This document shows positions 1 through 41,153 of a stretch of 41,153 nucleotides of DNA, one piece after another (within the stretch, counting starts at the first letter, position 1; every line of letters starts with the position of its first letter). Where the stretch lies: positions 1 to 41,153 of the forward strand of contig JAADDE010000024.1 of assembly GCA_013154085.1 (NCBI GenBank). The letters are read 5' to 3'. The notes under the pieces are model-generated. The model was not told where the DNA came from. It saw only the letters and a list, made by a program, of their open reading frames with translations, and made no database searches. Source of the stretch: Thermoproteota archaeon (GTDB lineage Archaea > Thermoproteota > Thermoprotei_A > Sulfolobales > Ignicoccaceae). The position numbers and the translations under genes were made by a program.

Positions 1-248
1 AGGGCCTTCTCGCCGACGCTCGGCGGCTCTCTTATAGCAATTGCAACGAGCTTCCCGTCGCACGCCAGAGCGTAGCCCCCCACGGTGTGGGGCTTGAAGA
101 GCAGACACGCTTTCTCGTTCTTGCTCATCTCCTCAAGCTGGCTGATGCTGAGCGTCATGCGCCCTATCCGTCTGGCGCTTCCTAAGATGGCCAGCTTGCT
201 GGCCACGTCAATAAAAACTCTTGACTGCTTGTTTAGCTCCATTTCCAT
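1..248 (-). CDS. Unrecognised protein, 3' end cut by window edge
   Basis: The reading frame runs open from an ATG at 248 to the window edge, giving 82 visible residues beginning MEMELNKQSR. The start lies 8 bp after the stop of the upstream same-strand gene and has a good ribosome site (GAGGTG) just before it, so the two are almost certainly co-transcribed. A second in-frame ATG at 242 is possible. The visible part alternates short helical and strand-like stretches and has two cysteines; no family is recognised. Function unknown. Confidence 0.6.
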   Translation of the reverse strand, partial: MEMELNKQSRVFIDVASKLAILGSARRIGRMTLSISQLEEMSKNEKACLLFKPHTVGGYALACDGKLVAIAIREPPSVGEKA

Positions 249-255
249 CACCTCT

Positions 256-654
256 TCAGATGCTGATGTATGCTCTAGCCTTATTGGTGTCTACCGTCAG
301 CACCACCTCGGCTTGGGCGTCGCCCATAATCTCAATTATCTTCTCCAATATCTCGTTAAGCTGTCTATACATCTCTATAAGCTTTGATACTTCCTTCGCT
401 CTCTCGGACAGCTCTTCTCTTAACAGCGCCGGATTGGGCTGTATGAATATTTCCACTGAGTCCACCTTCGCTTTGTAGAACGCGTCCCCCACCTCTCCGC
501 CAAATACCTTTTTCAGCTCCTCAAAGTTCGCGACCTTCTCATCGACGTTCTCGAGCACACCGGCCACGAACTCTGCCTCCCTCTCCAGTTCGTTCAAGGT
601 TCTTTCGACCTTCTCCTTGCACTCGGAGAGGTTTGAGCATACCATTACTATCAT
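256..654 (-). CDS. Unrecognised 132-residue helical protein
   Basis: ATG-started frame of 132 residues, highly charged. Residues about 10-60 and 75-110 look like long amphipathic helices, probably coiled coil, and it ends in a short beta-like tail. There is no signal peptide or membrane segment. It is first in a minus-strand pair with the edge gene, 8 bp downstream. A TATA-like box (about 688-695, minus strand) lies inside an inverted repeat at 682-707. Family not recognised; a structural or adaptor role is only a guess. Its helix-plus-strand layout loosely resembles the orphan at 23382-23864. Confidence 0.6.
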   Translation of the reverse strand: MIVMVCSNLSECKEKVERTLNELEREAEFVAGVLENVDEKVANFEELKKVFGGEVGDAFYKAKVDSVEIFIQPNPALLREELSERAKEVSKLIEMYRQLNEILEKIIEIMGDAQAEVVLTVDTNKARAYISI

Positions 655-681
655 TTCTTATCTGTCCCCTTCGAGAGGACT

Positions 682-707
682 TAAGGTTCTATATCTGAAT
701 AACCTTA
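682..707. promoter_or_regulatory. Inverted repeat in divergent promoter region
   Basis: Arms TAAGGTT (682-688) and AACCTTA (701-707) are perfect 7-base reverse complements around 12 bp holding a TATA-like stretch for the minus-strand gene starting at 654. A second TATA-like box (CTTAAATA, 712-719) fits the plus-strand gene at 754. A regulator bound here could control both directions. This is inference from layout only. Confidence 0.35.
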
Positions 708-753
708 GCTTCTTAAATACCCCGAGCCCCGGCACCCAGGGAAGGCGGGATGG

Positions 754-2397
754 GTGATTACCAAATTCTTCGATAACTTAGCCCCCAGCCGAGTAGAGGT
801 TCTAGACACGACCCTCCGCGACGGTGCCCAAGCCCGCGGAGTCAGCTTCGACTTGCAAGCAAAGGTTCGAATAGCGCTCGAGCTTGATAAGGTAGGGGTC
901 CACTTCATCGAGGCCGGGTGGCCGGGGAGCAACCCCAAGGACGAGCTATTCTTCAAAGAAATAAAGAAGTACGAACTCCAGTATTCAGAAATAGTGGCTT
1001 TCACGTCCACCCGGAGGAAGGGCTTCAAGGCTTCCGAGGATCCAATGTTGCAGAAGGTTTTGGAGGCAGACACCGAGTGGGTAACGGTCTTCGGAAAGAG
1101 CTGGGACCTCCACGTCCGCGAGGTCTTGAGGGTATCGCTGGAGGAGAATTTAGATATGGTGTACGATACGATAAAGTTCCTCAAGGAGAGCGGCAGGAAG
1201 GTGATATTCGACGCCGAGCACTTCTTCGACGGTTTCAAGGACAACGAGGAATACGCGCTGGAAGTGCTGAAGACCGCCGAGCGGGCTGGGGCGGACCGGA
1301 TAGTGCTGGCCGACACCAACGGCGGCTCTCTGCCGCACGAGGTGTACGGCATAGTCAGGAGGGTTAAGGAAGCTATCGGAGCACCCGTCGGACTGCACAT
1401 GCACAACGACAGCGGGAATGCCGTGGCGAACACTCTGATGGGCGTGCTGGCGGGCGCGGAGCACGTTCACGGAACGGTTAACGGCATAGGGGAGAGGACG
1501 GGGAACGCCGACCTGTGCGTGGTAATTCCCAACTTGGAGCTTAAGATGAATATAAGAGCATTGAAGAATCCAGAGGGGCTGAAGATGCTCCGCCAGCTCT
1601 CCAGGCTGGTGTACGACTTGGCCGGCATACCGCCCAACCCCTACCAGCCCTACGTGGGCGACAACGCGTTCGCACACAAGGCCGGCGTGCACGTAGATGC
1701 GGTGCTGAAAACGCCGAGGGCCTACGAGCACGTACCGCCGGAGAGCGTGGGGAACGAGAGGAGGCTGGCCATTTCCGAGCTCAGCGGGGCCGCCAACCTC
1801 GTCGGCTGGGCTAGGAGAGAGCTCGGAATAGCTATTGATAAAAGAGACCCAGCCGTCCAGAGGGCGCTGAAGAGGATTAAGGAGCTGGAAAGCAAGGGGT
1901 ACAGCTTCGACAACGCGTTCGCTTCGGCGCTCCTCATACTCCTTGAGGAGATGGGACTGCGGGGCAAGCCCTTCCGAGTCGAGGACTGGAGGGTGGTTAG
2001 TGAAGGCAAGGAGGAGGGCTCGAAGAGCTGGAGTGTGGTAAAGCTGAGCGACGGGGAAACACTCCTAGAGGCCGGAGAGGGCATAGGCCCCGTCGAGGCG
2101 GTGGACAAGGCGCTCCGTAAGGCCCTCGACAAGCTCGCCCCGGAGGCCTCGCACGTGAAGCTCATCGACTACCGGGTCCACCTTCCGAAAGCATCGAAGC
2201 ACACGGAGAGCGACGTGAGGGTAGAGATAACCTTCACTGACGGAAAGAGCTTCTGGACGACCACGGCAGTGTCTAGAAACATAATAGAGGCGAGTCTGAA
2301 AGCTATAATAGACGGGATAGAATACTACCTAATTAGAAAGAAGCTCTTACAGCTCCGCGGACCCTATGAGGAGGCCCCTACTCTGCAGAGAGGATGA
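754..2397 (+). CDS. cimA: (R)-citramalate synthase (LeuA family)
   Basis: 547 residues. It condenses pyruvate and acetyl-CoA to citramalate, the first step of the threonine-independent isoleucine route. The catalytic TIM barrel (about 15-280) starts with the DTTLRDGAQA signature; metal-binding HMHND and the GTVNGIGERTGNADL segment follow. The C-terminal half (about 400-540) is the LeuA-type allosteric domain, so isoleucine feedback is expected. Sequence style fits the cimA branch of TIGR00977 rather than isopropylmalate or homocitrate synthase, from family memory, not a search. The GTG start at 754 follows a TATA-like box at 712-719; an ATG at 750 is out of frame and soon hits a stop. Ignicoccus is known to make isoleucine through citramalate. 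Confidence 0.9.
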   Translation: MITKFFDNLAPSRVEVLDTTLRDGAQARGVSFDLQAKVRIALELDKVGVHFIEAGWPGSNPKDELFFKEIKKYELQYSEIVAFTSTRRKGFKASEDPMLQKVLEADTEWVTVFGKSWDLHVREVLRVSLEENLDMVYDTIKFLKESGRKVIFDAEHFFDGFKDNEEYALEVLKTAERAGADRIVLADTNGGSLPHEVYGIVRRVKEAIGAPVGLHMHNDSGNAVANTLMGVLAGAEHVHGTVNGIGERTGNADLCVVIPNLELKMNIRALKNPEGLKMLRQLSRLVYDLAGIPPNPYQPYVGDNAFAHKAGVHVDAVLKTPRAYEHVPPESVGNERRLAISELSGAANLVGWARRELGIAIDKRDPAVQRALKRIKELESKGYSFDNAFASALLILLEEMGLRGKPFRVEDWRVVSEGKEEGSKSWSVVKLSDGETLLEAGEGIGPVEAVDKALRKALDKLAPEASHVKLIDYRVHLPKASKHTESDVRVEITFTDGKSFWTTTAVSRNIIEASLKAIIDGIEYYLIRKKLLQLRGPYEEAPTLQRG

Positions 2398-2471
2398 TGT
2401 ATGCGGTCCTTCACCGAGGGCCCTACCCTCTTTAAATCCGCACGGGTCCTAGCAACGACAGCGGGCACGAC

Positions 2472-3770
2472 TTGGTGTCGCCTTCAGAGCACTACTCCCG
2501 ACCAGAGGTAAGGGAAGAGGTTGCATCTTTCCTAAAGGGCCGCTGGGCCGCCGTCGAGGGCAGGCTCGGTAACCAGCGCCTCTTCGCCCGGTACCTAGAC
2601 GGCTCCCCGCTGAGGGTCGAGTCGCCGTCGGACGTCGAAAGGATCTTGAGGAGGTATCCGTGGGTCCGGACGTTCTACGGCACTATAGCCGTGTTTGAAG
2701 ACGAAAGCTTCGAGAAGGTAAAGGGAATAACCCTCTTCTGGGACATCGACTGCTACGACGAAGCGGAGCTGGAGCAGTGCAAGGAAATAGCGGCAAGGAT
2801 ATCGGAGTTCCTTGAAAAGAGCGGAGTTCTGCCTTGGATCAAGTTCTCCGGCGGGAAGGGATTCCACGTACACGTGAACGAGAACTGCTTGGAATGGGAG
2901 AAATACGAGGATCCTTTCGATGTGGCGCTGAGGATAGAAGAGTACGTGGCATACAAGCTGAAGCTTGATGAAGTGGTGTGGGCCAAGGTAGAGCTCTTGG
3001 TGGACAAGGCGAGGGTGACCACGGCCCCGCTAAGCCTCCACAGAGAAAAGGACAGAGTAGCCGTGGCAATGAAGCCGAGCGAGCTGAAGAGCTTCGATCT
3101 TTCTTGGGCAGACCCCTTAAACTTCAAGCACGATCCGGAGGCGTGGAGGACTTGCGAGGGATCTCTGGAGGAGCTCGCGAAGAAGGCGCTGGAGTGGAAG
3201 AGGCCCGTGAGCGGCAAGGCGAGGGAGCCGGGGAGGTTTCCGGTGATGGCGCTCCTCCAAGCGGCCCGCTACTACCTCATGACCGGCGACTTGGAGAGGG
3301 CCCTCAGCTTCGGTCTGAACAGAGCCATATTCTACGCGTGGCTGAAGTACTACTACAACCCGGGAAAGGCTAAGAGGCCTCGAGGCTTCAGCGAGGAGGA
3401 GCTCAAGAAGATAGAGTCGCTTAAGCCCGTGGGACCATTGAAGGACAAGGCCCCTACGAAGAATGGACTGTTTGCCATAGGCGGACAAGTTCAGAGGCCG
3501 GAGGACTTCATGAGGCAGGTGGCGCGCAGATTTGAGGAGTCCGGAATACCTTTCGAGGACGCTTGGAGGAAGGCTCTGGACTACGTGTCCCGGTTCCCCG
3601 AGCAAGTGCTGAAGGATCCCAACGCGTTCTTCAAGCACGTATATGAGCCGGTGCGGGACGACTTCTTGAGGGTTATGAGGTCCCAAGCAAAGCCTTCGAT
3701 GCCCGCCCACAGCGCTAGGAAGTACATGACACTGGACAAATTCATAAAAAGGGACAGGGGGAGGAAGTAG
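2472..3770 (+). CDS. Archaeo-eukaryotic primase superfamily protein, PriS-like
   Basis: 432 residues with the three AEP catalytic motifs: FWDIDCYDE (D91, D93 as metal ligands), SGGKGFHVHV (126-135, nucleotide binding) and VDKARVTTAPLSLH (about D178). This marks a polymerase/primase catalytic core. The N-terminus (YSRPEV then KGRW) and absence of the four-cysteine zinc stem set it apart from classical crenarchaeal PriS; only scattered cysteines are present (94, 103, 139 and a later one). The C-terminal 150 residues are helical and unassigned. It may be a genuine PriS variant, a repair polymerase like the LigD/NHEJ primase branch, or an accessory AEP. TTG start 2472 or GTG 2475, with a TATA-like TCTTTAAATC around 2429-2438. 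No PriL or ligase is adjacent. Confidence 0.75.
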   Translation: MVSPSEHYSRPEVREEVASFLKGRWAAVEGRLGNQRLFARYLDGSPLRVESPSDVERILRRYPWVRTFYGTIAVFEDESFEKVKGITLFWDIDCYDEAELEQCKEIAARISEFLEKSGVLPWIKFSGGKGFHVHVNENCLEWEKYEDPFDVALRIEEYVAYKLKLDEVVWAKVELLVDKARVTTAPLSLHREKDRVAVAMKPSELKSFDLSWADPLNFKHDPEAWRTCEGSLEELAKKALEWKRPVSGKAREPGRFPVMALLQAARYYLMTGDLERALSFGLNRAIFYAWLKYYYNPGKAKRPRGFSEEELKKIESLKPVGPLKDKAPTKNGLFAIGGQVQRPEDFMRQVARRFEESGIPFEDAWRKALDYVSRFPEQVLKDPNAFFKHVYEPVRDDFLRVMRSQAKPSMPAHSARKYMTLDKFIKRDRGRK

Positions 3771-3832
3771 CTCACGAACTCCTAATATTCCGTGCGACGC
3801 CCTGACCCCGTGGAGCACGGGGGCTAGCGGCA

Positions 3833-4750
3833 GTGCTACCGCTGTTCAAAAAGAGGGAGTGGCTGGAGGAGCCTTGGAAGGACTACAAGATCATAGGCTT
3901 CGGCTCCACCAAGGGGGGAGCTGGCAGAACGACTATGGCTATAGAGATAGGCAGCACTATAGCGTTTGTGAAGGAAACCAAAGTGGTTATTGTAGACTGG
4001 GACGTCGTAAACCCGCGCTTAACTCAAAGGGCGTTTAGGAGCCTTCCCTTGAGAGGCCAGACGCTCGTGAAAATAATATCGAGCAAGGACTTTAGCAGAG
4101 CCCTCAAGAACATTTCGCTCCACTCGGTCTCTCTGAGCCCCACAGCGAAGATAGACGTGTTGCCCGCGCTGAGCTACGAGGACATTGACAAAGGCATAGT
4201 TGATGAGTACTTCAGCTTCATGTACGAGAAGCCAGAAGAGTACGTGAGGAGGTCTAGGGAGCTCATCCGCGTACTGAAGGAAGACTACGAGTACATCCTC
4301 AACGACTATCCGGCCATAACGTGGGTGGCCCTCGGGCACTTGTCTCTTTCCATAAACCACGTGAGGGCCACCTCTGGAAACCTAGTGATGGTTGTAGACC
4401 CGTCACCGTGGAGCGCGGAGCTCCTAAATACGGACCTCATATACCCAAAGCTTAAAGGCATGAAGGTAGGGGCTCTGGTGGTTAATATGGTCAAGCCCAC
4501 AGTAGACGCCATCAACCAAGCGAAGACGATCTTCGAACCTATCTGCAGAAAGCTGGGGGCTGATAACTTCGTCGTCATACCGTTCGACGCAAAGCTCTAC
4601 GAGGCCGGCATAGGAGCCCTCAACTTCGTGAGCGTGGCCGTCAGCCCCCACAAAGGGGCTTCGAGGAGCGCGAGGTACTTGTACGTCTTGGCCGACCGCT
4701 TTCTGCATGAGGAGAAAAGGGGGAGGTGCTTCTACATAGGTCCGGGCTAG
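3833..4750 (+). CDS. ParA/MinD-family ATPase
   Basis: 305 residues, SIMIBI-class P-loop protein. The deviant Walker A reads STKGGAGRTT (about 25-34): the signature lysine K27 is present, but the canonical P-loop lysine position holds arginine (R32). Walker A' is VVIVDWDVVNP (about 50-60), and DYPAI about 160 is the switch-like segment. Such proteins position DNA, chemotaxis or surface complexes, or insert metal clusters; nothing here says which. There is no ParB/CdvA-like partner beside it. GTG start. Its TAG stop overlaps the stop of the convergent gene in a shared CTAG (4747-4750). Confidence 0.75.
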   Translation: MLPLFKKREWLEEPWKDYKIIGFGSTKGGAGRTTMAIEIGSTIAFVKETKVVIVDWDVVNPRLTQRAFRSLPLRGQTLVKIISSKDFSRALKNISLHSVSLSPTAKIDVLPALSYEDIDKGIVDEYFSFMYEKPEEYVRRSRELIRVLKEDYEYILNDYPAITWVALGHLSLSINHVRATSGNLVMVVDPSPWSAELLNTDLIYPKLKGMKVGALVVNMVKPTVDAINQAKTIFEPICRKLGADNFVVIPFDAKLYEAGIGALNFVSVAVSPHKGASRSARYLYVLADRFLHEEKRGRCFYIGPG

Positions 4751-5931
4751 AGCGGCTCCACGCAGTCGGGCAGTTCTATGTCGTCCGCGAACGCTTTGAG
4801 GAGCAGCTTCATGCCCTTCTTCAACTTCGTTGAACTGTTGGGCAACGGGATCCATATCCCCTCCAGATATATCGCCAAGACCGTTCCGTCGCTGACCTCC
4901 TCCAGCTGGCCTATGGTCAAGTCGCAGTCTTCCTTCACGCCGAGAACCAGTATCTTCTCCTCGCCCTCCTCGGCCACTTCCTTCAAGATCGGGTGAACCT
5001 CGTTCTCCACGAGTGCCAGCTGAGCCATGCTGGTGGCCGCATCTGTAACCTTCTCCAAGGTTCTGACTAAGACTGTGCTGGTATACACTTCCATGCTGTT
5101 CGTGGTCCTCTTAATTATTTCCATTTCAAGCTTTGCAGATTCTTCGTCCATAAAATCCTCTATCTCCAGCACCTCTTCCGCCGCCCTGGCGTCTTGGTAG
5201 AGCAGCGAGTAGACGGCCAAGTCGAAAGCTATCTCTGCCATGTTCTTAAGCAACGCGAGTCTGGAGGCAACCTCTTTTTCCTCATCAGTAAATCTCTCTT
5301 GTGGTAGCATTATGTCTACCCCCAAATCGTTGGCCAGCTTCAAGACGTCGTCGCGATCTCCCCTGACTACTATGATGTCTCCACTCTCCAAGACCGTGTC
5401 GTCGGGAGGGTTGACTATTGTAACGCCGCCCCTCCGCAGGACTATCACGTCTATCAAGCCGTATTTGTCCTTCAATTCCGCCACGCTCGTTCCGTCGAGC
5501 CTCTCATCGACGATCAGCCTTGCGTATATCTCTTCGGTTATCTCTAAAGCGGCCTTGACCAACCTCGGCACCTTGTACCCCTTGAGCACCGTGGCCGCGA
5601 CGTCCGAAGCCGCTTCGGACGTTAGGTCCACCGCCATGCCCAAGCGGAGGGCGGGAAGGAGGCGCTCTGCGTCCTCCGGGTCCCTCGCGGCAACCATGAG
5701 CTGAAGCGCCAGCAAGTTGAACTCGTTGTCAATGTCGTTGTCTATTTTTTCCACCTCTTGGGCCACGTCCTTGTCCTCGTAAACGAGAGAGTAGAAAGCC
5801 ATGTCGAGTGCTATGCTCGCCTCATCCTTCATGTTTCTGAGGAGCTTCTTTATAGGTACCGGCCTGAACCTCACGAGGAGGGGCTGATCGCTCATGCTGG
5901 TGTGTTCCCTAAAAGAAAGGGTTCGGGCCAA
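4747..5931 (-). CDS. Duplicated PhoU-like/TrkA_C domain protein
   Basis: 394 residues, cytoplasmic, with an internal repeat. Unit one has a PhoU-like helical bundle (about 25-120) then a TrkA_C (RCK-C) ligand domain (about 130-210) with the typical VLESGDIIVVRGDRDDV ending. Unit two repeats a PhoU-like bundle (about 225-310) and a more worn TrkA_C-like end (about 320-390). Families combining PhoU and TrkA_C are thought to regulate potassium or other ion transport through bound nucleotide; the exact ligand is unknown. TTG start at 5931 lies 3 bp after the stop of the CBS gene upstream; ATG at 5895 is a serious alternative, removing 12 residues. Part of a putative ion-homeostasis group with the next three genes. 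Confidence 0.8.
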   Translation of the reverse strand: MARTLSFREHTSMSDQPLLVRFRPVPIKKLLRNMKDEASIALDMAFYSLVYEDKDVAQEVEKIDNDIDNEFNLLALQLMVAARDPEDAERLLPALRLGMAVDLTSEAASDVAATVLKGYKVPRLVKAALEITEEIYARLIVDERLDGTSVAELKDKYGLIDVIVLRRGGVTIVNPPDDTVLESGDIIVVRGDRDDVLKLANDLGVDIMLPQERFTDEEKEVASRLALLKNMAEIAFDLAVYSLLYQDARAAEEVLEIEDFMDEESAKLEMEIIKRTTNSMEVYTSTVLVRTLEKVTDAATSMAQLALVENEVHPILKEVAEEGEEKILVLGVKEDCDLTIGQLEEVSDGTVLAIYLEGIWIPLPNSSTKLKKGMKLLLKAFADDIELPDCVEPL

Positions 5932-5933
5932 TA

Positions 5934-6761
5934 TTAGGGCACCGCCAGCTTCTCCACGAACTTCGCCGAGCCCAGCATGACGTCCCTATCGGTGAGTATT
6001 CCCTCCACGCTTCTGTTCTCGCCCAGCACTAAGAGCGCGTCGCCCCGCGAGCCGGCGAGGGCCCTGACGGCGTCGGCCAAGGGCGCGCCCTTGGGGACGT
6101 AGCCGTAGTCCTCCAAGACGGTGCTGACCGGGTCTGCCTTGAGGTCCTTCGGCAGTCTCTTCAAATTTTTGAGCACATAATCTGTTATGCCCAGAGCGGT
6201 AACCATGCCTTCCGCCGGGCCCCTCTCCCGGAAGCTCTCCACCACGGGAAGGTGCCTCACCTTGAGCTCGTCCATAAGATCGATCGCGTCCCCCAGAGGG
6301 GTCCCGGGCTCCACACAGCTCAGCCTCTGTGTGGCCAAGGATTCAACCGGTCCCTCCCAGGCCAGCTCCGGCGCCACGTTGATTACCACGTCCCTTTCGG
6401 TGAATATCCCCACAGGCACCCCATCGTCGTTTATTAAAGGAACCGCTCCGACGTCGGCCTCCGCCATGGCCTTGAGCGTTTCCCACAGAGGGTCGTCCGG
6501 GTGGGCAGCTATCACCTTTCTGCTCATAAATTTGCTGACTTCTTCCTTAAGCAAGTCGTGCGCGTTTGCGCTGTTCAGAACAGATATAATATCCTTTATC
6601 GATATGAAGCCCACGAGCCTCCCCGCACTCGTAACGGGCGCGTGGCGGAACCCGTGGGATGCCATGAGTTCGGCCGCTTCTTTCAGGGGGCGGGAAGCGT
6701 CTATCGTTTTCACCCATCCCAACTTGGCGAAGTACTTTACCGGCCTCTCGGGATCTATCAA
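5934..6761 (-). CDS. Four-CBS-domain protein
   Basis: 275 residues made almost entirely of four CBS repeats (about 10-65, 75-130, 140-200, 215-270), i.e. two Bateman modules. Typical segments are GFISIKDII, GIFTERDVVI and GILTDRDVML. CBS pairs bind adenine nucleotides (AMP, ATP, SAM) and report energy state to a partner. No catalytic domain is fused, so it likely acts in trans, most simply on the PhoU/TrkA_C product whose gene begins 3 bp after its stop. The TTG start at 6761 is the only start that gives the full first CBS unit; an ATG about 15 bp upstream is in another frame. Confidence 0.85.
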   Translation of the reverse strand: MIDPERPVKYFAKLGWVKTIDASRPLKEAAELMASHGFRHAPVTSAGRLVGFISIKDIISVLNSANAHDLLKEEVSKFMSRKVIAAHPDDPLWETLKAMAEADVGAVPLINDDGVPVGIFTERDVVINVAPELAWEGPVESLATQRLSCVEPGTPLGDAIDLMDELKVRHLPVVESFRERGPAEGMVTALGITDYVLKNLKRLPKDLKADPVSTVLEDYGYVPKGAPLADAVRALAGSRGDALLVLGENRSVEGILTDRDVMLGSAKFVEKLAVP

Positions 6762-6812
6762 GGCTCTCGAAGGACATTATTACCCTCCTCGTATTTGAGT
6801 GAGGGCAGTCCA

Positions 6813-7526
6813 TTGAGGTGGATCGTGGATCTCGACGGAGTGGTGTGGAGGGGACGTGAAATAATTTGGGAAAACGTCGAGGCTTTAAAGAAGCTAGAAG
6901 GAAAGAAAGTATTTATGACGAACAAGGCTACGTCGCGGTGGGAGATCGCGAAGAGACTGAGGAAGCTGGGCTTGGATGGCGAGGTCGTCACGTCTGCCTA
7001 CATAGCGGCTCAGTACCTCAAGGACAAGGTAGAAAGCGCGTTCGCGCTGGGGCCCTTCGGACTGTACGAGGAGCTCGCGCTGGCCGGCGTGCACCCCGTT
7101 GACTCGCCCGAGGCAGAGGCCGTGGTGGTCGGAATGGACCGCTTCGTGACGTACGACAAGATAGCCGAGGCGGCGGCGCTGGTGCGGGAGGGAAGGCCGT
7201 TTGTGGCCACCAACACGGACAAGGTCTATCCCACGGAGAGGGGCTTGATGCCGGGAGCCGGAAGCGTTGTGGAGGCAATAAAGGTCGCTTCCGGAAGGGA
7301 GCCCGTGGTGGTCGGAAAGCCCAGCGACGTGGCGTTCCGCGTTGCGAGCGGGGGCGAAGAAGCCATAGTAATAGGCGATAAGATGGAAACTGACATAAAG
7401 ATGGCTCTTAATAACGGGGCCAAGGGCGTGCTCGTGCTGACTGGAGTCACGCGCGAGCCCCCAAAGGAAGTCCCTCCTGACGTAATTGTCGTTAAGGACC
7501 TCCGCGAGCTTCTAAAATCCCTCTGA
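6813..7526 (+). CDS. HAD-superfamily phosphatase, NagD-like
   Basis: 237 residues. HAD motif I is DLDGVVW (nucleophile D6, acid D8), motif II FMTNKATS, motif III lysine in VVGKPSD, motif IV IGDKMETDI. The C2 cap between motifs II and III puts it in the subclass IIA with NagD, p-nitrophenyl phosphatase and phosphoglycolate phosphatase; the substrate is unknown. The frame is open further upstream into the CBS gene on the other strand, but TTG 6813 is chosen because a GAGGG site sits 7 bp before it and the family begins just before motif I. TTG at 6795 is a weaker option. The antiporter gene follows after 21 bp. Confidence 0.85.
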   Translation: MRWIVDLDGVVWRGREIIWENVEALKKLEGKKVFMTNKATSRWEIAKRLRKLGLDGEVVTSAYIAAQYLKDKVESAFALGPFGLYEELALAGVHPVDSPEAEAVVVGMDRFVTYDKIAEAAALVREGRPFVATNTDKVYPTERGLMPGAGSVVEAIKVASGREPVVVGKPSDVAFRVASGGEEAIVIGDKMETDIKMALNNGAKGVLVLTGVTREPPKEVPPDVIVVKDLRELLKSL

Positions 7527-7547
7527 GCGAGCCTCCGAAGGTTAGAG

Positions 7548-8894
7548 TTGGAGGGCCTAGCGACGCTCGGCTTGGTGCTTCTGACTGCGAAGGTAGCCGA
7601 AGGCGTAGTGAAGCTAGCCGGCATGCCCAGCCTGCTGGGCCCGCTGGCGGCCGGCGTGCTCTTCGGGAGGATCTTGGAACCCGATGAACTGGCCCCCTTC
7701 GCCACGCTCGGCGGTCTTCTGCTGGTCTTCTTCGCCGGTGCGGAAGACGTGGGCAAGCTCGAGCTGAACAGAAGGATACTCAAGCTCTCTGCCTTGGCCT
7801 ATATCATACCTCTACTGACGGCGCTATCCCTCTTTCCCTCCTTCGAGGGACTGAAGATGGCCATGGTGGCCGCGCTTCCTGGCGTGGGGGTTCTGGCCAA
7901 GCTGATTAAGGAGAGACCGTACTTCGAGGTTACCGAGCTCCTGCTGGCACTGGCGCTGGCCGAGGGCGTCGGCATAGTGTTATACAGCTGGTTCGAGGGC
8001 GGCGTCCTAGAGCTACTGGTGGGTGCACTCATAGCACTGGCATCGCTGAAGCTCGGAGAGCTCGCACTAAAGATCCTCATGAAGCTAGAGGACTACGCCC
8101 ACGGTCCCGGGGTGGTGGCGGGCACGTTCTTGGCCCTCCTAACTCTCTTCATGATAATCCCGGAGAGCTACGGATTTAGTGCAGTAATAATGGCACTGGC
8201 TTTCGGCATTTTGATGAGTGAGTACTTGGAAGAGAGGCCTTGGACTATGAGAAGGCTGAAGTCGCTGAACGACACCCTCCTAGAGCCGCTGTTCTTCTTC
8301 AGCGTCGGTGCCAGCGCCCGCTTCTTCGATCCATTTGCAATCGTAGCGGCTTTGGTAATTACCGCGTCCAAGTTCTTGGCGCTGTACCTAGGCACGAACG
8401 ACATCAAGGCATCTCTGCTCGGGCTGGCAAAGGGCGGGGCAGACAGCGCCCTCCTGCTGGTCTCCGGCCTGCCGCCGTCCCTCTACTCGACGGCGTTCTT
8501 CACGATAGCTCTGGGGGCGTCGATACCTTCCGTGGTCTTCCGCGGAGGAGGCGACGTCCTAAGGCTCTGCTCCCTGCCGCTGGACCCCGCGCGCGTCGAG
8601 GTCCATACTCCAATAGAAGAGGTCGAGAAGCTCTTGGGACCCGAGAGGCCGGCCGTGGTTGTGGTGAGGGGGGAGAGGCCTATAGGCTGGGTCAGCGCCG
8701 CTGAGGTGCTGGCCGCCAAGCCGGGGGTCAGCGTTGACGAAGTTATGAACGAAGGGGTCCCCACGTTTGGATGCAACACCCCCTTATGGAAGCTGTTGGT
8801 TCTCAGAACGGAGCTGGGCGCGCCCGTGGTGGCGGTCGTCGAGGGCGAGAGGTTCCGAGGGGCCTTGTTGCTTCCAAAGCTCGTTAAGCGTTAG
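7548..8894 (+). CDS. CPA2-type cation/proton antiporter-like protein with C-terminal CBS pair
   Basis: 448 residues. About ten to twelve hydrophobic segments (residues 1-345) match the Na+/H+ exchanger fold of CPA2/Kef type. A soluble tail (about 350-448) looks like two degenerate CBS repeats (ERPIGWVSAAEVLA; GERFRGALLLPKL), suggesting nucleotide gating. Oddity: where antiporters carry the ion-binding Asp-Asp or Asn-Asp pair in the crossover helix, this protein has ALAEGVGIV (E139, G140), so conventional sodium/proton exchange is doubtful. The TTG start lies 21 bp after the HAD gene, so the two are probably co-transcribed. Neighbouring TrkA_C and CBS genes support a role in cation balance. 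Confidence 0.75.
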   Translation: MEGLATLGLVLLTAKVAEGVVKLAGMPSLLGPLAAGVLFGRILEPDELAPFATLGGLLLVFFAGAEDVGKLELNRRILKLSALAYIIPLLTALSLFPSFEGLKMAMVAALPGVGVLAKLIKERPYFEVTELLLALALAEGVGIVLYSWFEGGVLELLVGALIALASLKLGELALKILMKLEDYAHGPGVVAGTFLALLTLFMIIPESYGFSAVIMALAFGILMSEYLEERPWTMRRLKSLNDTLLEPLFFFSVGASARFFDPFAIVAALVITASKFLALYLGTNDIKASLLGLAKGGADSALLLVSGLPPSLYSTAFFTIALGASIPSVVFRGGGDVLRLCSLPLDPARVEVHTPIEEVEKLLGPERPAVVVVRGERPIGWVSAAEVLAAKPGVSVDEVMNEGVPTFGCNTPLWKLLVLRTELGAPVVAVVEGERFRGALLLPKLVKR

Positions 8895-8965
8895 AGGGGA
8901 GCACCGGATGGGCGCGCTCATCGTCGAGCCGGGCTTTCGGCTCACTCCGCGCCCGACACCCGGCG

Positions 8966-9262
8966 TCACGCTTGTTGCTGAGCTCTCTGATAAGCTTGAC
9001 GCTTCTTGACCGGACACTCCCCAGCGTGGGGACAGGACCACTTGACTCCGAGCTCGGCCAGCGCGTCCTCCCAGCACTCATGTTGGGACTTGACGTCGCT
9101 CAGCAAGTAGACGCTGTACGGAAGCTCCAGCTCGAACACCTTGTCGGTCATGGGATCGTAGATCTTGGCGTACCTCTTCTGGGCGACGTGATCTATGTGC
9201 TCTAGGAGGAGAACTATGGGGCAGAGCCCCATCTTAAAAGCGTTGAACTTCTTCAAGCTCAC
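8966..9262 (-). CDS. Small unknown protein translationally coupled to rpoB
   Basis: 98 residues from GTG 9262, which overlaps the rpoB stop as GTGA; an internal Met (residue 11, MGLCPIV) is another possible start. The sequence is compact and strand-rich in the middle (VFELELPYSVYLLSD), with a cysteine pair SCPHAGECP near the C-terminus that could bind metal with C14 or C63. There are no membrane helices. The position normally held by rpoA1 in archaeal rpo operons is taken by this gene. Family not recognised; a role connected with RNA polymerase is guilt by association only. Confidence 0.6.
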   Translation of the reverse strand: MSLKKFNAFKMGLCPIVLLLEHIDHVAQKRYAKIYDPMTDKVFELELPYSVYLLSDVKSQHECWEDALAELGVKWSCPHAGECPVKKRQAYQRAQQQA

Positions 9263-12200
9263 ACCCTGCTGAACTTGTCGCCCAGCCTCAGCCTTGCGGC
9301 GATGCCCATGCTGAGGATCTCCTGTACGAGCAACTTGAACGCGTAGCTCAGCTCTACTTGGTACATCTCGCCCCGCTCGCCGTGTATCGGACACACCGGC
9401 TTGCCCTTGTTGGCGTCCCACCATCCGATGTGACCGCACTTAGCGCATATCCATACCTTGGTAGCATCGCTGGACTTCAAGAGCCTCTCTACGAGCAACT
9501 GTGAGGCGCCGTGGGCCACCAGGACGTCCCTCTCCATCTCTCCGAACCTCAGGCCTCCCTTCCTAGTCCTGCCCTCAGTGGGCTGGCGGGTGAGTATCTG
9601 CACCGGCCCTCTTGCTCTGGAGTGTATCTTGTCGCTGACCATGTGGTAGAGCCTCTGGTAGAACACCACGCCGATGAACACTGGCCTCGCTATCATTTCG
9701 CCGGTCCTCCCGTCGAACATCACCTCCGTACCGTCCGGCGGGAAGCCCCTCTGGACCAGCACCTCCCTCAGCCTGTCCAAGGGCTCCTTGTAGAAGGGCG
9801 TGGCGTCGGCCTCTCTGCCTCTGTAAGCGGCCGCCTTCGCCGCTATGCTCTCTATCAGCTGTCCCAAGGTCATTCTCGAGGGGAACGCGTGGGGGTTCAG
9901 TATTATGTCGGGAACCAGCCCGAACTCGCTGTACGGCATGTCGTAGTGGGGCAGCACCATGCCGATTACTCCCTTCTGGCCGTGCCTCGACGCGAACTTG
10001 TCGCCTATCTCCGGAATCCTCAAGCTCCTTACCTTGATTTTCACCGTCTTTATACCGTCGACGTTCTCTGTGAGGATGACAGTATCAACCACCCCCTCCT
10101 CGCCGTGCCTCACGGCAATGGAGGTGTCCCTCCTCCGGGTCTCTATTATGCCCATTTCCTTGTACTCTTCGGTAAAGCGCGGAGGGGATGACTTGCCTAT
10201 GAGCACGTCCCCGCCGACCACATAAGTCTCCGGCTCCACGAGCCCGTCGTCGTCGAGCTTCTCGTATGCCTTCGGCTCCCTCATGCCCACTAGCCTCGCG
10301 TCGGGCTTGGGCTTCTCTATGCGGTCTTCGAGGCCGCCGGGGTACTTCTGCTCCTCCGTCTGGTACAGCCTTATGAAGGTAGCCCTCATGAAGCCTCTGT
10401 CTATGCTTGATTTGTTCATGATTATTGCGTCTTCTATGTTGTAGCCTGTGTAGCTCAGTATGGCCGCTACCGCGTTCTGTCCGGCAGGCCTCTTGTTGTA
10501 GCCTATGATGTCCAAGTGCTTGGTCTGGGCCAAGGGCCTCTCGGGGTAGTGCAAGAGGTACCCTCTGGTATCGGTCCTAAGCATGAAGTTTGCCGCGTAC
10601 AGGCCCAAGGCTTGCTTAGCCATAGCGCTCTGGTAGCTGTTCCTCGGGCTCTGGTTGTGCTCCAAGTAGGGTATTGTTGAAGCCACGACTCCAAAGATTG
10701 CCGGGACCCATATTTCCATGTGGGTGTGCTTCGGAGTTATGTCCTCCGGTTCTATCGCTATCAAGGCGTTCTCTTCCTCATCGGCGTCGAGCATCTCTAC
10801 TATTCCTCTTATGAGGAGGTCCTTGAAGGTCCATTCTCCCTTCCTTATCTTCTCCACGTGCTCGGGCTTGAGCTTGAGCTCGCCGTTCTCGACTACGAAT
10901 ACCGGCCTCAGCACCCTTCCGGGGTCCGTGTTTATGTAGACCTCCTTTATGCTCCCGTCGTCGTTCTCATAGACCCCCACGCCCACCTCGTAGTGCAACT
11001 TGCCTTCGCGCCTCAGCTGCCTCAGCTTCTTGGCCAGCTCCTCCGCGTCGCGGTAGTAGCCGACGGGCCTCCCGTTCAAGAACACCCTCGCGCCCTCTAT
11101 CGCCTCCTCCGGCACCGGCTCGTCGTTCATTATTTTCTGCAAGACGTCCTCTACTTTGATTACTCCTAAGTCCCATAGAACTTTCTCCACTTCCTCTTCC
11201 GGAACTCCCACGGATATGTAGGCAGACATGGCTAGGTTCTTCACGAGGCCTATGTTGGGGCCCTCGGGGGTCTCGAAGGGACATATCCTTCCCCACTGGG
11301 TCATGTGTAGCTCTCTCGCCTCGTAGTGAGGCTGGCTCCTCGCCAAGGGCGAGACGACCCTTCTCAAATGAGACAGCGTGCTGAGCCAGTTGGTGCGGTC
11401 CAGCAACTGGGACACGCCGGTCCGGTTGCCAACCCAGTTGCCCGTGGCCAAGGCCTGCCTTACCTTATCGGTCAAGTAGTTGGAGCGTATGAGTATCCTA
11501 AGCTTCAGCCTTTCCTCTCCTTTCAGTACGGATCTCTCGAGCTGGTAGCCTATGTCCTTCACCAAGCCCCTTAGGTGAGTGCGGAATAGGGCCGCCAGCA
11601 GGTCTCCGGCGAGCTTGAGCCTTCTGTTTGCATAGTGGTCCTTATCGTCCACCTCCCTCTTTTCGAGGTACACCTCCAGCAGCTTCCTTGCCATGTGGGC
11701 CATGAATATTGCCTTCTTTATCCTGTCCTCGGGCCTCCTGCCCAAGTGCGGCAACAAGTTGTTGTCCAGGAGTTGCTGGGCCCTCTCGATCCTCTTCTCC
11801 CTGGGCAGGCCTATTGCAACCCTCGAGCCGATGAAGTCCAGAGCGTCCTCCACCGTGGCGACGGACGAAGCCTGCTCCAAGCTCGGGAGGAGCTCTTGTT
11901 GCACCTCTGGATCGAAGCTCACCAACGAGGTTATGTCCTTGTCTGACTCTATTCCGAGGGCCCTGATGAGGACTATGAGGGGCACCTTCCCCGGAAGCGG
12001 GGGGAAGATCGTGTGCAGGGTGCCGTCCTTCTGCCTCTCGACGATCACTTGGACGCGGTAGCCTAGGGTGGTAGAGAGCACCTTGGCGGTATGCGTGACG
12101 GTGCTCTGGGGGCCTCCCTTGTCAACTAAGACCTTGTTGAGCGCAAGGTCTTCTTGCGTTACTATTACCCTCTCGCTACCATCGACGATGAAGTATCCTC

Positions 12201-12657
12201 CGGGATCCCTCGGGTCCTCGCCCTGCTCGACCAACTCCTCGGGGGAGAGCTTCGAGAGGGGGTCTAGGACCGATCTCACCATTACAGGCATCATTCCTAT
12301 TTCTACCCAGCCCTCGTCCCTGATCTCTCCCTTAGGGTTCTTGAGCCTCATGTATACGAATATCGGGGCGGCGTACGTGAGGTCCCTTATTCTGCACTCA
12401 GTGGGCGTTACGGTCACCGTGTCGCCGCTGCTCTCCCTTACTATCGGCTCCCCGTACCTAACTTTGATGAACTCTATCTTGTAGCCGCTCTCCAGCGGCT
12501 CGACCTCGCCGAGCTCCTCGATGAGCTTCTGCATGGTTTCTGTGACAAACTTGTTGTAGGACTCCAGTTGCTGGCTTACCAGACCTCTCTCCTTGAAGTA
12601 GGACTTCATTATAGTCCAGCGCTCTTCCGGAGTAGGGAACGCGGACATCGGACTCAC
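9259..12657 (-). CDS. rpoB: DNA-directed RNA polymerase subunit B (Rpo2)
   Basis: 1132 residues, the undivided second-largest RNA polymerase subunit, forming one side of the active-site cleft. Visible landmarks: the fork/lobe region with CPFETPEGPNIGLV, the GYNIEDAIIMNKSS active-centre segment, the FASRHGQKGVIG hybrid-binding segment, and the C-terminal zinc site CAKCGHIGWW with a second CPIHGE part. Length and lack of a B'/B'' split are typical for Crenarchaeota. The GTG start at 12657 overlaps the rpoH stop as GTGA, which fixes the start; the frame could also begin at the ATG three codons on. A small gene overlaps its stop the same way. Confidence 0.97.
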   Translation of the reverse strand: MSPMSAFPTPEERWTIMKSYFKERGLVSQQLESYNKFVTETMQKLIEELGEVEPLESGYKIEFIKVRYGEPIVRESSGDTVTVTPTECRIRDLTYAAPIFVYMRLKNPKGEIRDEGWVEIGMMPVMVRSVLDPLSKLSPEELVEQGEDPRDPGGYFIVDGSERVIVTQEDLALNKVLVDKGGPQSTVTHTAKVLSTTLGYRVQVIVERQKDGTLHTIFPPLPGKVPLIVLIRALGIESDKDITSLVSFDPEVQQELLPSLEQASSVATVEDALDFIGSRVAIGLPREKRIERAQQLLDNNLLPHLGRRPEDRIKKAIFMAHMARKLLEVYLEKREVDDKDHYANRRLKLAGDLLAALFRTHLRGLVKDIGYQLERSVLKGEERLKLRILIRSNYLTDKVRQALATGNWVGNRTGVSQLLDRTNWLSTLSHLRRVVSPLARSQPHYEARELHMTQWGRICPFETPEGPNIGLVKNLAMSAYISVGVPEEEVEKVLWDLGVIKVEDVLQKIMNDEPVPEEAIEGARVFLNGRPVGYYRDAEELAKKLRQLRREGKLHYEVGVGVYENDDGSIKEVYINTDPGRVLRPVFVVENGELKLKPEHVEKIRKGEWTFKDLLIRGIVEMLDADEEENALIAIEPEDITPKHTHMEIWVPAIFGVVASTIPYLEHNQSPRNSYQSAMAKQALGLYAANFMLRTDTRGYLLHYPERPLAQTKHLDIIGYNKRPAGQNAVAAILSYTGYNIEDAIIMNKSSIDRGFMRATFIRLYQTEEQKYPGGLEDRIEKPKPDARLVGMREPKAYEKLDDDGLVEPETYVVGGDVLIGKSSPPRFTEEYKEMGIIETRRRDTSIAVRHGEEGVVDTVILTENVDGIKTVKIKVRSLRIPEIGDKFASRHGQKGVIGMVLPHYDMPYSEFGLVPDIILNPHAFPSRMTLGQLIESIAAKAAAYRGREADATPFYKEPLDRLREVLVQRGFPPDGTEVMFDGRTGEMIARPVFIGVVFYQRLYHMVSDKIHSRARGPVQILTRQPTEGRTRKGGLRFGEMERDVLVAHGASQLLVERLLKSSDATKVWICAKCGHIGWWDANKGKPVCPIHGERGEMYQVELSYAFKLLVQEILSMGIAARLRLGDKFSRV

Positions 12658-12908
12658 CCACCGACTACGTACCTAAACGTGACGACCTCCTCGGCCTTCT
12701 CACTCTTCCTAATAATCTTGACTATGTCGCCCGGCTTTAAATCGAGCTCCCTAGCGACGGGGTCGCTTGCCTTCATGAGCGGCAACTGGTCCACCTTGAG
12801 CCCCCACTTCCTCAGCTCCTCCACCGCCTCCTCGGGGCTCAGCTTGATGTGTTTGGGGACCAAGACGTGATCCAGCACACTAAACTTCTTCGACTTTTTG
12901 CCGGCCAT
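12654..12908 (-). CDS. rpoH: DNA-directed RNA polymerase subunit H (Rpo5)
   Basis: 84 residues, archaeal homologue of the C-terminal part of eukaryotic Rpb5. Family features: VLDHVLVPKH near the N-terminus, LSPEEAVEEL, LPLMKASDPVAREL and the GDIVKIIRKSE strand before the conserved FRYVV end. It assembles at the jaw of RNA polymerase. ATG start; a TATA-like stretch (minus-strand TATTTTTAC, about 12938-12946) lies about 26 bp before the predicted transcript start. It leads the rpoH-rpoB-small gene operon through a 4-bp GTGA overlap. Confidence 0.96.
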   Translation of the reverse strand: MAGKKSKKFSVLDHVLVPKHIKLSPEEAVEELRKWGLKVDQLPLMKASDPVARELDLKPGDIVKIIRKSEKAEEVVTFRYVVGG

Positions 12909-12935
12909 GTCGGGCCCCCTCGACCTCCCAAAGGG

Positions 12936-12982
12936 GGTAAAAATACAGACAACGCATGTACGGCGAAAACTGCTAATATAGG
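12936..12982. promoter_or_regulatory. Back-to-back TATA boxes for rpoH and DUF58 gene
   Basis: The 100-bp divergent gap holds a minus-strand TATA-like box (TATTTTTAC, about 12938-12946), suitably placed for rpoH (start 12908), and a plus-strand TAATATA (12974-12980), suitably placed for the TTG at 13009. Both predict leaders of about ten bases or less. This is pattern reading only. Confidence 0.45.
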
Positions 12983-13008
12983 GCTCCCCGCTGTCGGCGC
13001 GAGCCGAG

Positions 13009-13974
13009 TTGAGAGCCTACGTGGAGTGTGGACCCAACGAGGGCTGGAGGAAGGCCGTCTTAGCTTCAGCTCTCGGCACAGCCTTGGCGCTGTCCCTCTC
13101 CCCTTGGCTCGAGGCAGTTCTGGCCCCGGCCTCAGCTCTGTTCGCGGCGTCGTTCCAAGCCCTAGCGTGTAATAAGAGGGTGGAGGTCGAGGTGACGAGA
13201 GAGGTAATAGTTAAGGCAGATAAGGCCGTGGTTACATTAAGGACCAGCAAGGGCAAGGTGAAGGACTTCCCCAGCGCCCCTCCAGTGTCCGGCGAGCCGG
13301 CCGGCGAGGGCGAGGTCACCTACGTGGTTGACTTGGAGGAGAGCCCCTTTGTGTTCTGGCCGGGGGCGCTGGTGGAGCTGGACGACGGCGCATGCTCATG
13401 CAAGGGATTTGTGGAGCTGAGGTCCTTCGCCTCCATGTGGAGGCTCGAGGCGCTGGGCTTGGGCGAACCGGTGGAGGTTGAGGGAGGATTTATGGCGGTT
13501 CCGGAAGTGGAGGGGGCCAGAGAGTATAGGCCCGGAGATGAGCCTCGGCTCATTATTTGGAAAACCTTGTACAAGCCTGGCGGACCGAAGGTAAAGGAGC
13601 TCAAGAGGGTCACGGAGGTAATCGGTCTTAGGAAGGGAATAAGGACGTTCTCGGTAGACCTCGGGCCTTGGGGCGAGAACCCGTGCTTCGCCGAGCTGGG
13701 CAAGAGCTTGGTCGAATATCTCCGGAGCTTAGGGCTCAAGGAGGTTAAAGGGAAAGCCAGCGTGGCCGTCTTGGGTCCGGGCGGAAGGGCCGAGGGCGAC
13801 CTCTACTTGCTCCTCAACCCGGTCGCGTGCATACCGAGCGTCGAGGGCTTGGAGGCGCTGGAGCTGGTTAGGGAGAGGGTCCTCACCGAGTTCTTGGAGG
13901 CTGAAAAGCGGCTCCGCGGGATGGGCGAGGTGAGGGCGGTCCCGTGGAGCGTCCCCCCGCGGCATACGCTGTAG
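13009..13974 (+). CDS. DUF58-family protein
   Basis: 321 residues. Two hydrophobic segments at the N-terminus (about 16-33 and 36-52) anchor it, followed by a cysteine-bearing beta-rich region and the DUF58 hallmark YRPGDEPRLIIWK (173-185). The C-terminal part resembles a von Willebrand A-like fold. DUF58 proteins usually accompany MoxR AAA ATPases and transglutaminase-like proteins and are thought to help assemble or mature complexes; here no MoxR is adjacent. It overlaps the following membrane-protein gene by 31 bp, so the two are likely translated together. TTG start, placed about 30 bp after a TATA-like box. Confidence 0.7.
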   Translation: MRAYVECGPNEGWRKAVLASALGTALALSLSPWLEAVLAPASALFAASFQALACNKRVEVEVTREVIVKADKAVVTLRTSKGKVKDFPSAPPVSGEPAGEGEVTYVVDLEESPFVFWPGALVELDDGACSCKGFVELRSFASMWRLEALGLGEPVEVEGGFMAVPEVEGAREYRPGDEPRLIIWKTLYKPGGPKVKELKRVTEVIGLRKGIRTFSVDLGPWGENPCFAELGKSLVEYLRSLGLKEVKGKASVAVLGPGGRAEGDLYLLLNPVACIPSVEGLEALELVRERVLTEFLEAEKRLRGMGEVRAVPWSVPPRHTL

Positions 13975-14549
13975 CGTCCTTAGCGCTACTCTACCTTGAC
14001 CCGGAAGTCGCTGCAGTAGTGATTCCGTCATCCATAATCATCGGCTCGCTTCTCGTGAAGAGGTTCCCGTGGCCGAGCGCCCTTGGGGCCGCGCTGATCG
14101 GGGCCGTCGGCGCCTACACCTATCCCGTACTCTCACTGATATCATTTATGGCCGTGCTCTATGCAGACCCAGCGCTGTCCTTCGCCCCCCTTCCCTTCGC
14201 CGTACTCGCCGCCGCCGGCGTGCCGGCCGTGAGCCCCTTGCTCGGCGGCTACCCGAGCAGCGTTCGAGCCGGAGTGCCGGCTTGGCTCGTGCCGGCTTTG
14301 AGCTTACCGCAGTGCTTGAGCTTAGGGGGAAGCGCCTCGTTGCTCGGCTACGCGCTCGGGTCGCTGATCGCGCCGCTCTTGGACGTGCTGGGCTCGTTCT
14401 GTCCAAACAGGCCGATGATAAAGCTGAGCACGCCGATATTCATAGGAATAGGGGCCGGAATAATGATAAATGTTGTAAGGGTTAGGGTCAGGCTGGCCTC
14501 GGGGATAAGGCTCAAGCTAAGAGCGCTGCGCAGAGGTCGCGCATACTGA
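13944..14549 (+). CDS. Polytopic membrane protein, unknown
   Basis: 201 residues with about five or six hydrophobic helices and a basic cytoplasmic tail (RVRVRLASGIRLKLRALRRGR). No family signature is recognised. GTG start inside the end of the DUF58 gene, 31 bp overlap, suggesting an operon pair; in other genomes DUF58 genes also travel with small membrane proteins. Its 3' end overlaps the convergent two-CBS gene by 38 bp. Confidence 0.6.
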   Translation: MERPPAAYAVASLALLYLDPEVAAVVIPSSIIIGSLLVKRFPWPSALGAALIGAVGAYTYPVLSLISFMAVLYADPALSFAPLPFAVLAAAGVPAVSPLLGGYPSSVRAGVPAWLVPALSLPQCLSLGGSASLLGYALGSLIAPLLDVLGSFCPNRPMIKLSTPIFIGIGAGIMINVVRVRVRLASGIRLKLRALRRGRAY

Positions 14550-14907
14550 TGAGTCCTACGACCTTTTCCCCGTCGACCACGACCAAGTGTCTGATCCCGT
14601 TTGTTATCATTATTTTCAGTGCCTCCTCTATGGGGGTGTCCGGTGTGACGGTTATTACGTCCCTCCACGGCGTCATGTAGAACTTCACCTTGGCTCTGTT
14701 CGGATCCGCGCCCAAGGCCAGAGCCGCTATGACGTCCCTCTCCGTGAGGATGCCGGCTGCCCTCGTCTTGTCGCCCTCTTGGCGCGTTACCAGCAATGCC
14801 CCTATGCCGTTCTCGTGCATCAGCTCCACCGCCTCACCTATGGTGGCGTCCTCATCGATAGTTATTATCATCCTTTCCCTACCGAAGTACTTCTCTATAG
14901 ACCTCAT
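14512..14907 (-). CDS. Two-CBS-domain protein
   Basis: 131 residues, one Bateman module: CBS1 (about 12-68, AAGILTERDVI) and CBS2 (about 78-131, VVGLISMRDLC). It is a minimal adenine-nucleotide sensor with no fused output domain, so it must act on a partner protein. ATG start. It converges on the membrane-protein gene, overlapping 38 bp. Third independent CBS protein in this window; it is not linked by operon to the others. Confidence 0.85.
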   Translation of the reverse strand: MRSIEKYFGRERMIITIDEDATIGEAVELMHENGIGALLVTRQEGDKTRAAGILTERDVIAALALGADPNRAKVKFYMTPWRDVITVTPDTPIEEALKIMITNGIRHLVVVDGEKVVGLISMRDLCAALLA

Positions 14908-15001
14908 GGTGCCTTACCGTGAGGGGGTCGTGAAGGACGTTTTTAGGTTACCCCGGCTCACGGAATAATACTCCGCGCGCGCGCCACGCCCGGGAACCCG
15001 G

Positions 15002-15160
15002 ATGAACACGACCGCCTTGAACATAACGTCCATCAAAATCTGCGCTGCAGACTTCCAGCTGTTCGTGGCCATGTCTATAGCCGTGTCGGCCGCCGCAGTG
15101 CTGGGGGTCGGCATCGGGCTCTACCTATGCCGAAGGTCTCTGAGGGTGAGGGAGGGTTGA
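15002..15160 (+). CDS. Small single-pass membrane protein
   Basis: 52-residue frame, ATG start, MNTTALNITS onward. One clear hydrophobic helix (about residues 20-43, FVAMSIAVSAAAVLGVGIGL) is followed by a basic tail (CRRSLRVREG), giving N-out/C-in topology. Its TGA stop overlaps the likely TTG start of diphthine synthase as TTGA, the same coupling style used elsewhere in the window, which is the main reason to believe it is real. No family recognised. Confidence 0.5.
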   Translation: MNTTALNITSIKICAADFQLFVAMSIAVSAAAVLGVGIGLYLCRRSLRVREG

Positions 15161-15879
15161 GCTTCGTCCTGGCCGGAGCGGGGCTTAGGTGCGAGCACGT
15201 CCACGGGCTCCTCAGGAGGGAGCTGGAGCGGGCGGAGGAGGTCTGGGCTGACGTCTACACCAGCCCCTTCCAAGGGGGTCTCGTGGAGTGCTTGAAGAAG
15301 TTCAGGGAAGACGTTAAGGAGGCCACGAGGGAGGTGCTGGAAGGGAGGTTTCCGCTCTCGCCCAACACCTTGCTCGTGGTGCCCGGAGACCCGCTGGCCG
15401 CCACCACGCACGCTTCATTGTTGCTGGAGGCTAAGAAGAAAGGGCTGAAAACTAAGATTATTTCAAACGTATCGTCGCTCCAAGCGGCACGCACGAAGAG
15501 CGGCCTTTCGCAGTACCGCTTCGGTCGCGTGGTGACGCTCATGTACCCCAGGGACGGGATAGACTTCACAGAGTCGGTGTACTTAGCTCTAAAGGATAAC
15601 GACGAACTTAATTTGCACACAATAGTGCTGCTCGAGACCGGCTACGGAAGGAGCATGACCGTGCCGGAGGCCGCAGAGCTCTTGTGCAAGTATGAGGACC
15701 TCTGCGGGCGCACGGCAATAGCAATGGCGAGGCTCTGCTGGGACGACGAGCTGATAGTGGCATCGAAATTGAAGGACTTCGTCGAGGTGGACTTGGGCCC
15801 CCCGCCCCACCTGCTGGTCTTCCCCTCCCCCAAGCTACATCCAATAGAGGAGGAACTCTTGCAGACGCTTATGCGCTGA
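15157..15879 (+). CDS. dph5: Diphthine synthase
   Basis: SAM-dependent methyltransferase that methylates the modified histidine of aEF2 during diphthamide synthesis. Class III methyltransferase fold: N-terminal FVLAGAGL loop, ADVYTSPF, the SAM-pocket segment GDPLAATTHASLL, then the conserved SAVGITGL-type region, here SSLQAARTKSGLSQYRFG, and DLGPPPHLLVFP near the end. The TTG at 15157 is preferred because family members begin right at this strand and it overlaps the preceding stop; ATG 15127 would add ten poorly conserved residues. 240 residues, slightly shorter than the usual 250-265. Confidence 0.85.
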   Translation: MSFVLAGAGLRCEHVHGLLRRELERAEEVWADVYTSPFQGGLVECLKKFREDVKEATREVLEGRFPLSPNTLLVVPGDPLAATTHASLLLEAKKKGLKTKIISNVSSLQAARTKSGLSQYRFGRVVTLMYPRDGIDFTESVYLALKDNDELNLHTIVLLETGYGRSMTVPEAAELLCKYEDLCGRTAIAMARLCWDDELIVASKLKDFVEVDLGPPPHLLVFPSPKLHPIEEELLQTLMR

Positions 15880-15903
15880 TACTGGCGGAGTACCTCTACC
15901 CCC

Positions 15904-15943
15904 TATTTAAGTCAAACGCGCTACTAGGTACTTACCGGGTGAG
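15904..15943 (+). promoter_or_regulatory. TATA box and ribosome site of RHH gene
   Basis: TATTTAA at 15904-15910 lies about 37 bp before the ATG at 15944, predicting a leader of about ten bases that contains GGGTGAG (15937-15943) directly before the start. Confidence 0.45.
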
Positions 15944-16123
15944 ATGATGAGGTTGGTAACTGTAAAGATGCCGGAAGCTTACGTGGAGGCTATAGATGAG
16001 CTCGTGAGGAGGGGGAGGTTCACGTCCCGCTCTGAGGCGATAAGGGTAGCCATAAGGGAGCTTTTGAGGAGGGAGCTGTGGATCAGGGAAATGGACGAAG
16101 AGGAGGATGAGCTCAGCGAGTGA
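15944..16123 (+). CDS. Ribbon-helix-helix (CopG-type) DNA-binding protein
   Basis: 59 residues (58 if the second ATG at 15947 is used). The strand [17 protein letters not shown], a helix, the turn [19 protein letters not shown] and a final helix with acidic tail form the classical RHH dimer that reads DNA through its beta ribbon. It has its own promoter and is monocistronic; its 3' end overlaps proC on the other strand by 11 bp. No toxin gene is adjacent, so a transcription regulator is likelier than an antitoxin. Targets unknown. Confidence 0.8.
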
Positions 16124-16847
16124 GCTCCCTCCCCTTCCTCCCGAGGACCTCGGCCATCTTGCCGAAAACCCCTTTGGCCTCCAGCTCGGTGCTCATTTCC
16201 ACGGTTATTCCGCCGGGCGTCTCCACTTTGGAGCGGAGCTGGTAGGGGTCGTACTTCTCCGCCATCCTGAGCGCACCCTCCAGCGACTCCCTCGCCAGCT
16301 CCTCCGCCAGCCCCCTGTCCACCCCGGAGTAGACCATTGCCTCTATCAAGGACTGAAGGTAGAGCGCGTGCACTGCTGGACCGGAGCCCACCACCGGGAG
16401 GGCCGCATCAAGCGTCCTCTCATCGACCCAGTGGGGCGTGCCGACCATCCTCACCAGCTCCTCCACGAGCCCGTCGTACCTCCCGCCCTTCTCTGCTATC
16501 AGCACCGGCGAGCTGTTCACCTCAACGGTGACGGAGGGCATTATTCTGTAGGCATCTTCAACGTGCCTCTTGAGCCTATCAAGCTTCACCAATGCAGCCG
16601 TCGAGATAACGGGCTTCCTCCCCCTGAGCTCGGAGACCACGGCTTCCACGGCGGAAGGCGGCACGGCCACTATCACCACGTCGCCGAAGTCCTCGCACTC
16701 CTTCAGCCCTACGACCTCAAAGCCGTCCGACCTCGCCCACTCGTCGGTCGGCGGGAGGGTGCTGACCTTCACCTCCGCCCCGGCGTTCCTAAGGCCTTTG
16801 GCCAAGGAAGAGCCCAGCTTGCCGTAGCCGACCAAGCACACCTTCAC
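16113..16847 (-). CDS. proC: Pyrroline-5-carboxylate reductase
   Basis: 244 residues. It reduces pyrroline-5-carboxylate to proline with NAD(P)H. N-terminal Rossmann motif [11 protein letters not shown], then VVIVAVPP; the C-terminal dimer/active-site part has GSGPA and the [11 protein letters not shown] signature of ProC. An open frame extends 27 codons upstream, but the GTG at 16847 is chosen because it sits right before the Rossmann strand and follows a GGGG-rich site. It is the third gene of a minus-strand set after nob1 and a tiny membrane gene, 19 bp downstream of the latter. Confidence 0.85.
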
Positions 16848-16866
16848 GGCGCCGTCCCCGGACTCT

Positions 16867-17028
16867 CTAACACGCGGAGAGTAATGTGCCCAGAAGGACT
16901 GCCAATGAGCCGGCCAAGAGTGCGGCAAAGAAGTACGCGCCCAGTATGAAGATGTTTTGGTAAACCAAACTCAAGAGAGTTCCTATGGCCAGCACGCTGG
17001 AGAACGCCGCAACGAAGCACTCCCTCAC
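16867..17028 (-). CDS. Small two-helix membrane protein
   Basis: 53 residues from GTG 17028, whose GTGA overlaps the nob1 stop; the TAG ends at 16867. Two hydrophobic helices (about 6-23 and 28-50) with a very short turn form a membrane hairpin; one cysteine lies near each end. The exact stop-start overlap and position between two conserved genes support expression. No family recognised. Confidence 0.55.
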   Translation of the reverse strand: MRECFVAAFSSVLAIGTLLSLVYQNIFILGAYFFAALLAGSLAVLLGTLLSAC

Positions 17029-17519
17029 CTCTTCCCCCTCCTACTTCTTGGAGCTTTAGAGGCGGGGCGCCTCACCAAAACTGACCCGCAGTCCGGGCAC
17101 TCCTTTACGTTCGGCGGATACGCCTTCCTGCAGAAGGGGCAGTAGTTGACCCACCTCAGCGTTTCTGTTATCCCCTTCGTCCTCACGCTCCGCGCCTCCA
17201 AGCCGAGGCTCTTGGCCACGTTGAGCACTCCGTAGTCGTCGCTCAGCACCACGGCGCCCAGCTCCAGCGCAAGCGCTACCACCGCCGCATCAGCCTCGCT
17301 CAGCCTCTCCCCCAGCTCGCGGGCCCTCTCCTTCACCGCCCTCAAGCTCTCTTGGCCGGGCTCGAGCACCTTCAGCTTCGCCTCGTACCTAGCCAGCGCC
17401 GTTCTGGACTCCTCGTCCTTTACCTCTTTTACGTTCAGAGGCGTGGTGTAGTTCTCCCCGGGCATTACGGATGGCATCCCAGCCAGCAGGGAGCCCGTGT
17501 CGTGGACGAACCTCTTCAA
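17025..17519 (-). CDS. nob1: Endoribonuclease Nob1 (PIN domain and zinc ribbon)
   Basis: 164 residues. A PIN nuclease domain (1-115) with acidic residues D7, E32, D77 and D94/D95 is followed by a zinc ribbon (C127, C130, C141, C144) and a basic tail. Nob1 makes the 3' end of 16S rRNA during small-subunit maturation. The TTG start follows a GAGGGAGA site. Divergent from the CYTH gene with only 30 bp between starts. Translationally coupled to the small membrane gene downstream. The combination of PIN and ribbon separates it from VapC-type toxins. Confidence 0.88.
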   Translation of the reverse strand: MKRFVHDTGSLLAGMPSVMPGENYTTPLNVKEVKDEESRTALARYEAKLKVLEPGQESLRAVKERARELGERLSEADAAVVALALELGAVVLSDDYGVLNVAKSLGLEARSVRTKGITETLRWVNYCPFCRKAYPPNVKECPDCGSVLVRRPASKAPRSRRGKR

Positions 17520-17549
17520 CTCTCCCTCGCCGGAAGGTCCGGGGCGGGC

Positions 17550-18104
17550 TTGAAAGCTTACGAGGCTGAGGCAAGGTTCTTCGTTGACGAAAAATTTAAA
17601 GAAAAGCTGGAAAAGATGGGCTTCAAGGTGGTTTATCCGTACTCCTTCGAGGACGCGTTCTACTGTCCCAAGGGCGGCTGGAGCGAAGAAGGCAAAACCT
17701 TGAGGATTAGAGACTGGGGAGATAAATGCGAGATATTATTTACCCACGTAGATAAATTCAAGTTCAGGGATTTGGAGTTCAAGAGGAGCAGATACAAGGA
17801 GGGTAAGGTGAAGCTGTACGAGGGCTCCCGGGAGGAGTGCGAGGAGCTGCTGAGGGACATGGAGTTCGAGGAGTGCGGAAGGGTGAAGAAGGAGGAGGGA
17901 TACATAATGAGCAACGGGGAGTTCGAAGTGGCCCTTGAAAAGATCGACGGGAAGTGGGTTCTCGAGGTGGAGGTCGAGGGCGGGGATCCGGAGGAAGCAT
18001 ACCGGAGAATGAGGTACATAATGAAGTTCCTCGGTCTCAAGGACCCTACATCTAAGAGCACGTATGAGCTCTTCAGTAGTACCAGTACCAGACGTCCCTC
18101 TTAA
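17550..18104 (+). CDS. CYTH-domain protein (CyaB/ThTPase-like)
   Basis: 184 residues. CYTH enzymes form an eight-strand tunnel that binds triphosphates; members are class IV adenylate cyclases, thiamine triphosphatases or tripolyphosphatases. Here the N-terminal signature ExExK appears as EAEAR, with arginine for lysine, followed by KTLRIRDWGDKCEI, EVALEKIDGKWVLEVEVEG and a helical end. Activity in the cell cannot be told from sequence. An open frame continues upstream, but the TTG at 17550, preceded by GGGGCGGG, places the start right before the signature. The 3' end overlaps the convergent cysteine-rich gene by 32 bp. Confidence 0.75.
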   Translation: MKAYEAEARFFVDEKFKEKLEKMGFKVVYPYSFEDAFYCPKGGWSEEGKTLRIRDWGDKCEILFTHVDKFKFRDLEFKRSRYKEGKVKLYEGSREECEELLRDMEFEECGRVKKEEGYIMSNGEFEVALEKIDGKWVLEVEVEGGDPEEAYRRMRYIMKFLGLKDPTSKSTYELFSSTSTRRPS

Positions 18105-18519
18105 CGAGCCTTCCCCGGCACTCGCCGTCCGGAACGCAGGCTATGGCCTTGCCTCTGTAGACCAAAGGGTAGGGCGGTCCGGAGAGCGCGTAAACGGGGT
18201 CGTAGCCCCTAGGCCCCCTTACCGCCTTCCCTCCGTTGCATGGGCAGACGACTGCCCACGCCCACCCGAGGTAGTAAACCTCGCACTCCGCCTCGCCCCG
18301 GCACTCGCCCAGCCCGGCGCAACTCAAGCAAGCTATTCGGTGGAGCGGGATCTGTGTCCCGTGAGGGTCCACTAAAGATCCTCTGTAAAGGTGGTAACAC
18401 GAAAGCGGCTTTTCGACGACCCTCTCCATCGCTCCGCTCCGCACAACGATCCCGATGACGCATGAGGAAAGAACCTTCGGATCGGAGTAGCCCCTTGCTA
18501 AGAGCTCTTCATACCTCAC
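18073..18519 (-). CDS. Cysteine-rich orphan protein after lysK
   Basis: 148 residues with about ten cysteines, including CLSC, GEC, AEC and CPC groups in the middle (about 64-95) and two more near the C-terminus, plus many Gly, Tyr and Trp. This suggests zinc or iron-sulfur binding, but the spacing matches no family I know. GTG start overlaps the end of lysK by 11 bp, so it is in the lysK operon. No signal peptide. Function unknown. Confidence 0.55.
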   Translation of the reverse strand: MRYEELLARGYSDPKVLSSCVIGIVVRSGAMERVVEKPLSCYHLYRGSLVDPHGTQIPLHRIACLSCAGLGECRGEAECEVYYLGWAWAVVCPCNGGKAVRGPRGYDPVYALSGPPYPLVYRGKAIACVPDGECRGRLVKRDVWYWYY

Positions 18520-19528
18520 CCGCTAGCTCCCTCCCGGCCTCCACGTAAGCCCTCACAGCCCTCCGGAGCTCTTCCTTGGTTATTGCTTCTTCCTCCGTGT
18601 GGGACAGCTCGCTCCTCCCCGGGCCGTAAGCGGCGATGCTCTCCACCGCCTCGGCCAGCACGTTCATATCGCTCGTTCCCCTCTTCCTGACGAACCTTCC
18701 CTTGACTCCCTGCTTCAGCAGGGCTCTTCGGAGCGCCCTCGGCACCGGAGAGGTCGGCTTGACCTCCGCTGGGGGCATCCAGTCGTGAAGGCTTACCGCG
18801 CAGGGCTCGAACGCTTTCACTATGTCTTCCAGCCCAACGCTGGCCGGGAACCGAACGTCGAACCTGGCTACGGCCTTCTTAGGGAGGACGTTGAAGGCGT
18901 TCCAGCTCTTGATTGAGGTAAGGCTAACCGTGGCCGGAGCTAGGGCCTCCCTCGCCCTCTGGTAGAGGGCCCAGAGCTTCTCTACCGCGCTCTCCCCAAC
19001 CTCCGGGGAGGAGGCATGGCCTCCCTTGGCTGAGCACTCCACTTGAAGCCACGCGTACCCCCTGTAGCCGATCACTATGTCTGTAGTGTTTGAGGGCTCT
19101 CCTATGATTACGTATTTGAGTTTCGGCCCGTGCTCCTTCAAGTACTTCGCCCCTCTGCTGTCGTCCTCCTCGCCCACCATAGCCCCCAAGAGCACGTCCC
19201 GGCCTTCCTCCGCAAGTCTGATGAGAGCTTCCACCATCGCCGACAGGGGACCCTTGGCGTCTACCGCTCCCCTAGCGCTTATCGAGCTCTCCGTAACCTT
19301 AGGCTCCCAGAAGCCGGGAACTGTGTCTATGTGGGATATGAGACCTAGGTCGTACCTATCCTTCCGGCTGGGGGCGGCCAGCAAGTTCCCGGCGCCGTCA
19401 ACCCAGACCTCTACCGTCCCGCCGCTGAGCTCCTCTACGGCCTCCCTCAGCGCCTCTACTGCTGGCCCCTCCTCCCCGCTGGGCGAGTAGACGGGCGCTA
19501 TCCTCCTCAGCACCTCGAACGCGATCAT
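18509..19528 (-). CDS. lysK: LysW-lysine/ornithine hydrolase LysK (M20 family)
   Basis: 339 residues. Zinc carboxypeptidase-like M20 enzyme that frees lysine (and in crenarchaea also ornithine) from the carrier protein LysW in the last step of the alpha-aminoadipate type pathway. Metal-ligand motifs: ISHIDTVPG, VDAKGPL, GEEDDS, GEPSN and a late SHTEEE. YSPSGEE near the N-terminus is typical of LysK rather than DapE/ArgE. The frame is open 56 codons further upstream; ATG 19528 is chosen because it begins the conserved first helix and lies about 33 bp after a minus-strand AAATAAAG box. LysW, X, Y and Z are not in the window. Confidence 0.85.
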   Translation of the reverse strand: MIAFEVLRRIAPVYSPSGEEGPAVEALREAVEELSGGTVEVWVDGAGNLLAAPSRKDRYDLGLISHIDTVPGFWEPKVTESSISARGAVDAKGPLSAMVEALIRLAEEGRDVLLGAMVGEEDDSRGAKYLKEHGPKLKYVIIGEPSNTTDIVIGYRGYAWLQVECSAKGGHASSPEVGESAVEKLWALYQRAREALAPATVSLTSIKSWNAFNVLPKKAVARFDVRFPASVGLEDIVKAFEPCAVSLHDWMPPAEVKPTSPVPRALRRALLKQGVKGRFVRKRGTSDMNVLAEAVESIAAYGPGRSELSHTEEEAITKEELRRAVRAYVEAGRELAGEV

Positions 19529-19631
19529 CTGTGCTCCGGGCGAGGGAGGACGCCTCACTTTATTTGGGGGAGCCCCGCGCCGGCGAGGGTTCCGATGAGG
19601 TAGCCTGCATCGGGCGAGAGGTGAGCTGAGC

Positions 19632-20813
19632 TTGACGGCTCTGAGGCACGTCCCGGCCGAAGTGGTGGCCGCGAGGGCCTTAGCGAAGGCCTCCAAGGGC
19701 TCCAGCCTGAAGGGCTACTTAGAGAAGAGCTACGAGAGGCTCGGGATCCCGGACTCGCTCAGGCCGGTGATAGTTGCGCTGGTCTCGAACGTGGCGAGGA
19801 GGTGGATGCTCCTCGCAAAGGCACTGGGATATCCGTACGAGAGGCCGAGGGCCTCCTTCAAGTTCTGGCTCTCGCTGGTGGTGGCCTACCAAGCGCTCTT
19901 CCGGAAGCAGAAGCCCTCTAAGCTGTCCTGGGCCTTCAAGGAGTTTCCTAAGAGGGATTATGTGGACCTGCTGAGGTCCAGCCCCGAGGACTTCCTCAGA
20001 GACCTAATCCCGGAGGAGCGCGACAGAGTGTACTTGAGCGTGCCGAAGTGGGCTTGGGAGGATATTAAGAAAATAACCGATCCTAAGGAGTACGTGCTGA
20101 GCTTGGATGAGAGGAAACACTTCTGGGTGAGGATAAGGAAGGAGGGGGCAGAGGCGGAGCTGAGGAGGCTCGGGTATGAAGTGGAGGAGTCCCCGCTACC
20201 GGATGTGGTGAAGCTCAGGGGACCCATGAGGTGGCTGGTGCGATCAAAGCTCGCTCCCTCAAAGGTCGTCATCATGGAGCTCGCCTCGGCTACGATAGCC
20301 CACTTGACCAAGGGGAGGGTGCTGGACCTAACCTCCGCCCCCGGAGGGAAGGCGTTGCACGCCAGGGACTTGGGAAGGCTCGTAATAGCGAACGACTTGG
20401 ATCCGAAGAGGTTCGCATTCGGAGGCCTTGAAAGGGTCCGCTCCGATGCGCGGCTCCCTCCCTTCCGGAAGGCCTTCGACGCGCTGGTGCTGGACCCGGA
20501 CTGCACCGGACTGGGGAGGCTCCACTCCCCCGAGACGAGGATCTGGGTCAGCATGACGAGCAAGCACAAGATGGCAGAGTACCAGAGGCAGCTCATAAGG
20601 TCCGCGCTGGACCTCCTCCGGAAGGGCTCGCGCATAATCTATTCAACCTGCACGGTCACGTGGGAGGAGAACGAGGGCCACGCGGGGCTCTTCGAAGGGC
20701 TTGAGCCCGTAGAGGTCCCCTACGCCCTTCCGGGGAGGCTTCCCGGGTGGAGGAGGTACTTGCCCAACGTGCACGGCACTATAGGTTTCACGTTCGTGGC
20801 TTACGAGCTATAG
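19632..20813 (+). CDS. RNA (cytosine-5) methyltransferase, NOL1/NOP2/Sun family
   Basis: 393 residues. An N-terminal NusB-like helical part (about 1-130) and a middle RNA-binding region precede the SAM-dependent catalytic domain (about 210-390). Motif I is LDLTSAPGGKALHA; motif IV DPDCTGLG carries the release cysteine but with Asp instead of the common Pro before it; motif VI YSTCTVTWEENE carries the nucleophile cysteine. It methylates C5 of a cytosine in rRNA or tRNA; the target is not deducible. TTG start after GAGGTGAGCTGAG. Convergent with the CARF gene, 6-bp overlap. Confidence 0.83.
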   Translation: MTALRHVPAEVVAARALAKASKGSSLKGYLEKSYERLGIPDSLRPVIVALVSNVARRWMLLAKALGYPYERPRASFKFWLSLVVAYQALFRKQKPSKLSWAFKEFPKRDYVDLLRSSPEDFLRDLIPEERDRVYLSVPKWAWEDIKKITDPKEYVLSLDERKHFWVRIRKEGAEAELRRLGYEVEESPLPDVVKLRGPMRWLVRSKLAPSKVVIMELASATIAHLTKGRVLDLTSAPGGKALHARDLGRLVIANDLDPKRFAFGGLERVRSDARLPPFRKAFDALVLDPDCTGLGRLHSPETRIWVSMTSKHKMAEYQRQLIRSALDLLRKGSRIIYSTCTVTWEENEGHAGLFEGLEPVEVPYALPGRLPGWRRYLPNVHGTIGFTFVAYEL

Positions 20814-21461
20814 GGGCCTCCACGGGTGCAGGGCGCCCTCCCTCCAGCACCTCCGGAGCTTCTCCACGTACTCGTCCCTCTGGGGCCACTGGAGCGCCTC
20901 AGCGAGGCCTACTACCGGGACTATGGGCAAGGTGACTACGTCTCTGAAGGCTTCATGGATGTAGTACACTTCTTTCGTCCTAGGATCCATCAGCGCAGAG
21001 AGGTAGACTACTGCCGACTCGGGCTTGAAGCCCCCGGTAGGGTTGACGCACACACACCTCTCGCATCCAGCTTCCTTATCTAAGATTTTCTTAAACGCGC
21101 ACATCAAGTTTATCAGACCATCGTAGAACTTCTTGGGCTTGCCTAAGTCGTTTATCACGTACGCAGATACGCTGTAGCCCTCGGCTTCCAAGTACTTCTT
21201 GACTGCCTTGCATGAAGACTTCCCGCCGGGCGTGTCGGTGCAGAGCAGCACTACCCCTTCGGCGGGGCACTCCTCGGCCTTCCGGAGAAATGCGTTGAGC
21301 TCAGCCGAGGCGGAGTAGGGATCTTGGGCAATGAAGGATGCGAGTTCCTCAGCGTCGGCCCCCTTCGCCTCCAGCTCAGCCGGGTCGAGCCCCTTGGCTC
21401 GGGCGAAGTTCCTCAGTACGCTGGTTCCAACCGTAAGCACGTGCACGCTCACTGGGGACAC
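20808..21461 (-). CDS. Stand-alone CARF-domain protein, APE2256/Crn1 ring-nuclease type
   Basis: 217 residues matching the CRISPR-associated APE2256 family (TIGR02619). The first strand VHVLTVGTSVL and the NPTGGFK loop (140-146) are the two ligand-binding signatures of CARF domains, which bind cyclic oligoadenylates made by type III CRISPR complexes. Sulfolobus relatives (Sso1393, Sso2081) are ring nucleases that degrade cA4 and switch the response off. No clear HTH or HEPN effector domain is fused; the C-terminal 40 residues are short and helical. No cas gene or CRISPR array lies in this window. The GTG at 21461 fits a leaderless transcript; GTGs at 21452, 21446 and 21440 are alternatives. 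Confidence 0.75.
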   Translation of the reverse strand: MSPVSVHVLTVGTSVLRNFARAKGLDPAELEAKGADAEELASFIAQDPYSASAELNAFLRKAEECPAEGVVLLCTDTPGGKSSCKAVKKYLEAEGYSVSAYVINDLGKPKKFYDGLINLMCAFKKILDKEAGCERCVCVNPTGGFKPESAVVYLSALMDPRTKEVYYIHEAFRDVVTLPIVPVVGLAEALQWPQRDEYVEKLRRCWREGALHPWRPL

Positions 21462-21466
21462 CGCAA

Positions 21467-21491
21467 CCTTTAATCCTCTGGGGGTTAAAGG
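21467..21491. promoter_or_regulatory. Symmetrical divergent promoter (CARF / radical SAM genes)
   Basis: Perfect inverted repeat CCTTTAA (21467-21473) and TTAAAGG (21485-21491), 11 bp apart. Each arm reads as a TATA-like box on its strand; the plus arm centre is 28 bp before ATG 21498 and the minus arm centre 27 bp before GTG 21461. That is the spacing expected of leaderless archaeal transcripts, so the two promoters overlap face to face. Confidence 0.55.
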
Positions 21492-21497
21492 CGGACG

Positions 21498-22589
21498 ATG
21501 GTTCCGTGTAAGGCTTGCGGCAAGCCCGCGTCGAGGGCCGTGGGGTACTGCTACGAGTGCGTGAAGAGGGGCCGCTTGGAGGAGGCCCTAAAGACCCACG
21601 CCTCCGCGCGGTCCCGCTTGGGACTGCCCCCGGCCCCTCCGAAGGGAGGGGTTAGGTGCGGGGTGTGCGTCAACGGGTGCGAGGTGCCTCCCGGGGGAGT
21701 TGGGTACTGCGGGATATGGAGGAATGAGGGAGGGAAGCTCAAGGCGGACCTCAAGGCATACTCGTACTTGGACCCCCTCCCGACCAACTGCGTCGCAACT
21801 CCGGTCTGTCCGGCCGCCACTCCTCGGGGCTACCCTAGGTACACGGACGTGAAGGGGCCTGAGGTAGGCTACTTCAACTTGGCAGTCTTCGCATACGGCT
21901 GTACCTTGGACTGCTTGTTCTGCCAGAACTGGGAGCACAAGACCGGGCTCCGGTCCGCTAAGCCGGCAAGGCCGGAGAGGCTCGTGGAGGAGGCGCTGAA
22001 GCCCGAGGTTAGGTGCGTCTGCTTCTTCGGCGGCGACCCGACGCCTCAGATGCCTCACTTCATCAGGATATCGAGGGAGGTGCTCAAGAGGTCCAACGGG
22101 ATAAAGAGGATATGCTGGGAGACCAACGGCCTAGCTAACCCGAACATAATGAAGCTGGCAGCCGAGCTCTCTTTAAAGAGCGGAGGGATAGTGAAGGTCG
22201 ACTGGAAGGCGTGGGACCCGAACGTCTACGAAGCGCTGACCGGAGTGGATGGGAGGAAGGCCTTGAGGAGGCTCAAGGAGAACACGCAGATGATAGCCAA
22301 GATGGGCCTCAAAAGGCCCGACCCTCCCCTGCTGGTCGTCAGCACGTTGCTGGTGCCGCTCTACGTGACGGTTGAAGAAGTAAGGAGGATAGCGGAGTAC
22401 GTGGCCTCCCTTCCGGGAAACGTGCCCATGGTCCTCCTGGCGTTCTACCCGACTTGGCTGATGAGCGACCTCCCGCCGACGTCGAGGGCCCACGCGGAGG
22501 CCGCGCTCGAGGCCGCGAGGGAGGCGGGAGTTAGGGAAGTGTACTTAGAGAACGAGCATCTGCTGAGCGACGCGGAGTACCCGTTCTGA
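21498..22589 (+). CDS. Radical SAM protein, PflA-like with N-terminal zinc-type cysteines
   Basis: 363 residues. The radical SAM cluster motif CTLDCLFC is at C135/C139/C142, followed by CFFGGDPTPQ and WETNGLA, as in the pyruvate formate-lyase activase-like group (COG1180/COG1313). N-terminal extension with cysteine pairs C4/C7, C18/C21, C54/C57 and C61, C71 suggests zinc or an additional iron-sulfur site. It generates a 5'-deoxyadenosyl radical; substrate or target protein unknown. ATG start, leaderless by promoter spacing. Divergent from the CARF gene with 36 bp between. Confidence 0.82.
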   Translation: MVPCKACGKPASRAVGYCYECVKRGRLEEALKTHASARSRLGLPPAPPKGGVRCGVCVNGCEVPPGGVGYCGIWRNEGGKLKADLKAYSYLDPLPTNCVATPVCPAATPRGYPRYTDVKGPEVGYFNLAVFAYGCTLDCLFCQNWEHKTGLRSAKPARPERLVEEALKPEVRCVCFFGGDPTPQMPHFIRISREVLKRSNGIKRICWETNGLANPNIMKLAAELSLKSGGIVKVDWKAWDPNVYEALTGVDGRKALRRLKENTQMIAKMGLKRPDPPLLVVSTLLVPLYVTVEEVRRIAEYVASLPGNVPMVLLAFYPTWLMSDLPPTSRAHAEAALEAAREAGVREVYLENEHLLSDAEYPF

Positions 22590-22613
22590 AGCCTCCGGGC
22601 TGGCGCAAGCCGC

Positions 22614-23357
22614 TCACCGGCTCGCTTGGGTCGGGCTCCCGTCATCGGCCTCTAGGGCCGCCTCCAGCGCCTTAAGATCTAGGAGCGGAGGCGCCTTCAA
22701 GCGTTTCCTCGCTTCGGCCCCAGCCGTGCGGAAGCACTCGTACACTTCCTTCCGCCTCCTCCACTGCCTGGCGAGGCAGAGCAACGCGTTCTTGAAGGCC
22801 TTTCTGAACTCCCTCAGCTCCCTCTCGCACTCGCCGCCCGAGCCGCCCCCGGCCAAGCACTCGGCCGCCTTGCGCGACATGAACACAGTGGCGAAGCTTG
22901 ATCCTACGTGGCTGAAGAGCATCTCAGTTGAAGCTATTATTCTGTTGGGGCAGATGCCGTCGTAGTAGCACAAGTGCCCGTTCAGATCGGCGAGCCTCAC
23001 GAAGAGCGTCGGTATGCCGGCGTTCCTAGCGAACTCGCTCTCCAGTATTGCTCCGGAGGGGTAGAAGTCCAGCACTACCGCCAGCCACGCCAAGCCCAAG
23101 TAGCTCATTACGTTGAAGCGCGGCGGCGGGAGGGGCTCCGTCCACGGGACGAAGGATATCACCGAGAGGAGCGAGTTCTTGATGTTCAAGGCCTCGCTGA
23201 ACTCATTTATAACTTTAGCGTCCAAGCTGGGCTTTATTACCTCTCTTATCAGCCGGTCCCGGAAGGTCTTGTTCTTCAGGCTGAGGAACTCGTTGTCCTT
23301 CCACGGTCCGAAGATTATTACGTTGTAGGTTATTCTAGCCGCCTCCACGCCGCTCAT
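22614..23357 (-). CDS. Unrecognised 247-residue protein
   Basis: No firm family. The N-terminal strand ITYNVIIFGPW is followed by a charged region; the middle reads LAVVLDFYPSGAILESEFARNAGIPTLF-like, which loosely recalls the SxGxxxExxxA active-site region of nucleoside 2-deoxyribosyltransferase-like folds. This is a weak visual likeness only. The C-terminal third is rich in Arg, Glu and Cys helices. GTG/ATG region at 23357; the gene stands alone, 24 bp downstream of the next minus-strand orphan. Confidence 0.5.
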   Translation of the reverse strand: MSGVEAARITYNVIIFGPWKDNEFLSLKNKTFRDRLIREVIKPSLDAKVINEFSEALNIKNSLLSVISFVPWTEPLPPPRFNVMSYLGLAWLAVVLDFYPSGAILESEFARNAGIPTLFVRLADLNGHLCYYDGICPNRIIASTEMLFSHVGSSFATVFMSRKAAECLAGGGSGGECERELREFRKAFKNALLCLARQWRRRKEVYECFRTAGAEARKRLKAPPLLDLKALEAALEADDGSPTQASR

Positions 23358-23381
23358 CGACAGGCCCTCCTATATCTTAAC

Positions 23382-23864
23382 CTATATCTCAATTATAATT
23401 GACCTATTCTTGTCTATGTCCTCGGCTACCGCTACTGTTAAGCTGAGCGCCTTGGCTCTTGTAAATCTTCTAAAGAGATCGCCAATTTTCTCCTTGTACT
23501 CTTCGTACAGACCCCGCAGCTTTTCCGCTACCTCTTTCTCGTCCTCTGCCAGCTCGAGCCTCAGACTTCCAGCAGAAACCTTGGACTTCAGGCCCAAGGC
23601 CTTCAGGAGGTTGCTCGCTGCTTCGGCTATGGCCTTGCTCACCTCTTCGTTTAAATATTCATCATCCGTCTTGACCAGCTCTTCGTAGACTTCCTCGATG
23701 GCCTTTGACGGAGATGTGCCTCGCGCTACTTTATATATCCAGTACGTAATTGCCTCTCCTTCAAACCCCAAGACTACCCCAGCGGACTCAGTTAAGAAGG
23801 GCGTGAGCGCTCCGGAGCGGAGGTAAGTATCGGCATTGCGGTAGTATATCACCAGTTCCTTCAT
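23382..23864 (-). CDS. Unrecognised 160-residue protein
   Basis: ATG start with a minus-strand TATA-like CTTTATAG at about 23898-23905, predicting a leader of about 12 bases. The N-terminal third is mixed and partly hydrophobic (residues 24-48), then long charged helices (about 50-135), then a beta-like tail ending SIIIEI. No signature motif. Probably co-transcribed with the 22614 gene 24 bp downstream. Function unknown. Confidence 0.55.
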   Translation of the reverse strand: MKELVIYYRNADTYLRSGALTPFLTESAGVVLGFEGEAITYWIYKVARGTSPSKAIEEVYEELVKTDDEYLNEEVSKAIAEAASNLLKALGLKSKVSAGSLRLELAEDEKEVAEKLRGLYEEYKEKIGDLFRRFTRAKALSLTVAVAEDIDKNRSIIIEI

Positions 23865-23923
23865 AGCGAATCGTGCCCCGTTGCACTACTAGCGGAGCTA
23901 TAAAGATTAGCTGGATGTTCGAT

Positions 23924-24283
23924 TTACGTGCCAGCCTTGACTGCCTCCTCTATCTTGGGCCACTGCCTCTTCTTGTAGCTGTTCACGCACCTCGAAAACG
24001 TCGCCTTAGCAGTCTTCACGCCCGTTTGCTCCTTACCCAAGTACTTCTTGACCTCCTCTACGGTTTTCCTTATCTGCTCGTCTATTTTTTCCAGAATGCC
24101 GTCCCCTTCCTCCAAGAGCTTTATGACCTCTTCCCTCCCCTTCTTCACCTCTTCAAGGGCCTTGGCTATTGCACTCTTCAGCTTCTCCGGGTCATCTACC
24201 TTCTCCAAGTTCTTCTTTTCGATATCCTTCAGCTTGCTCTCCATACGGTCATATATAGAGAGCACGAGCTCCTTCAGAGCCAC
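23924..24283 (-). CDS. Unrecognised coiled-coil protein
   Basis: 119 residues, very rich in Lys and Glu. Nearly continuous helix (about 5-85) with heptad-like spacing points to coiled coil; a short basic end has one cysteine. GTG start with GGGGGAG just before it. No membrane segment. Monocistronic by spacing. Family not recognised. Confidence 0.5.
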   Translation of the reverse strand: MALKELVLSIYDRMESKLKDIEKKNLEKVDDPEKLKSAIAKALEEVKKGREEVIKLLEEGDGILEKIDEQIRKTVEEVKKYLGKEQTGVKTAKATFSRCVNSYKKRQWPKIEEAVKAGT

Positions 24284-24465
24284 GCGGCTCCCCCGCTAGA
24301 GACACTCGCTCCCTTCGGCGGGTTATGAAGCGGTTGAATCGGGCGCCGCGCCCGCGGACCTTCCTTCGCTTCTCCGGCCAGACCTTCTCCCCCGCTCAGG
24401 GGGATCATCTCCGAACGGGGTTAGGGGAGGTAGCGCTTAGCCGGGGTGGGGCCGGTGAGACCGGG
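24284..24465. other. Intergenic stretch with no gene seen
   Basis: About 180 bp, GC-rich, between vapC and the coiled-coil gene. It has a small hairpin CCCCC-gctca-GGGGG at 24389-24403 and several G runs. No tRNA, box C/D or coding pattern could be supported. Confidence 0.3.
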
Positions 24466-24840
24466 CTAGTACGAATGGAATGCTTTCAGCAGCTCCTCGT
24501 CGTAGCTCAACAGCCTCGCGCCGAGCCCCTTAGCCAAGACAACCGTGGTTGCGTCGGTAAAGCTCAGCCTCGGGAAGAACTTCTTAAACACCTCTTTGGC
24601 CAGGCGAAAGGTCTCGATTCCGACCGGCACAGCCAAGAATAATCCGACGAGCTTTTCAAACTTGTCCAGCTTTTCCGGGATGTTGTAAGCCACGTAGGTG
24701 TAGCACTCGTCCAATATATAGTCGCTTGTCATCGGAATCTCGTTAGGGTTCTCAAATATCATAATTAAATCTTTCTTTGCCTTTCTGTGGTTTCTGTCTC
24801 TCTTGTTGATGGCCGCCAGCAACACACTACTGTCAACCAG
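24466..24840 (-). CDS. vapC: PIN-domain toxin VapC, probable CTG start
   Basis: PIN ribonuclease of a type II toxin-antitoxin pair. From a CTG at 24840 the protein begins MVDSSVLLAAIN, which includes the first catalytic Asp of the PIN fold; later acidic residues are in DECYTYV, SFTDATTV and YDEELL. The first ATG/GTG/TTG in frame is GTG 24825, which would drop that Asp and start mid-helix; an in-frame TGA lies just upstream, so the real start must be between. With CTG the gene overlaps the antitoxin stop by 8 bp, as is usual for VapBC. 124 residues. A frameshift-inactivated start is the alternative. Confidence 0.75.
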   Translation of the reverse strand: MVDSSVLLAAINKRDRNHRKAKKDLIMIFENPNEIPMTSDYILDECYTYVAYNIPEKLDKFEKLVGLFLAVPVGIETFRLAKEVFKKFFPRLSFTDATTVVLAKGLGARLLSYDEELLKAFHSY

Positions 24841-25105
24841 AACCGCCGTAAAGGCTCTTCACCATATGTGCTTTGGTATCTTCAACCCCCAAGTCGGTCT
24901 CGAGCTCGTCTAGCAACTTCCTCACCTCTTCTCCGGAGACGGGCCTCCGAAGGGCCCGCTCCAGGAACTCCCTCTCGTTTACTGCAAGAAGTATGAGCCT
25001 CTCTACGAGCTCCTTTTGCGACAGCTTAACCCCCCGTCTAGCCAAGTCCTCCAAGACCCGCTCCAGAGCCTCCTTGTAGGGCCTCCCTATCTTGACTGCG
25101 CTCAA
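24833..25105 (-). CDS. vapB: VapB-type antitoxin
   Basis: 90 residues, upstream of and overlapping vapC. It is helical and charged, with the VKLSQKELVERLILLAVNEREFLERAL segment as likely DNA-binding/dimer part and a C-terminal tail (DLGVEDTKAHMVKSLYG) of the sort that plugs a PIN active site. TTG start at 25105, right after the palindrome at 25109-25125. Such antitoxins repress their own operon. Subfamily (AbrB, RHH or other) is not certain. Confidence 0.65.
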   Translation of the reverse strand: MSAVKIGRPYKEALERVLEDLARRGVKLSQKELVERLILLAVNEREFLERALRRPVSGEEVRKLLDELETDLGVEDTKAHMVKSLYGGSG

Positions 25106-25108
25106 AGC

Positions 25109-25125
25109 CGGTAACCCGGTTACCG
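25109..25125. promoter_or_regulatory. Palindromic candidate operator of vapBC
   Basis: CGGTAACC-C-GGTTACCG, perfect 8-base arms around one base, ends 4 bp before the vapB start. A minus-strand TATA-like CTTATTT (about 25142-25149) puts the transcript start near the centre of the palindrome, where antitoxin binding would block transcription. Confidence 0.5.
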
Positions 25126-25222
25126 TAGCCGGGAAGGGAGAAATAAGCGCTGAGACCAGGGGCTCCGGATCTCCGTCGCGACGCTCTCGCGCCGGTGTTA
25201 CACGCCGCGCCCCATCGATCGG

Positions 25223-25266
25223 GTTAACTCCACCGCCGGTCGAGTTAACTGGGCGTTAACTCCACC
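25223..25266. repeat. Direct repeat GTTAACTCCACC
   Basis: Identical 12-mers at 25223-25234 and 25255-25266, start to start 32 bp, with a third partial copy GTTAACT at 25244-25250 between them. Confidence 0.6.
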
Positions 25267-25578
25267 ATCGCCCGTGCTATCCGGGTAAACCATCGCATTG
25301 AGTCCCAAGGCCCCATTCGGTATAGCCTGCCCCGCCTCCAATAAGCCGGCCGGGCCCCAAGGAGGGAGCGCCCTTCCCGAACCAACGCCAAGGTTTTGCG
25401 GATGAATAGCACGCAGTTCAGCCACCACGGCATCTGGACCGAGCTTCGGCTAGCCCCGGCGGCCTCCGGCGCGGGCCGAAATTAAAGTTCGGATTACTAC
25501 CTTTGTCTCTGGCCAGCCCGAAAGCGCGTTTAGCCTAGCCGGAACGGCTTGTCTCCCGCAGTATGGCGGACTTCGGTG

Positions 25579-25629
25579 TCACCGCGCCCTATGGTGATAT
25601 CCGAGTTCGATCGCCGTTTCACCGCGCCC
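25579..25629. repeat. Direct repeat TCACCGCGCCC
   Basis: Identical 11-mers at 25579-25589 and 25619-25629, exactly 40 bp apart, with a complementary GGTGA at about 25593-25597 that could pair with either copy. Confidence 0.5.
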
Positions 25630-25752
25630 CTCGGCACTTCCTCCCGTGCAAGCTACCGGCGTACGGGTGAGCGACCACGAAGCTCCGGGGGCCCGTGTAG
25701 TGCGGAGCAGCTGAGGAGAACTTCTGGATGATCCCGCCGCAGGGCGGGTGAC

Positions 25753-26136
25753 TCACCTGCCGAGCTTCAGCAGTATGCTGACTATCCCCACGAGTATCGG
25801 AACGTTAAATGCGACAAAGAGCTTGACGAAGAGGTTCAGCGTGCCCTCCACCTTTGCCGTCCTCTCCTTGAGGTCAACAACCTCGCGCTCGAGCCTCTTC
25901 ATATCTTCGCCGAGCCTCTTCAAGTCTTCTTTGATTCCCTTTATGTCATCTTTTGTAGCTACGTCCTTTAGCAACGCGTTTATCAACAAAAGGCGGAGCT
26001 GGCTGTTATTCAACAAATCCTCTAAGATCGCTGGAGAAAGGATGCGCGCCACGGAATCCCTCGCCTCCTTGTCCTCGCTGAGCTCGTTAAGCAACTGTTC
26101 CGATAGCCTCACTTGCAACGACCGTTTCCTACACAC
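25753..26136 (-). CDS. Coiled-coil protein with C-terminal membrane anchor
   Basis: 127 residues. The N-terminal helical part (1-55) is followed by a strong coiled coil (about 58-98, KDDIKGIKEDLKRLGEDMKR) and one hydrophobic C-terminal helix (about 101-124), i.e. a tail-anchored layout. Similar coiled-coil/TM proteins are frequent and uncharacterised in crenarchaea. GTG 26136 is given, but a minus-strand TATA-like box at about 26146-26153 would start transcription inside the frame, making GTG 26112 a real alternative. Function unknown. Confidence 0.6.
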   Translation of the reverse strand: MCRKRSLQVRLSEQLLNELSEDKEARDSVARILSPAILEDLLNNSQLRLLLINALLKDVATKDDIKGIKEDLKRLGEDMKRLEREVVDLKERTAKVEGTLNLFVKLFVAFNVPILVGIVSILLKLGR

Positions 26137-26214
26137 CTCAAAGCGTTATTATAGTGCTAAGGTGCGCGTGGGCAACCTAAAGGCGCCCTCGCGCACCGCT
26201 GAGCGGGCGGCGAC

Positions 26215-26658
26215 GTGGAGAAGTGGGCTCCGGCTCTGCTCCTTCTGGCCACCCTGGCGCTGAGCATAGCATTCTCGCCGTGGTGGAACCCTTGGGAGTA
26301 CTCGCTGAGCGCCTTGGGCAGCGCCAGCAACGGCGTGGGAGGGGCCCTCTTCAACGGCGGCTTAGCGCTGACCGGAATCTCGCTAACAAAAATTGATAGT
26401 GAGCTGATCAAGACAGTTGGCGTGCTGACCGTCCTGGTGGCCGCAATCAACATAGACTTCGGGCTGGCGCACTTTGCAGTAGCGGCCTTGCTGTTCGTGC
26501 TCCTCTTCACTTACATCCTTCTGCACGGAGATCTGTTAGGGGCTTCGGTGAGCGCCGCGCTCTGGGCCTCCCACTGGCTTTTGGGCGTGCCGCCGGGAAT
26601 CGCCATACCGGAGCTGGCAACGATAGCCTTCGCCGCTTATCACCTCCTCCTAAAGTAG
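26215..26658 (+). CDS. DUF998-like membrane protein
   Basis: 147 residues with about five hydrophobic helices. The segment FSPWWNPWEYSLSALGSASNGVGGALFNGGL follows the DUF998 pattern (a Ser-Leu-Gly turn before an FN-G helix), though shown here from memory of the family. No catalytic residues are evident. GTG start. The 3' end overlaps the convergent large membrane-protein gene by 19 bp. Confidence 0.6.
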   Translation: MEKWAPALLLLATLALSIAFSPWWNPWEYSLSALGSASNGVGGALFNGGLALTGISLTKIDSELIKTVGVLTVLVAAINIDFGLAHFAVAALLFVLLFTYILLHGDLLGASVSAALWASHWLLGVPPGIAIPELATIAFAAYHLLLK

Positions 26659-28208
26659 GCTATGGCTACCACAGCCGCGCCCAAGAGGGGGCCCAAGAAG
26701 GTGAAGGCGCCCAGGGGGGTGCACCAGACCTCCCTCTGGACCAGCAGAGGCCTCAAGCCTAGGGCGCAAGTTCCGAGCCCCGTCCAAGCGGGCTCCGACC
26801 AAGCGAAGTACGAGGGGTTGTTGGGAGGCAGATACTTGCCCATGAATATATTTACGTAGTGGTAGCTCCTAAGCAGCGTGGTGTTGCTTCCGGAGATCGT
26901 CACGTTGTACAGCCCTACTCGCTTCACGGCGGTGAGGTTGCCTTGGTAGTACCTAGATTCCGCTTCCACTTTGGAGACGCCGAGCACCTTTCCCGAAGGC
27001 GTTAGAGGGTGATACGAGGAGAGCCACGAGCCGTAGATGAGCGCGAAGCCTAATACGAGCGAAGCCAAGACCATTAACGCGTCGAAGGCCTTCCTGCCTT
27101 TGAAGAGCTCGTAGACGCTGAGCCCGACTGCCGCGATGACCGAGGTCCAAGGGGTCAGCGCAGAGGGCAGGGACAGCAGGCCTATCTTGGAGCGTTCCTT
27201 TAGGAACAACACTAACAGCAAGTTTGCAGAGGTTATAATTAGCGAAGCGGCCAAGAAGGGCAAGATTGCCGGCCCAAAGAAACTCCCGCCCGCGGATAGC
27301 GCGAAGTCTGTCAAGCTCGCTGCGAACAACATCAAGGATGCCGCGTGTACCCCTAAGAACCTCCCGTCGTAGAGCGCTCCGGCGCGCCTGAGCGCCGATG
27401 ATGCAGAGTAGACATACGTTATCAGCAAAGCCAGTGCCATCGATGTTTGAAGGGAGAAGAAGGGCGAGGGCATTCCTCCGAAGCCCAGAGGGAGCAGCCT
27501 AGGCACCGCGCTGGCGAGGGCTAGGGCCGAGAGCGCCGCGATCAAGCCCAGCTTGCTCTCCGCGTGAATCAGCGAGACTAAGGTGAGGGGGTATAGATAG
27601 AGGGCAGTGCTGTACGCGGTGGGCGGCAGCGGGAGGCCGTAGGCCCAGAGGGCCCAGCTGGCCGAGGCGGGCGCCGAGAGGAAGGCTAGGAGAGAAGCGC
27701 CGTAGAGGTAGGCCCTTCTACCGGCCACTGCGTAACCTACGAAGAGCGCCGCCGAAGCCATAAGCAACGGAAGATAAATCATGAACCACTGCGACCTGAC
27801 GACAGAATAGCCTAGAGGGGGCAAGTTTACTGGCGGTGAGATCATCGGATAGTTTAGCTCTAGGTAGATAGACCAATAGAACAGCACAGAGGCCGAGAGC
27901 AAGGTAGCGAGCACGTAGAGTGAGTCCTTGTTCTCCCTCAACGCAATTGCCACAAGAATACCAGCCATCAAGGGGAACAAAAATGTAGGCATTGTGATTG
28001 CCGTGAAAAGCCTCTCCGGTAAGGGCAAGCCGCAGTTCAGCCAGTACCACTCTTGAAGAGTGGTTATGCTGCAAGTCGAGAAATCGTAGAGCGTTAGTGC
28101 GAAGGGCGCGAGAACGAGGAGGGCTAGGTACTTGCCCCTCCCCGCAAGCCTCCTCAGGGCTAAAGCTATCAGCGGTGCGATGGAAGATAACACATATACA
28201 AGGAGCAT
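26640..28208 (-). CDS. Large polytopic membrane protein with C-terminal outer domain
   Basis: 522 residues. About twelve hydrophobic helices fill residues 1-400; a polar domain of about 95 residues with N-X-T/S sites (LTAVKRVGLYNVTISGSNT region) follows, then a last helix and FRRR end. So the polar domain is outside the cytoplasmic membrane. No transporter or enzyme motif is recognised. ATG start. It lies 73 bp downstream of the pilin gene on the same strand, but a T-run between them suggests mostly separate transcription. A link with fibre assembly or anchoring is conceivable only by position. Confidence 0.6.
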   Translation of the reverse strand: MLLVYVLSSIAPLIALALRRLAGRGKYLALLVLAPFALTLYDFSTCSITTLQEWYWLNCGLPLPERLFTAITMPTFLFPLMAGILVAIALRENKDSLYVLATLLSASVLFYWSIYLELNYPMISPPVNLPPLGYSVVRSQWFMIYLPLLMASAALFVGYAVAGRRAYLYGASLLAFLSAPASASWALWAYGLPLPPTAYSTALYLYPLTLVSLIHAESKLGLIAALSALALASAVPRLLPLGFGGMPSPFFSLQTSMALALLITYVYSASSALRRAGALYDGRFLGVHAASLMLFAASLTDFALSAGGSFFGPAILPFLAASLIITSANLLLVLFLKERSKIGLLSLPSALTPWTSVIAAVGLSVYELFKGRKAFDALMVLASLVLGFALIYGSWLSSYHPLTPSGKVLGVSKVEAESRYYQGNLTAVKRVGLYNVTISGSNTTLLRSYHYVNIFMGKYLPPNNPSYFAWSEPAWTGLGTCALGLRPLLVQREVWCTPLGAFTFLGPLLGAAVVAIAYFRRR

Positions 28209-28240
28209 TTACGTCCCGCAAAGGGATGTGCAAAGGAGGT

Positions 28241-28247
28241 AAAAAAA
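28241..28247 (-). terminator. Oligo-T terminator after pilin gene
   Basis: Seven T in the RNA-like strand (A at 28241-28247 on plus), about 35 bp after the pilin stop. Archaeal RNA polymerase stops at such T runs; it would end most pilin transcripts before the membrane-protein gene. Confidence 0.5.
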
Positions 28248-28281
28248 GGCTGGGGTTGCCCTTTCAAGCCGCTTGGGCGGG

Positions 28282-29163
28282 TTACTGGACGGTCAGCGGC
28301 ACGGTGGTGCTCCAAGTGCTACCGTCCTGGAACTGTATCCTCACGTCGACAGCATTCATCACGTTGGGGTTAACCTTGTCACACCACACTACCAAGCTCC
28401 AGTCGTCCTGGCCGACCTTGGCGAGGTCGAAGAGGTCCACGTTGTTGCCGCTGTTGTCGGCGTTGACGGCCTCACCGGTCCAGCGGTCGAACCTTATGTT
28501 GGCGTTGGTGGCCCTGAAGTTGGTCTCGACCTTCTGGGTGGTGACGTACTGCACCTCCCAGACGCCGGCGACTACGGTGACGAATGGGTCGGTGAACACG
28601 CCTATGGTCTCACCGCTGGCAACTGCGCCGGCCGCGGCGTTGGTCGGGGTGTTGTTAGTAGACACGGCTATTCCGCCCGGCGAGTAGAGGTCTTCGTCGT
28701 CAACAGCGCCCTGGGTGGTGCCGTAGTAGCCGTAGAAGAGCACGCCGTAGCCGGTGGCGCCGCCGGCCGGGGTGGTAGTGGTGTGCTGGGCGTCGTCAGT
28801 GCTGAGGGCAAAGGCGTTGTAGTGGCATATCACCCTTCCGCTGTAGATCACGTCGACGTTGTCGAGGGTGATCAGGCTGGCGCCGGCTCCGCCGCCTCCG
28901 ACGACTGCGGGAGGAGCCTTGAAGCTGACTATCAGTACGGGCTTCTGGGGGGAGAAGGCAGTAGCGGCGGCGGCAGTGTCAGCGGAACCGAGCGCCCAGG
29001 TCGCTTGGATCAGGGTCAAAGTCTTGCCGCTCACTTGGCTGCCGGCGACGTTGGCGCTGAGTCCGCTGACCCAAGTGTAGAGGAGGACGGCAGCGGCGAC
29101 GGCGATGAGTATCAGCAGTAGGGTCGCGATTACGGGCGACACACCCTTCCTAGCGATCCTCAT
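28282..29163 (-). CDS. Type IV pilin-like fibre protein (Iho670-type)
   Basis: 293 residues. A class III signal peptide MRIARKG is followed by VSPVIATLLLILIAVAAAVLLYTWVSGL, a hydrophobic helix for filament core packing; cleavage after Gly7 is expected. The rest is a Thr/Ala/Gly/Asn-rich beta domain (about 45-293) with two cysteines, for the filament surface. The N-terminus and overall plan strongly resemble Iho670, the major adhesion fibre protein of Ignicoccus hospitalis. ATG 29163 is preferred over the longer frame since it sits directly before the basic signal and after GAGAGTGAG. A strong TATA (minus-strand GGGATATATAAG) and a terminator suggest high, single-gene expression. No prepilin peptidase or assembly ATPase is near. 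Confidence 0.87.
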   Translation of the reverse strand: MRIARKGVSPVIATLLLILIAVAAAVLLYTWVSGLSANVAGSQVSGKTLTLIQATWALGSADTAAAATAFSPQKPVLIVSFKAPPAVVGGGGAGASLITLDNVDVIYSGRVICHYNAFALSTDDAQHTTTTPAGGATGYGVLFYGYYGTTQGAVDDEDLYSPGGIAVSTNNTPTNAAAGAVASGETIGVFTDPFVTVVAGVWEVQYVTTQKVETNFRATNANIRFDRWTGEAVNADNSGNNVDLFDLAKVGQDDWSLVVWCDKVNPNVMNAVDVRIQFQDGSTWSTTVPLTVQ

Positions 29164-29243
29164 GCTCTCACTCTCGTGACGTTCTGCGCGGGCGGGCTTT
29201 AAGAGGGGGTCAGAAGTTCTGAGCAACAAAAAGCCCCCGCAAG

Positions 29244-29255
29244 CTTATATATCCC
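29244..29255 (-). promoter_or_regulatory. Strong TATA box of pilin gene
   Basis: Minus-strand GGGATATATAAG is the best TATA box in the window; it predicts a start near 29223 and a leader of about 60 bases. A second weaker box (TCTTAAAG, about 29198-29205) could give a shorter leader. Confidence 0.55.
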
Positions 29256-29273
29256 TAACGACGGGCTAGCCGG

Positions 29274-30617
29274 TCAGCGCAGCTCCGGATATAGCAGTCT
29301 AGCAGCCGTCACTAGAGGATCCCAGACCGGCGCCAGAGGCGGCACGTAGCTTATGTCCGCAAAGAACAGGTCCCTAACCGTGCCTCTGCGCGCCAAGAGC
29401 GTGGCCACTGCGTCGACCCTTCCCTTCACTCCCTCCGGGCCGACCACCTGCGCCCCCAGAACCGTGCCGTCCTCCGAGGCGACGAGCTTCACGTGGGTGA
29501 ACTGGGAGCCGGGGTAGTAGTGCGCCCGGGTCCTTGCCTTAACGAATGAAGCCTTAACCTTGAACCCCAGCTCCTTTGCCTCCTCTTCGGTCAGCCCGGT
29601 CCTCCCTATTTGGAGGCCGGAAGCTACCGTTATCCCGGTGCACGAAACGCCCGGGAAGGGGACCCTCCTCCCGGAGGCGCTCAGCCCGGCGACCAAGCCC
29701 ATCTTGTTTGCCGGGGGGGCGAAGGGGCACCAAGCCTCCGTTCCGGTATGAATCATCCAGCTCTCCGCCACGTCGCCGGCGGCGTAGACGTCGGGGAGGC
29801 CGGTCTCCATATACTCGTTTACCTTTATTCCTCCAAACCTCCCGAGCTTTAAGCCGAGCTTTTCGGCCAGCTCCACGTTGGGCTCCACCCCGACCGCGAC
29901 CACCACTGCTTGGGCCTCTACCTTGTTCCCGTCGCTGAGCTCAACGGCCTCAACCCTTTCCTTTCCTATTATTCTGCTCACCGTCACGCCTTTGTGAAGC
30001 TTTACCCCCACGTTCTTCAAGTGCTCCTCGACGAGCTCGCTCATCTCCGGGTCGAAGCTCCTCCTGAGCACTCTGGACCTCACGACCAAGTGAACCTCCT
30101 TGCCGGCGTCCCTTAGCTCAGCCGCCACCTCAACCCCTGTGAAGCCGGCGCCGACGACCACCACACTTTTGGCCCTTTCGAGCTCCTTCCTAGCCTCTAT
30201 TCCGCTCTCCACGGTGTGGAGCTTCACCACGCCTTCCAGCTCCTCGCCCTCCACGCCTAAGCTCTTCGGCTTCGCGCCGGTGGCGAGTATCAGCTTGTCC
30301 CACTTGTACTCCTTCCTTTCTCCCTTCTCTATTACAGTTACGGTCCTCTTATCGTAGGAAACGTCTACCACTCTGGCGTGTACGTGAACATCTATGCCCC
30401 TCTTCTCCCGAAACACCTCTATCGGATAGTACACGAGCTCGTCGGGCTCCTTCACCTTGCCCACGATGAAGTACGGAAGTCCGCACGGGGCGTAGGAGAC
30501 GTAGCCGGATGCTTCAAACACTCTAACCGTCCAGTCCTTGTGTATCCTCTTCACTCTGGAGGCCGCGGCCATGCCCGCGGCCCCGCCGCCCACCACGACT
30601 ACCTCCACGAGGAGCAC
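29274..30617 (-). CDS. CoA-disulfide reductase / NAD(P)H oxidoreductase-like flavoprotein
   Basis: 447 residues. FAD-binding VVVVGGGAAGMAAA at the N-terminus, the single redox cysteine C45 in SYAPCGLPYF, a second Rossmann VVVVGAGFTGVEVA for NAD(P)H (about 150-165), the FAD segment VYAAGDVAES, and the C-terminal dimer domain ending YVPPLAPVWDPLVTAARL, all as in the CoADR/NADH oxidase group. Archaeal members reduce CoA disulfide, polysulfide or oxygen. Nearby sulfide:quinone-reductase-like and DUF1641 genes favour a sulfur/thiol role. GTG start; GTGs at residues 4 and 8 are alternatives. 43 bp after the DUF1641 gene, so probably the same transcript. Confidence 0.85.
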   Translation of the reverse strand: MLLVEVVVVGGGAAGMAAASRVKRIHKDWTVRVFEASGYVSYAPCGLPYFIVGKVKEPDELVYYPIEVFREKRGIDVHVHARVVDVSYDKRTVTVIEKGERKEYKWDKLILATGAKPKSLGVEGEELEGVVKLHTVESGIEARKELERAKSVVVVGAGFTGVEVAAELRDAGKEVHLVVRSRVLRRSFDPEMSELVEEHLKNVGVKLHKGVTVSRIIGKERVEAVELSDGNKVEAQAVVVAVGVEPNVELAEKLGLKLGRFGGIKVNEYMETGLPDVYAAGDVAESWMIHTGTEAWCPFAPPANKMGLVAGLSASGRRVPFPGVSCTGITVASGLQIGRTGLTEEEAKELGFKVKASFVKARTRAHYYPGSQFTHVKLVASEDGTVLGAQVVGPEGVKGRVDAVATLLARRGTVRDLFFADISYVPPLAPVWDPLVTAARLLYPELR

Positions 30618-30660
30618 CGAGGAGGAGGGGGTGGATGTAATAAAATCCTTGTCTAGGGAC

Positions 30661-31113
30661 TCACTCGCTGGCCTTCTTGCGCAGGCACGAGCCCATTACC
30701 TTAGCCATGTAGAGCATGAGGCCGAGGCCGGCGCCTATGTCGGGGTCCCTCAGAACCTTCAGCAAGCCGCCTATGCCGGCAGGCTTCGCTTGCTTGATGA
30801 ACTCCTCGCTGTTCAGTGCCTTGAGCGCACACTCAGTCAAGTTCTCTATGTTCTCCTTGAATACTATTGGGTCCACGTCCTCGAGCGGGTTGAGCGCCGC
30901 GTCGGCTGCGGCCATGGCGTGGTGCACGCGGCGGTCGTTGAGCCCAATCTCCAGAATTTCTTCGCTTTTCTCAGCCATGGCGACTAGCATTCCCAATATG
31001 CCGCTCTCTTGGAGCTTTGCCACAGCGTCGGCCAAGCGCTCGATGGCCTTCGCCAGCTCCTCAAGCTTCTGGGCCTCCATCTTTTCCAATACCTTGCTAA
31101 TTTCCTCACTCAT
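30661..31113 (-). CDS. DUF1641 protein
   Basis: 150 residues, helical. The central and C-terminal region with KPAGIGGLLKVLRDPDIGAGLGLMLYMAKVMG is the DUF1641 pattern; a single Cys lies near the end. In Sulfolobales and others DUF1641 genes accompany sulfide:quinone oxidoreductase or formate dehydrogenase genes, and may help membrane attachment or complex formation. Here it lies 11 bp after the SQR-like gene and before the CoADR-like gene. The glycine-rich amphipathic segment could lie on the membrane surface. Confidence 0.8.
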   Translation of the reverse strand: MSEEISKVLEKMEAQKLEELAKAIERLADAVAKLQESGILGMLVAMAEKSEEILEIGLNDRRVHHAMAAADAALNPLEDVDPIVFKENIENLTECALKALNSEEFIKQAKPAGIGGLLKVLRDPDIGAGLGLMLYMAKVMGSCLRKKASE

Positions 31114-31124
31114 GCTACATCACC

Positions 31125-32282
31125 TCACTTCAGCGCGTCTATCCAGCCGAGGTAAAATGCCAGCTTCATAAACTTTATCATAGGGCTCTGCTGAGAGGCA
31201 TACATCTTCTGCGCCGGCTTCTCGTGGTCTATGTCGAAGGTCACCAGCATTCCGGTGGGGCCGAAGTCCGCCACGGCCATTATCTCGTCGGGGAACGTAA
31301 CAGTGGCCCTCACTCCCACGAGGTCGGAGATCAGCGCGTCGGCTGCCGCGATAGCGGCAGCGTGTACGAAGATGCCGGCTATGGGGAAGTTCACACACGG
31401 CATCGCTGCGTCAGTGGGAATGAAGATGTTGGAGTACTTGGGGTGCCGGAACTCAGGGAAGGTGGTTACCAGCACCTTCTTGTTGTTCGGACATATGAAC
31501 TCCGGGTGGCCCTCTACGAACTTCGGAGGCCTTACCGGAGGCACGTAGATCAGCAGGCTGTAGTCCAGAGTTTCGCCGTCCTTGAACACTATCTGCTTCT
31601 CCTTAACCTCCTTGACCTCCTTGCCGGCCTTGTACACTATGCCCATCTTCCTGTGGAGCTTGCGGAACTGCCTGTACACGTCCTTGAACATCTGCTTCAT
31701 CTGCTTCTCGTCGAACGACGTTACCAAATACACCTCTGCCTTAGGATCCTTGCGGCGCGCGAAGTAGAGCAATCTGCCGACCATCTCGAAGGGGTAGCAG
31801 CCGCAGCGGAACGGCAGCTCCGGCACTAGCATTACTACCCTGCCGCCCTTGTACTGCTTGAGGGCCTCCCTCATCTTCTTGGCTCCTTCTAGGGTGTAGT
31901 TGTGGTAGCCGTAGCGCTCGAGGCCCGGCACCACCTCGGGCGCGTAGCGCACTCCGGAGCCTATGAAGAGGTAGTCGTACTCGAGGCTCTTCCCTCCCTT
32001 GGTCTTGACCACCTGCTTCTGGGGATCGATGTCGACTACCTCATCTATCACTAGGTCGGTTCCGTACCTCTTTGCGATGTTTGCTACGGGAGCCTTGAGC
32101 TGATCCTCTGTCACCTCGCCGAGGGCGAAGTCGGCGAAGAGGGGGGGCATGTAGTGCCACTCATCCTTGTTGATTATAGTCAGCTTGATCTTGTCCTGAA
32201 GCTCTGGGGGTCCCTCCCTCAACCTCTTGACTGCAACCAGCGTGGAGACTCCTCCTCCTATGAAGAGTACTCGCGCTGTCAA
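31125..32282 (-). CDS. Sulfide:quinone oxidoreductase-like flavoprotein
   Basis: 385 residues. FAD site VLFIGGGVSTLVAVKRL at the N-terminus; SQR-family core with LFIGSGVRYAPEVVPG, PFRCGCYPFE (C160, C162) and the C-terminal site TDAAMPCVNFPIAG (C296), which would be the redox cysteines; a hydrophobic C-terminal helix (KFMKLAFYLGWIDAL) fits monotopic membrane binding near quinone. It transfers electrons from sulfide (or the reverse, toward polysulfide) to the quinone pool. Cysteine spacing differs from canonical SQR, so the exact subtype is uncertain. TTG start. First gene of a three-gene unit with DUF1641 and CoADR-like enzyme. Confidence 0.8.
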   Translation of the reverse strand: MTARVLFIGGGVSTLVAVKRLREGPPELQDKIKLTIINKDEWHYMPPLFADFALGEVTEDQLKAPVANIAKRYGTDLVIDEVVDIDPQKQVVKTKGGKSLEYDYLFIGSGVRYAPEVVPGLERYGYHNYTLEGAKKMREALKQYKGGRVVMLVPELPFRCGCYPFEMVGRLLYFARRKDPKAEVYLVTSFDEKQMKQMFKDVYRQFRKLHRKMGIVYKAGKEVKEVKEKQIVFKDGETLDYSLLIYVPPVRPPKFVEGHPEFICPNNKKVLVTTFPEFRHPKYSNIFIPTDAAMPCVNFPIAGIFVHAAAIAAADALISDLVGVRATVTFPDEIMAVADFGPTGMLVTFDIDHEKPAQKMYASQQSPMIKFMKLAFYLGWIDALK

Positions 32283-32371
32283 AGCCCGTTCTCCAGAAGA
32301 GTGGAAGGGAGTTACTAAATCTGTGTTTCTTTACTAACTAGATCGTAATGTTTAACCGGTCAGCAGAAATC

Positions 32372-34588
32372 TTAGCTTTCCTCATGACTCGCCACGTAGA
32401 GCTGGCCGAGCGCTATGCCCCCGTCCCCCGGAGGGACCTTCTCTGGGAGGTGCGCCTTCACCGCGCTCCTGACGCCCCTCATGAACGGCTCGTTGACGGC
32501 CGCTCCCCCAGAGGCCACTACTGGCAAGCCCAGCTCTGAAGCAACTTCACCCATGTTCAGCCCCAAGTTGAACTGGATGGTATACGCGACGTCTTTCTTA
32601 GGCAGTCCTTTCCTCAGAGCGCCCAGCGCCCACCGGAGCAGTCGCGTGGTCCTTATCACGCACTCCCCGCTCTTGTCTACCAAGTCCAGCACCTCCAGAA
32701 CCTTGCCCCCGAAGGATTTGGCCTCGAGGAGCATCGCCGGCTCGCCCTCGTAGCTCCTCTCCCAAGCGGCTCCGAGCAGAACCGCGAAGGCGTCGAGCGT
32801 CCTTCCGAGGGAGGAGGTCAGTATAGAGTTCGTGAGCTGCCTCTTGGCGACCTCGAACTCCGCCTCCCCTCGGGGCAGATACTTGCTCAAGTGCTTCCAC
32901 TCGTCCGGGTCCTCACCGGCCTTCCAGAGCAGGCCCAGCAGCGCCCTAGCTGGGTAGCGCACCGCTCGGTCCCCTCCGGGGAGAGGGAAGTACTCCAAGT
33001 GGCAGACCCTCTCGAACTCGGCCCCCCTCACAAGCAAGACCTCGCCTCCCCACGAATTGCCGTCGAGGCCGTAGCCGGTGCCGTCCACGACTATTCCGAC
33101 CGCTTCGTCCAGCCCCCTCTCCGCCATGACCGCAGCGGCGTGGGCGTGGTGGTGCTGGACCTCCAAGAGCTCGGCTTCGAACTCCTCGGCTAAGCGCACG
33201 GCCAAAGCCTTCGAGGAGTAGCGGGGGTGGAGGTCCGCGACCACCAGCGAAGGCTTCATCGAGTATTCCTTCATGAACCACCTAAGCTCCGTCTCTAAGA
33301 AGTCCAGCACCTCCAAATCGTCGGTGTCGCCTATATACTGGGTCATAACTACCTTGTTGTCGAAAGAGACTGCGCCGGCGTTCTGCAACTCCGCGCCGAC
33401 TGCTACGGCCTCCGGGAGATGCCTCTTGAGCTCGATCCAGCGGGGGGCGAAGCCCCTCGACCGCCTCAAGAACACCCTCGTGCCGGCGGTGTACCTAACT
33501 ACGCTGTCGTCAACTCTGTGCACTATTTCTCTATCGTGATCGAGCACGAAGTCCGCCACCCCCATTTGCAGCACGCACTCCTTCGTGATGCACGTAGGCT
33601 TGCCCGTCGGGTTGGCAGAAGTCATGACTGAGAACTTGTCGTCCGTGGCATCTAGCAACAAGTAGTGCAGCGGAGTGTAGGCCCTCATGACGCCTATGAG
33701 CTCGTGGCCCGGCGCCACCAGCTCGCTGAGGGGCGAGGGCTTCCTCTTTGGGTAGAGGACTATCGGGGCCTCTGGGGACTCAAAGGCCTCTCTGTCGCTA
33801 ACCACTGCTATTTCGTTCGCTACCTCGTAGTTCAGCGCCATCAGCGCAAAGGGCTTCCTGGGCCTCGACTTCCTCCTCCTCAGCTCGGCCAGCGCCCGGT
33901 CGTCGGTGGCCTTAACCGCTAAGTGGTAGCCTCCCATTCCCTTTACAGCCACTATGAAGCCCTCGCTGACCAGCTTCGCCGCCTCGGCTATCGGATCCCT
34001 CACCAGAAGGGTCTTTCCGTCGGAGTCGAGGAGCCTCACGCCGGGGCCGCACTTGGGGCAAGAATGGCCTTGGGCGTGGTAGCGCCGGTCCCACGGGTCC
34101 CGGTACTCCCTCTCGCACTCGGCGCAGAAGGGAAAGGAGGCCATAGAGGTGTTCGCCCTATCGTATGGAAGCGAGTAGAGCATGGAGAACCGCGGGCCGC
34201 ACTTAGAGCACGAATTGAGGGCGTAGCGGAAGCGCCGGGAGAACGGGTCCCTCACCTCCCTCAAGCATTCGTCGCAGACGCCCAAGTCCGGCGGTATCTG
34301 GGACCGCGCTCTGACCGAGGGCTCGCTCTTTCGTATTTCGAACTTCGAGTAGCCCTTGGGCTCTGCCCGGGAAAGGTACAGCTCTTCAACCCTTATCGGA
34401 GGGGGCAGCTCGCGCAGCCTATGGACGAACTCCTCGACCAGCTCTCCCTCAGCCCATATCTCAACCGCTCCGCCGGCTACGTTCTTCACGTAGCCTTTAA
34501 TGTCTAAGGAGCGCGCGAGTCTGGCCACGTCGGGCCGGAAGCCCACTCCCTGCACTAATCCCTTCACGATTATGCGTACTGCCTTCAC
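32372..34588 (-). CDS. hypF: Hydrogenase maturation carbamoyltransferase HypF
   Basis: 738 residues, full length. Order: acylphosphatase domain (about 1-90, VKGLVQGVGFRPDVARLA), two zinc fingers (CDECLREV with CSKCGP; CAECEREY with CPKCGP), YrdC-like domain (about 195-370, KGMGGYHLAVKATDD, SVMTSANPTGKPT), and a Kae1-like ATPase/carbamoyl-transfer domain (VQHHHAHAAA, VVDGTGYGLDGNSWGGE). With HypE it makes the cyanide ligands of [NiFe] hydrogenase from carbamoyl phosphate. ATG start. No other hyp or hydrogenase gene is in the window; it supports hydrogen-based energy metabolism. Confidence 0.95.
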   Translation of the reverse strand: MKAVRIIVKGLVQGVGFRPDVARLARSLDIKGYVKNVAGGAVEIWAEGELVEEFVHRLRELPPPIRVEELYLSRAEPKGYSKFEIRKSEPSVRARSQIPPDLGVCDECLREVRDPFSRRFRYALNSCSKCGPRFSMLYSLPYDRANTSMASFPFCAECEREYRDPWDRRYHAQGHSCPKCGPGVRLLDSDGKTLLVRDPIAEAAKLVSEGFIVAVKGMGGYHLAVKATDDRALAELRRRKSRPRKPFALMALNYEVANEIAVVSDREAFESPEAPIVLYPKRKPSPLSELVAPGHELIGVMRAYTPLHYLLLDATDDKFSVMTSANPTGKPTCITKECVLQMGVADFVLDHDREIVHRVDDSVVRYTAGTRVFLRRSRGFAPRWIELKRHLPEAVAVGAELQNAGAVSFDNKVVMTQYIGDTDDLEVLDFLETELRWFMKEYSMKPSLVVADLHPRYSSKALAVRLAEEFEAELLEVQHHHAHAAAVMAERGLDEAVGIVVDGTGYGLDGNSWGGEVLLVRGAEFERVCHLEYFPLPGGDRAVRYPARALLGLLWKAGEDPDEWKHLSKYLPRGEAEFEVAKRQLTNSILTSSLGRTLDAFAVLLGAAWERSYEGEPAMLLEAKSFGGKVLEVLDLVDKSGECVIRTTRLLRWALGALRKGLPKKDVAYTIQFNLGLNMGEVASELGLPVVASGGAAVNEPFMRGVRSAVKAHLPEKVPPGDGGIALGQLYVASHEES

Positions 34589-34628
34589 TAATTGGTCCCA
34601 AGTAGGAAGAAGGGGCGGGCTGAAAAGG

Positions 34629-35624
34629 CTACTCGAGCCCGGTTATCTTAGCATACATTTCGGCCGCGCTGGGAACCTCCACGCCGACCGAGGAGAAGAA
34701 CCTCCTTATCTGCTGTATATCATGCATCAAGAACTCCAGCGCGTACGGGTGGTTTATCGGCACTGCTTGGCTGACGTCTATAATTACCGGTTCGTCGTTC
34801 CAGTACATTATGTTGTATTCGTTCAAGTCTGCGTGCACTAACCTAGCCTTCTGGTACATCTTAATCATATAGTCGTAAACGGTGTTGAATATTCTGGTCC
34901 ACTCCTCGACGTCCAGCTGGTTCACGGGCTTGGCCAGCTCCACCAACAGCGGGGCCCTCTTGCAGTTCTCCCCGATAAACTCCATAACCAAGACGTTCTT
35001 GTAAACAGCTATTGGCTTCGGAACCCTTATGCCTGCTTGCTCCATCCTCTTCAAGTTCCTGAACTCCTTGCGGGCCCACGCGTAGATTAGGTGCCTAAGG
35101 CCGCGGTTGGCTATCTGCTCGAAGCGCGGATCGCCCAAGATGTACTTCCTTATGCTCTTCCTGAACTCGGCTGTAGTTGTTAGGTATATCTTCACCGCTA
35201 TGTCGTCGCCCTTGGGGCTCTTGCCGCAGTACACCCTCGCCTCCTTCCCGGCGGATATTACGCCCTTCAGCTCGCCGATGACCCCTCTCCTTATGAGCTC
35301 ATACACGGCCAGCTGAGTGGACATGTCGAATACTTCTTCGACGGTCTCAAAGAGGTCCTTATCCTTCCACCTCTTCAAGTACTTCCTTCTCTGGATTAGC
35401 TCCTTGGGAATGGGCTCCTTGACCTCCTCTTCGACCTCCGGCTCCTCTTCTAGGAGCTCCTCTTCCTCCTCTTCTTCTTTGATTTCCTCCTCGCTCGGCT
35501 TTACTACCTCAGTCTCTGTCTTTTTCATAACTTCCTCGACCTTCTCGGCTTTCTTAATTTCTTCCTTCTTCTCTTCCTTGCGCTCCTCGGGTACGTAGAT
35601 GTCCCTCTCACTCACCCTCCTCAC
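34629..35624 (-). CDS. rio1: RIO1-type protein kinase
   Basis: 331 residues. RIO catalytic domain from about 115: P-loop ISAGKEARVY, lysine in DIAVKIY, the flexible loop, VLVMEFIGE hinge, catalytic LVHADLNEYNIMYW and metal site VIIDVSQAV. RIO1 acts as ATPase/kinase in late small-subunit maturation. The first 75 residues are an unusually acidic Glu-rich low-complexity tail with lysines, longer than usual in archaea. GTG 35624 overlaps aIF1A by 17 bp; GTG 35615 (MSERDIYV), right after GAGGAGG, is an equal alternative. Clustered with aIF1A and rps6e. Confidence 0.92.
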   Translation of the reverse strand: MRRVSERDIYVPEERKEEKKEEIKKAEKVEEVMKKTETEVVKPSEEEIKEEEEEEELLEEEPEVEEEVKEPIPKELIQRRKYLKRWKDKDLFETVEEVFDMSTQLAVYELIRRGVIGELKGVISAGKEARVYCGKSPKGDDIAVKIYLTTTAEFRKSIRKYILGDPRFEQIANRGLRHLIYAWARKEFRNLKRMEQAGIRVPKPIAVYKNVLVMEFIGENCKRAPLLVELAKPVNQLDVEEWTRIFNTVYDYMIKMYQKARLVHADLNEYNIMYWNDEPVIIDVSQAVPINHPYALEFLMHDIQQIRRFFSSVGVEVPSAAEMYAKITGLE

Positions 35625-36045
35625 CCCTTTCCGCCTCTTCGCCGGCCTCCTCTGCCTCCTCCATTGCCATCTGCTCGGCCGTAAGCGCTATCTCCTCCTC
35701 AGTTATGCCGGCCAGCTCGGCAATCTCTTTGGGAAGGAGGCCCTTAACTATGAGCCTCTTCAGCTCGTCGCGGGAGTAGCGGTAGGTTATGTCGGCCTTC
35801 TTAGGCTGGAAGTCCCAGACAGCGGCGATGACGATATCGCCTTCTCTTATCCACACTCTCCTCCTCATCTTGCCCGGTATCCTGCCGTCCCTCAGAAGCT
35901 CCGGGTTGTCGAGGCACCTAATGAGCGCGTGGTCCGCTCCAACAATCCTTTCCACCACACAGAGGACCTCTCCCTCGCCCGGAAGGACGGGCTCCTTGCT
36001 CTTCTCAGCACGACCGCCCTTCTTCTTCCTCTTCTTCTTCGCCAA
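35608..36045 (-). CDS. Translation initiation factor aIF1A
   Basis: 145 residues. Basic start KKKRKKKGG, then the OB fold with GEGEVLCVVERIVGADHALIRCLD, GRIPGKMRRRVWIREGDIV and the following WDFQPKKADI strand, then a helix and a very acidic C-terminal tail (EEAEEAGEEAERGEEGE). It binds the A site of the small subunit and helps start-site selection. TTG start at 36045. The tail is coded in the region that overlaps rio1. Confidence 0.94.
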   Translation of the reverse strand: MAKKKRKKKGGRAEKSKEPVLPGEGEVLCVVERIVGADHALIRCLDNPELLRDGRIPGKMRRRVWIREGDIVIAAVWDFQPKKADITYRYSRDELKRLIVKGLLPKEIAELAGITEEEIALTAEQMAMEEAEEAGEEAERGEEGE

Positions 36046-36093
36046 CGTGACACCGTGACGAGAAAAACGGGTAAGATTAAATGTGCCTGGGCC

Positions 36094-36777
36094 TCATTGG
36101 CTCAGCTTGACCAGCTTGGTGTTGATTTGAACTATGTCCTCACTTATAGTGTTGCCCCTAACGGTCTTCCTCCTCCTCTCTCCCTTTTCGCGGGGGTGGA
36201 AGCCCGGCGGGCCGCTCAGCAGCGCCCTCTTCTTCACAGGGCCCGGTATGTCGGGCCTCATGGGGAAGCCGCTCTCGTCGCTTCCTCCCCTTATCTCCAG
36301 CCACAAGCCCTTCATCGTCTCTATTTGAAGAACTGCCGCCGGCACCTTGTCCTTTATCTTCTTGCCCAAGAACTTTCTAGCGTTGTCTCCCTCAACTGTC
36401 AGCTGAAAGGCCTTGGTGCGGAACACGTCGGCCTCGAACTCCTCTGCGTTGAACACGCTACTGAGCAGGTCTTTGTTCACCCACACCTCGTTCTCCGGCA
36501 CGCTCTCGTCGGGCTCCACGAACACGTGGAGGGTCAGCTTCTTTACTTGGTCTCCCTCCTTCACCTTTCTGCGGATGGTTATGATGCGGTAGGCCGCCTT
36601 GACCGCCTCCAGCAGCCTCGGGTTGGCCCGGGCCACCGGGAGGCGGACCCTTCGGTCGAGCTCCGCCTCCTTATCGAACGGCAGATCTTCCTTCCCCACT
36701 ACCTTTACTTGCTTTCCCCTGGGCTTGGGCTCGGCCTCGGGGTCGTTCACGACTACCTTGAACTCCAACTTGGCCAC
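36094..36777 (-). CDS. rps6e: 30S ribosomal protein S6e
   Basis: 227 residues. The N-terminal FKVVVNDPEAEPK strand, an internal domain of the long type found in crenarchaea (about 40-115), and the highly conserved end GGSDESGFPMRPDIPGPV...RRRKTVRGNTISEDIVQIN. It is longer than euryarchaeal S6e (about 125-135) because of the internal part. GTG start 9 bases after the predicted transcript start; GTTTAAAC (36809-36816) is its TATA-like box. Followed by aIF1A after 48 bp. Confidence 0.95.
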   Translation of the reverse strand: MAKLEFKVVVNDPEAEPKPRGKQVKVVGKEDLPFDKEAELDRRVRLPVARANPRLLEAVKAAYRIITIRRKVKEGDQVKKLTLHVFVEPDESVPENEVWVNKDLLSSVFNAEEFEADVFRTKAFQLTVEGDNARKFLGKKIKDKVPAAVLQIETMKGLWLEIRGGSDESGFPMRPDIPGPVKKRALLSGPPGFHPREKGERRRKTVRGNTISEDIVQINTKLVKLSQ

Positions 36778-36808
36778 GGAATCACCGGGGCTCGGGTCGC
36801 GGAGCCGC

Positions 36809-36816
36809 GTTTAAAC
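36809..36816 (-). promoter_or_regulatory. TATA-like box of rps6e
   Basis: Palindromic GTTTAAAC, centre about 35 bp before the GTG start, predicting a leader of about nine bases for the rps6e-aIF1A-rio1 set. Confidence 0.45.
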
Positions 36817-36923
36817 CCTGCGCGTCGGGGAAGGAGCCGCTCGGGAAGCGCTGGGGGCTTTGTACCGCTTGATTAGGTTTTGGCTTACATCCCCCTGAGC
36901 TTCCGGGCAGGCGGGCCTCTTTT

Positions 36924-38438
36924 GTGAGGCCTCCTCCGCGCGCGCCGGATGAAATCGTGAGGCGTCTCGGAGTTCTGCTACTCCTAGCGGCGGCCGCGCT
37001 GGCGCTCTATGTGGCGAGCTTCAGCGAGGACGAGTACCGCCGCGTCGAGATAAAGGTCGTTGACCACACAAAGGACTTCCTCGAAGAAGGCATAACTGCG
37101 TACGAGGGCGCGAAGACGTGCTACAAGTGCCACGAGCAGGCCACTCTAGACTTCTTCCATTCCTATCACTACCAGATGGTGGCGAGGCAGTACGACGTAG
37201 TCAACGCGCCGTGGGTTCCCTACGGAGGCAAGGTAGCCATGAACGACTTCTGCGGGGCGATATTCTACAACGGCAAGCCCATCAACTTCATAGGCTTCGC
37301 CAAGCTGACAAACCCGCCTCCGGGCTACGAGCACTTGAGGGGCAAGCCGGTGGCGTTCGGCTGTGCGGCGTGCCACGGCATCGGCCTGGGGGAGGTGCCC
37401 CAGACGCGGCTGACCGACGCACAGCTCAAGAACATGGATTGCTTAGCGTGCCACGTAAGGCCTGAGGTTTACGTCGGGGGAGTGATTGGCTTCAAGAAGG
37501 GAGTAAGGGAAATTTATAAGGATGAAAACGGCAACTGGAGGTACAAGGTAAATCTGGATGTAATGACCATAGCGAAGAACATCATAAACAAGCCCACTAG
37601 GGCCAACTGTCTCGCGTGCCACGCGTACTCCGGCGGCGGTCCGGGCTTCAAGAGGCCCAACATAACTCCCGACCTCTACAACCCCAGCAAGTACTTCGAC
37701 TACCACATGGGAGAGGGTATGCACTGCGTGGACTGCCATACGGGTAAGTACCACCTCTTCCCGGACAGAGCGGCCGACGGCTGGGCCAGGGAGCCGGGAG
37801 AGGTGAAGACGTGCGTGGACTGCCACGGTCCTAGGCCCCATGAGGACGAATACGGCGACGACCTCAACAAACACTCGGAATTTCTGGCCTGCCAGACTTG
37901 TCACATCCCCTACATAGCCCACGGCCAGTACCCGACGGAGCTGTCGAGGGACTGGGGCGGCTCCCGCTTCTCACCCGAGCTGGGCTACTACGAGCCCTTG
38001 GCCCGCTACGGCAAGTACGTGAGGCCCACGTACATGTGGTACAACGGGACGCGGTCGATCTACGTGTACCCCAGCAAGGTCGAGGGAGAGGTAGTCGTCA
38101 CAGTCAAGCCCTTGGGAGGCAGGGGCAACGGCAAGATCTATCCGTTTAAGCTCCACACCTCCCGCGTGCCCTTAAGCGAGGAAGGGATCCCGATACCCAT
38201 TAAGGTTGGGCTCTTCATGGCGACAGGAGACAGCAACAAGGCTATATTGGCGGGAGCGGCGGCGGCCGGCCTCACGTGGAACGGCAAGTGGGTTACCTAC
38301 GTGCGCTACATGCAAGTGGACCACGGGGTTCTGCCGGACGACAGAGCCTTGGGGTGCAAGGAGTGCCACAGCCCCAACACGTTCTTCCCGTGGAAGGAGC
38401 TCGGGTACGACAGAATAATACTCTTGGACGGGCGCTAG
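36924..38438 (+). CDS. Octaheme cytochrome c, membrane-anchored or secreted
   Basis: 504 residues with eight CXXCH heme sites (C at 66, 147, 173, 229, 268, 297, 323 and 478) and many extra histidines for bis-His ligation. An N-terminal hydrophobic helix (about 15-33) without an obvious cleavage site makes an anchor likely, with hemes outside the cytoplasmic membrane. Seven hemes lie in residues 60-330; then a 150-residue heme-free stretch (beta-rich, residues 330-475) precedes the last. Multihaem cytochromes are known from Ignicoccus; possible roles are electron transfer to sulfur, to the outer membrane, or nitrogen-compound reduction. GTG 36924 or 36957 (MRRLGVLL) as start. Confidence 0.9.
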   Translation: MRPPPRAPDEIVRRLGVLLLLAAAALALYVASFSEDEYRRVEIKVVDHTKDFLEEGITAYEGAKTCYKCHEQATLDFFHSYHYQMVARQYDVVNAPWVPYGGKVAMNDFCGAIFYNGKPINFIGFAKLTNPPPGYEHLRGKPVAFGCAACHGIGLGEVPQTRLTDAQLKNMDCLACHVRPEVYVGGVIGFKKGVREIYKDENGNWRYKVNLDVMTIAKNIINKPTRANCLACHAYSGGGPGFKRPNITPDLYNPSKYFDYHMGEGMHCVDCHTGKYHLFPDRAADGWAREPGEVKTCVDCHGPRPHEDEYGDDLNKHSEFLACQTCHIPYIAHGQYPTELSRDWGGSRFSPELGYYEPLARYGKYVRPTYMWYNGTRSIYVYPSKVEGEVVVTVKPLGGRGNGKIYPFKLHTSRVPLSEEGIPIPIKVGLFMATGDSNKAILAGAAAAGLTWNGKWVTYVRYMQVDHGVLPDDRALGCKECHSPNTFFPWKELGYDRIILLDGR

Positions 38439-39472
38439 AGCGGCCAGTACTTTTTCAGCTCAGCCCTAACTTTTTCCAGATAGTACTCCACCTCGTCCTC
38501 CGGTATGCTCTGCTTTACCTCCTTTTCATCGGCGAAGAGCTTCTCCTTTGCCGCCGCGAGCGCGTTCAGTGTGCTTTTGGCCACTACCCAATTGACGTAT
38601 CCTCCCTCAAGAGCTAAGACCACCGGGATCCCGTAGCTCTCCGCTAGGCCCACAAGCGAGCTCACGGCCTCCCACTGGCCGTCTACGGTAACCTCCAGCG
38701 AGGCCAGCGGGTCAAGCCAGTGGGTGTCCCAGCCGGCCGAGACGAGCAAGAACTGCGGCGAGTAGGCCTCCAGCACCGGCAAGACTATTTCATGAATCGC
38801 CGTTATGAAGCCCTCGTCGCCCGTGCCCGGGGGCAACGGGACGTTTACCGTGTAGCCCTCGCCCTTCCCCCTCCCCTTTTGATATGGAAAGCCCTCGAAG
38901 GGGTACAGCGTGCTCGGATCCTGGTGCGTGCTGATGTATAGTACTTCATCAGTATCGTAGAAGATGTACGCTGTCCCGTCGCCCCAGTGGACGTCTATGT
39001 CGACCACGGCGACCCTCAGCCCCCGCCTCCTAAGCGCCTCCGCCGCAATGGCGACGTTGTTGAAGAGGCAGAAGCCCCTCCCCTCCGAGCGCCGCGCGTG
39101 GTGGCCCGGGGGCCTTACGGCGGCAAACGCCAACCAGTGGTCGCCCTCCAGCGCCTTTAGGGACGCGTGGAGCACCGTGCCGGCTGCATAGAGTGCCGGC
39201 TCCCAAGAGGTGGGGCTGGCGTACGTGTCGGGATCCAAATAGCCACCGCCGGACTCTATTATCCTCTTCACGTACTCGACGTACTCCTTGTCGTGGACGA
39301 GGAAAAGGTCTTCCTCGCTGGCCTTTACTGGACTCCTCACCTCTACGTAGTCCGGCAACTTCGTCCTTTTCATAAGGTTGAGCAACGCCTTCAGGCGTTC
39401 GGGGCTCTCCGGGTGGCCTGGAGGGGTCTTATGAAGTAAGAATACGTCGCCTACGTAAAGGACCCTCTCCAT
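38435..39472 (-). CDS. Histone deacetylase/AcuC-family amidohydrolase
   Basis: 345 residues with the arginase-deacetylase fold. Charge-relay His124-His125 in PPGHHARRS, zinc ligands D160 and H162 in DIDVHWGDGT and D249 in SAGWDTHWLD, and a catalytic Tyr in EGGYVNW. Archaeal members may deacetylate proteins such as Alba, polyamines or acetate derivatives; substrate unknown. ATG start, with CTAAAAATCC (about 39503-39512) as possible TATA overlapping the end of the solute-binding-protein gene and a T-run just before. Its stop shares a CTAG with the cytochrome stop. Confidence 0.88.
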   Translation of the reverse strand: MERVLYVGDVFLLHKTPPGHPESPERLKALLNLMKRTKLPDYVEVRSPVKASEEDLFLVHDKEYVEYVKRIIESGGGYLDPDTYASPTSWEPALYAAGTVLHASLKALEGDHWLAFAAVRPPGHHARRSEGRGFCLFNNVAIAAEALRRRGLRVAVVDIDVHWGDGTAYIFYDTDEVLYISTHQDPSTLYPFEGFPYQKGRGKGEGYTVNVPLPPGTGDEGFITAIHEIVLPVLEAYSPQFLLVSAGWDTHWLDPLASLEVTVDGQWEAVSSLVGLAESYGIPVVLALEGGYVNWVVAKSTLNALAAAKEKLFADEKEVKQSIPEDEVEYYLEKVRAELKKYWPL

Positions 39473-39486
39473 AATTTTAATCCCAA

Positions 39487-39492
39487 AAAAGT
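39487..39492 (-). terminator. T-run after solute-binding protein gene
   Basis: Six T on the minus strand, about 17 bp after the solute-binding-protein stop and before the deacetylase start. Likely transcription end of the former. Confidence 0.4.
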
Positions 39493-39508
39493 GCTTTCAT
39501 GTGGATTT

Positions 39509-41153
39509 TTAGCCGATTATTAGGAAGGTAGCGCTCTTTATGGAGGGCCAGAAGGCCTGGTCGCTGTAAGCGATGACCTTAACCGTGTAGCTGCCTCCGG
39601 GCAGGTTGGCGCTGTCAGCGGTGAAGCTGTAGGTACCGGGGCTCTGCATCTCAGCGAAGCCGCTGGCGACCAGGTTTCCATTGGGGTCGTAGATTGCCAC
39701 GAACACTATTGCGTTCTCTAAGGGCTCTCCGGTATTCTTATTAACCACCTTGACGGTAATCTCTATCGGCTGTCCCTTGGGCACCACATCTGGTACGCTG
39801 ACGCTTCTGACCTCCGCAAACACCACCTTGTCGTAGGCGAGGTTCTCGAAGTCCCTAGGGGTGAAGGGATAGCGCGGGTCGCGGAAGGCCCTCAGCACGG
39901 CAGAGTCGCTGTCCGGGTAGTAGCGGTCCAAGTACAGCGGCCCGTTGCCCACTATCATGTGGCCGTGTTTGTCTATGAACCTTATGACCGCGTTGTAGTT
40001 CGGGCTTGCATTGATGCCCAGAAGCTCGGCCAGCTGGCTCACTTGAGGCGGCACCTTTCCTTCCTGAGCACAGCGCTCGAGCACCGCCCTAACCTCAGCC
40101 ACGTGCTTCGGGTTGAGGCCGTCGAGCCAGTCAACTCCCTTGCTTTGGGCGGTAGAGGAGCTGAAGGCCGCCTTGCCCTCCAGCACCACCTTCTCCATTG
40201 CATACAGCAACTCCCACGGCACGCTGGGCGCCAGCACCGCGCTTACCATGTCAGCTAGCTCGTTGGGGTCGAAGTGCTGCATGTCGCTGTAGATCACGAG
40301 GGTGTTCGGAGGTATGAACTGTACGCCCTTGAAGTTCTGCACCCAAGGACCGTTCACGCTTGCTAGGAACGGATCGAACCTAGTGTCGTTCTGGTCGGAC
40401 TGTGTGCTCCACTCCATTACTAGGTACACCCAGTAGAGCATGTCGGCCAGCCTCACCTTCTGGTCGGTGTGGAAGGCGCCCCAGTTGTCGGAGAGGTGTA
40501 GCACTACCATGCTCTTTGCTACTGTGCCGGGCTTCACGTGCGTCCATTCGTGGGTGGTGTAATTGTAGGTAATCGCATCGGTCGGAACCACTATGTTGCC
40601 CGTTTTAACGGTCCAAGACTTAGCGAGGAGCGGTATCTTGTCTCCGGTGTAGGGGTTGTTGGCCATAAAGCCGTCAACCATGCCTTGGTGTATTATAACG
40701 CTGTAGAAGTCTTGGTAGCCCCCTACGGGGTTCCACGCCCACTTGTGGACGTACTTGACGGCAATGGTGAGCTTCGGAGATCCGGGCTTGTAGGCTATCA
40801 TCTCCGTCCAGCGGTTGGATATGCCAGCCATCAAGTCGTTCACGACGTCCTTGACATTAGCGTTGGTTATGTAGGCGTTTATCGGCGCTACGACGAATAT
40901 TCTAACCGCGTCTTCTATTCCCATCTTCAGCAAGTCTCCGAGTATCTTGTCCCTCTGCTCCTTGCTTTCGTAGTCTCCGTTGGCAAGGGCCAGGCCGAGC
41001 TTATCAATGGTCTCGTTCTGGTAGTTGCAGTAGTCCGGAGTCTGCCAGCCCGGCATGTAGCCGAAGAACGGGGCGTACATCTGGTATACCAAGGCATCGG
41101 CGTACTTGCTCATTGCAGAGCTTCCCCAGCCCTCGGTGTACAAAGACCACTCG
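39509..41153 (-). CDS. ABC transporter family 5 solute-binding protein, C-terminal part
   Basis: Open frame runs off the right edge; 547 or so visible residues are the C-terminal portion. The edge sequence LYTEGWGSSA matches the conserved W-LY-GW region of OppA/DppA-type proteins; later AVKYVHKWAWNPVG, LADMLYWVYL and NPNELADM-like segments follow, and the last 95 residues form an Ig-like beta domain (KVVNKNTGEPLENAIVFVAIYDPNG), typical of large archaeal peptide/sugar-binding proteins. No C-terminal anchor, so attachment is at the missing N-terminus. It serves oligopeptide or oligosaccharide uptake; permeases would be upstream, outside the window. Confidence 0.85.
   Translation of the reverse strand, partial: EWSLYTEGWGSSAMSKYADALVYQMYAPFFGYMPGWQTPDYCNYQNETIDKLGLALANGDYESKEQRDKILGDLLKMGIEDAVRIFVVAPINAYITNANVKDVVNDLMAGISNRWTEMIAYKPGSPKLTIAVKYVHKWAWNPVGGYQDFYSVIIHQGMVDGFMANNPYTGDKIPLLAKSWTVKTGNIVVPTDAITYNYTTHEWTHVKPGTVAKSMVVLHLSDNWGAFHTDQKVRLADMLYWVYLVMEWSTQSDQNDTRFDPFLASVNGPWVQNFKGVQFIPPNTLVIYSDMQHFDPNELADMVSAVLAPSVPWELLYAMEKVVLEGKAAFSSSTAQSKGVDWLDGLNPKHVAEVRAVLERCAQEGKVPPQVSQLAELLGINASPNYNAVIRFIDKHGHMIVGNGPLYLDRYYPDSDSAVLRAFRDPRYPFTPRDFENLAYDKVVFAEVRSVSVPDVVPKGQPIEITVKVVNKNTGEPLENAIVFVAIYDPNGNLVASGFAEMQSPGTYSFTADSANLPGGSYTVKVIAYSDQAFWPSIKSATFLIIG

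Follow-up and report, generated by a model that had tools for sequence, protein, structure and literature searches.

Introduction

Counterparts of the genes studied here have been described in Ignicoccus hospitalis. Of all I. hospitalis proteins, Iho_0673 and Iho_0672 show some of the strongest increases in response to the symbiont Nanoarchaeum equitans (PMC3149612, Table 3); in co-culture with Nanoarchaeum they were up 10- and 5-fold (PMC3149612). A three-gene operon was predicted at this locus in 2011; its "sulfur oxidoreductase" showed "relatively unchanged levels" in co-culture, and the authors suggested a stress role (PMC3149612). I. hospitalis reportedly has no rhodanese family gene (PMC2614490), and its solvent extraction detected no quinones (PMC4429474).

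Two other systems offer a comparison. ForE, a DUF1641 protein, is needed for menadione reduction and for most menaquinone binding by ForC1 (PMC8808070). The type III sulfide:quinone oxidoreductase (SQR) of cable bacteria contains extra Cys11 and Cys103, which were modelled in the FAD cavity (PMC13047784). No single article naming DUF1641 together with sulfide quinone was found with these wordings in the literature outside subscription journals.

The DNA analysed here, called the window, is a stretch of 41,153 nucleotides from a thermophilic, sulfur-respiring Thermoproteota archaeon of the Ignicoccaceae. It encodes an SQR-like protein, a DUF1641 protein and a coenzyme A disulfide reductase (CoADR)-like protein.

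Results

Organization of the locus

The three genes are transcribed in the order SQR-like, DUF1641, CoADR-like, and the ORF coordinates agree with the first-pass annotation in placing them on the same (minus) strand with gaps of 11 and 43 bp (Table 1). HypF lies 89 bp upstream of the trio and a pilin/archaellin-type ORF 44 bp downstream, all on one strand. Because these flanking genes are also near, the trio is not singled out by closeness alone. The window is Ignicoccus-like. The locus corresponds to Iho_0670-0673, and the order HypF/SQR-like/DUF1641/CoADR/pilin is common to the window and I. hospitalis. The window SQR-like protein is 78% identical to its I. hospitalis counterpart; the 385-aa length given for Iho_0673 (PMC3149612, Table 1) is that of the I. 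hospitalis ORF L032:6826-7983.

Table 1. Positions of genes, codons and a candidate promoter element in the window
Feature	Position	Strand	Remark
SQR/FCSD-fold FAD protein, 385 aa, TTG start	31125..32282	-	Orthologue of I. hospitalis Iho_0673; "family II" subfamily
DUF1641 protein, 150 aa, ATG start	30661..31113	-	Orthologue of Iho_0672; SQR-like partner
CoADR-like flavoprotein, 447 aa, GTG start	29274..30617	-	Neighbour, judged outside the conserved unit
HypF (hydrogenase maturation)	32372..34588	-	Upstream neighbour; I. hospitalis keeps the order
Type IV pilin/archaellin-like ORF	28282..29229	-	Downstream neighbour; real start possibly further in; syntenic with Iho_0670 fibre gene
AT-only 9-mer ATTTTATTA	30638..30646	-	21-29 nt upstream of the CoADR start; candidate TATA box (weak)
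Codons C160-G-C162	31797..31805	-	Invariant first redox Cys and second Cys (CGC)
Codon Ala336	31275..31277	-	Place of second SQR redox Cys (A. ambivalens C350, A. aeolicus C347)
Codon Ser13	32244..32246	-	Cys in 8/10 genomes with a family II protein
Codon Gly108	31959..31961	-	Cys in 8/10 genomes with a family II protein
DUF1641 Cys95 codon	30829..30831	-	18/18 rows of alignment A2
DUF1641 Cys143 codon	30685..30687	-	18/18 rows of alignment A2

An SQR/FCSD fold with an altered set of redox cysteines

The SQR-like protein, a putative membrane flavoprotein, matched Pyr_redox_2 (4.2e-14) and FCSD_central (PF21706, 2.8e-9) of Pfam. Its best NCBIfam model was NF049943, which represents the selenoprotein subtype of type III SQR only, with 114.9 bits, below the cut-off of 525. 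The predicted structure (pLDDT 94.6) contains one C-terminal helix, residues 367-384, and was superimposed on A. aeolicus SQR (3hyv) with a VIA Z of 40.0 and an rmsd of 2.4 over 372 residues. The fold of the protein is that of SQR/FCSD.

This fold, the FCSD_central domain and the alignment of C160 with C178 of A. ambivalens SQR and C156 of A. aeolicus SQR are what a true SQR would have, an enzyme that uses two cysteines in the standard mechanism to convert sulfide to polysulfide while reducing quinone. C160 is kept in 92/92 alignment rows (99 rows less 7 excluded because of gaps or masking). However, position 336, a cysteine in 83 of the 92 rows, is alanine in the window. Loss of this second redox cysteine marks a clade, family II, with support of 100/100; its protein is present in 10 of the 214 genomes of the order, all ten with a residue other than Cys at 336. 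Thus, C160 is invariant and the second SQR redox cysteine has been lost in the family II clade. The absence of the latter makes plain SQR chemistry doubtful. Moreover, an H2/S0-respiring anaerobe makes sulfide and would have little to gain from its oxidation. Judged by its residues, this protein does not qualify as a canonical SQR, and we consider the standard mechanism very unlikely. To our knowledge, no member of family II has a known activity.

Other cysteines appear in this clade. C13 and C108, at flavin-motif positions, are found in eight of the ten family II genomes and in 0/91 rows outside the clade. The window and I. hospitalis lack both and have C160-G-C162 instead; among the alignment rows, C162 occurs only in the window and in genomes G001 and G002.

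Given the absence of C336, the protein could also be a non-sulfur flavoprotein, either similar to NDH-2 or FSP1 or a component of the stress response, the role suggested in PMC3149612. The VIA Z scores of the model to NDH-2 (5kmq, 35.7) and FSP1 (9ift, 30.9) may be compared with 31.3 over 327 residues to A. ambivalens SQR (3h8i), which is lower than the NDH-2 value. Most SQR/FCSD chains nevertheless outrank NDH-2 (Z 38-40 vs. 36), C160 is retained in every row, and the Pyr_redox_2 match covers residues 4-147 only, leaving the NAD(P)H-binding half unrecognised by Pfam. A function of family II outside sulfur chemistry appears decidedly doubtful.

The SQR-like/DUF1641 pair

The DUF1641 protein matched PF07849 (1.8e-12) with 47.3 bits, above the gathering score of 21. 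No PDB match to its fold was found at E<=0.001 and its predicted structure is weak (pTM 0.45); these two results give no support to a new fold.

In 19 of the 20 stretches examined from relatives, DUF1641 and the SQR-like gene are direct neighbours on one strand; phmmer identified 17 of these and an HMM the other two (L050 and L051). The remaining stretch is cut off by its contig end. A DUF1641-HMM match was present in 52 of 80 further loci, including all 36 of L052-L087. Judged from these counts, the adjacency is too frequent for chance, and the pairing, called a known one in the first-pass annotation, is a real recurrent gene pair. No common third gene beside the pair was found among ten neighbouring ORFs scanned from relatives, which comprise a metallo-beta-lactamase, a metal-type P-ATPase, an MFS transporter, RNA polymerase Rpb2, a prepilin peptidase and five ORFs without a match.

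The DUF1641 proteins of all ten family II genomes contain exactly two cysteines. When positions were matched within 4 and 8 columns, Cys95 and Cys143 were both present in 45 of 71 DUF1641 partners, both missing in 26, and never found one alone. Together with their presence in every A2 row, this pattern would fit a cysteine relay in trans, in which Cys95/Cys143 gives the second thiol or removes the persulfide and the active site is shared by the subunits. However, the 26 partners with neither cysteine indicate that the pair as a general system does not depend on these residues; they include Thermococcus and all nine bacterial partners, whose SQR-like protein has C336. Family II may simply have inherited the two cysteines, and the DUF1641 model is poor. 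We regard a relay between the subunits as unlikely.

The CoADR-like gene and its linkage to the pair

The CoADR-like protein scored 440.7 bits with TIGR03385, below the equivalog cut-off of 578.8. Its best PDB match (412 bits) was 3kd9, "Coenzyme A disulfide reductase", the P. horikoshii enzyme. C45 lies in APCGLPY, aligned with APCGIPY of 3kd9, and the cysteine of such an APCGxPY-type motif is presumably the CoADR active-site cysteine. The earlier description as a single-cysteine reductase is right for the active site (C45) but not for the whole protein, which also contains C297 and C326.

The three genes had been proposed to form one unit that would pass sulfane sulfur between the CoA thiol and the quinone pool by way of CoADR and the SQR-like protein. 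The common strand and short gaps, the order kept in I. hospitalis and one conserved active-site cysteine in each flavoprotein agree with this proposal. The three-gene operon has been predicted in print (PMC3149612), and another sulfur carrier may be needed in I. hospitalis if it has no rhodanese, as stated in PMC2614490. Read-through transcription from the pair into CoADR is possible because the genes are close together on one strand. However, the co-occurrence expected of such a unit was not borne out by the neighbourhoods of relatives: CoADR adjoined the pair in one of the 20 stretches, that of I. hospitalis, and in none of the 80 further loci. In the sister species G001 it lies ~142 kb from the pair, in G004 it adjoins a divergent gene, and it accompanies the pilin gene more widely in the genus (window, G002, G003 and G004). 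The level of the CoADR protein was flat in co-culture while the pair rose (PMC3149612). In view of linkage, synteny and the published regulation we reject the three-gene unit, and a unit passing sulfur through CoADR in this way seems quite improbable to us, though sulfane sulfur may still move between CoA and quinone.

The AT-only 9-mer upstream of CoADR weakly suggests that this gene possibly has a separate promoter. Across the 45 genes that are preceded by a gap (window, L032, L033 and L140), no AT peak was seen at TATA distance. In the search range, a box with at least 8/9 AT was found upstream of 18% of these genes, compared with 5.5% of random positions, and 8-of-9 boxes also precede the SQR-like and pilin starts.

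Futalosine-type genes

Quinone need not be the electron partner, since no quinones were extracted from I. hospitalis and since five genomes with a C336-type pair gave no match to PF02621 and none to TIGR03700 at 1e-60. The lack of quinone as a simple refutation of a quinone role was nevertheless dropped, because futalosine-type genes are encoded: the window's own genome has two PF02621 and two MqnC/MqnE-family proteins, resembling the futalosine pathway. These Mqn-like proteins score below the NCBI equivalog cut-offs (best 421.4 vs. 428.1), and the two PF02621 proteins matched no NCBIfam model at 1e-10. The pair and the Mqn set coincide (10, 5, 2, 42; Fisher p 2.6e-6) with G004, a partial genome (fragments only), counted as having both; relatedness confounds this association. 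The quinone pool is uncertain as electron partner.

Discussion

We propose, with slightly better than even confidence, that the SQR-fold FAD protein and the DUF1641 protein make up a two-subunit flavoenzyme working by the redox steps below, and that CoADR is a mere neighbour. As to its type, the pair is most likely a sulfur-linked flavoenzyme of a variant kind, in which DUF1641 is a putative quinone or docking subunit. A persulfide or mixed disulfide at C160 would exchange two electrons with FAD, and the electrons would pass to or from menaquinone. DUF1641 would provide the contact with quinone and membrane, much as ForE does in the case of ForC, the Bacillus formate dehydrogenase; the likeness behind this ForE-type role, which was demonstrated for ForE1 only, is one common 39-residue Pfam domain only. 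For the partner thiol that is absent from I. hospitalis and the window species, the most likely substitute would be C162 of CGC; a DUF1641 cysteine or free CoA would be less likely ones. The enzyme might run in either direction, oxidizing sulfide or persulfide, or reducing polysulfide from quinol; the latter would fit an H2/S0-respiring host. CoADR would have been placed alongside the pair in one Ignicoccus sublineage.

A more speculative possibility is that the redox-cysteine set was rebuilt twice. The clade of Ignicoccus and Pyrodictiaceae would have lost the C-terminal cysteine and gained new ones in two flavin-binding motifs, GxGxC at 13 and C-x-G at 108. In the sublineage of I. hospitalis and the window these would later have disappeared, while a CGC disulfide that includes the invariant C160 was retained and the DUF1641 cysteines relayed sulfur to the partner subunit, possibly giving an enzyme that works in reverse, as a quinol:polysulfide reductase responding to the Nanoarchaeum symbiont. 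We consider this scenario improbable.

Once the symbiont-raised Iho_0673/Iho_0672 are seen as a conserved pair of SQR-fold and DUF1641 proteins whose active site is altered, they pose a direct biochemical question. The natural series C336, C13 plus C108, and CGC offers a way to ask what can take the place of the second redox cysteine in SQR. Such genes in vent genomes should not be annotated as SQR.

Comparison with known systems

The window protein resembles SQR (3h8i, 3hyv and type III) in its whole-length fold, its first redox cysteine and its best NCBIfam model, that of the type III selenoprotein subtype. It differs in the missing second redox cysteine, the low model score (114.9 vs. 525) and the fixed DUF1641 partner, and family II carries C13/C108 or CGC in place of that cysteine. 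Cys11 and Cys103 of cable-bacteria SQR may, by their position, correspond to columns 13 and 108; unlike family II, that enzyme has both canonical cysteines (159 and 339) (PMC13047784). P. horikoshii CoADR (3kd9, 412 bits) is the closest solved relative of the third gene, whose linkage to SQR/DUF1641 was seen, among the surveyed relatives, only in two Ignicoccus species. I. hospitalis Iho_0672-0673 are the same genes in the same order as in the window; the accessible part of Giannone 2011 (PMC3149612) contains no SQR link, cysteine analysis or survey of relatives for them. ForCE (B. subtilis YjgCD and YrhED) is likewise made of a catalytic subunit and a DUF1641 subunit, but its catalytic subunit is a Mo/W enzyme and not an SQR-fold flavoprotein.

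The SQR-like and DUF1641 genes recur as a pair

The first-pass annotation had read the SQR-like, DUF1641 and CoADR-like genes as one sulfur/thiol redox unit. ORF coordinates agree with its description of three same-strand genes separated by 11 and 43 bp, here in an assembly of 1.18 Mb that is 82% complete. A comparison of stretches showed the same gene order in the related genome G002, whose SQR-like (385 aa) and pilin (310 aa) ORFs have the sizes listed for Iho_0673 and Iho_0670 in PMC3149612. On these grounds we treated G002 as Ignicoccus hospitalis. The SQR-like proteins of the window and G002 are 78% identical.

The locus is already in print. Giannone et al. (2011) predicted a three-gene operon of Iho_0673, Iho_0672 (DUF1641) and a 'sulfur oxidoreductase' (PMC3149612). 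Co-culture with Nanoarchaeum equitans raised Iho_0672 10-fold and Iho_0673 5-fold but left the third protein at 'relatively unchanged levels'; their account of the rise proposes stress and offers no mechanism (PMC3149612). Iho_0670 is the surface-fibre protein of I. hospitalis.

Features in the window and in related contigs
Feature	Location	Strand	Remark
RIO1 kinase		-	first of the minus-strand series, followed by HypF
HypF		-	89 bp gap to SQR-like gene
SQR-like	32282-31125	-	11 bp gap to DUF1641
DUF1641	31113-30661	-	43 bp gap to CoADR-like gene
CoADR-like	30617-29274	-	44 bp gap to pilin-type ORF
Pilin/archaellin-type ORF	28282-29229	-	syntenic with Iho_0670
522 aa protein	26640-28208	-	
Multihaem cytochrome	36924-38438	+	
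Futalosine-type menaquinone genes (MqnC/MqnE-like, PF02621 x2), window's genome	L132:367-1419, L133:371-1459, L134:368-1177, L135:322-990		
Second SQR-like gene, window's genome	L136:318-1433		contig C11; followed by opposite-strand ORF 1411-1749
SQR-like paralogues of G010	L038:6196-7443, L039:6114-7292		

The 522 aa protein had no Pfam or NCBIfam match at 0.001, and a relative of it adjoins the pilin in G002 and G003. For the multihaem cytochrome, TIGR04315 gave 224.7 bits against a cut-off of 375, which relates it to the octahaem tetrathionate reductase family.

In 19 of 20 stretches from 17 related genomes, a DUF1641 gene lay downstream of the SQR-like gene and on its strand (17 by phmmer, L050 and L051 by HMM); the twentieth, L048, ends at a contig edge. 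An HMM built from the 18-row DUF1641 alignment matched in 52 of 80 further loci, including every one of the 36 loci L052-L087, archaeal according to their titles; some of the 80 are earlier records under other names and several are short contigs. The 28 loci with no match to this HMM comprise 27 more distant bacterial ones and L088, apparently the cut archaeal contig of L048. The CoADR-like gene adjoined the pair in one of the 20 stretches, that of I. hospitalis, and in none of the 80 further loci, several being short contigs; in G001 it lies about 142 kb away. At 1e-40, 40 of 59 genomes had a CoADR-like gene, so such genes are common but their linkage with the pair is not. The pairing of SQR-like and DUF1641 genes was therefore borne out, whereas these neighbourhoods and the unchanged protein level in co-culture (PMC3149612) speak against CoADR as a member of the unit.

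The pilin gene adjoins CoADR in the window, G002, G003 and G004, and not in G001; in G004 CoADR has a divergent gene on its upstream side. The most parsimonious view is that CoADR and pilin formed the older block, beside which the pair came to lie in one sublineage. An AT-only 9-mer stands 21-29 nt ahead of the CoADR start codon, and I. hospitalis has a similar box about 19 nt ahead of the aligned start. The 9-mer could be a candidate separate promoter, a weak reading because, within the range searched, boxes with at least 8 of 9 A/T turn up at 5.5% of random positions and upstream of 18% of 45 genes.

The flavoprotein is a variant of the SQR/FCSD kind

Comparison of the AlphaFold2 model of the SQR-like protein (pLDDT 94.6) with known structures gave flavocytochrome c sulfide dehydrogenase (FCSD; VIA Z 40.1) and SQR (VIA Z 40.0) as the top matches, with NDH-2 (5kmq; Z 35.7) lower and A. 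ambivalens SQR (3h8i; Z 31.3 over 327 residues) lower still. In HMMER alignments the counterparts of C160 are C178 in A. ambivalens and C156 in A. aeolicus, and those of Ala336 are C350 and C347, respectively (numbers counted off the printed alignment). We took the roles of both positions from those described for A. ferrooxidans Cys160 and Cys356 (PMC6335251); the same roles are described for Cys159 and Cys339 of type III SQR (PMC13047784). With 92 of 99 aligned homologues used, cysteine was found at 160 in all 92 and at 336 in 83; of the other nine, eight belong to a single clade and one, L039, is a paralogue from G010. Unlike SQR proper, the window protein misses both the second redox cysteine and the curated score. 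It belongs with the SQR/FCSD kind as a variant, outside SQR proper.

The two G010 paralogues share long identical stretches and differ elsewhere, one having lost C336, a pattern that looks like gene conversion. The second SQR-like gene of the window's own genome is 27% identical.

Proposed replacement of the second cysteine in family II

The clade lacking C336 (here named family II) had support of 100/100 in a 41-row tree, in which its member L034 is a long branch. At 1e-85, a limit that may have missed fragmented copies, 14 of 214 genomes of the order passed; four have C336 and ten are family II (the window's genome, G001, G002, G003, G055, G177, G179, G180, G181 and G186). Both types occur together in G003, G055 and a Pyrolobus MAG (L052, L064), so family II represents a maintained paralogue rather than mere drift.

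Eight of the ten family II genomes have cysteine both at position 13, immediately ahead of the final G of GxGxxG, and at position 108, where the A-x-G motif has A/S; across the 99-row alignment, six rows have cysteine in these columns, all of them family II. Rows L052 and L053 have three cysteines only, exactly C13, C108 and C160. The window and I. hospitalis proteins have Ser13, Gly108 and C160-G-C162 (CGC) instead, and G001 has CGC plus C13 and C108. This series suggests that the second redox thiol was replaced stepwise, and the superfamily's flavin-binding motifs imply that these positions may be in spatial contact.

Quinones and the putative role of DUF1641

According to PMC4429474, solvent extraction of I. 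hospitalis yielded no quinones. PF02621 matches two proteins of the window's genome, neither of which hits an NCBIfam model at 1e-10. Two radical-SAM proteins encoded there have MqnC as their best NCBIfam model, at 376.8 and 421.4 bits against a cut-off of 428.1. Together these proteins have the apparent make-up of a futalosine pathway. Among the 59 genomes, every family II one (G000, the window's own, to G003, and G055) has both gene sets, G003 having one PF02621 match. In five genomes with a C336-type pair (G021, G039, G047, G054 and G056), neither PF02621 nor, at 1e-60, TIGR03700 gave a match; the electron partner may therefore differ.

Most likely, C160 would form a persulfide or mixed disulfide beside FAD, C162 would serve as the local resolving thiol in the window species, and electrons would be exchanged with quinone via DUF1641. 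Free CoA is a possible thiol for resolving C160, one remaining form of the CoA link in the first-pass annotation; an adjacent CoADR is required by nothing in these data.

C95 and C143 of DUF1641 are present in all 18 aligned rows, which exclude L050, L051 and the divergent second pairs, and both cysteines occur in all ten family II genomes. Overall, with positions matched within 4 and 8 columns, 45 of 71 partners have both and none has one alone. The 26 others are seven from Thermococcus, three from Nitrososphaerota (L093, L096, L105), all nine bacterial partners and seven from divergent second pairs of Acidilobaceae type.

In these Acidilobaceae-type genomes (L041, L042, L046, L068, L081, L082, L083), the pair is preceded immediately upstream by a second, divergent SQR-like gene that has a DUF1641-like gene of its own; the product of the latter is cysteine-free in six of the seven, and in L082 it has one cysteine.

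ForE of B. subtilis, another DUF1641 protein, is reported to copurify with ForC, and ForC1 without ForE to lose menadione reduction and most bound menaquinone (PMC8808070). The likeness to the ForE/ForC system is that of a DUF1641 protein as partner of an enzyme subunit, and by this analogy DUF1641 here is a putative quinone/docking subunit.
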